From assembly GCA_016647705.1 (NCBI GenBank), contig CM028334.1, positions 6,915,546-6,979,545 of the forward strand: a stretch of DNA of 64,000 nt, in the 5' to 3' direction. The first letter of the stretch is position 1. Every line of letters starts with the position of its first letter. A model generated the notes under the pieces. It had not been told where the DNA came from. It searched no databases and worked only from the letters and a program-made list of their open reading frames with translations. Source of the stretch: Eucommia ulmoides. Its lineage: Eukaryota; Streptophyta; Magnoliopsida; Garryales; Eucommiaceae. Positions 1 through 64,000 of the stretch are shown in pieces. A program made the position numbers and the translations under genes.

Positions 1-496
1 CTAGCTATAATATCATGTAGAAACCTAAGGGGCCTAAGTCACTCTCAAAAGACGCCTTGAAAGAGGAGGATTGCCCCTAAACTTATATATAGTTTAGGAC
101 GAAGTAATACAAACTATGTGGGGTTCAGGGGCCTTACGCGCATTGTAGACTTTGTCAAACTGGCCTTACGCGCATGGTAAACTTTGTCAAATTATTACAA
201 ACGAATATCGGGAGAAAAGTCCAACATCAATGTGGGAGTCAACAATTTGCTTTACTAAAATGTGCATGCTTTAATTTGATGCCGTGGCAGAGGCATGTTA
301 GGCCGAGGGGGCTCAAGCCTCCCTTCATTTTTTTTTTTTTTTATTTTCATCCTCACATTATTATAAAAAATCAATTAAAACTCTTAAATTTTTGCATAAA
401 CCAGTAATTTATATAAATATCTAATAAACTTTTCAATTGATTTTCGAGATCCGTTGCTAGTTTGATGCTTTAATTTTTAATTTAATTTTGATGAAG
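1..496. other. Left-edge non-coding stretch, probably intron of the CNGC gene
   Basis: No coding sequence is visible. The stretch ends in a T/A-rich run and an AG immediately before the first channel codons, as expected of an intron acceptor. It has a near-duplicated phrase (ggccttacgcgcat at about 132 and 161) and a G-rich phrase near 300 that looks repeat-derived. The upstream channel exons (membrane segments and pore) are not in the window, so they lie further left or are lost. Confidence 0.4.
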
Positions 497-1562
497 ACGT
501 ATTTGCAATCTACAACGCGGAGATTGGAAGAGTGGAGGGTGAAGCGAAGAGATACAGAGGAATGGATGAGGCACCGTCAACTACCTCCAGAGCTACAGGA
601 TCGTGTTCGTAAGTTTGTACAGTACAAATGGCTGGCCACCAGAGGAGTCGACGAAGAAGACATTCTCCGCTCTTTGCCTTTAGACCTTCGCCGTCAAATT
701 CAGAGGCATCTCTGTCTCTCCCTTGTCCGCCGTGTAAGTCCTCTCTCATCACATTTTTCTGCTTATGTTCTCAGATTTCTGTTTTTGTTCTAAACAAACT
801 GTTGTAGTGCAGGTACCTTTCTTCTCGCAAATGGACGATCAGCTGTTGGATGCGATATGCGAACGCCTGGTTTCATCCCTGAACACCAAAGACACTTACG
901 TGGTTCGAGAAGGCGATCCGGTGAATGACATGCTCTTTGTTATCAGAGGCCAACTCGAGAGCTCCACCACCAACGGCGGCAGATCCGGTTTCTTCAACTC
1001 CATCACTCTCAAACCCGGCGATTTCTGCGGTGAAGAGCTCCTCACCTGGGCCCTAATGCCCGCCTCCAACCACAACCTCCCCTCCTCCACTAGAACCGTC
1101 CGATGTCTCAGCGAGGTCGAAGCTTTTGCTCTCCGAGCGGAGGACCTCAAATTCGTTGCCAGTCAGTTCAAGCGCCTCCACAGCAAGAAATTACAGCATG
1201 CTTTCCGGTATTACTCGCACCAGTGGAGGACGTGGGGGGCCTGCTTTGTGCAATCGGCTTGGAGAAGGTACCAAAGGAAGAAGATGGCGGAGGATCTAGC
1301 GAGGCAAGAGGAGTCGTATTATTACACGAGGATTTCAGATCCGGAGGAGGACAGCGATTGTGACAGAGAATTCACCGGAAATTCGGGAAGCGAGAAGAAT
1401 AGGCAACAGGTTGGAGTGGGAGCGACAATGCTGGCATCAAAATTTGCAGCGAATACGAGGAGAGGGGTGGTTCAGAAGGTGGTTGAGACGCCAGGGTTGA
1501 AGATGCCAAAGCTTTTGAAGCCGGATGAGCCTGATTTCTCTGCGGATGATCAAGTGGACTGA
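497..1562 (+). CDS. Cyclic nucleotide-gated channel (CNGC), C-terminal half
   Basis: Two exons, 497-733 and 813-1562, joined at a phase-0 GT-AG intron of 79 bp (..LVRR|VPFFS..), encode 328 residues. Plant CNGCs are tetrameric cation channels of plasma or endomembranes with roles in calcium signalling. Visible in order: the end of S6/C-linker (TYLQSTTRRLEEWRVKRR, WMRHRQLP, YKWLATRGVDEE), the cyclic-nucleotide-binding domain (VREGDPVNDMLFVIRG; phosphate-binding cassette DFCGEELLTWAL), and a calmodulin-binding IQ-like segment (FVQSAWRRYQRKK). The tail ends in KPDEPDFSADDQVD, which resembles group III members, but the exact paralogue is unresolved. Family members are about 700 aa; transmembrane and pore exons are missing from the window. 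The first exon begins after an AG acceptor, so the in-frame ATG at 491 is probably not a real start. Confidence 0.88.
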
Positions 1563-1793
1563 GATTCAAATTTCTAAGAGTACATACTACTAGCTAATAG
1601 CTTGTCTGATTTTAGCGTTTCTCATTCCTGGTATGCTTCATTTATTTCTCATTATATATTCATTGATTCTTTTACAGGAAGAAATTGGAAAAGTTGGGTT
1701 TATGATTTAGGGAAAATTATATCTGTGTTCCCTAAAGTATTGAGTATGAGGTGGGTCGATGAGTCGTTTTTTAAATTAGATATTATTGGTTTC
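1563..1793. other. CNGC 3' flank
   Basis: AT-rich sequence with no coding signal; it presumably holds the CNGC 3' UTR. It ends at the target duplication of the hAT element. Confidence 0.4.
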
Positions 1794-1801
1794 AATCCCG
1801 C

Positions 1802-1910
1802 CAATGTTTTTAAAACCGGACCGAACGTCGAACCGAAAATATCATCGGCTCAGGGGTTCAACCGATAGGCGACCCGCGGTTGAACTGATAATGCCATAAT
1901 TACGTCATTA

Positions 1911-1984
<74 letters not shown>

Positions 1985-2731
1985 CTTAATATACCCTTCA
2001 AAATATCTATATATATAACCTAATACCCTTGGATCTCATATCCTATGGTCTACATTGCACCACATGAGAGACCTTTTGACCCCTAGATCACTTTTGATCC
2101 AAGGGTCAAGATCAAGACTATATAACCCTCACTCCTCACAACTAACCCTAGTTGTGTGACCGACTTACCACTCATCAAATTCCCATGAATCCTATCTTCC
2201 TCTCTCTCTCTCTCTATCTCTCTCTCACCCATTTGATTTCTTAGCTCTCTCGCTCATTCAAGCTCTCTCTCTCCATCGCCTCTCCGCCGCTACAGCCTCC
2301 CGTGATCTCGCTAATCTCCTCACTGCCCCGATCTCGCCGTCATCGTCCGCCTTCCAACCCTAAGTCGCCGCCGTATCCCTCTCTCCCTCCATCGCCATGA
2401 TGCTAGTTGAACCATCGTCGAGGGTTGGATTTGGGGATGGCGGTGTTCGGCGAGGGCCGTCACTGGTCGGATTTGGGGATGGCGAAGTCCGACTATCGAT
2501 CATCTTCACTTCGGCGAGGAGAGAGCAGTGTTTTTTTGGGGAATGAAGAAACCCGACTGGTTCGACGAAAACTGGGCTGGTTCACCGGTTCACGGTTGGA
2601 CTAGGTTGAACCGGCCGGTTGAACAGCTCAACCGGGTAAATGGTTTTTAGAGCATTTCCGAACCGGAAACAAGGGTGGTCGATGGTTTAACCGGTTCGAC
2701 CGGCCGGTCCGGTCCGGTTTTTAAATCATTG
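1802..2731. mobile_element. Non-autonomous hAT DNA transposon (930 bp)
   Basis: Both ends start CAATG followed by an A/T stretch and AAAACCGGACCG in inverted orientation. The element is flanked by an exact 8-bp direct repeat AATCCCGC (1794-1801 and 2732-2739). An 8-bp duplication and a YARNG terminus (CAATG) are diagnostic for hAT. Sub-terminal regions are rich in CCGG/CCGGTT motifs. The interior has a TA/TG microsatellite and a pyrimidine-rich stretch but no transposase, so it is non-autonomous. A 65-codon ORF near 2407-2604 has no recognisable domain. Confidence 0.85.
1913..1983. repeat. (TA)n-(TG)n compound microsatellite
   Basis: About 38 bp of alternating TA followed by about 31 bp of alternating TG, inside the hAT element. 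Confidence 0.95.
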
Positions 2732-2768
2732 AATCCCGCAAAACACATTGTTAGATAGAAAATGAATT

Positions 2769-2966
2769 GTACTCAACAGATGGCATTCTAATGGAGATAT
2801 CTTTATTATTTGGCAAAACGACAACAAAATCCTCAATACTTTACACGAGAAATAATAGTATTGCTCAGAAATTTCAATGGTTGCTAGGAAAAATACATCT
2901 TATATGTATAGGAGTGATAAAATAACAAAAATATCAATATTAGAAGGCCACGTGTTGAAGACAACC
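2769..2966. mobile_element. Foldback MITE (about 200 bp)
   Basis: The left arm (CAACAGATGGCATTCTAATG, then a TATCTTTATTATT phrase) is an imperfect inverted repeat of the right arm (TATTAGAAGGCCACGTGTTG). The same arm sequence recurs at 44651-44863, so this is a dispersed family. No coding capacity. Ends are placed by eye. Confidence 0.6.
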
Positions 2967-3482
2967 TATTTTCTGAACAATATTGAGTTGTTCGTTAGGA
3001 TCATTTTGCAGTTTTTAGAAGCACTTTTCCCTATTATTTCAGGTTGCAAACTGAAACCAACTGAAAACCGAACCAACTAGCTTGGTCCCTTTTTTTTTCA
3101 TGTTTGAACCAAACCGATCGGTCTCGGTGCACAAGACCAGCGAACCGAGACCATCCGTATGAATTTTTAGGGGGATTCGAATCAAACCGAGCACATTTAT
3201 CAAGCACTCTACTAAAGATATTCAATCAACTCATCAGTTGCTTCTCAATCACCAATGGATAAAAGGGAAATATTACATGCTGAATTAGTTAGTTGTGACT
3301 AATCTTATGTACTCAAACTATAACCTAACTTACTTCAGTTAACGAATTTTTCCATGCCTAAAAGGCAAAAAAACCATGAAAATTCAGTGCTAAAAAAAAT
3401 CATGTTTCTAAGCCTTCCTCAGATCAACACAAATTTAGACAAAAAAAAAAATTGCTCTAAATTACCTGAATCATAGTCCGAA
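2967..3482. other. Intergenic, convergent gene ends
   Basis: Non-coding AT-rich sequence between the MITE and the stop codon of the minus-strand membrane-protein gene; the latter's 3' UTR should lie here. No other feature seen. Confidence 0.5.
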
Positions 3483-6400
3483 TCAAAGTGGTAATCGCTC
3501 TTGTGAGGCCAGAGAATCTACGGAGTTCATGGAGACAATACACAACCAGTGAGGAAGAAAAAAGTAAATACACATAAACACGATGACTCCAAGATCAGCC
3601 TCTTCACCAACCGCAGGCCGAGGAGGATGAATTAGGTATATTTGGGTCCCACACCATAAACAGTAAACACCCGCAATTATCAGAATCAGTCTCGTTGATT
3701 GGTGAGAACGTTCTCTAATTGATTTCGAAGATTTTGATCTACAAGAAAATACAATTGGGAATTATAGAACAAAATTATGATCATATGAAATGGGAAAAAG
3801 GAGGGAAAGAATTAGGGTCCGTTTGGTTGTCTAAAATCATCATATTTTAGGAATTATCAATCCGTTTACAAGTGATTTTATTAAATTTTACAACCAAAAG
3901 CTAAGATTTCAACCTATAAATAGTCAAATTCACAAATTGAAGACAACCGAACAAGTCCTTAGGATTAAAATCTGATAATAATACCTGTTGATATAAATGA
4001 AACCGGCAATTAAACATGTGCATAAGAAGCCGATTACGATGACTGCATCGGGGAGGATTGGCGCTCGATTTTTCCACCACCCGGTGCTCAAAATCCAAGT
4101 GTACATAGAAGAATGTCCGTTTTCCTGAATTTGTTCAGAGCAAAATAAAAACTTAACTGAAATGAATAATATGTTGAACACCATGTTAATTAAATGATAA
4201 TCTTGTTAACTTTTTGAGAGAAAATACAAGTTCTTATTTAATTTGTAAACGCGACAACTTCTTAGTTTCATAATTTTGAAGCAAGCTAGGGTAATAGAAA
4301 TTTTCATTTTCAAGAATCTAAGGTAGTGTTCAGTTTTATGGAATTGGAACTTCAGAAATGAAATTAGAAATGAATAATGGGATAAAACAAATTACTCGAA
4401 TAAAAATGTGCAACGGAAAATCCAATTTATCCCTTCATGTGTAAACCTAGTAGGAATCAAATAGTACAGCAATATTTGGAGCAAATAAAACACCACAATC
4501 ACAAGCACAAATACACAAGCGATTTTAACCCAAGGCGAGGAGTAAAAACCGAGTGCCTGAAGTCCACGCCCAAAACTTCACTCTCTATGGCATACAATTC
4601 CGAGTACCTCAAGATTAAACAATCTTGGTAAACAAGCTCGTTCTACAAGAGAAATTGGAGAGCTTTCACCAATAGAAGTGACCAGAAACAGCCCCAATGA
4701 AGCCTGTAGGTAGAGGGATCCAAAACCAATCTCTACCGTTCAGATTGTAGTCCTATAAGCCATGAACATGCTATCCAAATTTCAGCCGAATTGGACCAGG
4801 GACTCAGCTCCAAACATCATTTGATCAAAAGCGAGCAGCAAGACTTCTATGGACAGCTCCTCTCCCTCTCTGTCACGTTTTTGCTTTTTGTTCCCACCAA
4901 ACTCTGAACAGAATTCAAGAGAATTGAATAGGCAATTCAATTGACTTCAAAGAGAAAAGACCATAATGTCCTTTCGGTCTTTTTTCATGGGCCTCATTGA
5001 AAAAAGGAAAAACTTTGGGTCATCTCTACAAGGAGGAAACCCAACCCAACAACGAAGACATGTAAAAATCTTAAATTTACATGCGTTTGTTAACCTGACT
5101 GAGGGAATGGCCCTTGATCGTTCATTATGGCGTAAACGGATTCATGTAGCCAACCCTACTTAAGTGGGACTTTTGGGATTCATGTAGCCGATCCTACTTT
5201 AGTGGAATAAAGGCTTAATTGTTGTTGTACATGCGTTTGTTTGTTGTACACTTGTTTGTTTCCAATTCCGATTGTAAGGCTTCAATTACCTACTTCCAAA
5301 CACTATCGAAAAGTTTCCAAATTGGCATATACATCAAAAGGGCAAGGACACAAGGCAAACAAAGCTTGTTGCAATGAGGAAAAAGAACAAGACAAAGCAA
5401 AGGATTTGATATAGGCTGCTTTGGTTGTCAATTAGTGAGTTACACCACTTTTATAGTTAGATAATTTATGAATTACTGTAGATGTTATTTTTTTGGTTTA
5501 CACAAATGAGTGCGAGAGAAGGGGTTGGTAGTCAGGTTATAAGTGTAAGGGAAAGTGTCGTCTCATGAGCTAATTTTTGGGATTGAGAGAGACTCAAAAC
5601 CACCCTACACTGGTATCAGCGCCCAGATTACAACAATTCTGACCCAATAGCCACAAAGGGAGAAACTGATCGACAGTTAGCCGACTAAAAGTTTAAGGGG
5701 GAGATTGTTGGGTTTATCCATATCGAATGTGGGGGGACCGATGATCAGGTTATAAGTGTGAGGAAAGCCTCACCTCCTTTTGGGATTGAGAGAGGCCCAA
5801 GACCAACCTACATAAACTTAACTGAATCAAATGTAAATCGAGAGATATACAAAATAATTCACACAAAAATAAGATAATTTATCAAAAATTGGATAATTTA
5901 GACAACCAAACATATAAGATTCTTGATGGTCTGAATCACAAAACTCAAGAGGAGATTAACTAATTCATAAATAACCAACCAAAATGCATGAAAAATAAAT
6001 TTGATTGCTTCAATGTCAAAGAAATCAACAGCAAACAACCTTGACATTACCTCAAATAAGTGGTCTAAGAAGAAATGTGATAAAGAACCAGCTGATATCA
6101 GCAACAAGCACTGCCTCCTTGTAAGAGAAACCTGTCACCATGAACAAATGCTACAATTATGAATCTAATTTAGTAAAATTCAGATTTTCGAGCAAATAAT
6201 TGAGCAGATTTATCAAATAAAAGAAAAAAATAAACCCATTAAAACCCAGATCTCAGAAAAATCAACTGAAAATAGAAACTACCGACCCCAGAAATGGAGT
6301 CGAGAAATCCACTACGGAGAGCAATTCGAGAGGCCCAACTGTAGAGCACGGCGAGAGGGAAGCCGAGGATCAGGACATAGTAGAAGGGATGATGGATCCA

Positions 6401-6601
6401 CGATTCGACGGCGGAGCCCAAGGCGTGACCTAAGCCGAGGGTAGAGGTGAGCCACTCGGAGAAGGATCCGAGGTCGGGGCCGAAGAAGGCGTTGACGGTG
6501 TAAGTGACGCAGTGGTGAGGACTGAACCTGCCGCCGGAGATACTCATCAGGGCTTGCCCGGTGCCCAGGGCGTACATCATGTGGGGACCCGGGCCTGGCA
6601 T
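3483..6601 (-). CDS. Conserved plant multi-pass membrane protein, unknown function
   Basis: Four exons on the minus strand: 6601-6287, 6131-6051, 4124-3985 and 3738-3483. Together they give 263 aa with every junction in phase. The start is MPGPGPHMMYALGTG. Conserved-looking stretches are SPHHCVTYTVNAFFGPDLGS (about 27-46), a hydrophobic segment YYVLILGFPLAVLYSW, SLSHFFLDHLFE in exon 2, ILPDAVIVIGFLCTCLIAGF in exon 3 and PPRPAVGEEADLGVIVFMCI in exon 4. I count about four membrane segments. The His/Asp pattern (GPH, PDLG, SHFFLDH) resembles membrane metal-dependent hydrolase or Zn-phospholipase-C-like families, but this is only a resemblance and no reaction can be assigned. Intron 2 (4125-6050) is swollen by a SINE, a TRIM and an LTR-like remnant. 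Confidence 0.85.
4430..4960 (-). mobile_element. Possible LTR remnant in intron
   Basis: Sequence in intron 2 of the membrane-protein gene reads, on the minus strand, like the R-U5 part of an LTR (phrases such as TCCAATTTCTCTTGTAGAAC and a long T/G-rich leader). No partner LTR or coding part is seen. Family uncertain, perhaps Copia; treat as a fossil fragment. Confidence 0.3.
5092..5227 (+). mobile_element. Au-like SINE, 5'-truncated
   Basis: Flanked by a perfect 14-bp direct repeat TACATGCGTTTGTT (5078-5091 and 5228-5241). The body ends with the 3' domain typical of Au/angiosperm SINEs (TTCATGTAGCCGATCC ... TAAAGGCTT) and a TTGTTG tail. The domain (GATTCATGTAGCC..CCTACTT) is present twice in a row, so a local duplication occurred. 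The 5' tRNA-like part appears missing or heavily changed. It lies in an intron of a minus-strand gene, antisense to it. Confidence 0.8.
5483..5812 (+). mobile_element. TRIM retroelement (copy 1), in intron
   Basis: Terminal repeats at 5483-5609 and 5706-5812 start TGTT and end CCTACA; both share GGTTATAAGTGTRAGG and GGGATTGAGAGAG. The primer-binding site TGGTATCAGCGCC at 5611 matches the complement of the initiator-Met tRNA 3' end. A polypurine tract (AAGGGGGAGAT) precedes the 3' repeat. The internal region is under 100 bp, so this is a terminal-repeat retrotransposon in miniature with no genes. Terminal repeats are clearly diverged, suggesting an old insertion. No 5S-like sequence is visible, so not Cassandra. 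Confidence 0.8.
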
Positions 6602-6980
6602 CTGCGACGGCGGCCTCTAACTTCAGCCGCTCTTCGCCGCCGGAGGGAGGCGACGGGTGTTAGTGGGGAGTGAACGGAGCAACGGTCTTCATTCTCTCTT
6701 TTTCTCCCACTTCTGTTGCATCAATGCTTATGTTATGGGCTTGTGTGCGTTCCAGGAAACTTTCCTTTTGGTAAAAAATTGGCCCAAAAAATGGATCCAA
6801 TATCCACTTCATTTAAAAAATAAAAAATTGTTTTCTTTAGATCTCAAAATTTTGATTTTAAAAAAATTGACCCCAAAAAAAGTAAAAACATTTTAAAAAC
6901 TAACTCAATTTTCTCACACAAACTGTTTGTGTCGATAGATTAATTTGATCCAAAATTTGAGAGAATGGATATTAATGATG
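6602..6980. promoter_or_regulatory. 5' flank of the membrane-protein gene
   Basis: GC-rich just upstream of the minus-strand ATG at 6601 (probable 5' UTR), then AT-rich. No convincing TATA box could be fixed. No other gene seen. Confidence 0.35.
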
Positions 6981-6983
6981 GTA

Positions 6984-7450
6984 TTTTTTAGTATTTGGGC
7001 ATCACTTCGTCAGCACTAAGACCCCAGACGCTTATACATCCTCCATCTTCTCTCCTGGTCTCTGGACGACCATCGTCAAGGAGGGACTTAATCATTTCTC
7101 TCAAACAAGAGCAAGTTTCCTTGAGTGATTTGGATCAAACCCATGGGCTTTCACAATGGGCCACAAAGCTCAAGTCTATGGGATTATCTCCTAAAGTACT
7201 CCATCATGGACTAAGCGCATGGTTTCGATTAATTAATCGCATTCACCAATCCGGTTAAGTGATATTAATCGTTCTCCACTCTTATAAATACCGAGAGGCA
7301 ATCAATGCCCTAAGGTAATGCTCATTATTTTTATTGATACAATTGTGTAACCTTTTCCTCCCGAACTCTTATTCTCACGCCGGTGGAACTTCGTCGGGCG
7401 CACATCCGGCGAGTCCTTGTGCAGGTACTCGCTTTCTAAACGTCGGTTCT
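6984..7450 (+). mobile_element. Probable solo or isolated gypsy-type LTR fragment
   Basis: No long ORF with a known domain. The stretch has the layout of an LTR: leading GGGCATCACTTCGTCAGCAC, a TATA-like CTTATAAATAC near 7283, then the R-U5 style sequence CTCATTATTTTTATTGATAC and CGCCGGTGGAACTTCG ending near GTGCAGGTACTCG. No second LTR or internal region was found nearby. Ends are uncertain. Confidence 0.45.
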
Positions 7451-7787
7451 TTGGATCTCAGCTAGGCATTTGAAGAAAACTTAACAAATTCCAGATTATC
7501 CAGGACTCCAAACTCCACTTTATCATTCCAGTTCAACATCAACTCGTACATGGACCCTGACCGGACCATACTGCTGGTGCACACCAATTCTCGACACCAA
7601 CAGATATAAATCGAGAAAAAAACATAAGTAGTTGTTAATAAGCTAGGCAAATAGATAGACTCATTTTCCGCTGCTAAGAGAGAACAAGTGGATAGATAGA
7701 TAAAGAACGACACTATTGGACAAAGAACGATACTCTAATTAGCAAAACGTTCTCTCTTTTTTTTTAGAGTTTTACACTGACGTCAAG
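7451..7787. other. Spacer without recognised feature
   Basis: AT-rich with no domain-bearing ORF. Its last bases carry the left target duplication (ATCAC, 7788-7792) of the gypsy element. Confidence 0.4.
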
Positions 7788-7792
7788 ATCAC

Positions 7793-9063
7793 TGTAGACA
7801 CGGCATTTTGACCGTCCCGTAGAAATTTTATGCTTTATTTTATTTTTATTTTCAAAAAAATAAAAAATAGAGAAAAAAAAAGTGAAAAAAAGAAAAAAAA
7901 GATAAAAGAAAAAAAAACTGAAAAAAAATGAAAAAAAAAAAGGTTTCCTTGTCAAAATGAGATTAGGTTTCCTTTTCCTTTTCCCTTTCCTTTTAGATTT
8001 TGTTTCATTTTCCTCGTCGAATTGGAACTAGGGTTTCCTAAGGTTTCTAGGATTTTTCACTCCCCATCCTTATTATAAATAAGACCATCATCCTCATAGT
8101 TTAGAAAAACAAAAAATTAGAGAGAAACCCTTTGGGAGACGTTTAAAAATTGAAAGGAGTAACCCCTTTTAGAAGAGTGATTCTCAAAGCCCTTTCGAGA
8201 AGCCGTCTGCGAGAGAGGAAAATACGAGTATCAAGATTCTTGGCCTAGAACAGGTATTTTTTTCTAATTTTTAATTCTTCTTTCAATTTATTTTATTTTA
8301 TTTGCAATTTAAATTTCTGCAAGTTTTATTTATTTATTTATGTATTGTTGTCTAATGATCGGATGAAAACGTCGGGGTGGGTTTCTCGTGCTTAAACCTA
8401 ACCCCCGATCGTTAGATGAATGACGTTTTCATTATTTATTTTATTTTGTTTTGTTTTGTTTTCATAAATAAAAACACACAAAAAAGAAAGTCGTCCGATG
8501 ATCCGATGAAAATGTCAGAGTGGGTTTCTCGTGCTTAAACCTAATCCCCGATCGTTAGGTGAATGATGTTTTCGTTGTTTATGTTTCCGTATTTTCTTTA
8601 TTTATTTTTATTTTTGTTATAAAAACCCTAAAAACTAAAAAATAAATAATAATAATAATAAAATAATAAAATCTTTTATTTGTAGAAATTAATCCTTACG
8701 AATCTTAAGGTGAATCCGACGATTCGATAAATCATGGGAGAGTTTTTTGTGACCTTGTTTTCATTCCCCGACTCGAGTGGAATTTAGAAACGAATGGTTT
8801 TAGAAAATCTCTTCCCTCGGTAAATTTTTCGTGGGATTTCTTTTAAAGTATCGAAAGATTAATTTCAACTAAATTGTTTTCGCGAACCTCCCTCGATTCT
8901 CTTATCCATAGAATTTGAGGGAATTTCAAAACGGGATTTCTTTAAATTAATCAAGTAAACTCAAAGTAATTTTTTTTTCATCCACTTAGCATGTTTATTT
9001 CTTGTATCATTTAGACGGCATGTTTAGAACTCTTTCACCACTTACACTTTTCATACATATAGT

Positions 9064-9107
<44 letters not shown>

Positions 9108-9906
9108 AAATCCACACTACTTTTTCACATCTAGTCATGACACATGCACTACTTCTATTTTTTAATTAAATTATTGTCACGCATAATCACATTAATTCAC
9201 GTAGTGTTCCTTATTCGATTCCCGTATTCATATTAGTTTGCATTGACATATTTAAATTAAATCATTTAGTTTCTTTTTAGTCACTCTTGCATAAAAAAAT
9301 AAAACTTATTTAGGTGTTAGTTTTGCATTCATATTTCCAAATCTCATGCATCTATTTTAGTTTGCCTATTTAAATTAAAAAAATCTCTCAGAGACACACA
9401 TAAAACCCCCTGGGGACCATCTTTATTGAATCCTTAATATTCGATAAGAGGTTCTACCGGAGGAACATTCCCAAAAATTCAAAAACTTATTTTACCTTAT
9501 TTGTGAAAAATACCAAAAATATTTTATAAGAAGTGAATAATTTCAAGATAAAATAAAACATTCGGACTAAACTAATTGAACTTAATTGGACATAAGGTAC
9601 CGTTTTCGGACGGGCGTGTTGGGGTGCCTAATACCTTCCCCGAGCGTAACCGACCCCCAAGCCTTTAAATAAATCTTTGGTTTGACCGTATTTTTGGAGT
9701 CAAATGTTTTACTTAGGCCTTTTAAATTGTTTTTTAAAAATTCGATGACCTAACACACCATTTAAACCTAATGTTAGGTAGCGACTCTTTATTTTTAAAA
9801 CGGTCTAAGTATATTTTTTGAGAAAATCGGCGCTTTAAAAATCCCCTCTCCTTAAGCTTATTTATTATTTATTATTTTTTTCTTTTTGAAAAATCGGGGA
9901 GCGTCA
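7793..9906 (+). repeat. 5' LTR of the Tat/Ogre fossil
   Basis: 2114 bp, with a TATA-like TATTATAAATAAG near 8070. Compared with the 3' LTR it has an extra copy of an approximately 140-bp segment (CGGGGTGGGTTTCTCGTGC at about 8372, and again near 8515), and a T-run of about 40 at 9066-9105. Confidence 0.9.
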
Positions 9907-10507
9907 GCTGGCGACTCCACTGGGAACAATTAGAGGGTCGAGCTTAATATGTTTAAATAAGTCCAACCATTCCATGTCCGAATGTTATATTTTATTTTGT
10001 TATTTTTTTCTTTTATTTTTGTAAATAAGTTGTGATGTTTATTTCTTTTCTTTTCTTTCTTCTCTCTCGGGCTCTTATAGTGTTATAAACCCTCCGATAC
10101 AAGTACGGTCATCTTGTATCCATATTATCCCCTTGAAATTTTGTGATACAAGACAGGGGATTTCATACTTGATGGATTGATAATGTCTTAGGAAGTTTTA
10201 AAAAACCAAACGAGTTCAAAGTTTCCAATACCGATTAAGATACGAAAGAATTTTCATAAATCATTATCTATTTTGATTGGTCATTATCGGAATTGAAAAC
10301 TTTGAACTTAGATGGGCTTTAACACTACCTAAGACCCACGTGGACTAATAAATGGGTTTGTTATAGAATAGGACGAGATAGGAAAATTGGTCCCAGAAAA
10401 GCAATTCCAGTTCTCCCCATTCGAAGTTTGGTCTTTACTCGTAGCCGAGCCCAGACTCACTCCAGGATGACATCAGAAAGCAATCTCAAATCTCCCCGTG
10501 GGCCCAG

Positions 10508-12220
10508 ATGGCTCGTATGCAGGAAACCATTGACATGCTGAGGGAAAGGATCAACGAACTTAGTCGGCCTCAAAAGGCGCCTGTTCCCCCGTCTAGTGGA
10601 ACTCCCGAGATTGAATCACCAAATGGAAACCCTCCAAGTGCTGAGATGGAGAACTCCGTACCGAATTCGAACCATGCCGGCCTGAACTTCGCGGGATTAG
10701 TCTACTATGGACCCCAGATAGGCCCTCATCCTTTTTCCTACGGAGTACCAGTATACCCCAGCCAAGAGCATATCTATCAGGATCCACCCGAAGGTTCGGC
10801 CCCTCCCACAGCCCATTTCTTCATCCACCCGAAGAGGGTCGTTGCTCCGCCGAACGATCCGAATGCTAATCGACCGGCCCCGACCGTTGAAACCGTAAAT
10901 AGAAACGAATATGGACCCTCTCTGGCTTGGGTTCTGAAAATGGAAGAATTGGAGAAAATCATAGAAGAACTAAAAAATGAGAAGTCATCCAGAAAAGCGA
11001 CGTACAAGGAGCTGTCAGCACAACCCTGAGTGGTGTATCCAAAAAATTTTGTAGTTCCGGAGTTCACGAAGTATGATGGTATTGCCCCCCAGAATGGCAT
11101 ATCAGTATCTACAAGGAGGAGTTGGGAGTTCATGCTCGAAACAAAGACATTTGCCTGAAGATGTTCCGGCGATCATTGAAAGGACCAGCTTTCAGCTGGT
11201 ACATGACCTTAGACCTGGTGCAGATTAAGACATTTGAGGATCTGGTAGAGGCCTTCTGTGAACAGTATGTGTACAATAAAGATGCCGCGCACGGACCGTA
11301 ATACCCTCTACCAGATACTGAAGAGAAAAGATGAAAGCTTCCGAAGGTACACTGCCCGCTGGAGGGAAGAGGCTGCCAAAGTTGTCCCCAGGCTAAACGA
11401 GGAGGCTCAGTTAGAGATATTCAAGTCAATTCAGACGGCCCCATTCTATCGAGATCTATCGAGCATAGCAGTGACTTCCTTCGGCAATGCGATCAAACAA
11501 GCCGAGGTGATAGAAGAGGGAATAAGGAACAGAAAGATTGAATGGGCCTTGCCTGACCCGACAAAGAGGTCAGCCCCTCCAAAGAAAAGAGAAAATGAGG
11601 TAGTTGTCATCGTTTCCCCCCCAACAAACCCTCTACCAAACACAATCCCCAAGCTTCATATCCCCAAAACTACCCGAACCATAACAACCAAGATCGCAAC
11701 TATTCCCCTCAAAATCGCCAAAACCAACATTAACCCCGGAACCAACCCTATTCCCAAAGCTATCCCCGCTACTACCAAAACGCACCTCCACCTTATCAAA
11801 ACCATACTCCCCAATACTACCCTCAAGCCTACCAAACACCCGCTTACCATACACCCTCATATAAGCCAAACCAAAATCTACCACCTCAAATTTCTAACCA
11901 CACCTTAAATCCAGGTACCCAATACCACCCAGGCTATCCACCTCGTGCTACTGGGGAAAACTTCCGGAATGATGACAAGGAATCACTAGACCTTCTGGTC
12001 TCAATCACCGAGTTGTACCAGAGTTGTTTGAAGCAGGGGATGCTGACACCCCTTCCATTCTACGAAGTTAAACCTAAGAATAAAACAGGTTCTTCAAATT
12101 CTTTCTGTAAATACCACTCGGGAACCAGAGGATATGCGATCGAGTAGTGCTTCAGCTAAAAGATAAAATCAGGGAGTTCATACGAACATGAGCCATTACG
12201 TTTCCTAAAAAACCTGAGAC
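10508..12220 (+). pseudogene. Gag region of the Tat/Ogre fossil
   Basis: A Gln/Pro-rich N-terminal stretch (MARMQETIDMLRERINEL) is followed by a retrotransposon gag domain typical of the Tat lineage (SLKGPAFSWYMTLDL, KDESFRRYTARWREEAAKV, VIEEGIRNRKIEW), a Pro/Tyr/Asn-rich linker, and a C-terminal part containing SITELYQSCLKQGMLTPL. The product would form the particle core. It is a broken fossil with a handful of breaks and no intact continuation into pol. Confidence 0.75.
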
Positions 12221-13990
12221 TGGTTCGCCAAACTGTCAACAGAACCCACTACCTGAGCATGCACCTTCAAGGAGTGGTGAAGTCAATCTTTACCAAAATG
12301 TTGGTGGAGATGAGAGCTCATATACTCACCTCTCCATCATGTTGGTCTTTTGGATGGAAAAGGATTTGTTCTGTAATGGCTTTCTAAATTTCAATAATGC
12401 AATACTGATTATCCAAAATTGTGATCTAATGTTTGAATCTTACTATTTCAGGTGCCCAAAATTGTCTGCATATGTTGTATGTGATGTGACTGAGCGAGGA
12501 TGTGAAGGTATGATTTCAATACAGAGTTAGACCACGATCCAATGGGACTAGAAACAAAGAAATATTTTGTTTAGCCAAATGATGGTAAGATCCAAAAGAC
12601 CCCTAGCCAAATCCGACAGCAACTCCAGAGTACCAGAGAATTCCAAAATCAGGATTGGCTTTCACTGCCCTAGTGATACTTTAATATGTTGCTGCAAGCT
12701 GATCAAACCGTCTCCGGTGGTCCTTCAGTGATTTGATAAAACCGGGTGTAAATATCCTGATTCGCATGCTGTCAGACCCAATGGCGAAAAGGGAATACAA
12801 TCATTCCAGGTCAATGATCCCAATATAGAAGCTCAAATGTTGCAGGAAGATCTCAATTCGCAAAGAAGATCCAATTCATTTTTAAGCTCGGCTGCTCCAA
12901 AACCATTGTAAGTTCAATCATTTATTTCAAAAAACAAAAAAGAAAAAAAATTGTAGAGTAACCGAGCAAGAAGCGTTAGTGCAAATATGAAAGAGATTAG
13001 AAGATGAAAGAAAGATGATAGTTTCATTCGTTCAAGATTTTCTCCTCAACTCAATTTGGCAGGCAAATGACGTTTTTCGGGATCAGAACTTGATGGATTT
13101 AAATGAAATCAAAATTTGTGAAAAGAAACATTGGTCGTGGTCTGGAAATGTATTGGAACCGTATTCCGCTGCAATCCAACTCAAGATCTTACAGAAAATC
13201 ATGTCGGGCATTGAAGGTACTCGTTTTAGTAATTTTCAACATTTGCCCATTTTTTTGGACTAAATCAGTTTTGCAGGACTTGAAAAAACATAGAGCAAGC
13301 AGGAGTATTAAAACCCTAAGTATCGAATCACCTAGAAATTTGAAAAAATAAGAATCCGATCGAGCAAGTTAAGGAGACCTTGATGAAGTATGTTGGACCC
13401 TCCCACGAGTCGAAAAGTGAAATACATCGGAAGTTAAAAAAAAAATTGATGAAAAAAAAAAAAAAAGTTTCATTGAATCACCCGAGACATGCCTTGCCCT
13501 GAGTTGGAAAGAAAAACTTCTAAAATCAAATGGAAAAATATCTTTATATCACTTCGATCCAAGCACCATCAGTCGAAGCGATTACGACCGAAAAGGGGGA
13601 ATAGAATTGTGAGCCGTCAAAGGTAACAAGTTTTTCAGACTAAATTTTTATGTTTGTCCAGTTACAGGGATCTCAAAGAGACTGGAAGTATGGATTTCCC
13701 TATTACTAGGACTTTTTACCTTCTGACTCGAGTTGGAGACTCTTATTGGTGAAAACTCAGAAACTCTAAATGAGAATTCATGTGTGCGTGTTGCCCTGAA
13801 AGGGGCGTCCAGTGAACTACGCTAAACCTGATCCTTGGCGTAATACTAAGGTACATAGGCAACCTGTAAAGGTTCGGTCATCTGAAAGTTAACCCCAGCC
13901 TGGGGCACATTTTATATCTTTGCTCTCTCATTTTTTTCCAGCCACAAGTTGGGGCATATTTTATATCTCTGGACTTTCTTTTGTCCCCCA
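12221..13990 (+). other. Degenerate 3' internal region of the Tat/Ogre fossil
   Basis: Remnants of the gag C-terminus fade out, and no polymerase domain is visible. Near 13800-13890 lies a phrase typical of the 3' part of Tat elements (GTGAACTACGCTAAACCTGA then GGTACATAGGCAACCTG and GGTTCGGTCATC). Confidence 0.55.
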
Positions 13991-13999
13991 GCCAAGAGG

Positions 14000-14640
14000 G
14001 TTGGGGCTTGATCCATTTTCTATCACTCTAAACGATCCTCTAAACAGATACTTGTTCACCATGAGTATCGTCATGAGTCTCTTTTTTATCACTCTAAACG
14101 GACAATTGTTCGTCATGAGTATCATCATGAGTTAATTTTTTATTACTCTAAACGGATAATTGTTCGTCATGAGTTAATTTTTTATTACTCTAAACGATCC
14201 TCTAAACGGACATTTGTTCGTCATGAGTATCTTCATGAGTCTTTCTTTCATTACTCTAAACGATCCTCTAAAACGGACATTTGTTTGTCATGAGTATCGT
14301 CATGAGTCTTTCTTTCATTACTCTAAAAGATTCTCTAAACGGACATTTGATCGTCATGAGTATTGTTATGAGTCATTTTTTTTATTACTCTAAACGATCC
14401 TCTAAACGGATACTTGTTCTTCATGAGTATCGTTATGAGTATTTCTTTCATTATTCTAAACGATCCTCTAAATAGACATTTGTTCGTTATAAGTATCGTC
14501 ATGAGTCTTTTTTTTAATTACTCTAAACAATCCATTAAACGAACATTTGTTCGTCATGAATATCGTCATGAGTCATTTTTTTAATTACTCTAAATGATCC
14601 TTTAAACGGACACTCGTTCGTCATGAGTAATTTTATTTTA
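14000..14640 (+). repeat. Tandem array, about 65-bp unit, 9-10 copies
   Basis: Units contain CTCTAAACGATCCTCTAAAC, GGACATTTGTTCGTCATGAG and ATCGTCATGAGT, separated by T-rich stretches. The units differ by small changes and by shortened versions. It sits between the coding remnant and the 3' LTR, the position where Tat/Ogre elements often carry variable tandem repeats. Confidence 0.9.
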
Positions 14641-14759
14641 TTTGTTTTGTCATTGAAAAATGTACTTTGAAAAAAAAAATTAAAAAATGGGACGTTCAAA
14701 ATGACGTGATTTTCTATCTTTATCAAGCAAGTGAAACTCGCATGACAAAGAGGGACAAC

Positions 14760-16728
14760 TGTAGACACGGCATTTTGACTGTCCCGTAGAAATTTTATGC
14801 TTTATTTTATTTTTATTTTCAAAAAAATTAAAAAAATTAAAAAATAGAGGGAAAAAAAGTGAAAAAAAGAAAAGAAAGATAAAAGAAAATAAGAAAAAAA
14901 AAAACTGGAAAAAAAATGAAAAATAAAAGGTTTCCTTGTCAAAATGGGATTAGGTTTTCTTTTCCCTTTCCTTTTAAGTTTTATTTCCTTTTCCTCGTCG
15001 AATTGGGATTAGGGTTTCCTAAGGTTTCTAGAATTTTCACTCCCCATCCTTATTATAAATAGGACCCTTCTCCTTATAGTTTAGAAAAACAAAAAATTAG
15101 AGAGAAATCCTTTGGGAGACGTTCAAAAATTAAGAGGAGTCACCCCCTTTAGAAGAGTGATTCTTAAAACTCTTTCGGGAAGCCGTCTGCGAGAGAAGAA
15201 AATACAGGTATCGAGATTCTTGGCCTAGAACATGTATATTTTTTTAATTTTTAATTCTTCTTTCAATTTATTTTATTCTTTTCGCAATTTAAATTTCTGT
15301 AACTTTTATTTATTTATTTATGTATTGTCGTCCGATAATCTGATGAAAACGTCGGGGTAGGTTTCTCGTGCTTAAACCTAACCCCCGATCGTTAGGTGAA
15401 GGATGTTTTCGTTGTTTATTTTTCTGTATTTTCTTTATTTATTTTTATTCTTGTTATAAAAATCCTAAAAATAAAAAAATAAAAATAAAAAATAATAAAA
15501 TCTTTTATTTGTAGAAATTAATCCTTACGAACCTTAAGGTGAATCCGACGATTCGATAAATCATGGGAGAGTTTTCCGTGACCTCATATTCATTCCCCGA
15601 CTTGAGTGGAATTTAGAAACGAATGGTTTTAGGAAATCTCTTCCCTCGGTAAATTTTTCGTGGGATTTCTTTTAAAGTATCGAAAAGATTAATTTCAACC
15701 AAATTGTTTTCGCGAACCTCCATCGATTCTCTTATCCATAGAATTTGAGGGAATTTCAAAACGGGATTTCTTTAAATTAATTAGACAAACTCAAAGTAGA
15801 TTTTTTTTTTTCATATCCACTTAGCATGTTTATTTCTTGTATCATTTAGACGGCATGTTTAAGACACTTTCATCACTTACACTTTTCATACATATAGTTT
15901 TTTTTTTTTTTTTTTTTTGTTTTTTTTTTACGAATCCACACTACTTTTTCACACCTAGTCATGACACATGCACCACTTTTATTTTTTAATTAAATCATTG
16001 TCACGCATAATCACATTAATTCATGTAGTGTTCCTTATTCGATTCTCGTATTCATATTAGTTTGCATTGACATATTTAAATTAAATTATTTAGTTTCTTT
16101 TTATTCACTCTTGCATAAAAAAATAAAACTTATTTAGGTGTTAATTTTGCATTCATATTTCCAAATCTCATGCATCTATTTTAGTTTGCCTATATAAATT
16201 AAAGAAGTCTCTCGGAGACACACATAAAACCCTCTGAGGACCATTCTTGTCGAATCCTTAATATTCGATAAGAGGTTTTACCGGAAGAACATTCCCAAAA
16301 ATTCAAAAATTTGTCTCACCTTATTTGTGAAAAATACCAAAAATATTTTATAAGAAGGGAATAATTTCAAAATAAAATAAAACATTTGGACTAAACTAAT
16401 TGAACTTAATTTGACATAAGGTACTGTTTTCGGACAGGCGTCTTGGGATGCCTAACACCTTCCCCGAGCGTAACCGACCCCCGAGCCTTTAAATGAAGAG
16501 TTGGTTTGACCGTGTTTTTGGAGTCAAATTTTTTACTTAGGCCTTTAAATTGTTTTCTAAAAATTCAGTGACCCAGCACACTATTTACACCCAATATTAG
16601 GTGGCGAGTCCTTATTTTTAAAACGGCCTAAGTATATTTTTTTAGAAAATCGGTGCTTTAAAAATTCCCTCTTCTTAAGCTTATGTATTATTTATTATAT
16701 TTTTCTTTTTGAAAAATCGGGCGCGTCA
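14760..16728 (+). repeat. 3' LTR of the Tat/Ogre fossil
   Basis: 1969 bp, collinear with the 5' LTR apart from lacking one copy of the approximately 140-bp internal duplication and a shorter T-run. Followed at once by the target duplication ATCAC. Confidence 0.9.
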
Positions 16729-17141
16729 ATCACACTTAGATTTTGATAATGCAAAAAGAAGATTTATATTCGATGAAATCAGATTTGAACTCGTTCTAAT
16801 AATGAATTGGAAGAGGCCAACATCTTTCTACTCATAGATTTCTAAATGCTGAGAGCGGAACAATATTATTTTTAGGTGGTTGTTCCACTTCCAGTTTCCA
16901 AGTCTTTAGAAACAAAAACACAAATTTGATACTAAAAATACTAAATGAAACCTTACCTTTGAATTTTGATTCTCATCCAAAATTTGTTAGAATTTTTTTA
17001 CAGTATTTAAAAATTATTTAATATAAACCAATTAATTTAATTAGGTTCAACTTCCAATTTATTCCTACTAGAATGCTTGCATATAAAAAAAATGAAAAAA
17101 AAAAATCACCAATTAATTATTTGGTGAATTTTCCAAACAAA

Positions 17142-17363
17142 GTGGTATTAAAACCCATGTTACAACATCTTTGGCCAAAAAAAAAAAAAGAGAGAGACTG
17201 ATCAATAATTAGCAAATCCAAAGACTCAATGTGTAAAGTGAAGACTGTTAAGTTTATCCACATCAATTGTGGAATGAGAGAGTGGTCAAATTATAAATGT
17301 GAGAGGAAATCTCACTTCATGAGGTAGCTTTTGAGCTTGAGAGAGACTCAAAATCATCCTACA
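17142..17363 (+). mobile_element. TRIM retroelement (copy 2), partial
   Basis: A decayed primer-binding site (TGGTATTAAAACCC at 17142), an internal region with GAGAGACTGATC, and a 3' terminal repeat (17246-17363) that starts TGTTAAGTTTATCCACATC and ends CATCCTACA. The 5' repeat is not recognisable. Same family as the copy at 5483-5812. Confidence 0.65.
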
Positions 17364-17973
17364 AAAGATAATGACCTTTTGAATGAAAATTTAATTTTCA
17401 TAATGTGTGTGATTAAGATTGGTTAAAAACTTGAATGGGAGGCAATCCCCTAGTTGATTATGAAAAAATAAAAAACCTTACAACTCCATATATAGGATGG
17501 GCTCAAAGGCCGAAACCCTGTAGGGAAACTCCAACGGTGAGTGCCATTTGAAGGAGCCAAAATCCAGAAATCAGAAATAGCTCTTGAACAGTTATTTGCC
17601 TAGTGAAAAACCTGGTATCTATTCCAACCCAAATAATATTTTGATTACGCATTTTGATTAAAAAAAAAAAAAATACAACGAGAGAAAGAGAAATAAGATC
17701 AAATTTCAGATCTACACCAAAAAACGCAAAGATGAATATGGATTGTTATGAAATTTGAGTACCAAAATTATGACGAGCTTGTAGAGATTAGGTAGATATA
17801 GCTTGAGAAATAGGAGTTCTGTAATTTGGCGAGGGCGAGGACGAGTGTGTTGGAGCTGTATTTCTTTCTTTTGATAAGGCAAAATGATCGTTAATCATTT
17901 TGGCGAGGAAGATAGTGAGCCTGTTGGAGTTGCTCTTGGGGAACAATCTTTTGTGCTTATGTGTATTCTCTAT
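17364..17973. other. Intergenic between TRIM copies
   Basis: AT-rich, with homopolymer A-runs. No gene or clear repeat identified. Confidence 0.4.
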
Positions 17974-18309
17974 TATAGGGCGGTATTAGGTCTCTCACAA
18001 TTCCAAATGTTAGCTCATGTGATGAGACTTTCCCTCGTAGGGTGGTCACCAGTCCCTTTCATAACTGATGTGAGATAAACTCAACAATCTCCCCCTCACA
18101 CATCGGAGTTTTGGTTGGCTAACCCTAAACCAATCTCTTTCTTTGTGGCTATTAGGTCAAAGTTGTTATAACTTGAACTCTGATACCAGTATAAGGTGGT
18201 TTGGGACTTCTTTCAACCCCCAAAATTAACTCATTTGGCGAAACTTTTTTATCACACTTATAACCTGACCATCAATCTCTTCCACATCCGATGTGAGATA
18301 AACCCAACA
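17974..18309 (-). mobile_element. TRIM retroelement (copy 3)
   Basis: On the minus strand: terminal repeats at 18309-18190 and 18086-17974 (start TGTTGGGTTTATCTCACATC), a primer-binding site (reverse of TGATACCAGT at 18181) and a polypurine tract (AGGGGGAGAT, 18086-18095). No genes; diverged repeats. Exact outer ends uncertain. Confidence 0.75.
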
Positions 18310-19260
18310 TTTATTAACAAAGCAAGGACCATTCTAAATATTATTGTCAGAAACTTAAGATTGTTGAATTTCGAGAGACAAATGTTCATACAACTATTAG
18401 CACCAGTGTGAGAGTTTAAATCTGCAGTAAAGACATATAGTAAAATTCTAACCCTGATTTATTTTCTTCTGTTTTCGGTAATTTGTAAAATTGTAACTTT
18501 TTTATTCTTGATCCCATTTTATTTATTCTAAATTAATTGAATATTTAATTTATAATTCTGGTATTGTCAACCAACAAAACTAATAATACAAAAAATAAAA
18601 TGTTTTAAAAAATTTAAAAATGAGCGTAGATTCTTTCCAAGAAATAAAGAGATTCAATGTTTTATTTTTTGATGCAAACAGAAAACAATCGAGACTACAG
18701 ACATCGGTCAAACGTCTCCAGTCTCATCTTAACAAAAATAAAGTTTTCCATGACCTCAAGAGGATTAAAAAATATTTTACTCTCCTCTCGCATACCCTAA
18801 ATTTGCTAAAAAAATCTGCGCGTCGATTTTTTTCTCTGGAATAGTTTGGATAACATATCCCTTTTTCCTCATTAAACGTTTGAAGTTTTGAATCCAAATT
18901 CTGAGATTATAATTACTTGGGCATTTTTCATTTATAAGCTTGGCCACCTCTGCAGCGCCCGTCTAAATGATTATCCTCTAAATTAAATTTATAGCATTGT
19001 GAACTCTAAAAATTAAATTCACAAATAACACTAAAATTGAACTAGAATTAGAAAACAATAAGATAGTGGAGTGCCAATAGCATTTTCAGGGAGGGAGAGA
19101 GAAAAATCACATTCTCGTGTTACCTTTTGGCGCCAGTTACGAGTGGGTCCCCGATGAATCGATCACGCGCGAGACATAACCGCCCAAACAATGACACTCA
19201 ACCGGCATTTCCCGGTCACCCTTCACCCCCTTCCCCTGTTCCCGTAACAGCTTGCAGACT
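18310..19260. other. Intergenic upstream of the stress-type gene
   Basis: AT-rich until about 19080, then GC-richer with GAGAGA and an ACGCGCGAGAC phrase near 19165, probably the distal promoter of the next gene. A 74-codon ORF at 18620-18844 has no recognisable domain and was not called. Confidence 0.4.
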
Positions 19261-19266
19261 TCACAG

Positions 19267-19273
19267 TATATAA
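19267..19273 (+). promoter_or_regulatory. TATA box of the stress-type gene
   Basis: TATATAA about 111 bp upstream of the chosen ATG, followed by a CT-repeat leader that is common in plant 5' UTRs. Confidence 0.6.
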
Positions 19274-19377
19274 TTTACATTCTCTCTCTCTCTCTAGGTC
19301 AGGGGAGAGAGACGGCCAGAGGGGAGAAATCCGTGGTTATACTGTATAATCCCCAGCAAATTTCCCTCCGTTTGGAT

Positions 19378-19878
19378 ATGGAAATTCGTGAATTCTCTCC
19401 CAGAGATGCGGAATCGAGCGAAGATACCGCTGAAATGCTCTTCTCCAGGAGGCGGTGCTGTTTCCGCATGCCGTGTTTCCGTTCTTCAAATCGATCGTCG
19501 GCTTCAGTGGGCCCGAACTGGTGGCAGAGGATGACCACTGCAGGGGAGAGAGACGACGGATCGCTGTGGTCCCGAGGGATTGGCGCTCTGAAGAAGCTCC
19601 GTGAGTGGTCGGAGATCGTGGCCGGTCCGAGGTGGAAGACTTTCATCCGGAGATTCAACCGGAGCAAGAGCGGCGGGAACAGGTCATCGAAGTACCATTA
19701 CGATGCCCTCAGTTACGCGCTCAACTTCGACGCAGGCCCGGGGCACAGCGACGATACGGACGATCACGACGGCGACGACGACTTCAGGTATCGGAATTTC
19801 TCTTCGCGGTATGCTTCGATTCCGGCGTCGTCGAAGACGTCGATGGATGTTGGGAAGACCGGACCGAGTTTCGTCTAG
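19378..19878 (+). CDS. Small conserved plant protein, stress-induced / 'NHL-repeat' annotated family
   Basis: Single exon, 166 aa. The start at 19378 (MEIREFSPRDAESSEDTAEM) is preferred over an upstream in-frame ATG at 19252, because the latter lies ahead of the TATA box and CT leader. Recognisable family blocks are RRRCCFRMPCFRSS (Cys-rich), GPNWWQRM, WSRGIGALKKLREWSEIVAG, KTFIRRFNRSKS, YDALSYALNFDAGPG and FSSRYASIPASSKTSMD. No signal peptide or membrane segment. Plant databases often label this family stress-induced or NHL-domain protein, yet no NHL repeat is visible here and the biochemical role is unknown. Confidence 0.85.
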   Translation: MEIREFSPRDAESSEDTAEMLFSRRRCCFRMPCFRSSNRSSASVGPNWWQRMTTAGERDDGSLWSRGIGALKKLREWSEIVAGPRWKTFIRRFNRSKSGGNRSSKYHYDALSYALNFDAGPGHSDDTDDHDGDDDFRYRNFSSRYASIPASSKTSMDVGKTGPSFV

Positions 19879-20648
19879 TGATTCTCGCGATCGAAGAAAA
19901 ACTGGAGAAGATGTCCAAGCCCCCGTGTTTCTAAGATGCGCTGGTGTGCATAGGATAAGGACTAAGGAGAAATGACCGCCACTTTTTTGGTGAGATAAGC
20001 ACGCACGCAACTATCGCGATCATCACGATTCAGGAAAATGATAATCTCTCTTTGCTTTTGCTGGTATGAAATTTGTTCTATAAAGTCTTGAATTTTTTTC
20101 ATTGATTTTTTTCTTCCTTTCTGTTCATAAATTTTGAGATGCTTGTGTAGATATTGATGATGGAATTTGCGTGCAGGTCCTTGGATTTTCCATTAATTGT
20201 TCAACGTTGTATAAGTTTCGCTTGTGAAGGAATTAAAGTTTTCTTGGATGCTTATTTTGTTTAGTATTAATCACTATACTCATCTTTTTTCTTTATGGTG
20301 TCTTGTCATTCTCGGAAAAATTAACACGAAACACCAATCGTGTCATATGTCATAATATTTCAACCCTAAAAATTATTTAATCTTGGTAAGAACACTTGAG
20401 AAATCTTGTATTATTATTATTTTTTTGTTTTTTTTATCATTCATATAGAATATTTGGAGCATTTGATTTAAGGAATTTTTATTATATGGTTCCCAAGTAT
20501 ATTCTATGAAAAAAAAATCATATCTCAATGAACATTAATTTCCGGTCCACAAAAATGGTTAATTGAATAGTCCTTGCAAATACTAATTGGTGACCCTCAT
20601 GGTCATGTTATTTTCAAACTTGTAGATCTCTACTATTACACAATCCAA
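19879..20648. other. 3' flank of the stress-type gene
   Basis: Probable 3' UTR, then AT-rich intergenic DNA. No other feature supported. Confidence 0.4.
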
Positions 20649-20742
20649 GATCACTTTCTAAATGGAAACAAAAAGAGACCTATTGTGAACTATTGGATCA
20701 CTTTCTAAATGGAAACAAAAAGAGACCTATTGTGAACTATTG
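20649..20742. repeat. Perfect tandem duplication, 47 bp x 2
   Basis: GATCACTTTCTAAATGGAAA ... GTGAACTATTG is repeated exactly with a 47-bp period, indicating a recent event. Confidence 0.95.
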
Positions 20743-22430
20743 GTGCGAAAACTGGTTAGCACTCGCATTTGGTCCTGTCAAAGTCCACGTGGTGATTATT
20801 GTTGAGTTGACATCTTGGTGTCAATAGATTGGTTATGTTCGATGAACGGTCCTCCGTCGAAGTTCTTAGTCCTAGCAAGTACCTATAAAAGATCTACTAG
20901 GGTGTAATCAGCGAAATCTTCCCAGAATGAGAGTAAGAAGTGAAATCTACTCATTACATGGTGCCTTTATTGTTTAGCGAGGAGTCAAATTAGTTTCGAA
21001 AAGTTAGGGCTCTAAGCTTGAAATAATCTAGCACGTTGCAAATCATGTGCGAATGTATGATTTGGCCTTTGGACCTCGGCTTCAAGCCCACCAAACCTAA
21101 TGGAGCCCATGGGCCTCTTAGGCTAAACAAGAGATAGGTATCTCATCATGAACGTCAACAATTGATTTAATTTCTAAAAAAAATATATGATTTTAATTTT
21201 TGGCTCACTTCTTAAATTGATATCCGTTTTGAATATTTTTTTTTCACTAATTTTTTATATTGTGAACGTTCACTATGAATGATTGGACGACACTGGTGCA
21301 TGAAAGATTGGCCATAATTCATTTTACAAGTAACACGCAATGTTTAATATTAAATAGTTAACATTCATTTGTTTAGAAAAATGAGCATTAGAATTGAAAA
21401 GGGTAAATCAAGATTGCTATTTGCCGTTCATTTGGAAATTATGTCCAAAGGGGCTTGTCTAGCCGATGGGCGATCGGTGTTCGTCGGTGGCCAATGGCCT
21501 GCCATCGAATCTAGGGAATGGAAACATTATTTTTGCTTTCCTAGGGGGTTGTTCATTTTGTAGATTGTTCACAACGCGGTTTTCGTTTTCTTTGTCCAAT
21601 CATCTGACCAGACCTTTTGATCATAAAGTCTTAGGTGACCATTGAGGGATGATCAAAGGGAGGCTTTTAGTAGTGCTTCTCATAGACGACGTCAAACTAT
21701 TGGTATCGAAATATAGTTAAAACTGCAATTGGTCCGGTTAAGATTTAGGTGGATTTTTTTTGCTGAGGTGGAGGTCTTATGTATGGAGAGTGCTTTCAAG
21801 TGAACGGTCCGCGGTCAATGGTCAAAGTTCTTAATATCCAAACTTGTATTTACACAAAGACCTATTGGAGTGTGCCAAGAGAAGTCCCTCTAATGTAAGA
21901 GTAAGAACTCAGGGAAAAAAGGGTGTGGTATTGCCTTAAGTGAAATTTCTTAGCCTTACATGGAGCATTTAATATCTTAGTATTTATAGGAGATGAATTC
22001 GATTAGCCGCACCAAATTAAGGACCTGAGTGTGATCAATTATCATAATCCAACATGTGGCCAATGAGGAGGCGTGTTGCATGACTTAGGGACATGGGCCT
22101 TGCGTTTCGGCCCTCCAAGAGGAGCCCATCGGCTGGCCAAAAGGATCGGAAGGTAAGGCTTAGTCCATGGACGTGTAGAAGCTCAATTGGTGGCTTAATG
22201 ACCGCTGGGGGGATGCCAGACCGAAGCATGTGGTGGCGAACGCCCTAACTATGCTTTCTAGGTAGTGGTCGTGAAGGGACAAGTGTTTGCTACTCATTGG
22301 TTCATGGTCGGATAGGCAATGGGTCATGTGCAGTCTAATCAATTTGTGCGGTGAATGTTGATCGGTTAAGTGATTTTCTCGGGATCCTAACCTGCCACGT
22401 GTGGGCTGTGAACAGACCTCAATGGACATT
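20740..22430. repeat. Two diverged copies of an unidentified dispersed repeat
   Basis: Segments about 20740-21000 and 21690-21990 share order and phrases (ACTATTGGT, AACGGTCC, AAAGTTCTTA, AATGTAAGAGTAAGAA or ATGAGAGTAAGAAGT, TTACATGGAGC or TTACATGGTGC). No ORF with a domain. The family is not recognised; both may be parts of a decayed element. Confidence 0.45.
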
Positions 22431-23369
22431 AGAAATATCTCTCATCACATTCCAAAAAAATATATATAAATGTAAGAATAAATTCAAAATTCCCTCCAAA
22501 AAAAAGCATAATAATTCAAAAAAATAGAAGAAGAAGACATTCAAAATAACATACATACAAAGTTGCACACTCAACATACATTCAAAATATAATACATTCA
22601 AGCATGTACACATTCAATAGTAATAATTCGTCCATTCATCCATTCCACATTGCAATCCATTCATAACTACTACAACAATATTTAAACATATAATTTATAG
22701 TAGTAGTCAATTATTGTAAATATTGACAGTAAATAGATATTGGTTATATAATTTTTTGTTAATCAAATTTTGTAAATGTTTTTCACTTAATTTTCAATAA
22801 CCACTAATGTATTTTATCAAATTTATATGTAATATCGTGTGATGTAAGGGGGATATAGAAAAAATTGATTGTAATGAGTGCACCCAACACTAACTTCAAA
22901 TAAACATAATTATATTTAACTTGTACAACATATCAATAGTTGCATATTGTGACCCTACCTAAGTCATACATATCAATGGAATATGCTTTACATATTAGTA
23001 ACTATTAGTTTTTGTTTTTTTTTGACAAGAGTTGATGACACACAAGAAAGTAATGAGTTGTCCAAACAAAACTAATGTTAGGCCACTCCTAAGTTGGTAG
23101 ATTTTCCTTATTTTTGTAATATATATTAATCAAATAAAAATAAGATTTTTTTTTATTGTTTAGACTTTTCTTAGATTTCTCACTCCTCATCTAATTTTTT
23201 TTCAAAAAAGATTATTTTTTTAAACCATTTTCAAAACAGAGAAAAGTCCTTACTAAAAAAATAAAAAAATAAATAGACATTTATACCCCTATATATAAAT
23301 ACATAACCTCTCTCATTTTCACCAAACCCTAATTTTCATCAACACTCTTCTCTCTCTCAAACGCTCTCC
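22431..23369. other. AT-rich intergenic DNA
   Basis: No gene. Towards the end there is a TATA-like CTATATATAAATAC (23291-23304) and a leader-like TTCACCAAACCCTAATTTTC, followed by the GC-rich block described next. Confidence 0.4.
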
Positions 23370-23910
23370 ATCGCCATCCCCCCTCTCAATACTGCCAGAC
23401 GATGGCCGCCGAATGATGAACAGGCGATGACCGCCGTCGCCACTGAACGGTTGCCATCAACCACCACAGCTCCTGCCAAACGATGACCATCGCTGCTGCC
23501 AGACGAACGATTGTCGCCCACCTCCGTCTCTGTTGGAGGAGTGAGCAGATCTGACTGGAATGATGAACGGCGAAGCTCACCAAGCCGCCGCTGTGCTCCG
23601 ATTTGCGAAGAACTCCTCCCTTTCCAAGCCGCCGCCGCCACACGATTCATAGAAATTCGGCAGTTTTGACTGGGACGATGAACGGACGAAGCTCGTCAAG
23701 TCATCGTCGTGCACCGATTTGCGAAGAAGATGAACAGCGGTGGTCAATTAACGATGAACGGATGAAGCTCGATGCCGTCGCCGTCTCTATTGGAGCGTTT
23801 GATCACCGCCGAAGACGATAAACAGCCATCACCGCCATGCTTCGATTTGTGAAGGTGATGACGATAAACGGCCATTGCCGTCGTGCTCCGATGACAATAA
23901 ACAACCATCG
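23370..23910. repeat. GC-rich block with degenerate internal repeats
   Basis: Imperfect units containing GATGAACGGACGAAGCTC, GTGCTCCGATTTGCGAAG and variants recur at about 23560, 23675, 23750 and 23840. Base composition contrasts sharply with the AT-rich flanks. ORFs of 60-100 codons exist in several frames but look like repeat by-products. With the TATA-like box and leader upstream it could be a decayed promoter plus exon, or host DNA captured by a transposon. Confidence 0.45.
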
Positions 23911-24119
23911 CCGCTATTTTGTTGATTTGTTTGTTTTGCGATTTTTGTTTGTTTTCTGTGATTTGTTTTGTTTTGTTTTCTCAGCCTTGTTCGTCCATAT
24001 TATTTTTTTGCTGATTTTGATCTTCCGGTACTCGATTTGAGGATTAACGGGCGGTGGAACCACTACCGTGGCCGCCCATCGATCGGTGCGGTAATCATTC
24101 ATCGATAACTGGTTCAATT

Positions 24120-24217
24120 TTTGTTTTTTTGCTGAATATTCATTGTTTGTTTTTTATGTTGCGATTTTTGATATTGCGGTTGTTCATTGTTTTGTGAATA
24201 TTCATGTAGTTAGATTT

Positions 24218-24260
<43 letters not shown>

Positions 24261-24560
24261 TTATTTATTTTTTTAATGTTCATTATTTTGTGAATATTCA
24301 TATGGTTAGGTTTTGTATTTTTTATTGAATGTTTATTATTTTGTGAATATTCATATGGTTAGATTTTTATTTTTTTTTGTATGATTGGCTTCATATGGTT
24401 AGGTTTTATTTTTTTTGTATGATTGGCTTGTTTTTGTGAATGTTCCATTATTTTATTTTATTTTATGAATGTTTATATCAGTGTATTTTTGTGAATGTTC
24501 ATATCGTTGTATTTTTTGTATTTAGTAAATGTATATATTCGATACGTTTTGGTGAAAGTA
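24120..24560. repeat. Degenerate repeat region with (TA)n
   Basis: The phrase TTTTGTGAATATTCATATGG followed by TTAGRTTTTGTAT recurs about five times, with a (TA)n run at about 24219-24256. Confidence 0.75.
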
Positions 24561-25050
24561 TAAACATTCACAACAACACAATTAAAATAAAAATGTATTA
24601 AATATCTAAAAAATAATAAAAATAAAAATGTAAATATTCATTTTTTTAGTATATTTTATAGAATGATACTAAATGATATAAATTGTAAATACAATACAAA
24701 TAAAGGACAATGATCAAAAACTAAACTCTAATCATTTACAGCATTATTCAACTCTAATAATTTTCTCAATACACTCCCAAATAATGAAATCCCCTAAAAA
24801 TAAAATCAAAAAATTTAATTTGATTTTTTTTTTTAAAAAAAACAACAACTAAACTCAATCATTTACACCATTATTCAATTCTAATCAACTCAACTAACTT
24901 GAATTAATTCGGATTAATATACAATTCCTTTTCTTAAATTTACACCCTTGAAAAAAATAATATAATATTATATTATTATTCTACCCTCGTTTAAAATAAT
25001 TTTAATATATATTTTTATACTTTATTTTTTAAAAATTTACTAACACCACT

Positions 25051-25093
<43 letters not shown>

Positions 25094-25405
25094 CCCCTCC
25101 CCACCATCCTCAGCCTCCACCTCCATGTCCCCACCGTCCTTAGGCCCTCCACCCCTCTATCACCACCGTCCTCAGCAAAAAATCTTACCGAGAATTCGAC
25201 ATAAGAAAGTGTTTTCACACCATTGACTGACATTAACTCATCTCAATCTTGTTGGAAGACTTCGACCATCCCAAGTTCTTTTACCCCGGTTGAGAAAAAA
25301 AAAATGTTTAGAGAGAGAGAACATGCAGATAACTGTTCTTTTATTTTATTTTTCCAAAACACACACACACACACACACAAGCAGTTTCATTCAGGCTGCA
25401 CATGC
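24561..25405. other. AT-rich intergenic DNA downstream of RDR1
   Basis: Contains a duplicated phrase (ATCATTTACAGCATTATTCA near 24730, ATCATTTACACCATTATTCA near 24860), a (TA)n run at 25054-25087 and a (CA)n run at 25359-25379. The RDR1 3' UTR should lie at its right end. Confidence 0.5.
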
Positions 25406-28400
25406 TCAATCTCTTTCTTTCCTTTTCCTGCTATTCACAGTCTTAATCTCTAACAAAATATCACCCAAAACCCAAGGGAAACCCAAACACCCAACACTCC
25501 CACTACAATAATCAGGATGATAAGTCACACAATACCAAGCTGAAGCCACCTTCCACCGCTCCTCCACTGCCGGCCCACAACCACCCTCGAACCACCCTCT
25601 CGCCTCCCTGTGCAAGCTCTTCACCGACACCAATATCCGATCCTTCAACTCCCCATACCTCCGATTATCTCTCTGCAAATATGCCGACTTGTTCCGCAAA
25701 TTCCCCGTCAAAATCTCATCTTCCCTCTCTGCCTCGTAATAACTCATCAAATAACTCATCCTCTCCCAATACATTTCCTTGTGATTTTTCGCGATTTCGA
25801 TACACGACTCGTACCCCTCGACTTCCATATCGCGGTCGTAGGCCCATTTTAGTGTTTCTTCGGACCATACATGGTTTGACTTTTTGTTAGCACTGGAGTT
25901 GATTGTGACGCGGTGGAGTTTTCCTAGTACACCTTGGGAGACATACGAAGGTCGGTCCCACCGTTCCATGAAATCGGGAAACTCTCTCGGTTTTAGAACC
26001 CTTGGCATCTCTGCCGGAGCTCCGGTCTTGGCAAAATCGACTGCCATCGAGTGGAGGTTTGCCAGCTGAAGGCATTTTGGGCTTAGGGCTTTCTCGGGCT
26101 CGCGGTCCGCGTTGATTAGATGTGCAGTGGAGATCGTTCCTAGGGTGTCGTTGATCATGTACTCCACGAAGAATTTTTGAATTTCCTGAATTTTAGAGAA
26201 ATAAATATGGGGGATTGAAAGAGGGTTTTGAATAATAGGATAAATTATTAAATTATCCTTTAATAAATTGTTAAATTGTTTTATTTTTAAAAATACTTTT
26301 TTAAAATGCAAAAAACATTACTTTTAAAAATATGTAATCTTTTCGTTTAAATAAAAAAAAAAAAAAACAATTACCAAATGGTGCCGAAGTTGGTCTAAAA
26401 ACAGGACAAAAACTTAAAAAAATAAAAAATGAAGGGAATATATATAAGATTATATAAAAAAACAAAAAAGAGAGAAGAAAAAAAAAGGGGGTCACCTCTA
26501 ATGAAACATCATGATCCATTAGCCTGGGCCTTCGGCCGGTGTAATCCATGGGGGTAACAGTTTGGGGTGGCCGGAGATTTTCATCCCAGCTGATGAAATA
26601 TAAGTCTCCGTCCAGATCACCGCCAGAGCATTCATTAGGGTGAGGCCTGTGGAGTCAAAAACATAACCACATTCAAGCATGAACTTTATAAAAACTCTAC
26701 TCAGGTCGATTTTTCCTTTAAAAGACCAATTAATGTGAAGGGTTTTAACGTGGCGTTCGGTTATTGTTTTTGTTCCTCTTTTTTCAGATTCTAAAAAGCA
26801 CTGGAACAGAATAACGAAGAAAAACAGAAACAAAAGAACATATTGCCCATTTTTGTTTAGGGTTTATTGTTTATGTTTAGGATTTTCTTTTTTGGTTTAG
26901 GGTTTAGTGTTTATGTTTTTCTTTTTTTCGTTTCAACCAACAGGGAACAGAACCAGAACATAAAAATCGGTTTATGTTCCGTTTCTCTGATTTTTTAAAC
27001 AACTTCCTGGCAACAGGATACAATTGTCCCCACATTGCTGTTTCTGTTTCAAGTTTTTTTTTGGAACGGAAACACAATTATGGGAACAAAAACACTAACC
27101 AAACACGACCTATGAGAACTAATTTCAACTTCAAGAAATTACACATTGGGTATGCGCAGAATTCATAAATTAAGACTAACTCATACCTCTCTCCTCTCTG
27201 AGGGAAAACTAGGCAATCCACCAAACCCTTCTCCTCCAAACCAACCTCGTACACAGCGTCAAGAACCCTAATATCTCCTGGGTGAAGGCACGGATTTTTC
27301 GTAACCACGACTTTCCCAATCACCACACACGTTTTCTCGTCCACCTTCTGGAAGAAACTCTGCTCGCCGCATCTAATCTCCGCCTTCGTCATCGTCATCC
27401 GAACATAAACCTGCCCGTATTCCAAAATTCCGGTTTCGTCCAAACAACCCATCAGAATCCGACCCTTGGGTACCAAAATCCGACACCTCGTTCTTATATC
27501 GGATAAAAGATTTTCCCGGTGAGATTCTAGCATCATCGAGAGATATGGCTCGACATTTGGCTCGTACCCTTGAAGAAGCATTTTTACCAGAATGCCCTTG
27601 ATCTCACCCCCGCCCATGTTCTCAAGAATGGAGATTGCTTGTTCCCGACACGTTCGCATCTTGTCGAGAATCTCGAGTTGGTCTCGTTGCAATGACTCGA
27701 AAGCTTCGTCTTTAACTCCCAAAGTTGATAGAAGGGTAATGATCTCACGGTTCAAGTAGCACGACAAAGATTGGCTCCAACTTGTGACGTTGAGCATTCG
27801 GTTTTTGGATTCGAATTTGAGCATGCTACCACGTAGGGAAAGCTTCCGGAAGGAGTTTCGATCGACGGCAATCACACCTTTGTACCCACCATACCGGACC
27901 TGAAACGCCGATGGAACGTGATCCAATCTGCACTTCTCAGCGACTGTCTTTGCGAAAGATGCTGATATTTTTCCGATCCCGTCTGAAAAACAATACCCGA
28001 CGCCATCAGAAGTCGTCTCGATGTCGGGAATAACCTCGACCTCGAGCGGAGAGACTTCCATTGTTTGCGTAGAGGAGCTAAACAATTGCCCCATTCTCGC
28101 CGCACACTTTGAAACACTCCGAATTTTATCGAAACAACCCATCCATTTTCGGATATCTTCGGCGGAGATTTTCTCATTCGACGCAAACATCCAAACGGAA
28201 TTCGAACGGAGTTGACTCGCAGAGAACGAAAGAAATTCAAAATGTTTCGATCCAATCACGATCCCATCTCGAAGAACGGAGAGAATCCGACGGTGTATAT
28301 TCGTCCGATACGGTTTTGAGAAGAAACCCCGTTCGATGCTCGCGGAAATAGCGGTAGCTGAAAGCTTTCCCCAATCTTCTTCCACGAAGGTTACTCTCAT

Positions 28401-30577
28401 GAAGTCAGAGGCGTACGGAGCGAAATTCTTGACGACATAATTCGAGGATTCGAGCTCGGGACCTAGGCAATAGATCTTCGAGGGTGTAACTAGGGCTCGA
28501 TGTACGTGCATCACATTATAGTTTCTCGACTTCTCACAAGAGGGTGAAGGGAGTTTCTTACACTTTTCCCAATGAAAATGCAATCGGGTTTTTACAAACG
28601 AGACTGGATCATAACATGTTGAATTCAACTTATGCATTTTCTGAAGAATCATCATCGTGGTGTCTAGATCCGAACCACTAAGCATATCAATCAAATCGTT
28701 GTTTATTGAAGCAAGACTAATTTTATGAGTGTGAACTAGGGAGTTCAGCTGAAAGAGAATCTCGTAAGCTAAATTAGAATCCGGGGGCAAATTTATGAGT
28801 GGAACTAGCGATGATGGAGAAGAAAATTCATTGGATTCTTCCATGGTTAGATCGATCAAATCTTTATTATAATATGGCAAATTTGTAAAAATATCTAGAG
28901 ATGATAATCCATCTCCGATTTCCAAACATAATGCCGATGATTGTCCAATAGATTTCATACCGGAAAAATCGGTTGTTCGAACCCAGAAAAAATCGAAATC
29001 TTCCTTGCAGATATGATATCGGTCGGCGCTGAATTTAGAGGTGATATTGGGCCCAGAAATTTTCTCGAATATCTTTGGGGCATATTTGAGCTGAAAAAAA
29101 AAAACGAAAAAAAAAGAAAAGAAAGAGAGTTAACAGCTCATTTTATTTATTTATTTTGTTTTTTTTCTTCTTACCGTTCCTTTTTCTTTTAATTTCATAC
29201 CTTAAAATCTAGTTTGACAGATTGTAATTAATAGACTTTCTCTTTTCACACACACAGTCATGAATAATGAAATAAGGAAACCTAAAATTATTTTAATAAT
29301 ATTCAACAATCTCAACACAAACTTCTCCCTAATAAATGTTTATAGCATAATCAATCATCAGCCCAAAAATATATAACCAAATAAATGACGAGCACACTGG
29401 CAAACGCGCGCGCGCGCGCACAGACACACACATAATCAAAGCCATTAGTAGTATAATCATGAATATGAATTGTATAATCAAAGCACCTGGTAGTAATAAG
29501 TTCTAGTTCTATTAGGCTATCTAAGATTTTAAGAATAATCTTAAATGACTTGAACAAGTAAAAAGTAAGCCAAGTACCAAGTACCAACATGAGTCAGTCA
29601 CACATGGGGAATGTAATGTGTGTACATATGTAAAACACACTATATAATTCAACAGGATGGGGATAAACTCTTTAGATAAATCCTAGCGTTCTTTGTCTCC
29701 AAAGATAAAGAGCCATCCAGATTGATCCTTTAGACTAACACTGAAGATGGTAGTATTATGAGATTACGGAATAATTGATATTGTTTCATTATCTTTGTTC
29801 ATTCGTTTTATTTTAATTCAAGTTATTGTCTTAATTTTATGCTAAAAATGACGTTGTTTCTCAATTATCTTTGTAATTCTTTACAACTAATATGTTGGTT
29901 ATTTGTTAATGATACGTTCATTTCAAATTAAGTTGTCTTTTTTTTAGTCCGTGCCCGGCACAGGTAATCACCATGAAAAAGTACCAAGCAAAGTAGAAAA
30001 ATTAAGAAGAGGCAAAGAGAAATAGTACCTTCAGAAGAACTGCATTGGGTTCATCATCATCATTATCATCCAAACAACAGCTGCAGGCCTCCAGAATATC
30101 ACTGAATTGCACCTCCAACCTAAAGAGATCGCCGCCGAGAACCACCCAGAACTCAATAGTCCTCCTCTCCGGCGAAACCCATGTCTTAACTCCCTTCCAC
30201 GACTCCAAAACGCACATACAATCCCTCTTCGACAAGAACCCTGTGTACAGAACCCGGCTTTCGACCCGGTTTTGGGGCTCGACGGGTCGGAAGATCACGT
30301 CGTCGAAGGCGGCGGAGATGTAGAGGTAGGAACCCTTGAAGAGGAGTTTCCCTTCCTCAGAGAGGGCGAGGGAGGTTGATTTGGCGGCGAGGGTTTCGAA
30401 TTGGACCCGGCCGAAGCCCTTGGACTTCCAGTTCTTACGCTCCGTGAAAATCTCGCAGGCGAAGACGGAGCCTTCGCCGATGGTGGACTCGAAGAAGTCG
30501 AATAGGTCTTTGGCGACAGCGGTTTTGGGGATGTTTGAGATTCTCACGGTGGCTGTGGGTTTCTCTTCCACCGCCAT
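25406..30577 (-). CDS. RDR1: RNA-dependent RNA polymerase 1 (RDR1-type)
   Basis: Four exons on the minus strand: 30577-30029, 29090-27187, 26646-26496 and 26185-25406. All joins are in phase and give 1127 aa, the usual RDR1 length. The enzyme copies single-stranded RNA into double-stranded RNA for Dicer-like proteins and amplifies antiviral silencing; in other plants it is induced by salicylic acid. An N-terminal RRM-like region (about 10-90, TVRISNIPKT.., FGRVQF) is followed by the RdRp domain (DGVGYCFSDGIGKIS, FQVRYGGYKGV, VDCLVFPQRGERPHPNECSG) with catalytic DLDGD at residues 828-832, then a C-terminal region ending CLGFPWVLGDILLEIKT. The start lies in a strong context (CCACCATGGCGG). No stop or frame change was seen, so the gene looks functional. 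RDR1 paralogues cannot be separated by eye. Confidence 0.96.
29405..29430. repeat. (GC)n/(CA)n microsatellite in RDR1 intron 1
   Basis: CGCGCGCGCGCGCGCA followed by CAGACACACACA, an alternating purine-pyrimidine tract in the 938-bp first intron (29091-30028). Confidence 0.9.
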
Positions 30578-30777
30578 GGTGGGAGAGTGGAGAGTGGCGA
30601 CAGTAAGAGAAACCTACAGGGTCTTTCTCAATAAGTGATTCTATCAGATGAACAATTAACGATGGGTTCCGAAGGGTGTAAATTTCAACGCCGATCAATT
30701 GGAAAAATACACGGATTGTTTACACTTTTACTTCTTCTTTAGTTGGACCGAATAAAATAAGAATGGAATAGAAAGAA
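30578..30777 (-). promoter_or_regulatory. Proximal RDR1 upstream region
   Basis: About 200 bp between the RDR1 ATG and the inferred left end of the MULE. No clear TATA box on the minus strand. If the MULE boundary is right, the distal RDR1 promoter is MULE sequence or was displaced to beyond 42 kb. Confidence 0.45.
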
Positions 30778-30862
30778 GGATCAATCTGTCGGTGTTCCTC
30801 AAAATGACAGCTATTTGTTAAAAACTCCCGAAGCTAAAAGTGACTTTCGTTTTAGTCCCACT

Positions 30863-30872
30863 CAATATAAAA
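30863..30872 (+). promoter_or_regulatory. TATA-like box of the protease gene
   Basis: CAATATAAAAAG, roughly 270 bp upstream of the ATG at 31139, followed by a GC-richer leader. Confidence 0.4.
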
Positions 30873-31379
30873 AGGCGGGATGCCAAATCACACGCGCCCT
30901 GCCAGCGTTCCCGCCATACTACAGACAGCATTCGCCGTCCTACGCGAAAATTCAGAGGTCAGACCATCATAGCGCAGCGTGTTAGACCGCAGGCCGACTT
31001 TCTACGCAACAAATCGTTCCACTAAGACGCAAAACTGTCTCGTCGTCTTCTTCATTTTAGAAACCCTAATAAAACCCACTACACTGAAGAAAATTGTGTT
31101 TTCAAAAAACTCTCGAAAAAATCCTTCTTCCTTAAACAATGTCGAGAACACAGTCTGGCGCCGACTCACCTTCTGCTCCAAAAAGAGGTAAAAACCCGTT
31201 CATTTCTTCACGATTCTACTCTGTTTTTTGAGACTACTAGTACATCTGTCTATTATTACACGATTTAGTAACTATTCAGACTACAATAGTTATATGCACC
31301 TCGAAACATTTTGTGACATGTAACTAGAAACATATATATGTCATTATTGGAACATATAATTGAATATTACCCTTTTCTG

Positions 31380-32700
31380 TACAAATTCCGACTTATATCT
31401 GCGACTTATATCTTTTTTATTTATGAAAATAGTTACTTGTAACTAATATTACAAAAATACGTGTTATTATGCACATGCAAAACGTATTCGTCATATATCA
31501 GAAATATCAAACTTTTTAGTTACATAATATCAGAGACATGTAACTAAAAAGTTACATATTATTAGACATGTCATGTAACTGAATATTACTTTTTTTTGTA
31601 CTACTTCCGACTTATATGCGTGAAAATAGTTGTGTAACTAATATTACTGAAAATATGAACTAAAAAAAGTTACAAGAAAATATCAAATTTTTTAGTTACA
31701 TGATATCAGAGACATGTAACTAAAAAATTACATATTATTAGACATGTAACTGAATTTTTTTTTTTTTTTGTACTACTTCCGACTTATATGTGTGAAAATA
31801 GTTACGTGTAACTAATATTACTGAAAATCTGAACTAAAAAAAGTTACAAGAAAATATCAAACTTTTTAGTTACATGATATCAGAGACATATAACTAAAAG
31901 TTACATATTATTAGACATGTAACTGAATATTACTTTTTTATGTACTACTTCCGACTTATATATATGAAAATAGTTACGTGTAACTAATATTACTGAAAAT
32001 ATAAACTAAAAAAAGTTACAAGAAAATATCAAATTTTTTAGTTACATGATATCAGAGACATGTAACTAAAAAAGTTACATATTATTAGAACATGTAACTG
32101 TATATTACCTTTTTTTGTATTACTTTCGACTTATATGTGTGAATATAGTTACGTGTAACTAATATTACTGAAAATATGAACTAAATTCAATTACAAGAAA
32201 ATATCAAACTTTTAAGTTACATAATATCAGAGACATATAACTAAAAAACTTACATATTATTAGAACATGTAACTGAATATTACCTTTTTTTTGTACTACT
32301 TCCGACTTATACGTGTGAAAATAGTTAGGTGTCACTAATATTACTGAAAATATAAACTAAAAAAAGTTATAAAAAAATATCAAACTTTTTAGTTACATGA
32401 TATCAGAGACATCTAACTAAAAAATTACATATTATTAAAACATGTAATTGTATATTACTTTTTTTTTTGTACTACTTTCGACTTATATGTGTGAAAATAG
32501 TTACGTGTAACTAATATTACTGAAAATATGAACTAAAAACAATTACAAGAAAATATCAAACTTTTAAGTTATATAATATCATAGACATGTAACTAAAAAA
32601 CTTACATATTATTAGAACATGTAACTGAATATTACTTTTTTTTTTGTACTACTTCCGACTTATACGTGTGAAAATAGTTACGTGTCACTAATATTACTAA
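31380..32700 (+). repeat. Tandem array, about 175-bp unit, 7-8 copies, in protease intron 1
   Basis: Copies of GTGTAACTAATATTAC start near 31439, 31634, 31808, 31980, 32154, 32331, 32507 and 32684, a period of about 172-177 bp. Each unit holds a tight dyad TAGTTAC-NN-GTAACTA and a wider dyad (TTTAGTTACATG and CATGTAACTAAA, about 10 bp apart). Divergence between units is modest. Confidence 0.93.
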
Positions 32701-33904
32701 AAATATCTATCATAATGAACATGTAACTAAAAATATTTGTAATATTTATCATATCTATATATTAAAGTATAGTAACTAAAAAAAGACATCAAAAAAAAGT
32801 TTTAAAATTTTATTTATGAGCTACTAATTTTTAGTAACTAAATGTACTTTGTAATAAAATACAACTAACTTATATTGTTATAGATCCAAGAAAAGGAAAA
32901 ACACCGGTAAGTGAAGAAGAAGAGGTAGAAAATGTTCTTTCCTTGACTCCAAGTCAAGAAAAAAAGTGGTACCATCAGTTCAGATCATCATTGAATCAGA
33001 TGATAGATCTTTTGACCGAACTAAACCTTAGAGACGACCACAAGGAATGTTTAGCCAAAACACCTTTTTGGCAAACATTTAGAGACCTAATTGAGAAAGA
33101 TGTCACTCCGCAACAGTGTAAAAAAAATGATCACCTAATTCTAGACATCATTTCTCGATATAATCCTTATAAAAATGCATTCAAAATTGCTGGAAAGTAC
33201 CTCAGGTTGAAGCCCTATGATGTACGGCTCATATTTGGGATTAGGTCTAGAATAGAAGTGATCAATTGTAACTACGGGACGCAAGTGTCATCAAATTTTG
33301 TAATAAAAAACAGACTGGAAGGTGTACCGAAATTTACAGTCCGCATGATCAAAGAGATGGCAAAAAACAAAGTAACGGGTACAACATTACTTAAGGTTAG
33401 TGATGTTGTCCGCCTACTATGCATGCATTTGTTTGCAACTTGTTTTTATGCAAACAAGGGACAATTTATTCCCTATGGCTTGGTCAAGTATGTGGATGAC
33501 ATTGACAAGATGATGACATACGATTGGGCTGAGTCGATACATGAAAATATGATGGTGTCTATTCGGTCAGACTACAGTAATCCTGTAGCGGTAAAAGGAT
33601 GTGTCTTTGTTCTCCCAGTAAGTACATATTCTAACAAAAAAATCCTTAAATTGTCAAGTTGCTAAAAATATTATTGTATTCTGACATAAAATGCAATCTT
33701 TGTTGAAAACAAATGCAGTATTGGTTGTGCGAGCATACGACAATACAAAAACCAATTTCGGGAAGACTGAGAGCAATTCCACGTTTCACAAAATGGGATC
33801 TAAATAGATTAAACAAGAAGTTAAGGAAATTGGGATTGCTCTATGTGACACCAAATCAGGTACCAGATCTCTGTTTTTTCTCATATTTCTTGCAAAAAAA
33901 TACT

Positions 33905-34270
33905 AAAAAAAATGTAAAGTAGAAAGAGTCAAAACATGTATACAATTACTACAAAAAGAACTAGACACATGTAACTAAAAAATTTGAGAAAATGTAACTA
34001 AAAAAACTAGGAGAAAATTGGTGAAATATCTCATGTTTAAATTCTAATTATTGGAACATGTAACTGAAAAAAATATAAAACTTTTTAGTTACATATCATA
34101 TATGTGTAATTAAAAAGTTATATATTATTGCATATGTATCTGGAAAAAAAAATTAGTTACTTGTAACTAATAAAAGTAGTTACCTGTAATTCATGTATAC
34201 GATTACTAGACATGTAACTAAATATATATAAATTATTAGAGACATGTAACTAAAACACTTATATTTATGA
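33905..34270 (+). repeat. Motif-rich intron 3 of the protease gene
   Basis: Many scattered copies of ATGTAACTAAA and its reverse complement, including a tight dyad TAGTTACTTGTAACTA near 34155, without strict periodicity. Confidence 0.8.
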
Positions 34271-36593
34271 TTACAGGTTTTGTCGATTGAGGTATCTGAG
34301 AAACTGGGTGAAATTCAATAAGGAATTTGCAAACCAGTAGAGAGAAAGACAGCAGAATATGATTTAGATATTGCAATAATAGAAGAGCGTAGTGCAAAGA
34401 AAAAAGCAACTGATGATACTTATATTGGAAAAACAAGGAGAAAATTAAGGAAATCGGTTCATCTGCCAGATATACCCAGTTTTGATTTGGGGATTTCTGA
34501 ATCTGACACTAGAGCCCCAAGGGTAGATCAAGAGAAAGAACAACTGAAGGAAAGAATCCTGCGTCTGACAGAACAGAATCAGGAGCTGAAAATGCAATGT
34601 GCCCAATCTGCTGAAAGGATTGAGGAATTGAATGGAGTTATTGAGGTGTTTACTGAAAAACAAGAGAAGTTAAAGAAAGAGATAATGGAGTTGAGTGTGC
34701 AGCTTATCACTCAGCAATATCGTATTGAGCATTTATTGAGAGAGCAGATCCAAGACCTTGATTGCTACTACAAACAGTTGGTGGCAAGAAAAGATGAAGA
34801 AATTGAGAGTTTGAAAGATCAACTTGCTGGACTTGATGGCAGAGAACCAAATGTAAAGGTGAAAGAGTCCTTTGACGATGAAGAATCATACATGCCAACA
34901 ACACATTTGGGTGCAACTTGTGACTTCAGACACAGTCCAACAGAGGAATAATTTGAGCAGAAATTAAATATTCAGGACATAATGACAAGAGACGTCACGC
35001 TACAAATGGAAGAGGTAGTTAGGCTGTCTGCTGATTCGATTGATGATGGAAAAAGACAGCTTATTCAAGAAGAAAGTGCTGCTGTTAAGCCTTCACACCA
35101 TAAACAGAAAGTCAAATCGAAAGCCAAAAAAATTGGTGACCCAAACTCTCTCATTAAACGAATCAAATCAAGATCACGGAAGCAGAAGGCACATGAAGAA
35201 GAATATGTGTATAATAATCCTGTGAAAAGAATGAAGACAAGAAAAGATGATGAAGAGAGAGTGGATGAACCCATGGAGGTGGAAAGTTATGCAGTCCCTG
35301 ATGAAGATCCCACAAAAATGCCATTAAAGCGGAAGAGTTCTGTTGCGCCGTTCTTGGATGACGAGGACTGGACACTCATGAAGACCATTTATGATCTTGA
35401 ACAATCAGGGTACTAATTTACATCTAACATACATTTTTTTTTTTACCAACTACATGTACTAAATACAGAAAAATATGAAATTCTGCAGGTGTTTTGTGTT
35501 TGGAGGTGAAGGAGTAGAAGCACAAGTGTCGTTGCGTGATTTGTTTGGAATGCATGTCGAAACAGAAGTTTCAAATTTTGTAAGTTTCTATAATGTCTCT
35601 AAATTCTAAATTTATAATGTTACTCATATATAACGTATAATTTTTTTTTACTATTTTTGTAGATTATAAATGGATATGCTGAAGTTCTAATGAATAAGTA
35701 AGAACAAAAGATTACGGAGCTTAGTCTAACGCAACAGATTTTGTTGAGCAAATCATTCTTCACAATCAGCTTAGTATGGGTAATTTTGTATATTATTATA
35801 AATTTATTATATTTTAGCAAAAAATATCTAACATTTGATAAAAAAAAAATTGCAGAAAATGATGAATGACAATTCAACAAAATACCTCGAAGATTATTTC
35901 TATCCACAGTTGGTACAAGCTTTAAACGAGGACTATAGATACATCCATTTCCCAATGAATTCTCCAGGACGAAGTACGATAGAGAACCATTGAACATTAC
36001 TCGTTTTGGATACGCATGAGAATACATGGAGATTCTATAATTCGTTGCAGCCTAAAACTGGAAAACAAGAGGTCGACTACTATTTCAAAGATGCAAGGAA
36101 ATTGGTATGTTAATAACATGGAAGCAATACACATTTGTTTAATTATTATTATTTTTTTTTATATATATTTCATATATGTTTGTTTTTTTTAGAAATTGTT
36201 TGTTGAAACATTTATTAAGAAACATCGAAACCAGGATGCATCAGACCCCAAGTCTGAATCTAGGATGACATATGTCAAGAACACTCCACAACAGCACCCC
36301 GGCAGGTTTAAAAAAAAAATTATTTTATCTGTATGCTAGTCTTCTTAATTTGATAACACTAATTTTTTTTTAAAAAAAAATACAGCAAAGATTGTGGAGT
36401 TTTTATGATGTACTTCATGAAACAAATAGCACTAGGGAAGGAAATTGATCCAGATTTCACAAGAGATGAGATCAGAAAAGAGAGGGCATTAGTCATTGAA
36501 TCTCTGTTGCATCATCCAACAAAATCTTGGATAATGAATGACTATTTGGCAAAAACATTAGCAGCAAAACTGGATCAACAAGCCGTACGCTAA

Positions 36594-38045
36594 TTATTTT
36601 GAACAAAAATCGTTTCATGTGTGTAATGTTTTTTGATGATTTGTTTTCATGCAATTTTTGCTATCAAATTTCATTTTGCAACTATCGTATTCCAGATGCA
36701 TGTCTGTCCAACGATTTTCGTAGTAATATATTTGATATTTTTTGGTTTCTAGACAATTATAGTAATCTAGTTACATGTTACTAAACGATTTACATTTATT
36801 ATACTACTTAAATAAAACAAAAGTAAATAACAAATAGTTACGAAGAACTAGAATCAATATCGTTTAGTCGCACCTATGTTTTATTAAAAATAAATAAGTA
36901 ATTTAAATAAAAACTAGTTATAAGTAACTAGAATCCCCTAATTATCATTACTTCTAGTTACATGTATCTGCACTTTTTTTTTTAAAAAAAATATAAAAAT
37001 AAATACTTATTATATATTTAAAAAGTGAAATGTGAAAAAAGACACTAAAAACATAGGCATTCGACATCACTACAAAAACCAATATATTTATTATATATTT
37101 ATAAAAATATATAAATCTCTTTATACTTATATATTTTAATAATTTAAAAATAAAAAAATTATTTAAAATAGAATACGTGTCCTTAGTATCCCTATATTTT
37201 GTAACTAACAATTGGATTATTAAATTCTTTTAGCAATATATTTGTTAATTAAAAAACTAAATTTTAATACAAAACACTTTACCTAGTTACATGTACCTAG
37301 AATATAGAACTAAAAAATTAAATTTAGTTACATGTACCTAAAAACACCATGCCTCATCGCTAGTACATTTTAAAAAAGTGAAATGTGAAAAGACTAATCA
37401 CACCATGCGTCATCACTGTAAAACCGACGTGATGGACTCTTAAATGCACTGCAATACTAAAAAAAACCTCTTCATATTTATATATTAAAAAAAAATTAAA
37501 CAAACACGTGTCCCTAGTTACAAGTAACTAAAAATAAAAGAACACTAAAAGTTAATTAAAAAATAAATTTAAAATAAAATATAATAATTAAACGTAATAA
37601 TTACTTCTATAATTTAGTACTATTAAACCACTATACCTAGTTACATGTACCTAAAAATCTTGAACTATAATTAAATCTAGTTACATGCAACCATAAATAA
37701 ACTTTCAATATATTCCAAAATAAAAATAAATAAAATGGTAAAAAATAATAAAACAAATGATTTAAATAAAAATTAATTTAAATTTAAAAATTACTCCTAT
37801 TAATAATTTAATAATTCCAAAAAAGAATAATTTAACAATAATATACTCACATGTAAAAATAAAAAAAAAACAAAAAAAAAAAATACTATGTCTAGTTACA
37901 TGTACCTAGAATGTGTAAACTGCATAGATTCTAATTATATGTAATCATGATAAACGTATTTATTATATACGAAACGACGTGATGGATGTTGTATGCAAAA
38001 AAATGATTCGTATGCTCCATATAATCGTTGTTCTATCTAAAAAAA
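36594..38045. repeat. AT-rich MULE spacer with TAGTTACATGTACCTA motifs
   Basis: No gene. The dyad-like phrase CTAGTTACATGTACCTA or a near form occurs at about 36770, 36955, 37282, 37322, 37640, 37677 and 37890; CTAGTTACAAGTAACTA at about 37506. Spacing is irregular. Confidence 0.8.
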
Positions 38046-38051
38046 TTTGAC

Positions 38052-38058
38052 TATAAAT
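38052..38058 (+). promoter_or_regulatory. TATA box of the small coiled-coil ORF
   Basis: TATAAAT, 62 bp upstream of the ATG at 38120, giving a plausible short leader. Confidence 0.6.
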
Positions 38059-38119
38059 ACGAAATCGCCGTCGTTCGTGTTCATATCTTCTGCACAAAAA
38101 ACTCCCAGAGCAAAAACAA

Positions 38120-38443
38120 ATGGAAAGCAAGTTTGAGACTTCCATCAAGACATGTTTATCAAAGTGCAACCATTTCATGAAAACGATAGAACAACTAATG
38201 TGGAAACTGGGCGCAACTTAGACAAGTTATCGGTGGATGAGACAAGAGAGAGATCAAGCAATAAAAGCGGCAGAAGATATGCGATGGAAATTGGGTGCAG
38301 CGCAGTCAGAATGCCGACGGATGAAGGATGAACGAGATGAAGCACGACGACAAGAACGGTGGAACGAGATAGAGACCAAACTCCTCAAAGATGATGTCGA
38401 CTTTTACAAGAACGTTCTCGCAAGACAAATCGCAAACAAGTAA
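38120..38443 (+). pseudogene. Small coiled-coil ORF of the MULE, one in-frame stop
   Basis: From ATG at 38120 (MESKFETSIKTCLSKCNH) one frame runs 107 codons to 38443, interrupted by one TAG at 38219-38221. The part after it (38237 onward: MRQERDQAIKAAEDMRWKLG, RRMKDERDEARRQERW) is highly charged with heptad-like spacing, so a coiled coil. The phrase MWKLGA/RWKLGAAQ occurs on both sides of the stop, suggesting an internal repeat. It has its own TATA box and is not part of the other two genes. No known family was recognised; it could be a dimerising accessory protein of the element. Confidence 0.55.
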
Positions 38444-38755
38444 TACCACATCTCTTTTTTGTCTTTTCAAAAGTTTTTATATGTATTTTGTTCAGTGAAA
38501 AAGCCTACTTTTGTATATGTCTATGAATGTTTTTTTGTTATATATATTTTGAATTTTTGTACTGTAACCACATATGCCTAAAAAATCTAAAAAAAATTGT
38601 TGCATGTTAAACAATGCACAACAATCGCAGATTTCAGTGACATGTAACTAAAACTTATTTCAATTAAAATTGAAAAGAACTGAAAAAATCAAGTAACGCT
38701 TTCTAAAAAATCAGAAACTAAAAAAGAATAAAAAAAATGTAAAAACATTCTTCAA

Positions 38756-41303
38756 CTAAAGCGCAAGTTTGCACATTTTCCTATTGTGTCTACCTATTCG
38801 ACCACACTTACGCTCCTTCACCTCACCCCTTGAAGGGATTCTTTGCTTTTTCGGTCGTCCAGGTTGCCTTCTTGATAAAGGTGGCAATATGACAGGCTCT
38901 GTCTATTCAAAAATAGGTCTTTCTATTGTTGGCACTAGGTATATGCTTTTCGAATAACTCTCACGATAGAAACTACAGTGAAAGTAGTCTTCCACAAAAC
39001 CATATACCAACGAGCATGTTCTCATAATTGCTGCACATGCATGCGAACACAGGAAGGAATTCAATTACCATAATTGACACGAACATTTTCTTTTATTTAG
39101 GTTAACATAAACAGAAGGGTGGCAGTGCACTTCATAGACTCATTCTGCGCCCTCGCTAACCAACCATGTTCGACATTCACTTATATGCCGTGACAATTTT
39201 GCATCCCAATGAGGACATATAATTCCACTTAAGCGTAATGAATCATTCCTCCGTTGAGACATTTGTTCCATTAATGAAATCCTTATCTTGTCAACCATCA
39301 TAATAATTGCCATATGCTTGTAATTCCTAATCCATGCATTAAAAGACTCAGCCAAATTTGAGGACATCTCCCCATACCTTGTGCCTCGAAAAAAACGCTT
39401 GACTATATCTTTCTTTTGGCAACTCTTCCATAAACTTCTCCACCCGTGCTCCCCCCCCTTGAACAATCATGTCATCATATGCAACATGGTATAATTCTGG
39501 GGTAACTGCATAAGCACACTCAGATAATTTGGCAACAAAAAATTCCTTTGTTTTGGTAGTCTATCCACTCAATGCAGCTTTCAAGTTCATTTTGAGATGG
39601 TGTAAACAAAATGCATGATAACAATGTGGAAATACATTTCAGACTCCTTAAATAATGCCGTTGTGCCGATCAGAAATGAATGTTATGACATGTTCCGGAG
39701 GTAATATAACAGACAATTGTGTCAAAAACCAGAACCAATTATCATCATTTTCAGCATCAACAATGGCATATGCAAGTGGAAACATACCTAAACAAATGAA
39801 AAAAAATAAAAAAAAATAACAGTAAAAAAGCAAAATTTTTATAAATGTATACAAAAACGAAAAAAAAAAACATCATGAAAAATATATAAAAATTAGATAA
39901 GAATAAAGAAGAAAAAGTATAATGTGCTTAAAATGGTATCAAAAACTTATATTGTATTTTGTTAACAAATAAAAAAATATTTAAATAAATTATTGACATA
40001 TCACTAATATTACATCTTAAAAATGTAATATAAACTGTGACATGTTATAAAGTGGATACATGTCACTAATTTTACAAATGACTCTAATTTAAGTGACATG
40101 TAACTAAAAAATGATTTAAAATTAAAAAATTTAAAACTTACTTATATGTAACAGAAATGTGTTAATTTAAGTACCTTGATTGCCGTCCTTACCACAAGCA
40201 GCAAGAAGAACTCCTTTGTATCTACCAGTAAAAAATGTCCCATCCAGAAATAACATTGGGCGTATAAACTGAAATCCATGAATACACCCATGGAAAGCAA
40301 CAAAAAAACGCTTAAATCTATTGGTGTCGCCTTCATACTCCAACAACATGTAACTGTTGGGATTTGTTCTATTGCATGCTTCTACATACCATCTCAATTG
40401 ATTGTATGCAGATATATGAACCCCAAAAAGGCTATCCCTCGCCTTTTCAACTCCAAGCCAAGCATGATTGTATGTAATCTCAAGACCATAACTTTTCTTA
40501 AACTAATGAAGAATATCAATAGGACGTGTTTCAGGTTTATCCTTGACAGTTTCCAACAAACAACTAGCAACAACATTAGAACTCATCCTCTTGTTTTTCA
40601 TAGTTCTATATGCTGCACCACATGTATGTTCATTTAGCAACTCCTTTATCTTAAAAAATCCATTTAAGGTATCAGTACGCGCATGTACAAACCACTTGCA
40701 ATCTCTTGTATCTCTAAATGAACAATATGCAGTGATACGGACTTTATCATTTTTCTTGTACTTGTAACTAAATCCAATTTCAATAGAATACTTCCTTAAG
40801 ACAGTATGAAATTCTTTCGCCCCACCTTTAAAACACAGCCCCACACAATTAATACCTTTTGCCCACTCCGAAGATTGCAAGTACTTCTTCTCATGACTCC
40901 AAGAATAAGGCAACATATCATCATCATCATCATCATCATAAACACATAGACTTGATTCCCCTGATCCACTAGGACTACTATCTGCTACATTACTTGAACC
41001 CCCACAAGATGTAGCACTAAAAACATGTCCAGGGATTATAGAATTGCTCTTTATTACAACTTCCACAAAATCAATACTAAATGATCTAATCAACACAATT
41101 ATACCATTATAGTCATCTTGATCACATACCATACAGTTTGGATGACCAGACAGAGAATAATGCATATTAAAAGAGATTGATGACAAGCTATTCCATCGAT
41201 AGACAACCTTTTCCGCGAAACTAACAAAATTCATCTCACTATCAATTTTCACAATTCCACTGTAATCCTCGTATTTGCACAAAGCAATCACCAAGTTTGA
41301 CAT
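38756..41303 (-). pseudogene. MULE transposase (MuDR-type), decayed
   Basis: On the minus strand from ATG 41303 (MSNLVIALCKYEDYSGIVKI). Order: N-terminal MuDR domain; an acidic patch (DDDDDDD); a zinc-ribbon-like DNA-binding region (FRDTRDCKWFVHARTD, LNEHTCGAAY); the DDE-type core (FLDGTFFTGRYKGVLLAACG; exon join 40175/39787 in phase; [30 protein letters not shown]); FFRGTRYGEMSSNLAESFN; then a SWIM zinc finger (KRKCSCQLW .. CSHACAA near 39040) and an AT-hook-like RRQPGRPKKQR tail ending at 38756. Several in-frame stops and a frame slip at a G-run near 39455 mark it as dead. It is convergent with the protease gene and small ORF. Confidence 0.88.
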
Positions 41304-41339
41304 TTTATATCTAAATGCAGATATTGCTACAAAAAAAAC

Positions 41340-41605
41340 CACAGAATTACAAAAAATGTAACTAAACTTACTCTAAAACTGGTAGAATGTAACAACTTTT
41401 GAACTAAACTCATAACATAAAAAACAGAACAAAAAACAACACACAATTAAAAATGTAACTAAAAAAGTTACACTAAAACTAGTAGCATGTAACTAAATTT
41501 GCACTAAAAAGTTTATAAGGTCAGAACACATATCACACAATTAGTATGTAAACTAAAAGCTTACACTAAAACTGGTAGAATGTAACTAATTTTTCACTAA
41601 AAAAA
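41340..41605 (-). repeat. Second motif array, upstream of the transposase start
   Basis: Three degenerate units of about 97 bp, each with CTAAAACTGGTAGAATGTAAC or a close form plus ATGTAACTAAA. They lie in the probable 5' UTR intron between a leader (TATA-like CTATATATAG at 42021) and the ATG at 41303. Confidence 0.75.
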
Positions 41606-42020
41606 TCCAACTAAAGATTCGAACACGTACTCTAAAAAATCCAGCAACAAGGATCAAAACACATCAACGAAGGTCAAAATCTGTCGCGTTTATCAAACTT
41701 ATATATCACCTTATTAAAACGATTTCGTCCTATATGCAAAAAGACTTAAAGATTCGAAAATAAATCAATCAGATACTTTGCGAAAAAATACAGTCAATTC
41801 ATATCCTAAAAAGATCAAGATCTAACCAAATTTGCGTCATAAAAACCAACGATCAATGAACAAATCACTAAAAAACAGTGCAAAACGATATATGGTACTT
41901 ACATTTGATTCGCTGATCATTAGTCGACCTCCTAAATCAATAGAATCCGAGATCTGCAAAACCCTAGCTTGCCGACGAACAAAATCACCGAAAATAGAAG
42001 GCAAAACTCTGAAACTGAAA

Positions 42021-42030
42021 CTATATATAG
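42021..42030 (-). promoter_or_regulatory. TATA box of the MULE transposase
   Basis: CTATATATAG, reading the same on both strands. Downstream on the minus strand is a leader with a donor site (AAT|GTAAGT at 41902) and an acceptor near 41330. Confidence 0.5.
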
Positions 42031-42229
42031 GCGCGAATTCAAACTACAACGACTAACGATCTCAAAGAATTGCCCTATATGCTTCAAGAACCATACGTGA
42101 GCACGCGCGGGACTAAAATAAGGGAGAAAAACAGATTTAGGGGCTAATTCTAAACCTAATCATAAAAAAAGACTAATCGCGGATTAGACCATACAATTAG
42201 GACTAATTGTCAATTTTCCCTAGAAAGAA

Positions 42230-42455
42230 AGAAATAATAAAATAAAATAAAATTATCAATAAAATCACTATTCTATTATATTGTTTGATTGGTTTAAAAC
42301 GAGGGAAGGAATGAAATACTATAATATAGTAAAATTCTCATTATATTCTTATGAAATTATTATTCAATTCTTTTTGTTAGTTGGTATGAAATGAGTAAAG
42401 GAATGAAATGAAATATAATAAAATTTTCATTATGTTCTTATTACAAAATTTTATT
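42230..42455. other. AT-rich flank right of the MULE
   Basis: A/T-rich with repeated GGAATGAAAT phrases that recur inverted around 43130-43200; possibly the left arm of a MITE enclosing the minisatellite that follows. Confidence 0.35.
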
Positions 42456-43080
42456 ATATTTCACTATTTCATTCTTTCTCTCATTTTATTATATTTCACT
42501 ATTCCATTCAATTTTAAGTTTCTATTTTCTAATTTCTGTTTTGTTCTCAATTTTCAGTTTCTATTCTCTAATTTCTGTTTCCGTTCGCAATTTTCAGTTT
42601 CCGTTCTCAATTTTCCATTCTCTAATTTTCTATTTTTATTCTCAATTTTTAGTTTATGTTCTCAATTTTTTGTTTCTGTTCTAATTTTTCTGTTTTTGTT
42701 TTTAATTTTTAGTTTTTGTTCTCAATTTTCAGTTTATGTTCTCAATTTTTTGTTTCTGTTCTAATTTTTCTATTTTTGTTTTTAATTTTTAGTTTTTGTT
42801 CTTAATTTTCAGTTTCCGTTTTCAATTTTCTGTTATCAATTTTCTGTTTTTATTCTTAATTTTCATTTTTTGTTCTCAATTTTCAGTTTCCGTTCTCAAT
42901 TTTATGTTCTCTAATTTTATGTTTTTATTCTCAATTTTTTGTTTCTGTTCTTAATTTTTTGTTCGCAATTTTCTATTTCTATTCCTAATTTTCTGTTATC
43001 TAATTTCTATTTATGTTCTCTAATTTTTGTTTCTGTTCTTAATTTTTTATTTTTGTTCTCAATTTTCAAGAACTTAAATA
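42456..43080. repeat. Pyrimidine-rich minisatellite (TTCTGTTCTCAATTTTCAG type)
   Basis: More than 25 imperfect units of roughly 18-22 bp such as TTCTCAATTTTCAGTTTCCG, TTCTCTAATTTCTG and TTTTTAATTTTTAG. The 118-codon ORF across it (Phe/Leu/Ser-rich) is a by-product of the repeat. Confidence 0.9.
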
Positions 43081-43284
43081 CAAGTGTTATTATGTAATTT
43101 AGGATGTTGATTCCATTGGGTTGGAATCTCATTCCATCCCATCTCAAATGGAATCTCATTCCATCCTATTTTATTTTAATGGAATCACAAAAGTGATTCC
43201 ATTGAAGAACCAAACAACGAAATAGGAATCGAGGGCGGAATGCGATTCCATTCCGCCCCCGATTGAGTCCAACTAAACATGCCG
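43081..43284. other. GGAATC/GATTCC-rich spacer
   Basis: Contains repeated TGGAATCTCATTCCATCC and GTGATTCCATT phrases of a MITE-like character; no gene. Confidence 0.4.
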
Positions 43285-44250
43285 TTAGGTTTTAAAAATT
43301 AAGAAATTATTGAAATAGGTTCCCTTTTATCTTATTTCCTAAATTGGGTCTCTCTGGTCTTGTAAAGGCTGATTTCTCACATTTTTTTTAATTTGTTTTT
43401 AGAATCTGGCCTTGTGAAGGCCGGATTCTAAAAAGGGTTGGCAGCCCCCACCCCACTCCCCCACGATCCCCCCTACCCCCACCCTACCCTACCCTACTCT
43501 ACCCCAATTATATATATTTATAATTTTAACTAATTAAGTTGTGTATATAACTAATTAATTTGTATATACAAATTTTAATTTTAAAATATTAAACAAATTT
43601 TAAAATTATAAATATATATATATATAAAAGAAAAAAAATGATTCACACACAACCTCCCCCCCCCAAACAAAAAAAAAAAGAATCCAGCCCTCCGAATTTG
43701 GTTTGGGGAGGGGTTCACTTATTTTCACTTAACCCCCAACCCAAATCCGGCTCTCAAATCCGGCTCTATTATGGCCGGATTTTATTTTTTTTGGTTTCGG
43801 GGTGGGGTTTTTTGTTTGGGTTGCGGGGGGGAGATTGGGGTGTGTGTGTGTGAATCATTTTTTTCTTATATATATATACATACAAATTAATTAGTTAGTG
43901 TGTGAATCATTTTTTTCTTATATATATATATATAATTTGTATATATATATTTATAATTTTAAAATTTGTTTAATATTTTAAAATTAAAAATTATATGTAC
44001 AAATTATATATACAAATTAATTAGTTAAAATTATAAATATATATAATTAGGGGAGGGTAGGGTGGAGGGAGTGGGGGCTACGATTGTGGTAGCCCTTTTT
44101 AGAATCCGGCCTTCACAAGGCCGGATTCTAAAAAAAAAAAAAAAAAAAAAAAATGTGAGAACCCGGCCTTCACAAGGCCGGAGAGACCCAATTTAGGAAA
44201 TAAGATAAAATGTTACCTATTTCGGTGGTTTCTTAACTTTTAGGACCTAA
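43285..44250. mobile_element. Long foldback element (about 966 bp)
   Basis: The left arm beginning TTAGGTTTTAAAAATTAAG is an inverted match of the right end (reverse complement TTAGGTCCTAAAAGTTAAG), and pairing continues almost to the centre: TTATTTCCTAAATTGGGTCT, the GGCCGGATTCT phrase, the C-rich/G-rich stretch and the TATA-rich stretch all have partners. Each arm holds a local palindrome (CCGGCCTTGTGAAGGCCGG left, CCGGCCTTCACAAGGCCGG right). The loop is about 43675-43800. No ORF of meaning and no clear target duplication found. Confidence 0.82.
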
Positions 44251-44379
44251 AAGTGTAAATAGCTCAAAATACACCAATATTTTTGGCAGGTTTATTAAAT
44301 TTTACATTCGATCTTCAAAATTTATATTTATTTTAATTTTATAAAATTAAAAATATTATTATTAATTTTGGATTACAAA

Positions 44380-44863
44380 TTGGTTATGTCAGCATTTGGT
44401 CGGAATATTTTTATCATTATATCACTCTACAATTGGAAAACTATGTCAATATCCCGAACCCTCCTTTTATCTTCTCCAAAACACAACAAATACATTGAGA
44501 AAATTATATTTTTGTTCCTTAAAATATGAGTTGGGTGTCTATATGGACACTGAGGTTTATCAAATTGTACATTTGGTCTCTAGAGTTTTCAAATTAGTTT
44601 TAATCTCATAAAATTAAAAATTGTTATTAATGATTTTAGATGAGAAATTGGTTATGTCAGCACTTGATTTTTTAACAGGAATATTTTTATCATTTTATTA
44701 CTCTACAAACCCTAAGTTGTTTTTCTTTAGTCTTTTTTTAATTACGGTTCTTTTGAACAATGAGAGAGAAGATTGCATCATTATTAAAAAAAATATATTA
44801 CATTTAACAGAGTGATAAAATGACAAAAATATTTTCATTAGAAAATCACGTGCTGAGTATAAC
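44380..44863. mobile_element. Second MITE copy with adjacent partial copy
   Basis: 44651-44863 has arms GTTATGTCAGCACTTGATTT and (inverted) GTTATACTCAGCACGTGATT followed by related A/T runs, the same family as the MITE at 2769-2966. A further half copy (GGTTATGTCAGCATTTGGTC) lies at about 44382-44430. Confidence 0.6.
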
Positions 44864-45197
44864 ATATTTTTCGTTTAAAAACATTAACACCGTTTTTAAT
44901 TTTGCAAAATTAAAACAAAGTACTTTAATAGAGCAAATCACTTTTAGCCTTAAAACCCACGTCTATTACATATAATACTATACCAACCAAAAAAAATGTG
45001 TATTTTATCTTCCATTAACATTTGAATTTAAAGTAAATTAATATTGCTCAATTTTACAAATATTTTTAATATTGCTCAATTTTACAAATATTTTTTTGAC
45101 AAATTAGCGTGACAAGGGATTAAATCTCAGTAGATCATGATAACAAAATCGTTTTATCACTTACAATATCTCGACGCGTATTTTTTTACATTGGGTT
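44864..45197. other. AT-rich spacer
   Basis: No gene; contains a short direct duplication (AATATTGCTCAATTTTACAA twice near 45040-45085). The 3' UTR of the next gene lies at the right end. Confidence 0.5.
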
Positions 45198-48100
45198 TCA
45201 AATCTCCGATGCCTCAGATCCCATAGACCTCTCTTCATCTTCCTTGATGGAGTTAATCATCCAAGCAACTTGACCCATACTTGGCCTGACTTCAGGAGAG
45301 TGATGTATGCACTTTAGTGCCACATGCAACAACTCCATCATCCTCTCTTCACTCGCACCTTCAGAAACCAGTACTTTGTCGAAAACTTCAGTAGTCCACT
45401 CTTCCCTGACCACCGAATCAACCCATTTAGCCAAATCAAACCCACCATTTTTTACAATCTTTCCTGTCAAGAGCTCGAGCAAAATCACACCAAATGCATA
45501 GATATCCACCTTGAAGGTGCTATATGCCCTCCCGCCGGCGGGATCACTGTTTTTTAGGGCGTTTTCTTTGGCGGAAAGAGACAGGTTGTCTTGATTTTCG
45601 ACCACGAATAGGCCGTATTCGCTAATGCAAGGTCTCATGTGTTTGTTGAAGAGAATGTTGGAGGATTTGAGGTTGCCATGAGCAATCCCATCCTGTTGGA
45701 GATGGCTATGGTTGTAAGCCAATGCCTCAGCAACTGTGGCTGCAAGTTCTAGTCTGCTTCCCCAGTCAAATACTTGCCCATTTTGGGTTCCTGAAATTAA
45801 AAATGGTTCATGGAAATAGTGTGAGATTCTGCTATGTATTATATAAGTAGGATGATTGATTAGTAAAATTTAATTTACCCTATTAACATGTAGTACTACA
45901 CTTTTCTCCTCTTAGACGAGTTACTAATTATTAATTATATAGGATTAATAACACTTTGTCTTTGTGGTTTGACTGATTAAACTTTTGTGGGTGATGTTGG
46001 ACTTCTTTCAAATCCAAAGGTTAGTTCTTGAAGCCTTTCTCTTACATTTATAACATGACTGCTAGTCCCTTCACATTCGATGTGAGATAAAGCCAACAAT
46101 TTCACCTTCACACATCGGACCTTTAGTCAGCTAATCCTCGACCAGTCTCTTTCTTTGCGGTTATTAGACTATAATTGTTGTAACGTAGGCTCTGATATCA
46201 GTGTAGGACTAGTTTTGAGTTTCTTTCAATTCCAAAAGTTAACTTATGAGGCGAGTCTTTCTCTCACATTTATAATCTGACCACTCGTCTATTCCATATT
46301 CGTTGTAAGATAAACCAAACAATTTTATATCCCTATAATATTTTCGTCAACACTTATTCTCCATGTAGTTCAAACAAGTACAATTGCTATATCCTCCATT
46401 AAATTGGTTCAAACTCTTAAAAGTCAAAATTAATACATTATTTAACATGAATTAGTATTTATACTTCTAGTAGGATCAGATAGGATAGACAATATTCATT
46501 TGACCTTTCTTTTCTTTTATTTATTTTTGTGGGTTGAGTCATGTATGAGAGTAAATTGATCATTTTGCAAAAATCCATTATAACAAGAATATAAAGTGCA
46601 ATTGAATTAAATTATGGGGGACAAAATACAATTAACCCTATAATAAACTACCACCATATTTGAAATTATTTGTTATCTTTTATGATTGAGATTAATTTTT
46701 AAATTTGTTTGGAAGAAATTTATGTAAATTATAATGGATTTATATAAAAATAAAAATAAAAATTAAGAACTCCAGTATTTTTATTTAAAAAAAAAAAAAA
46801 AACCTACAATTTTTAAAAATTTGTGCTCCATAGTTGAATTTTCCATAAAATTTATAAAATTTAACTTTAATTTGTATATGTATCTATTTGGAATAAATTA
46901 TCGAAATCGAATGAATTTAATTGATGAATTAGATATATATTTAATAGTTTTTATAATTAAAATTAATTAAATTTAATGTAAAAAAATCACCTTGGAGAAG
47001 GTTGAAGAGGCTGCCATTGGGCTGGTACTCATAAACCAAGAGCTTCTCCTCATTGGAACAGTAATACGCCATCGCCGGCAACAAATTCCGATGCTTCACT
47101 CCGTCAATCCTCTGCATCCTCCGCCTGAAATCTTCCCTCGAAATCCCCCAATTTTTAATCCTCTTCACGGCCAAATTCAGCCCATTCTCCAGCGTCACTT
47201 TATACAGGCTTCCATGCTTTCCTCTCCCCATCAATTTCGCCGGTGACCGGAGCAAATTCTCGAATCTCAGGCCGTTCGCCGCCGGAGTCGAAAGAACCAC
47301 CAGCGACGATGAAGTCATTCCGCTCTCGGCCGACGTAATGGAATACTCCGACCTGATATTCGCTCTTGATTTGGTATCGCCGAAAGTAGTAGTGCTATCT
47401 AGTTGTGATTGCGGCTCAATCTTGGCCTCCGCCTTGGGCATGTGATTCTTGAACAATTTGATGGAAAGGAGGAGGGCGAGGATTACGGCGAGTATAATGT
47501 AGCCGGAGTAGATTAGTATTTGATTTTTTGATTTTGACGAAGCTTTCTTCTTCGCCGGACATGGCGTCGGCCGTGGATTTCCGCATAATTGAGGATTACC
47601 CAGAAAGCTGTTCTCTCCAAAACGGCCTTTCAGATCCGGAATCGGACCGGTGAGACTGTTGTACGAGACGTTGAATTCTACGAGGTTGGAGAAATTGAAT
47701 TTCGGTATTTCTCCGGTGAGCTGATTATTTTGAGCCCGGAAAGTGAGTAAGCCGGAGATTACCAACAGGTCCGGCAACTCCCCTGAGAACTCATTTTCCG
47801 ATATGTCGATTCTATTTAGATTACTCAACCGGGACAGGGTGCCGGGAAGGTGGCCGGAGAGATGGTTGCCGCTCAAATACACATGGGTTAGACGTTTGCA
47901 GTTCGATATCTCCTCCGTTAATCCTCCGGTGAGGTTGTTCCGGTTCAGGCTCAGAACGGCAAGAGACCTCGCCGCACAGAGCGAGCCGGCGTCAATAACT
48001 CCGGTGAGATTATACCGATCGAGAACTATCTTCTTCACGGATTTCAAAGCGGAATCGCAGTACACCCCACGCCAGTTATCCTCGCATGGGTCTGAACTAA

Positions 48101-48257
48101 GATTCCACCCCCAATTCCGGTCGTTTCTCACTTTTCCGGCGGAAAGTTTCGCCATGAATCGAACCAGAGCTTCTTTCACTTCTTCCTCCTCCGAATTCGC
48201 CGCCGAGAAGAGCAGAAAAAACAGAGTGGTGATTACCCAGATGGGGGTTTGATCCAT
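45198..48257 (-). CDS. LRR receptor-like kinase, probable pseudokinase (LRR-III type)
   Basis: Two exons, 48257-46991 and 45790-45198, joined in phase (..NLLQ G|GA), 619 aa. Signal peptide (1-22), N-terminal LRR cap with DPCEDNWRGVYC, about five leucine-rich repeats (90-215), a transmembrane helix at about 247-269 (ILIYSGYIILAVILALLLSI), juxtamembrane region, then a kinase-like domain: glycine loop GRGKHGSLYKV, lysine in LAVKRIK (K365). The catalytic HRD is replaced by HGN (IAHGNLKSSNILF), and the DFG position reads SEYGL, so phosphotransfer is unlikely; family members act as co-receptors or scaffolds. Close in type to the probable inactive receptor kinases such as At2g26730. No premature stop. 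The 1200-bp intron holds a TRIM. Confidence 0.93.
45986..46321 (-). mobile_element. TRIM retroelement (copy 4), in receptor-kinase intron
   Basis: Terminal repeats at 46321-46202 and 46098-45986, a primer-binding site (reverse of TGATATCAGTG near 46192) and a decayed polypurine tract near 46099-46112. Flanking 5-mers ACTTT and ATTTT agree at four positions. Same family as the copies at 5.5, 17.2 and 18.0 kb. It is in the same transcriptional sense as the host gene. Confidence 0.78.
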
Positions 48258-49149
48258 TGTTGATCAGAGAGCTCAATTAGTGAAAAATGTTCATTTTTTT
48301 GGCTTCAAATTGGGTGAGATTGATACAACAATGGAGGAAAAGCTACTGTTCAGATCATACTGTGATGCCAATTGGCTGATTTTACAAAGCTGAAATTTGC
48401 CCAAAAGAAGACTACAAGAAGAACAAAAGTGGCGGAAACAGAGGAATTTAATAAATATTTTTGCCGGCAGTTTGAAATTGTCAAAGATTGCAAAAACGCT
48501 GTGCACTCATCAGTTGAACTGTAATTCTCAAATTGAGAAAATGAGTGTGTAAACGCTAGACATCTGTTGGATAAATAATGACGTTTCTTATCATTTTAAC
48601 AACCAGTGTGTCCCCGTGTCTGAGCGTACAATTTTTAATTTTTTCATTGTTAAATTAATAATTAATTTAATATAAAAACTAATATAATTAGCAAACTGAA
48701 CAATACAACAAAAAAAAAAAGATTAAAAAATATGCACAATCAATATAACGGATTTTTTTTTTTTTAAATATGCGCAATCAATATAAAAAATAGAGTTAAT
48801 AACACTTTACCCCTTATAATTTGGTCCATTTACACTTTATCTTCTTAAGTTTAAACGTTGTCACTTACTGATCGATAAAAAATAATACTCTTTTTTATGG
48901 TACCACAATACTGAGGTAGTACGGTGTTCAAGTAGGCTGTCGAACAACAGAAATTGGTTTTGTAATTATGAATTTCTAATTATTTTTCTTTCCGAAATGA
49001 AAACAAATTTTGATTTGAGTTTTGAGTTTTAATATAAGAAAAATAAAATACTAATCTAAAACAAATTAAAATAAATAACCAGGTTAGGAATTGCGGGTTT
49101 CGTATTTTGGACTCATGTGGGTTTCGTATTTTCTTTTTAATTAAGATTT
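48258..49149. other. Intergenic upstream of the receptor kinase
   Basis: Promoter and 5' UTR of the minus-strand receptor kinase should lie in the first few hundred bases; no firm TATA box was fixed. The rest is AT-rich without a feature. Confidence 0.4.
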
Positions 49150-50322
49150 GTATAAACGAGTGTTACTAACTATAAGTCGGAATTACTTAGAAATATTTGA
49201 TTTATTATTCTTCGATATGATTTATTTTCGGTTTGTAATTCCTACGTTACTCTAATTTAGGTTGAATAACAATCTAGATATAAATCATCCAAACCAATAA
49301 TTAAATTACAATAATACGATTGTATGATCGTTAGATCTAGACCACAAGTACTAGATCTAATGTTCTAGAAGCAATTGAATATAAAATTCGCAATCTTTAC
49401 AAGAACACTTTGAAAATAAATCCAATCACAAATAAACCGAATCAAGAACGATATTTCTCATCATACAATTGTTACATATAATTTGAAATTAAATTAAAAA
49501 TACGATATTACATAAGAAAAAAACTTATCCGAATCCTAACCAAGTTATAACGAGATTAGCCGTCCATAGAGTGGTGTTCTTTCTTAATAATATTCAAGAA
49601 AAGTTTTATGAAGAATTCCCCTCCAGAATACAGCCGCCAAAAAGAAATAAAAATAAACGACAAAAAAATGAATCGAGACCATGCCCCCCCCCCAAAAAAA
49701 AAAAAAAAAATGAAAAAAGAATGAATAAAATACCAAAAGTCCCCCGAAGCTGCTGGCCGGAATGAGCCTATATGCTACCCCTCCCATAATGAAAAAGGAA
49801 ATTCTCATTTCAATTGCCAATTAATGACATTGATGACTCTTGCCTTTTGTGTGTAACGGCTGCCAAACCACTCCCTGCTGCCAATTTTTTTTTTTTTTCT
49901 TCTTCTTTTATTTTCATTCTATCATTCAATGGGCCTTGGCTTAGCACATGGGCCTGGAGAACAAAAGGGCGTGTTGGGCTTTGGCATCAGTTAAAAGAAC
50001 AACGACATAAAAATGGGAAGTGGGCCTTGGGGAAAGAAAGAAAAAGGCTGGGCCTAAGCCCAATGCATGGGCCCGCGGTGCACTTTTGACAAACAAACAT
50101 AACTAACTTGTATCTTTCACATATGAACTCTGATTTTGCCATATGACCAGTCTTTGGAAAGCTTAAGGAGTCTACTTTCATATGAAATTTATTTCATTCC
50201 AAAATTTTAACTGTGAAATTAGTTATGGTCAAAAGAGTGGACATATATTTTCATTTGGGTGTCGTATACCGTGACTTTTATCCGCTTGATCTTTTTTCTT
50301 GCGCATTTTGCTTCCAAATGGT

Positions 50323-52292
50323 GAGTTGTTTACGTTTATAATATAAATTTAAAACAAAATTATTGAAATAGACCACTTTTCAACTTATATACGGAAATAG
50401 TGCTACCCGGGGTTCCGAACCCCGGGTATACGATTTTTTTTTTGGTATACGCCATTATACCAAACCCCGGGTATAACCCGAATAAAAAAAAAAAAAAAAA
50501 AAAAATCGTTTTTGCCCAAGAAATTTTTAAAATTTTCGGCAACTTTAAACTGATTAATGGTGGTCTATCGATATTTTAAATAAATCTAATTTTTTTGTGC
50601 ATAAATTAGGTTCAAAACACTACATAATGCTTTTTACAACACTAAAAACGGACAAGTGGATGAATTTTAAAAAATCGTCAAAGTTGATTAGATGAGTAGT
50701 TTCGATAATGGTGGAATTTTTTTCGGCAATTTAGAATTAACAAAAGATTGCATGTTGGTAACAGAAATGAACCAAATTTTTTGTATATAAACTATGTTTA
50801 TAACACTACATAACAAAACTTAAAACACTAAAAACGGACAAGTGGATGAATTTTAAATAATCGTCAAAGTTGATCAGACGAGTTGTTTCGATGATGATGC
50901 AGTTTTTTTGAAAACTTTGAGTTAATAAAAAATGGTCGTCTATCCGTAACAGAAATGATCTTGATCTTTTTGTATCGAAATTATGTTCATAACGCTAAAT
51001 AATAAAATCGAGAATACTAAAAACGGATTAGTGAATAATTTTTAAATAATGGTTATTATCATAACATTTTATTACTCTTCAACGTTTCAAAAAACACTAT
51101 ATTGCTCTTCAAGGTTTGGATGGACATAACTTTCCGCTCGGTGATCCGTTGGGGGCAATTTTTTTTTTTTTTTAAAGTTGGGTCTGATGTGAGTCATCAC
51201 TCTGACTTTTGAAGATTTCAATTTTATCAACAGAACAAGACACACGTTCGCAACGAAGATTACAAATTTATTCACCTAACACTTCGAATCCAAAATTGAA
51301 GGTGAAAACGGGCTTTATTTGAAAAAATACTAGACCAAACTACCTACGGCGTTTGCAACGCCTAGATCTCGAAAAAATACCTGAAATAAAAAAAAAAAAT
51401 CGCCCCAAACGGACTACCGAGCACAAAATTATGTCTATCCAAATTTTTTCTATTATTTTACGTAAGTTTTATTTTTTCTCGATAACATATTATCCGTTTT
51501 TGGTATTTTCGATTTTATTTTTTAGCGTTATGAACGTAATTTGTATACAAAAAAATTAGGATAATTTCTGTTACGGATAGACGATCATTTTTTGTTAATT
51601 CAAAATTTTCAAAAATATTGCATCATCATCGAAACAACTCGTCTGATCAACTTTGGCGATTATTTAAAATTCATCCACTTGTCCGTTTTTAGTGTTCTAA
51701 GTTTTGTTATGTAGTGTTATGAATATAGTTTATATACAAAAAATTTAGTTCATTTCTGTTACCGACATACAATCTTTTGTTAATTCTAAATTGTCGAAAA
51801 AAATTCCGTCGTTATCGAAACAACTCGTCTGATCAACTTTGACGATTTTTTAAAATATATCCATTTGTCCGTTTTTAGTGTTGTAAAAAGTATTATGTAG
51901 TGTTTTGAACCTAATTTATGCACAAAAAAAATTTAGATTAATTTAAAATATCGATAGACCACCATTAATCAGCTTAAAGTTGCCGAAAATTTAAAAAATT
52001 TCTTAGGCAAAAATTTTTTTTTTTTTTTAAATTTGGGTTATACCTGGGATTTGGTACCCCAGGTTCTATGTAGAACCCGGGGTACCAAACCCCGGGTATA
52101 ACGGCGTATACCAAAAAAAAAAATTTTTTTTTTTTTTTTCGTATACCCGGGGTTCCGAACCCCGGGTATACCGCCGGCCCCACAAACCCGGGGTTCTGAA
52201 CTCCGGGTAGCATTATTTCCGTATATAAGTTGAAAAGTGGTCTATTTCAGTAATTTTGTTTTAAATTTATATTATAAATGTAAACAACTTCT
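50323..52292. mobile_element. Foldback MULE (1970 bp) inside a gypsy LTR
   Basis: A perfect 9-bp target duplication CCAAATGGT (50314-50322, 52293-52301) bounds two arms of about 830-900 bp that are near-perfect inverted repeats: the left GAGTTGTTTACGTTTATAAT pairs with the right (inverted) AGAAGTTGTTTACATTTATA, and pairing continues to about 51160 and 51385. Each arm has a local palindrome (ACCCGGGGTTC..GAACCCCGGGT) and about three tandem units of roughly 180 bp containing CTAAAAACGGACAAGTGGAT. No coding capacity. A nine-base duplication points to Mutator-type transposition. Confidence 0.88.
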
Positions 52293-53220
52293 CCAAATGG
52301 TATGTTTTTTATCCAATTCTTCAAATCTACAAAAATAAATAAAATAAATCAATTATACTAATTTATTTAACTTAAAAGATTAACAAAACTTAAATTAACA
52401 GTATTAGATCGCGTAAAATGTAATGCGATCAAACTCCCAAACCTAAATTTTACTAGTCCTCTAGCAAAATTAAATATATTAATTAAATGAAAAGTCATTT
52501 TCGTAGGGAGCACAATTGCATTTAGTATATGCAATAAGCCTTTAAACTCCCAGGTCACCTCTAGTGGACGAGTATAGTCTCGTGAGAGTTTACAATGATA
52601 CTACCCACAAATATCTCAAATTCTTTCTTGTGAATTTTATTCCTCACAAAATATTTATCAATCATATCCAATACTAACATATTCAGTCGAGATCATACAA
52701 AAGTTACTGAAATAGTCATTAATCTCATAGCACATGATTTCTAGTAATATTCATTTTTGCACCCACGACATACATGAAACTCTCATTTATAGTGAATTTA
52801 ATACAAGTAACTAGTCAACTGTTTCTAAACAGTCAAACAACGTTTTCCTGAAATAAAAATGCATTTGTTTATATTCTTTTTTTTTTGGCAAATATTAATT
52901 TATTTATTTTTTTTATATAAAACAAACATTTTTTTAAAAAAATAAGTGACTTGTGCAATCTTAACCCTACTGGACTTTCTAAGATGTTTATGTAGCAAGT
53001 GTTGGACCAATGATCCCAATCCAGTTGACTCGAGGCATTAGGTGTTAAAACACCCTTCAGGCTTAATAACTTGAATTTTATAGGTTTCGAGGTTAACGAG
53101 TCACTTATTGTCTTAACAAATCGTTTCTCCTTTTTGACGCGAACACTCAAAACTTACTGAGGTAAGAGACCCGGTTACTCAGTGAAAGTTCATTATTAAG
53201 ACAAAGAATCATTATTATTA

Positions 53221-53244
53221 ACACACACACACACACACACACAC
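53221..53244. repeat. (AC)n microsatellite
   Basis: About 12 AC units in the spacer between pol and 3' LTR of the minus-strand gypsy fossil. Confidence 0.9.
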
Positions 53245-53749
53245 ATATTTTAAATTTAAATTTCAAGGTTAAGTTATTCTCATGCCAAAACTTAGCAAAC
53301 CATCTCATGTACTAAATTTAGAATAAAAGAAAGTTAGCATGCATGTAAGGGTCGAAAAATAAGATATTTGTAAAAATCAGTTCTATGTTCCAATGATTAT
53401 TTTAGCAAAACTCAAGTTCATACCCGACAGACATGTTATCATGGGATAGATTGAAAAAAATTAAGTGTGGAATAAAATATAAATATCAACAGGAATACTA
53501 TTAGCAGGAATACAAGTATTCACATCCCTCCCAAACCTAAATTTAGCATTGTCCTCAATGATAAAAGTACAAAATAGCTTTGACAAGGAAAGATACTACT
53601 TGACGTGTCCATAGGTATAGCATAACTGAGTGGGTGTAGAATACCTGTAAACCTGTCTAGCAATGCACTCAAGGAAAATCATTAAAATAAAGTATAATAA
53701 TAGTAAATCTATAATAACTAACATGAAATAACTCAATACTCTAAAAATA

Positions 53750-56700
53750 ACTGTGGGTTGCCTCCCACTTAGCGCTAAGTTCAACATCTTCAACCAGACG
53801 TAATGGGGCATCATGAATAAATCGGGTCAACCAAGTTGATCGCCTCGATGACGCTCCGCTCCTCAAAACCTACCATATGCTTCAATCTTTGGCTGTTAAT
53901 CTTAAGTTTTCGACCGTCCCATAAGTCAATTATTTCCACTACCCCACTAGGGTGCACTTTTTCGACCATAAATGGACCATCCCATTTAGATCAAAGTTTG
54001 CCCGGGAAAAGTCTCAACTTTGAGTTGAATAACCACACCTTCTGATTAGGATGGAAAGACTTTCTATTAATAATGTTATCATGAAACACTCTCGTTCTCT
54101 CCATATAAATTCTAGAATTCTTGAAGGCTTTATTTCGTAATTCATCCAACTTTGAGAGTTGAAGCTTGCGTTCATCTCCTGCTCATTTCATCTCGAAATT
54201 CAATGCTCTTGTAGCCTAATAAGCATGATGCTCTAGCTCAACAGGTAAATGCCACGCTTTTCCATACACCAATCGGTAAGGTGACATACCAATAGGAGTT
54301 TTGTAGGTTGTACGGTACACCCATAAAGCAACAACCAGACGTTCTGATTAATCTTTATGGTCGGGACGTATCGTTTTCTCTAAGATATGCTTCACCTCTC
54401 TATTGGATATCTATGTTTGACCATTAGTTTGAGGGTGATAAGGTGTAACCACCTTATGAGTCATGGAGTACTTGCGTACAATGCTCAAATGGCCTATTAC
54501 AAAAATGTGATCCCTCGTCACTAATGATTGCCTAGGGTGTCCCAAACCTGCTAAAAATATGCTCTCTCAAAAAGCGAAACACCACCCTATGGTCATTAGT
54601 TCTGGTAGCTATGGCCTCAACCCACTTCGACACATAGTCTACAGCTAATAAGGTATACTCGTGACCAAAGAATGTTGAGAATGGTCCCATGAAATCGATA
54701 CCCTACACATCAAAGATCTAAACTACCAAAATAGGTTGGAGGGGCATCATATCTCGACGGAATATTGATCCTATGCGCTGACACCTGTCACAATCTTGAC
54801 AGAATCGGTGCACATCTTTGAATAAAGACGACCAATAAAATCCACATTGTAGCACTTTTGCGGCCGTCATCTTTCCCCCACAGTGTCCTCTGCATGCCTG
54901 AGAATGACAAAAATTCAGGATACAGTCAAACTCGCTCTCTGGCACACATCTCCTTATCACTTGATCTGCACAATGCTTGAATAAGTGAGGATCCTCCCAG
55001 TAAAAATGTTTAACCTGTGAGAAAAAATGATCTCTATCTTATTTGGTCCACTGGGAAGGAATCTCACCTATAGCAAGGTAGTTCACAATGTTCGCAAACT
55101 AAGGTGGGGATACTTGGGCTACAAAGAAGATTTGTTCGTCGGGAAATGAATCCCCAATAGGCTCTTCTTTCTTGCTCTCGTTGACAAAAACCCGAGATAG
55201 GTGGTCAGCCACGACATTCTCTACTCCCTTTTTATCTTTGATCTCAATATCAAATTCTTGGAGTAAGAGAATCCACCTAATTTGCCGAGATTTTCTTTCT
55301 TTCTTTAACAATAGGTACCTCAAAGCTGCATGATCGGAGAATATAATAATTTTTGACCCTAGGATATAAGATCAAAATTTATCCAATGGCAAAATGACAG
55401 CCAACAGCTCTTTCTCGATAGTAGTGTAATTCATTTGTGCTTCCATAAGTGTCTTACTTGCATAATATATCACGTGAGGTACTTTGTCCATTTTTTTTGT
55501 CCCAAAACAGCACCGACAGCATAATCAGAGGCATCACACATAATCTCGAAGGGTCGAGAGTAATTTGGGGGCTGGATGATGGGAGTGGAAACTAGTGTGG
55601 CCTTAAGCGTCTCAAATGCCTTTTGGCATGATTCATAAAAAACAAAAGGCACATCTATAGCGAGCAGATTACAGAGGGGACGTGCAATCTTGCTAAACTC
55701 ATTGATGAAGCGTTGATAAAATCCCGCGTGCCCCCAGAAAGGATCAAATTTGCTTTACTATTGTGGGCGGTAGCAAATTTGCGATGACATCAACCTTAGC
55801 ACGATCCATCTCAATCCCTTTCTTTGAGACCACATGTCCCAACACAATGCCTTGCTGAACCATAAAATGACTTTTCTCCCAACTCAACACCAAATTAGTT
55901 TCCTCACACCTTTCTAGAATCTTCTCTAGATTGTTAAGACATCATTCGAATGATGTCCCAAAAACTGAAAAGTCGTCCATGAATATTTCTAGGAAATTGT
56001 TGATCATATCAGAGAAAATTGCTAACATGCACATTTGAAAGGTTGCTGGTGCATTGCATAGTCCAAAGGGCATTCTTCTGTATGCAAAGATACCAAATGG
56101 GGCATGTGAATGTGGTTTTCTCTTGATCTTCGGGAAACACTAAGACTTGGTTATATCCCGAGTATCCGCCAAGTAAACAGAAGTAAGGAAATCCCACTCA
56201 TTATCTACAATCTGATCAATATATGGTAGCGGAAAATGATCATTTCTTGTTATGGCGTTGAGTTTTCGATAATCAATACAAACTTGCCATCCTGTGATTT
56301 CTCTGGTAGGGATCAGCTTTCCCCCAGAATTCTTTGCCACTATGATTCCCGATTTTTTTGGCACCACCTGAATGGGACTCATATACTTGCTATAAAAAAT
56401 CGGGTAAATGATACCTGCATCCAATAGCTTCAAAACTTCTTTCTTCACCACCTTTCTCATGTTCGGGTTCAATTTTCGTTGAACTTTCTCGTCGATTTTG
56501 CATCGTCTTCGAGGTGGATTTTATGCATACACATCGAAGGGTTGATCCCCTTCAAATATGCCACTTCCCATCCTACAGCCCTTTTATATCGTTTGAGGAC
56601 ATTGACCAACTTTTCTTCTTGCTCACCTGTGAGTTCGGTCGAAATAATCACAGGTAGCGTATCATCGTGGCCAAGGAAGGCATATTTGAGTGAATCTAGA

Positions 56701-56813
56701 AGAGGTTTCCACTCAAGTATCGGTGGGAATTCAATTGATGGTTTCAGTGGCTCACTTGCTAGCGGCGGTAACGGTTCAAGTTTCCTAAACCATGGGGTTT
56801 CATCATGGTGTAT
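53750..56813 (-). pseudogene. Pol remnant of the minus-strand Athila-like fossil
   Basis: Reading on the minus strand: reverse transcriptase (VVKKEVLKLLDAGIIYPIF, WQVCIDYRKLNAITRNDHFP), RNase H ([51 protein letters not shown]), integrase with its zinc-binding segment (CILNFCHSQACRGHCGGKMT, FCQDCDRCQRIGSIFRRDMM) and a C-terminal tail near 53.8-54.1 kb. Same order and close relatedness to the plus-strand copy at 61.9-64.0 kb. A fossil with many breaks. Confidence 0.85.
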
Positions 56814-58262
56814 TGATTGTTCTCAATTTTATGGCAAAATTTAACCCTAAATTTGTAATTTTGTTAATCTTTTTATTAAATTTTTATTAGTAATAATACA
56901 GTTTATTGTTTTTGCAGGAATAAAGTTAGAAATAAAGAAATACGGAAAAATGACGAAAAATTGTCCGAAAAAGATCAAAACTAAAAGGAAAACAAGTCGA
57001 TCTGCGACCCGAGTCCAGCTCGGCCCGCGGATCTGGCACACATGCGTATCATTGGGACATCAAACGTGGTTGGACGATTGGTAGGTAGAAATCTATTTAT
57101 GGCCATGAACATGGACATGTAATAACCATTCAATGCAATGAAGAAAGAATGAAGGGAATTAAAATAAAGAATTGGGCAATTTTTGTAAGGGGCTGATTTG
57201 CAATATTATGATTCAATATTTGGGAAGTAAAGAACATGTGGAGGCTTACCAGGCTTTGATTGGCCATTAAAGGAAATAAAATAAAGTTTTCTCGTGGGGA
57301 TTGATGAAAGGATATTAAATGGCTTGATTAAGGGAATCAAAGAAAAAGCAGGAAAACTGGATTATTTAGGGAAGATTTTTCTCCTTCAGCAGGGTGATTT
57401 TTTATTCATTCTCCTATTCATTTTTTTTTTTTCATTTTTTTCGGCTGGGATTTTGATGGTGTTCATGGGCACTTTGTTGAACATCTTTAGAAGAAAAACC
57501 GCCATGAACGGCTAAGGACTTATACCGGGTTAGGCTATATTCGTTTTAAGATTTTCTATGTAGTTTTAATTTCTTATTATATTTTATCTGTGTATAAGAT
57601 TGTATAACGAGAATTTATGTTCTTACATTGTTTATGAAATCAATTATTGTTTTTATCATTTTATGAATGTTAAATATAATTTATTAATATTTTTGGGTTA
57701 GATTTAATACCTGTGGTTTAGATGTAACCTTAATACAATCAGTTTTATTGGAATCGATACGGTTTAATAGGATGAATTATACTTAGAGATTGATTCATCG
57801 TAGATTAGGAATCGAATCCCGAAGATAATCCATACCGATTAAACGGTCGATTAATCGACGTATTTGATAGGATTAATTATACTTAGGGATTGGTTCATAA
57901 TAGATTAGGAACCGAATCTCGAAGATAATTCATGCCGATTAAATAGTCAAACTTTCGTTGTAATTTTTCTTGTAGTTAAATTACTTCTTCATACACATAA
58001 TTAAAATAGATAAATAATTAAAATACATTAGGATAATCGAAATATGAATGCATCCTCTCAACTCGGTCATTTATCATTTTATATTTTAATTTAATTATTT
58101 TTATATTTGATAGTTAAAATCAACTCTCTTAAATTCAACCGAAAAGTAATAAAATAATTAATAATTACAATCCAATCCATGTGATTCGACACCTTCACCT
58201 AAGTCGCTATACGACGATATATTTTGCGCTTAAATTGGGTATTAAATTTGAACGATCAAATT
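56814..58262 (+). repeat. Probable 5' LTR of the plus-strand Athila-like fossil
   Basis: Begins TGATTGT, like the TGATCGC start of the minus-strand element's LTR, and has matching inner phrases (GCCATGAACGGCTAAGG against ATGGACGGCTAATC). It contains a duplicated segment of about 97-bp period at roughly 57764-57950 (AATTATACTTAGRGATTG..GATTAGGAAYCGAATCYCG). The right border is placed just before the primer-binding site. Not confirmed by a second LTR in the window. Confidence 0.6.
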
Positions 58263-58299
58263 TTGGCGGTGTTGCCGGAGAATGACATCGCTAATTATT

Positions 58300-58492
58300 A
58301 AATTTAATTATTGTTTTTCTTTTTTACTTGTTGAATAATAATTAGGAAAAAAAAAAAAAAACAGAAACAGAAACTCTAATCTCGAAAAAAAAAAAACAGT
58401 GAAAAAAAAAAAAAAACTGTTATTGTTGTTAATTGTTACTGTTTGTTAAAAAAAAAAAACTGTTAATTTAAAAAAAAACAAACAAACAAACT

Positions 58493-58533
<41 letters not shown>

Positions 58534-59055
58534 AATCTGTTACTGTTTTAATTAATTTATTTATCATTTTTTTTATTTCGAAAATCAGTGATTTTAAAAA
58601 TAATAATAATAATAAAAAAAAAACAGTTAGTGTTTAAAAATTGTTTTTCTTAAAAAACTGTTACTATTTTAAAATCAGTGAAAGAAACTATTACTGTTTT
58701 GTTATTTTTCAAACTATTACTGTTTTTTTTTTCTCCCGAAAATCAGTAAAAATAAAATAAAAAATCACAAGCCATATTTCTTTTATTTCATTTTATTTGT
58801 CATTATTACCGTGCGAATACTCTATTGTTATAGATTAAAATTTGGTAACCGGGTTGAATTTAATTGTCATTACTACCTACGGACACGGGGTTCCACGTTC
58901 TAATTTACCAGTCTTGTTCTTTATTTTATTCTTTTTATTTATTTATTTTATCTTTATTTTTAACTTATTGGATATTATCTCTTGAAAAAAAAAAAATAAA
59001 AAAAAAAATAAAAAAAATTAATTGGTTTAGTATTTGACATTGAGGAAACCTATGC
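58300..59055 (+). other. A-rich leader of the plus-strand fossil
   Basis: Very A-rich with long A-runs and repeated AACTGTTA/TTACTGTTTT phrases (58330-58740); no coding signal. It lies between the primer-binding site and gag. Confidence 0.6.
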
Positions 59056-60508
59056 ATGAACAGTAGACAATCACGTAATCATAGGGATACACTCTTAAAT
59101 GCCATTTTAGACAACGTTCCTAGAAAAGCAAGATCTAAATTTAATAATCCTATACTAAAACCAATTATCAAAGAAATTAATATGGGAGATATACCAAAAT
59201 CCCTAGAGGAGTACTACATTCCTTCAACGTACGTATCCCCGTCATGTATCCGCTTACCAACTGTAGCGGGTGAGAATAACTTTGAAATCAAATCGTCAAT
59301 AATTCAAATGTTACCTAATTATTATGGAATGAGCACAAATAACCCATATAAACATTTGGATGAATTTTTGGAACTTTGCACTGTTTAAAATATCCAATTT
59401 ATCTGACGATGCAGTTAGGTTAAGATTATTCCCGTTTTCCCTAAAAGATAAAGCTAAATATTGGATGCAATCTTTAGCCCCAGCTTCTATTGGAACTTGG
59501 GCTGACATGCAGAAAGAATTCCTTAGGAAATATTATCCTATAGGAAAAACAAATCAAGTGAGAAGAGCCTTTACTACGTTCACCCAATCTCTGAGTGAAC
59601 AATTCCATGAAAATTGGGAACGATTAAAAGAACTATTGCGCCAATATCCACATCATCAAGTCCCGAGATGGCAGTTAGTACAAAGCTTCTACGAAGGATT
59701 AGATTGGAGTAACCGCCAAATGGTAGATGCTTCATGTGGAAGCACATTTCTAATGAAATCTGAAGATGAGGCATGAGAATTATTTGAAAACCTAAGTGAA
59801 AATTCACTACAACATGATGCATTAGGGAGAAGAGATAGAGGAAATTTAACCTCACCAATAACCAATCAAAGAGCTGGGGTTAACGAAATAAATCAAAATG
59901 AGTTGGTAACAAATCTCTCAAAAGCCCTAGGACAATTGATAAGTAATAATCAATTCACATTTCCTCAATCTCAAACCTTTGAACCCTGTGCGTTGTGTCA
60001 AAGTGTATCTCACCTGATAACGGATTGTCATCTCAGTTCTCAATATCCTAAATATGTGCAAGAGCAAGTTAATGCTGCTCAATCAATGACGAGAAATGAG
60101 AACAATCCGTATTCTAACACCTACAACCCTGGGTGGCGGAATCATCCTAATTTTTCGTGGCAACAATCAAATCAATGCCCACCAATAAATCAACCCCCAA
60201 GACAAAATTTTCAAAATCAATCTCAGCAGTACTCACAATCTCACCCATCTAATCAATATTCTCAATCCGCTAGGGACCCGCAGATGGACGAATTAATATC
60301 TATAATAAAAAATCAATCTCAAGATATAGCAATGCTAAAAAATCAAATGGGTCAACTAGCTAACCAATCCCAAACCATATCAAACTTAGAGACACAAATG
60401 GGTCAACTAGCCAATACTATGCATTGTAGGGATCAGGGAAAACTTCCTAGTCAACCTGTGAGTAATCCTAAGGGACATTACATGGTTGAGACTAGTGGGT
60501 ACCCTTAG
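59056..60508 (+). pseudogene. Gag region of the plus-strand Athila-like fossil
   Basis: Starts near MNSRQSRNHRDTLLNAILDN; retrotransposon gag domain (RLFPFSLKDKAKYWMQSL, TWADMQKEFLRKYYP, FHENWERLKELLRQYPHH), then a Gln/Asn/Ser-rich stretch with a Cys/His cluster (CALCQSVSHLITDCH) and repeated heptads (NQMGQLANQ, TQMGQLANT). A fossil with a few breaks. Confidence 0.85.
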
Positions 60509-61499
60509 GAGTGGGCGGGTGATAGATAATAAGGTAGGAAGTAAGTCGGATGAAGAATTAGAGAAGGATAATAATGGGGGTGAAGAGAGAGAAAAAAGAG
60601 AGAAAATAAGTGATAAAGTAGACTCACTGGGTGAATCGGTGAGAGAAACTATTGAGGAGGACCCTGTTTCCACCTCAATACCTACACCAAGTGGTAAGCA
60701 ACAGTCTAGGTCTCAGCCAGAGGCATCTTATATACCTCCTGTCTCATTCCCGCAATGCTTAGACAAACCCTTACCAACAGACAAGAAATTCAAAAACATG
60801 GAAGAAATTCTTGAAACATTCAAGCGAGTAAAAATAAATCTTCCACTACTAGAGGAAATTAAGCAAGTACCAGCATATGCTAAGTTTCTAAAAGATTTAT
60901 GTACACAGAAAAGAAAAGTAAAAAATCACGTGCTTAAAAAAATCTTCCTTACCGAACATGTGAGCTCTATTCTGAAATATGATACACCACCTAAATTCAA
61001 GGATCCAGGCACACCTACCATTTCATGCGTGATTGGTGATCATACCATTCATCGTGCTCTCTTGGATTTAGGTGCTAGTGTTAATCTTTTGCCATTTTTG
61101 GTATATCAGAAACTTGGCCTAGGAACTTTGCAACCGACATCAGTCACTCTTCAATTGGCTGATAGATCAGTGAAGAAACATAGAGGGGTGATAGAAGATG
61201 TTCTAGTTGGGGCAGGCAAATTTTTCTTCCCTGTTTATTTCATTGTGCTAGATATGGAGCCTGTAGCGAATATGTCTCGACAAATCCCAATTATTCTTGG
61301 GAGACCCTTTTTGGCCACGGCTAATGCATGCATTAATTGTAGAACTGGGGTCATGGATGTATCATTTGGGAATATAAAAGTGCGACTAAATGTGTTAAAT
61401 GCTTCACAAGCGCCCTCAGGAGATGCTGACTCAGAATGCTTTGCGCTTGACATTATTGATGCGTTAGTTGAAGCAGCAACAACATTTGTTACATCTTGA
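60509..61499 (+). pseudogene. Protease region of the plus-strand Athila-like fossil
   Basis: An acidic linker is followed by a retropepsin-like domain: ALLDLGASVNLLPFLVYQKL, then a second strand region ending ILGRPFLATANACIN. It sits between gag and reverse transcriptase, as in Athila. Confidence 0.85.
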
Positions 61500-61748
61500 G
61501 ATCTTGTTGAGGCAACTCTTTTCCATTATGGAGAAGAATTTTTGGTTACGGAGGAGAATATGAAGGAAGTTAATAGTGCGTTAGTATATGTCTTGCAATC
61601 GGAGTCGCCTAAATAGGCACCTCGATTTGAGACACTGCCAATGTCACAAGGTCCACCTCTTAAACCATCCATTGAATCACCACCAAAACTTGAGTTGAAA
61701 TAATTACCTAATTCACTTAAGTATGTCTTCTTAGGTCAGGATAACACT

Positions 61749-63210
61749 TTGCTAGTAATTATTTCGTCTACCTTGACGAAGGAACAAGAAAGTAAATTGG
61801 TTGAAGTGTTAACTCATTATAAGAAGGCAATCGGTTGGTCAATTGCCGACCTCAAGGGTATTGATCCTTCTATTTGTATGCATAGGATACACTTAAAAGA
61901 GAACACGAAACCGCAAGAGAAACACAAAGACGATTAAACCGGAATATGAGGGAGGTAGTAAAAAAAGAAGTGTTGAAGTTGTTAGATGTGGGTATTATTT
62001 ACCCAATCTTTGATAATCCTTGGGTTAGTCCAACCCAAGTCTTTCCTAAAAAGTCCGGTATCACTGTGGTACCAAACTCTGAAGGTGAGTTGATTCAAAC
62101 AAGCGAGGTCACGGGGTGGCGCGTGTGTATTGATTTTAGAAAGCTAAAATCTATGTCACGCAAAGATCATTTTCCGCTGCCATTTATTGATCAAATCCTT
62201 GAGTGTTTAGCGGGTCAGATGTATTTTTACTTTCTAGATGGATATTCGGGGTATAATCAAATAGCTGTATACCCAGAGGATCAGGAGCAAATGACATTCA
62301 CATGCCCGTTTGGGACGTTCACCTACTGGCGAATGCCCTTCGGCTTGTGTAATGCACCCGCAATTTTTCAAAGGTGTATGATGTCAATCTTTTCTGATAT
62401 GATAGAAAAGTTTGTGGAGGTATTCATGTATAATTTTTCTGTGTTCGGAACCTCTTTTGATGACTGCCTTTGAATTCTATCTAGAGTCTTGGAGAGATGT
62501 GAAGAAACAAACCTCGTGTTAAGCTGGGAGAAGAGCCATTTTATGGTTCAAGAAGGAATAGTTCTAGGACATATAGTGTCCTCTAGGGGAATAGAAGTAG
62601 ATAAGGTTAAGGTTGATTTGATAGCAAGTTTGCCACTACCTCAGACGGTGAAGCAAATTCGCTCATTCTTAGGCCACGTGGGTTTCTATCGATGATTTAT
62701 CAAAGACTTTAGCAAAATTGCCTGTCTATTGTGCCATCTTCTTGCACAAGATACCCCATTTGTTTTTAATGAAGCGTGCTTAGAAGCTTTCAATCAATTA
62801 AAGAAAATGTTATCTACTGCTCCTATTATTCAGTCACCGACCATGTAATCGAAACAGTTTTGGGACAACGGGTAGAAAAGGTCCCGAATGTGATATACTA
62901 TGCGAGCAAAACCCTTTCCGGTGCTCAATTGAATTATACAATAACAGAGAAAGAATTTCTCGCTGTAGTATATGCCTTGGATAAATTTAGATCCTACTGC
63001 CTAGGATCTAAAGTTGTTATATTCTCGGATCACGCCGCTTCGCGGTATCTCTTATCCAAGAAAGAAACAAAACCACGACTAATAAGGTGGGTACACTTAC
63101 TCCAAGAATTTGATTATGAAATCCGAGATAAAAAGGGAGTAGAGAATGTTGTTGCCGACCATCTGTCGAGGATATTTATAGAGGGACCTAGAGATGAAGA
63201 ACCTATTTGA
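61749..63210 (+). pseudogene. Reverse transcriptase and RNase H of the plus-strand fossil
   Basis: A connector (LVEVLTHYKKAIGWSIADLK) precedes reverse transcriptase blocks (WRVCIDFRKLKSMSRKDHFP, FLDGYSGYNQIAVYPEDQEQ, TYWRMPFGLCNAPAIFQRCM). The position of the usual YxDD box reads as a changed form (VFMYNFSVF). RNase H ([30 protein letters not shown]) ends near 63210. A fossil with several breaks. Confidence 0.87.
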
Positions 63211-63419
63211 GATACTTTTCCAGACAAACAACTCTTAGCCATATCACACACGCTCGCACCGTGGTATGCCAACTTTGTTAATTATCTAGCTACTGAAAAA
63301 ACACCATCTTACTGGTCAAAACAAGATAAAGATAATTTTTTTTTTCACAGGTGAGATCATTTTACTGGGAATATCTCGACTTCTTTAAATATTTCTCTGA
63401 CCAAATCATTAGACGGTGT

Positions 63420-64000
63420 GTGTCGGAAAGTGAAGTGGAAAGTATATTGATTTTCTGTCACACTCAAGCGTGTGGGGGTTATTTTGGAGGAAAGAAAGCC
63501 ATAGCGAAAATATTACAATGCGGGTTTTATTGGCCAATACTTTTTAAAGATGTACACAACTACTGTCGTGCATGTCTCCGATGCCAACAGTTAGGAGCCA
63601 TGTCTCGAAGAGATATGATGTCCCTTCAACCTATTTTAGTTGTAGAACTGTTCGATGTGTGGAGAATTGATTTCATGGGACCCTTTCCACAATCTTATGG
63701 TAATCTATACATTTTGCTAGCTGTCGATTATGTTTCCAAGTGGGTGGAAGTGATAGCAACAAAAACAAATGATCATAAGGCTGTGCTTCAATTTCTAAAA
63801 GAAATATTTTGTCGTTTTGGGGTTCCACGAGCAATAATAAGTGATGAGGGGAGCCATTTTTGTAACCATCCATTCGAAGCGCTTATGCGAAAATATTCTA
63901 TTACTCACAAAGTGGCCACCCCTTATTATCCCCAAACGAATGGGCAAGCTGAGGTATCCAATAGGGAGGTCAAAAATATTTTAGAAAAGACGGTTAGGCC
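63420..64000 (+). pseudogene. Integrase of the plus-strand fossil, cut by the window edge
   Basis: Zinc-binding segment ([36 protein letters not shown]) and catalytic core blocks ([60 protein letters not shown]). Continues past 64000. Confidence 0.87.

Follow-up and report, generated by a model that had tools for sequence, protein, structure and literature searches.

A palindromic dyad in the non-coding DNA of a Mutator-like element of Eucommia ulmoides: a probable docking site for its VANC/Kaonashi-like protein

Background

PMC5735166 describes VANC21 as binding a short motif, frequently tandemly repeated, in the non-coding parts of the transposable element, among them the introns of VANC and VANB and the region 5' of VANA; the VANC6 motif differs from that of VANC21 and was also found in AT9TSD1, a transposable element unrelated to VANDAL. 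The published motifs, YAGTATTAY and AGTTGTCC/AGTTGTAC, are presented there as single words, those of VANC21 lying in the same orientation. The discussion of that paper leaves open which parts of VANC set target specificity and by which path binding leads to anti-silencing, and passages of meeting reports refer to unpublished work on VANC structures and coevolution. For Kaonashi (KIU), the accessible text of PMC13317346 reports that the VANC-type gene of this non-TIR MULE encodes a Ulp1-like domain, a feature described as conserved in eudicots, and KIU elements are said to recognize motifs present only in KIU elements. The plant mobile domain proteins MAIN and MAIL1 act in silencing; the part of PMC7156037 that treats them offers direct binding to DNA as no more than a hypothesis.

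Results

Element and its genes

The window analyzed here is a stretch of 64,000 nt from E. ulmoides (GCA_016647705.1, CM028334.1, positions 6,915,546-6,979,545, forward strand), and all positions are counted within it. It contains a complete Mutator-like element with three reading units (Table 1). A perfect 9-bp target-site duplication surrounds all three complete copies, i.e., the window element and two others; inspected by eye, the left and right ends of the window copy have only a few bases in common and no long terminal inverted repeat.

The product of the VANC/Kaonashi-like gene comprises a divergent DUF1985/PMD-like N-terminal part, a coiled coil, and a Ulp1-like C-terminal part. The C48 domain (PF02902) scores 45.7 bits against a cut-off of 20.7 in the spliced exons of the sister copy L005, and 17.9 bits, under the cut-off, in one window exon. 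The DUF1985 matches are all under the Pfam cut-off (E-values 0.015 for the window, 0.095 for L022, and 6e-4 and 1.3e-3 for two diverged relatives, L051 and L052), and DUF3514 scores equally in the window protein; the PMD match of the L051 protein (E 1.1e-6) is also under the cut-off, and the L006 protein piece matched no family. PDB sequence searches gave no convincing relative, and a structure model of exon 2 alone (pLDDT 37) was useless. Pairwise comparison of 30 sequences gives exon 2 an overall pN/pS of 0.52, which places it under purifying selection. The DBD_Tnp_Mut domain of the window transposase is above the cut-off (E 5.3e-12), as are MULE (44.2 bits, L011) and SWIM (27-29 bits) in sister copies, and a profile search of the small coiled-coil ORF found no family above the cut-off.

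Table 1. Coordinates of the element, its genes, and its dyad sites within the window
Feature	Positions	Strand	Remarks
Complete Mutator-like element, without long terminal inverted repeats	30778..42220		11,443 bp; homology ends against two other copies
Left target-site duplication TAGAAAGAA	30769..30777	+
Right target-site duplication TAGAAAGAA	42221..42229	+
VANC/Kaonashi-like gene	31139..36595	+	in-frame stops in window copy; exon limits by eye
Intron 1, VANC-like gene	31188..32883	+	splice signals by eye; open frames
Exact dyad, spacer TT	31430..31445
Tandem array, 176-bp units with dyad and further half-sites	31502..32706	+	period 176, 6.9 copies
Exact dyad, spacer GT, array	31799..31814
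Exact dyad, spacer GT, array	31971..31986
Exact dyad, spacer GT, array	32146..32161
Exact dyad, spacer GT, array	32498..32513
Exon 2, DUF1985-like region	32884..33617	+	244 aa, open
Intron 3 dyad cluster	33962..34252		exact 34154; 2 mismatches at 33962, 34177, 34237
Dyad cluster, spacer between genes	36768..37908		10 sites with at most 2 mismatches; exact 37515
Small coiled-coil ORF, at VANB-like gene position	38120..38443	+	one in-frame stop in window copy
Dyad-like site beyond small ORF	38635..38650		2 mismatches
MULE transposase gene (DBD_Tnp_Mut, MULE, SWIM)	38750..41304	-	stops in window copy; limits approximate
Dyad-like site in probable transposase intron	40091..40106		2 mismatches
Four half-sites 5' of probable transposase coding start	41358..41588	+	one dyad-like site at 41480

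Half-sites and dyads in the window

The half-site is GTAACTA/TAGTTAC, and the window dyad (dyad 1), TAGTTAC-NN-GTAACTA, is a 16-bp palindrome with a 2-bp spacer, TAGTTACATGTAACTA in full. By eye, GTAATACTA and GTACAACT, the reverse complements of the published VANC motifs, resemble GTAACTA.

The half-site occurs 57 times in the window, where 6.4 occurrences are expected, and 54 of these lie inside the element. The intron-1 array holds 21 in 1.3 kb, and the remaining non-coding DNA of the element 31 in 4.0 kb, against 1.4 to 3.2 expected under Markov models of order 1 to 3. Coding DNA of the element has two in 5.4 kb (at 33268 and 40764), and the flanks three in 53.3 kb, which is the background level. 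Dyads with at most two mismatches number 26 against 0.25 expected, a single one (at 3286) being outside the element. Chance in AT-rich DNA is thereby rejected: both counts are far above expectation, the excess persists once the array is taken out, and flanking DNA does not rise above background. The sequence-only reading had placed the dyad in all non-coding parts of the MULE and in none of its exons; the concentration in non-coding DNA is confirmed, and absence from exons is to be replaced by depletion, given the two coding half-sites.

The same reading correctly located an array of about 175-bp units in the first intron of the protease gene, further copies in later introns and in the 36.6-38.0 kb spacer, and tight inverted pairs with a 2-bp gap; the seven exact dyads of the window have the spacers it named (TT twice, GT four times, AA once). 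The wider pair that it placed around about 10 bp exists, its spacing being 16 bp inside the array unit (three cases in the window, 48 in 30 loci). An array by the 5' intron of both large genes was confirmed for the VANC-like gene; the transposase side has only four half-sites, at 41358-41582 in an imperfect short duplication. The density of half-sites peaks in intron 1 and not by the element ends: in the three complete copies, the outermost half-sites stand off from the ends by 491-524 bp on the left and by 632-726 bp on the right.

The dyad as the conserved unit

Outside the array, 20 of 33 half-sites have a partner with at most two mismatches at the 2-bp spacing, whereas about one is expected, which supports the dyad, and not the half-site, as the conserved unit. 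The flanks of the 17 non-array dyads are 0.35 identical, compared with 0.32 for random non-coding DNA, and it is supported that these dyads are not copies of one another; the core identity of 0.81 is a biased figure, as the sites were picked for similarity. In an unbiased scan for 6-mer dyads with gaps of 0-8, the dyad of the respective locus, in any register, ranks top in the window element (8 occurrences), L051 (6), and L052 (5), while 60 shuffles of each gave at most 2. The intron-1 array is genuine tandem growth, and its dyad number differs among element copies. The earlier proposal that selection and not pure tandem growth keeps the dyad shape is partly supported, by the non-array sites with their nearly unrelated flanks and preferred spacing and not by the array. 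These features are consistent with sites that accumulated because a protein recognizes them, and binding by a dimer would fit the two-fold symmetry of the dyad.

Genome-wide, the exact window dyad occurs 1877 times, and its reversed control 10 times; it is present across element copies and in short derivatives, and the number of element copies must account for most of the genome totals, as exemplified by short similar stretches in eight of the nine loci L012-L020. Gaps of 3-12 together give 944 occurrences, fewer than the 2-bp gap but also in excess of their control (173), so the 2-bp spacing predominates over these without being the only one. Upstream of exon 2, 30 loci (the window among them) hold 527 half-sites over 44.6 kb; downstream they hold 219 over 44.8 kb, and the 21.9 kb of exon 2 itself contain 10. 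Motif columns of intron 3 are only slightly more conserved than their neighbors (pi 0.077 vs 0.092, a raw difference) in the 24 of 30 loci with at least 450 bp of this stretch aligned, the other six being dropped.

Diverged relatives with other dyads

L051 and L052 are DUF1985-like loci of the same genome whose proteins are 36-38% identical to the window protein. They have one and zero GTAACTA in 5 kb, respectively, and dyads of the same geometry with different half-sites: dyad 2 (L051), AATGTTAC-NN-GTAACATT (AATGTTACATGTAACATT in full), counts 1420 genome-wide with a reversed control of 0, and dyad 3 (L052), AATGTGAA-NN-TTCACATT (AATGTGAATGTTCACATT), counts 71 with a reversed control of 5. 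A hybrid of dyads 1 and 2 is found 10 times (control 1). Of 18 loci compared, only L018 and L019 combine different dyad words, which are separated there by 4.5-5.2 kb.

The protein-dyad link outside the window family comes from one locus each and is weak for dyad 2. An array of dyad 2 lies 1.8-2.3 kb upstream of the L051 exon; element ends were not found around L051. Among the matches listed, C1 has six L051-type loci, and L051 is the only one of them with dyad 2 at a distance of up to 10 kb; it is absent at that distance from C1:21370258 (86% identical to L051) and from C1:26085736, C1:41996967, C1:11241263, and C1:2531992 (60-64%). Several clusters of dyad 2 on C1 lie away from any relative among the matches listed. 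Dyad 3 is within 10 kb of one of the 82 relatives checked, the locus where it was discovered; at least one listed place (C9:33095872) is left out of the 82, and dyad-3 positions were compared up to C9 30.3 Mb. Five VANC-like loci on C1 are covered for all three dyads: three window-family loci have dyad 1 within 5 kb, L051 has dyad 2, and C1:4647533, at 37% identity to the window protein, lacks all three dyads. Further families must therefore rely on a different word or have no such word at all.

Discussion

We consider it probable that the dyad is a cis-tag by which the element marks itself, and that its VANC/Kaonashi-like anti-silencing protein docks there, presumably as a symmetric dimer. 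This appears the most likely reading because gene content and motif placement match those of VANDAL/Kaonashi elements, whose VANC proteins bind short motifs and counter silencing; binding of the dyad by the VANC-like protein, its dimerization, and the loss of methylation are what we infer, and known VANC biology makes the DUF1985-like protein the likelier binder. Each monomer would take one 7-bp half-site across the 2-bp spacer. Through sites over introns, spacer, and 5' regions, the protein would cover the non-coding stretches of all copies of its family, both autonomous and deleted; DNA methylation would then be removed from them, allowing expression and transposition, and the rest of the genome would be left alone. 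In related families, the half-site may have changed in step with the protein under a preserved dyad geometry, so that cross-talk is avoided. A broader scheme, to which we give slightly less than an even chance, is that the VANC-like proteins of this plant act as homodimers on palindromic dyads of a fixed frame (center NN, K-T-M-A-C, family-specific ends) and that families arise by discrete half-site switches (GTAACTA, GTAACATT, TTCACATT); hybrids would be avoided, hence several mutually blind, self-addressed anti-silencing systems in one genome, each with tens to thousands of sites.

En/Spm TNPA and the Ac transposase bind many short motif copies near the element ends, and TNPA also counters methylation. 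The dyad might likewise be needed for transposition, bound by the transposase itself or by an accessory protein of the TNPA kind: a domain that binds DNA is part of MuDR-type transposases and was found here, and since all genes of an element co-diverge, a motif that correlates with protein family does not by itself point to the VANC-like protein. However, the distances of half-sites from both ends in the three complete copies leave these ends motif-free, with the highest density in intron 1, and a subterminal transposase site is rejected; the transposition reading as a whole is unlikely. Use of the dyad as an enhancer or promoter bound by a host transcription factor, for which palindromic sites are common, would agree with the placement in introns and upstream regions. 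The two relatives in the same genome nevertheless have other half-sites and almost no GTAACTA, the hybrid dyad is nearly absent, and the window flanks are at background; one host factor for all families is rejected on the different half-sites and the near-absent hybrid, and we regard host binding in general as improbable.

Tandem slippage together with copying of families and of MITE-like derivatives could account for all counts neutrally, the dyad being a passenger, and this is indeed how the array grew and how genome totals must largely arise. Pure tandem growth is rejected by the non-array dyads, whose flanks are nearly unrelated while partners are kept at one spacing, and the same geometry recurs at two diverged loci, which makes the neutral explanation very unlikely. 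Many dyad sites are intronic, as expected if the palindromes formed intron hairpins acting on splicing or small RNA, but ten sites occupy the intergenic spacer, and a full RNA hairpin could not close on a loop of just 2 nt; an RNA-level role is extremely improbable.

If the dyad is indeed a docking site of the VANC-like protein, one genome with diverged VANC-like proteins and with dyads differing at few positions on a fixed frame makes a protein-to-half-site code testable through binding and sequence comparison, and discrete symmetric addresses would also lend themselves to removing DNA methylation from plants in a sequence-directed way.

Comparison with known systems

Literature searches with the half-site gave nothing relevant among the titles listed, and those with VANC and palindromic gave nothing. 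En/Spm and Ac share with this element the many short motif copies and differ in that its ends are motif-free. With MAIN/MAIL1, the sub-cut-off PMD match of L051 suggests that the domain may be related. Kaonashi has the same Ulp1 (C48) domain in a VANC-type gene and no long TIR, whereas the accessible text of PMC13317346 describes no motif of dyad form. Going by the available descriptions, VANDAL21/Hiun and VANDAL6 of Arabidopsis are likewise three-gene MULEs with motifs in introns, intergenic DNA, and upstream regions and with arrays varying between copies; related VANDAL families have different motifs, as the two diverged loci here have other dyads. The VANC21 motifs are described in the same orientation, in contrast to the inverted 16-bp dyads with a 2-bp spacer of the window element. 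The system is of a known kind, and its discrete palindromic variants look new.

Structure and gene content of the element

The window belongs to contig C10 of the 946.7-Mb assembly and contains a complete Mutator-like element with three genes; in two further complete copies, as in the window, the element is bordered by a perfect 9-bp duplication that is specific to each copy. All three genes of the window copy are broken by in-frame stops. In the sister copies, the MULE, SWIM, and DBD_Tnp_Mut domains score above the Pfam cut-offs, and Peptidase_C48 reaches 45.7 bits against a cut-off of 20.7 in the spliced exons of sister copy L005; DUF1985 stays under the cut-off in all scanned proteins of the DUF1985-like exon (exon 2). 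When 30 sequences are compared pairwise, exon 2 has an overall pN/pS ratio of 0.52, so the protein was constrained during the spread of the family.

Features located in the window
Feature	Positions	Strand	Remarks
Complete Mutator-like element	30778-42220		Homology to two other copies ends at both limits; 9-bp duplications
Multi-exon gene (VANC-like)	31139 to ~36595	+	Divergent DUF1985-like exon, coiled-coil region, Ulp1-like end
Small coiled-coil ORF	In the element, after the VANC-like gene	+	
MULE transposase	In the element	-	
Long frame adjoining the element	27078-29129	-	Taken by us, by eye, to resemble a plant RNA-dependent RNA polymerase
Two arrays of 186-bp period	50638-51050, 51516-51930		Units mutually inverted by eye
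Tandem array of ~67-bp units	14164-14629		TCGTCATGAGT...

Abundance of half-sites and dyads

Enrichment of the half-site GTAACTA/TAGTTAC is real: the window contains 57 half-sites, 54 of them inside the element, versus 6.4 expected. The sequence-only reading placed the motif in the non-coding parts and not in exons. The former holds and survives removal of the intron-1 array (21 half-sites in 1.3 kb), with 31 half-sites in 4.0 kb of the remaining non-coding DNA, whereas strict absence from exons does not, given two half-sites in 5.4 kb of coding DNA. Only three half-sites fall in 53.3 kb of flank; for this count the element was taken as 31000-41700, and the remaining strips to its true ends, scored as flank, contain none. 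When 29 other loci are pooled with the window's own copy (L021), the DNA upstream of exon 2 (44.6 kb) contains 527 half-sites, exon 2 itself (21.9 kb) contains 10, and the DNA downstream (44.8 kb) contains 219.

Dyads TAGTTAC-NN-GTAACTA (dyad 1) with at most two mismatches number 26 in the window versus 0.25 expected. Genome-wide, the exact dyad occurs 1877 times versus 10 for the reversed pattern, and its halves at spacers of 3-12 bp combined occur 944 times versus 173 for the control; these totals, like those of the other dyads below, mirror copy number; they do not represent independent events. On contig C1, TAGTTAC and GTAACTA also pair at 4-7 bp spacing, often in groups ~150-190 bp apart (e.g., 4882293/4882481, 8879357-8890086, and 13693669-13701498). 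All of these pairs are more than 10 kb away from any DUF1985-like match among the matches listed, and they perhaps represent another family with a wider dyad.

Dyads, arrays, and short derivatives

The unit is the dyad and not the single half-site. Outside the array there are 33 half-sites (each full dyad contributing both halves), and 20 of them face a partner half with two mismatches or fewer at 2-bp spacing, where ~1 is expected, confirming the tight inverted pair noticed previously. In 20 of the 33, the spacer reads AT, and a full site with AT would be a perfect 16-bp palindrome.

The earlier preference for selection over pure tandem growth stands in part. The array is a product of tandem growth, and its content differs between copies, with from 8 to 27 half-sites in the stretch preceding exon 2 (1.4-1.5 kb) at the 29 other loci, whose exon 2 is 87-97% identical to that of the window. 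Outside the array, the flanks of 17 dyad-like sites have a mean identity of 35% (at most 57.5%) versus 32% for random non-coding pairs; thus, these sites are not duplicates of one stretch.

Among nine loci picked by place from the C1 dyad list (L012-L020), all but L015 carry the dyad in a mutually similar stretch of up to ~0.76 kb, which is too short for the genes of the element. These eight stretches resemble MITE-like derivatives. In L012, which carries the 9-bp duplication ATTAATAAA, one end resembles by eye an end of the full element, and the right end of L019 corresponds to that of the full element at 71% identity; thus, short derivatives retain the dyad.

Different words in distant relatives

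The exon-2 search, in which the best 150 of ~2500 candidates were scored, yielded at least 153 matches, the nearest being close copies and the most distant 34-40% identical. Two distant relatives, 67% identical to each other, were read at the sequence level. In L051 (36% identical to the window), GTAACTA occurs once in 5 kb, and AATGTTAC-AT-GTAACATT (dyad 2) occurs three times exactly and five times with one mismatch. In the L052 stretch (38-40%), GTAACTA was not found, and there are three exact copies of AATGTGAA-NN-TTCACATT (dyad 3) and one copy with a single mismatch. These sites lie to either side of the DUF1985-like exon, in stretches that, judging from the window, would be introns. Starting at the centre, the half-sites run NN-GTAACTA, NN-GTAACATT, and NN-TTCACATT in the window, L051, and L052, respectively, the outer AC-ATT being common to the latter two. 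A scan for 6-mer dyads with gaps of 0-8 ranks the same dyad, in some register, first in each of the three (counts of 8, 6, and 5), and 60 shuffles of each never exceeded 2.

In the genome, dyad 2 occurs 1420 times versus 0 for the control and dyad 3 occurs 71 times versus 5, whereas the hybrid TAGTTAC-NN-GTAACATT occurs 10 times over both strands (control 1). The words are kept apart, at up to one mismatch, in 18 loci (L005-L020, L051, and L052) except L018 and L019, where dyad 2 lies 5.2 and 4.5 kb from dyad 1.

The association of words with proteins is limited. In L051, the dyad array is found upstream of the exon at a distance of 1.8-2.3 kb, related sequence is also present in L019, and a search for element ends around L051 found none. 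On C1, dyad 2 occurs within 10 kb of one of six listed L051-type loci, L051 itself; it is absent at this distance from a locus 86% identical to L051, and its exact form from two 64% identical loci (26085736 and 41996967). Several C1 clusters of dyad 2 (e.g., 31619633-31624673 and 37120588-37122030) have no nearby relative among the matches listed. When 82 relatives on C1-C9 were checked, one had dyad 3 nearby, the locus of its discovery. Five VANC-like loci on C1 are covered by all three dyad lists: dyad 1 accompanies three of them and dyad 2 a fourth, and the fifth has none of the three. Since each protein search scored the best 150 of ~2500 candidates and the dyad comparisons cover the matches listed, these counts are weak evidence in both directions. 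Many DUF1985-like loci are 63-64% identical to L051, many with open frames (e.g., C2:5133274, C4:21478802, and C5:56755537).

Possible function and comparison with known systems

A site at which the transposase recognizes the element ends is unlikely, because across the three complete copies the outermost half-sites begin 491-524 bp inside the left end and stop 632-726 bp short of the right end. Binding of all dyads by one host factor is likewise improbable, given that relatives carry different words. The dyads, whose two-sided spacing is preserved in nearly unrelated flanks, are not explained by neutral spread alone; the slightly higher conservation of motif columns in intron 3 (pi 0.077 versus 0.092 for neighbours, a difference without a significance figure) argues only weakly against it.

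The kind of system is already known. In Arabidopsis, VANC21 binds YAGTATTAY within non-coding VANDAL21 sequence, both in vivo and in vitro, and brings about loss of methylation, and VANC6 targets elements carrying AGTTGTCC/AGTTGTAC (PMC5735166). RdDM and VANCs have opposite effects on the same non-coding regions (PMC10398659), and VANC genes with Ulp1 form the Kaonashi group, reportedly conserved in eudicots (PMC13317346). In the literature covered, partly as text and partly by title, we found no description of discrete half-sites that are specific to each family and arranged as a palindromic dyad; since meeting reports mention unpublished VANC structures and coevolution, such a dyad system may be known to others. 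The element matches VANDAL/VANC in where its motifs are placed, in how its arrays behave, in its gene content, and in having words that are specific to each family. On these grounds, the dyad is most likely the docking site of the VANC-like protein of the element, which would bind it probably as a dimer.
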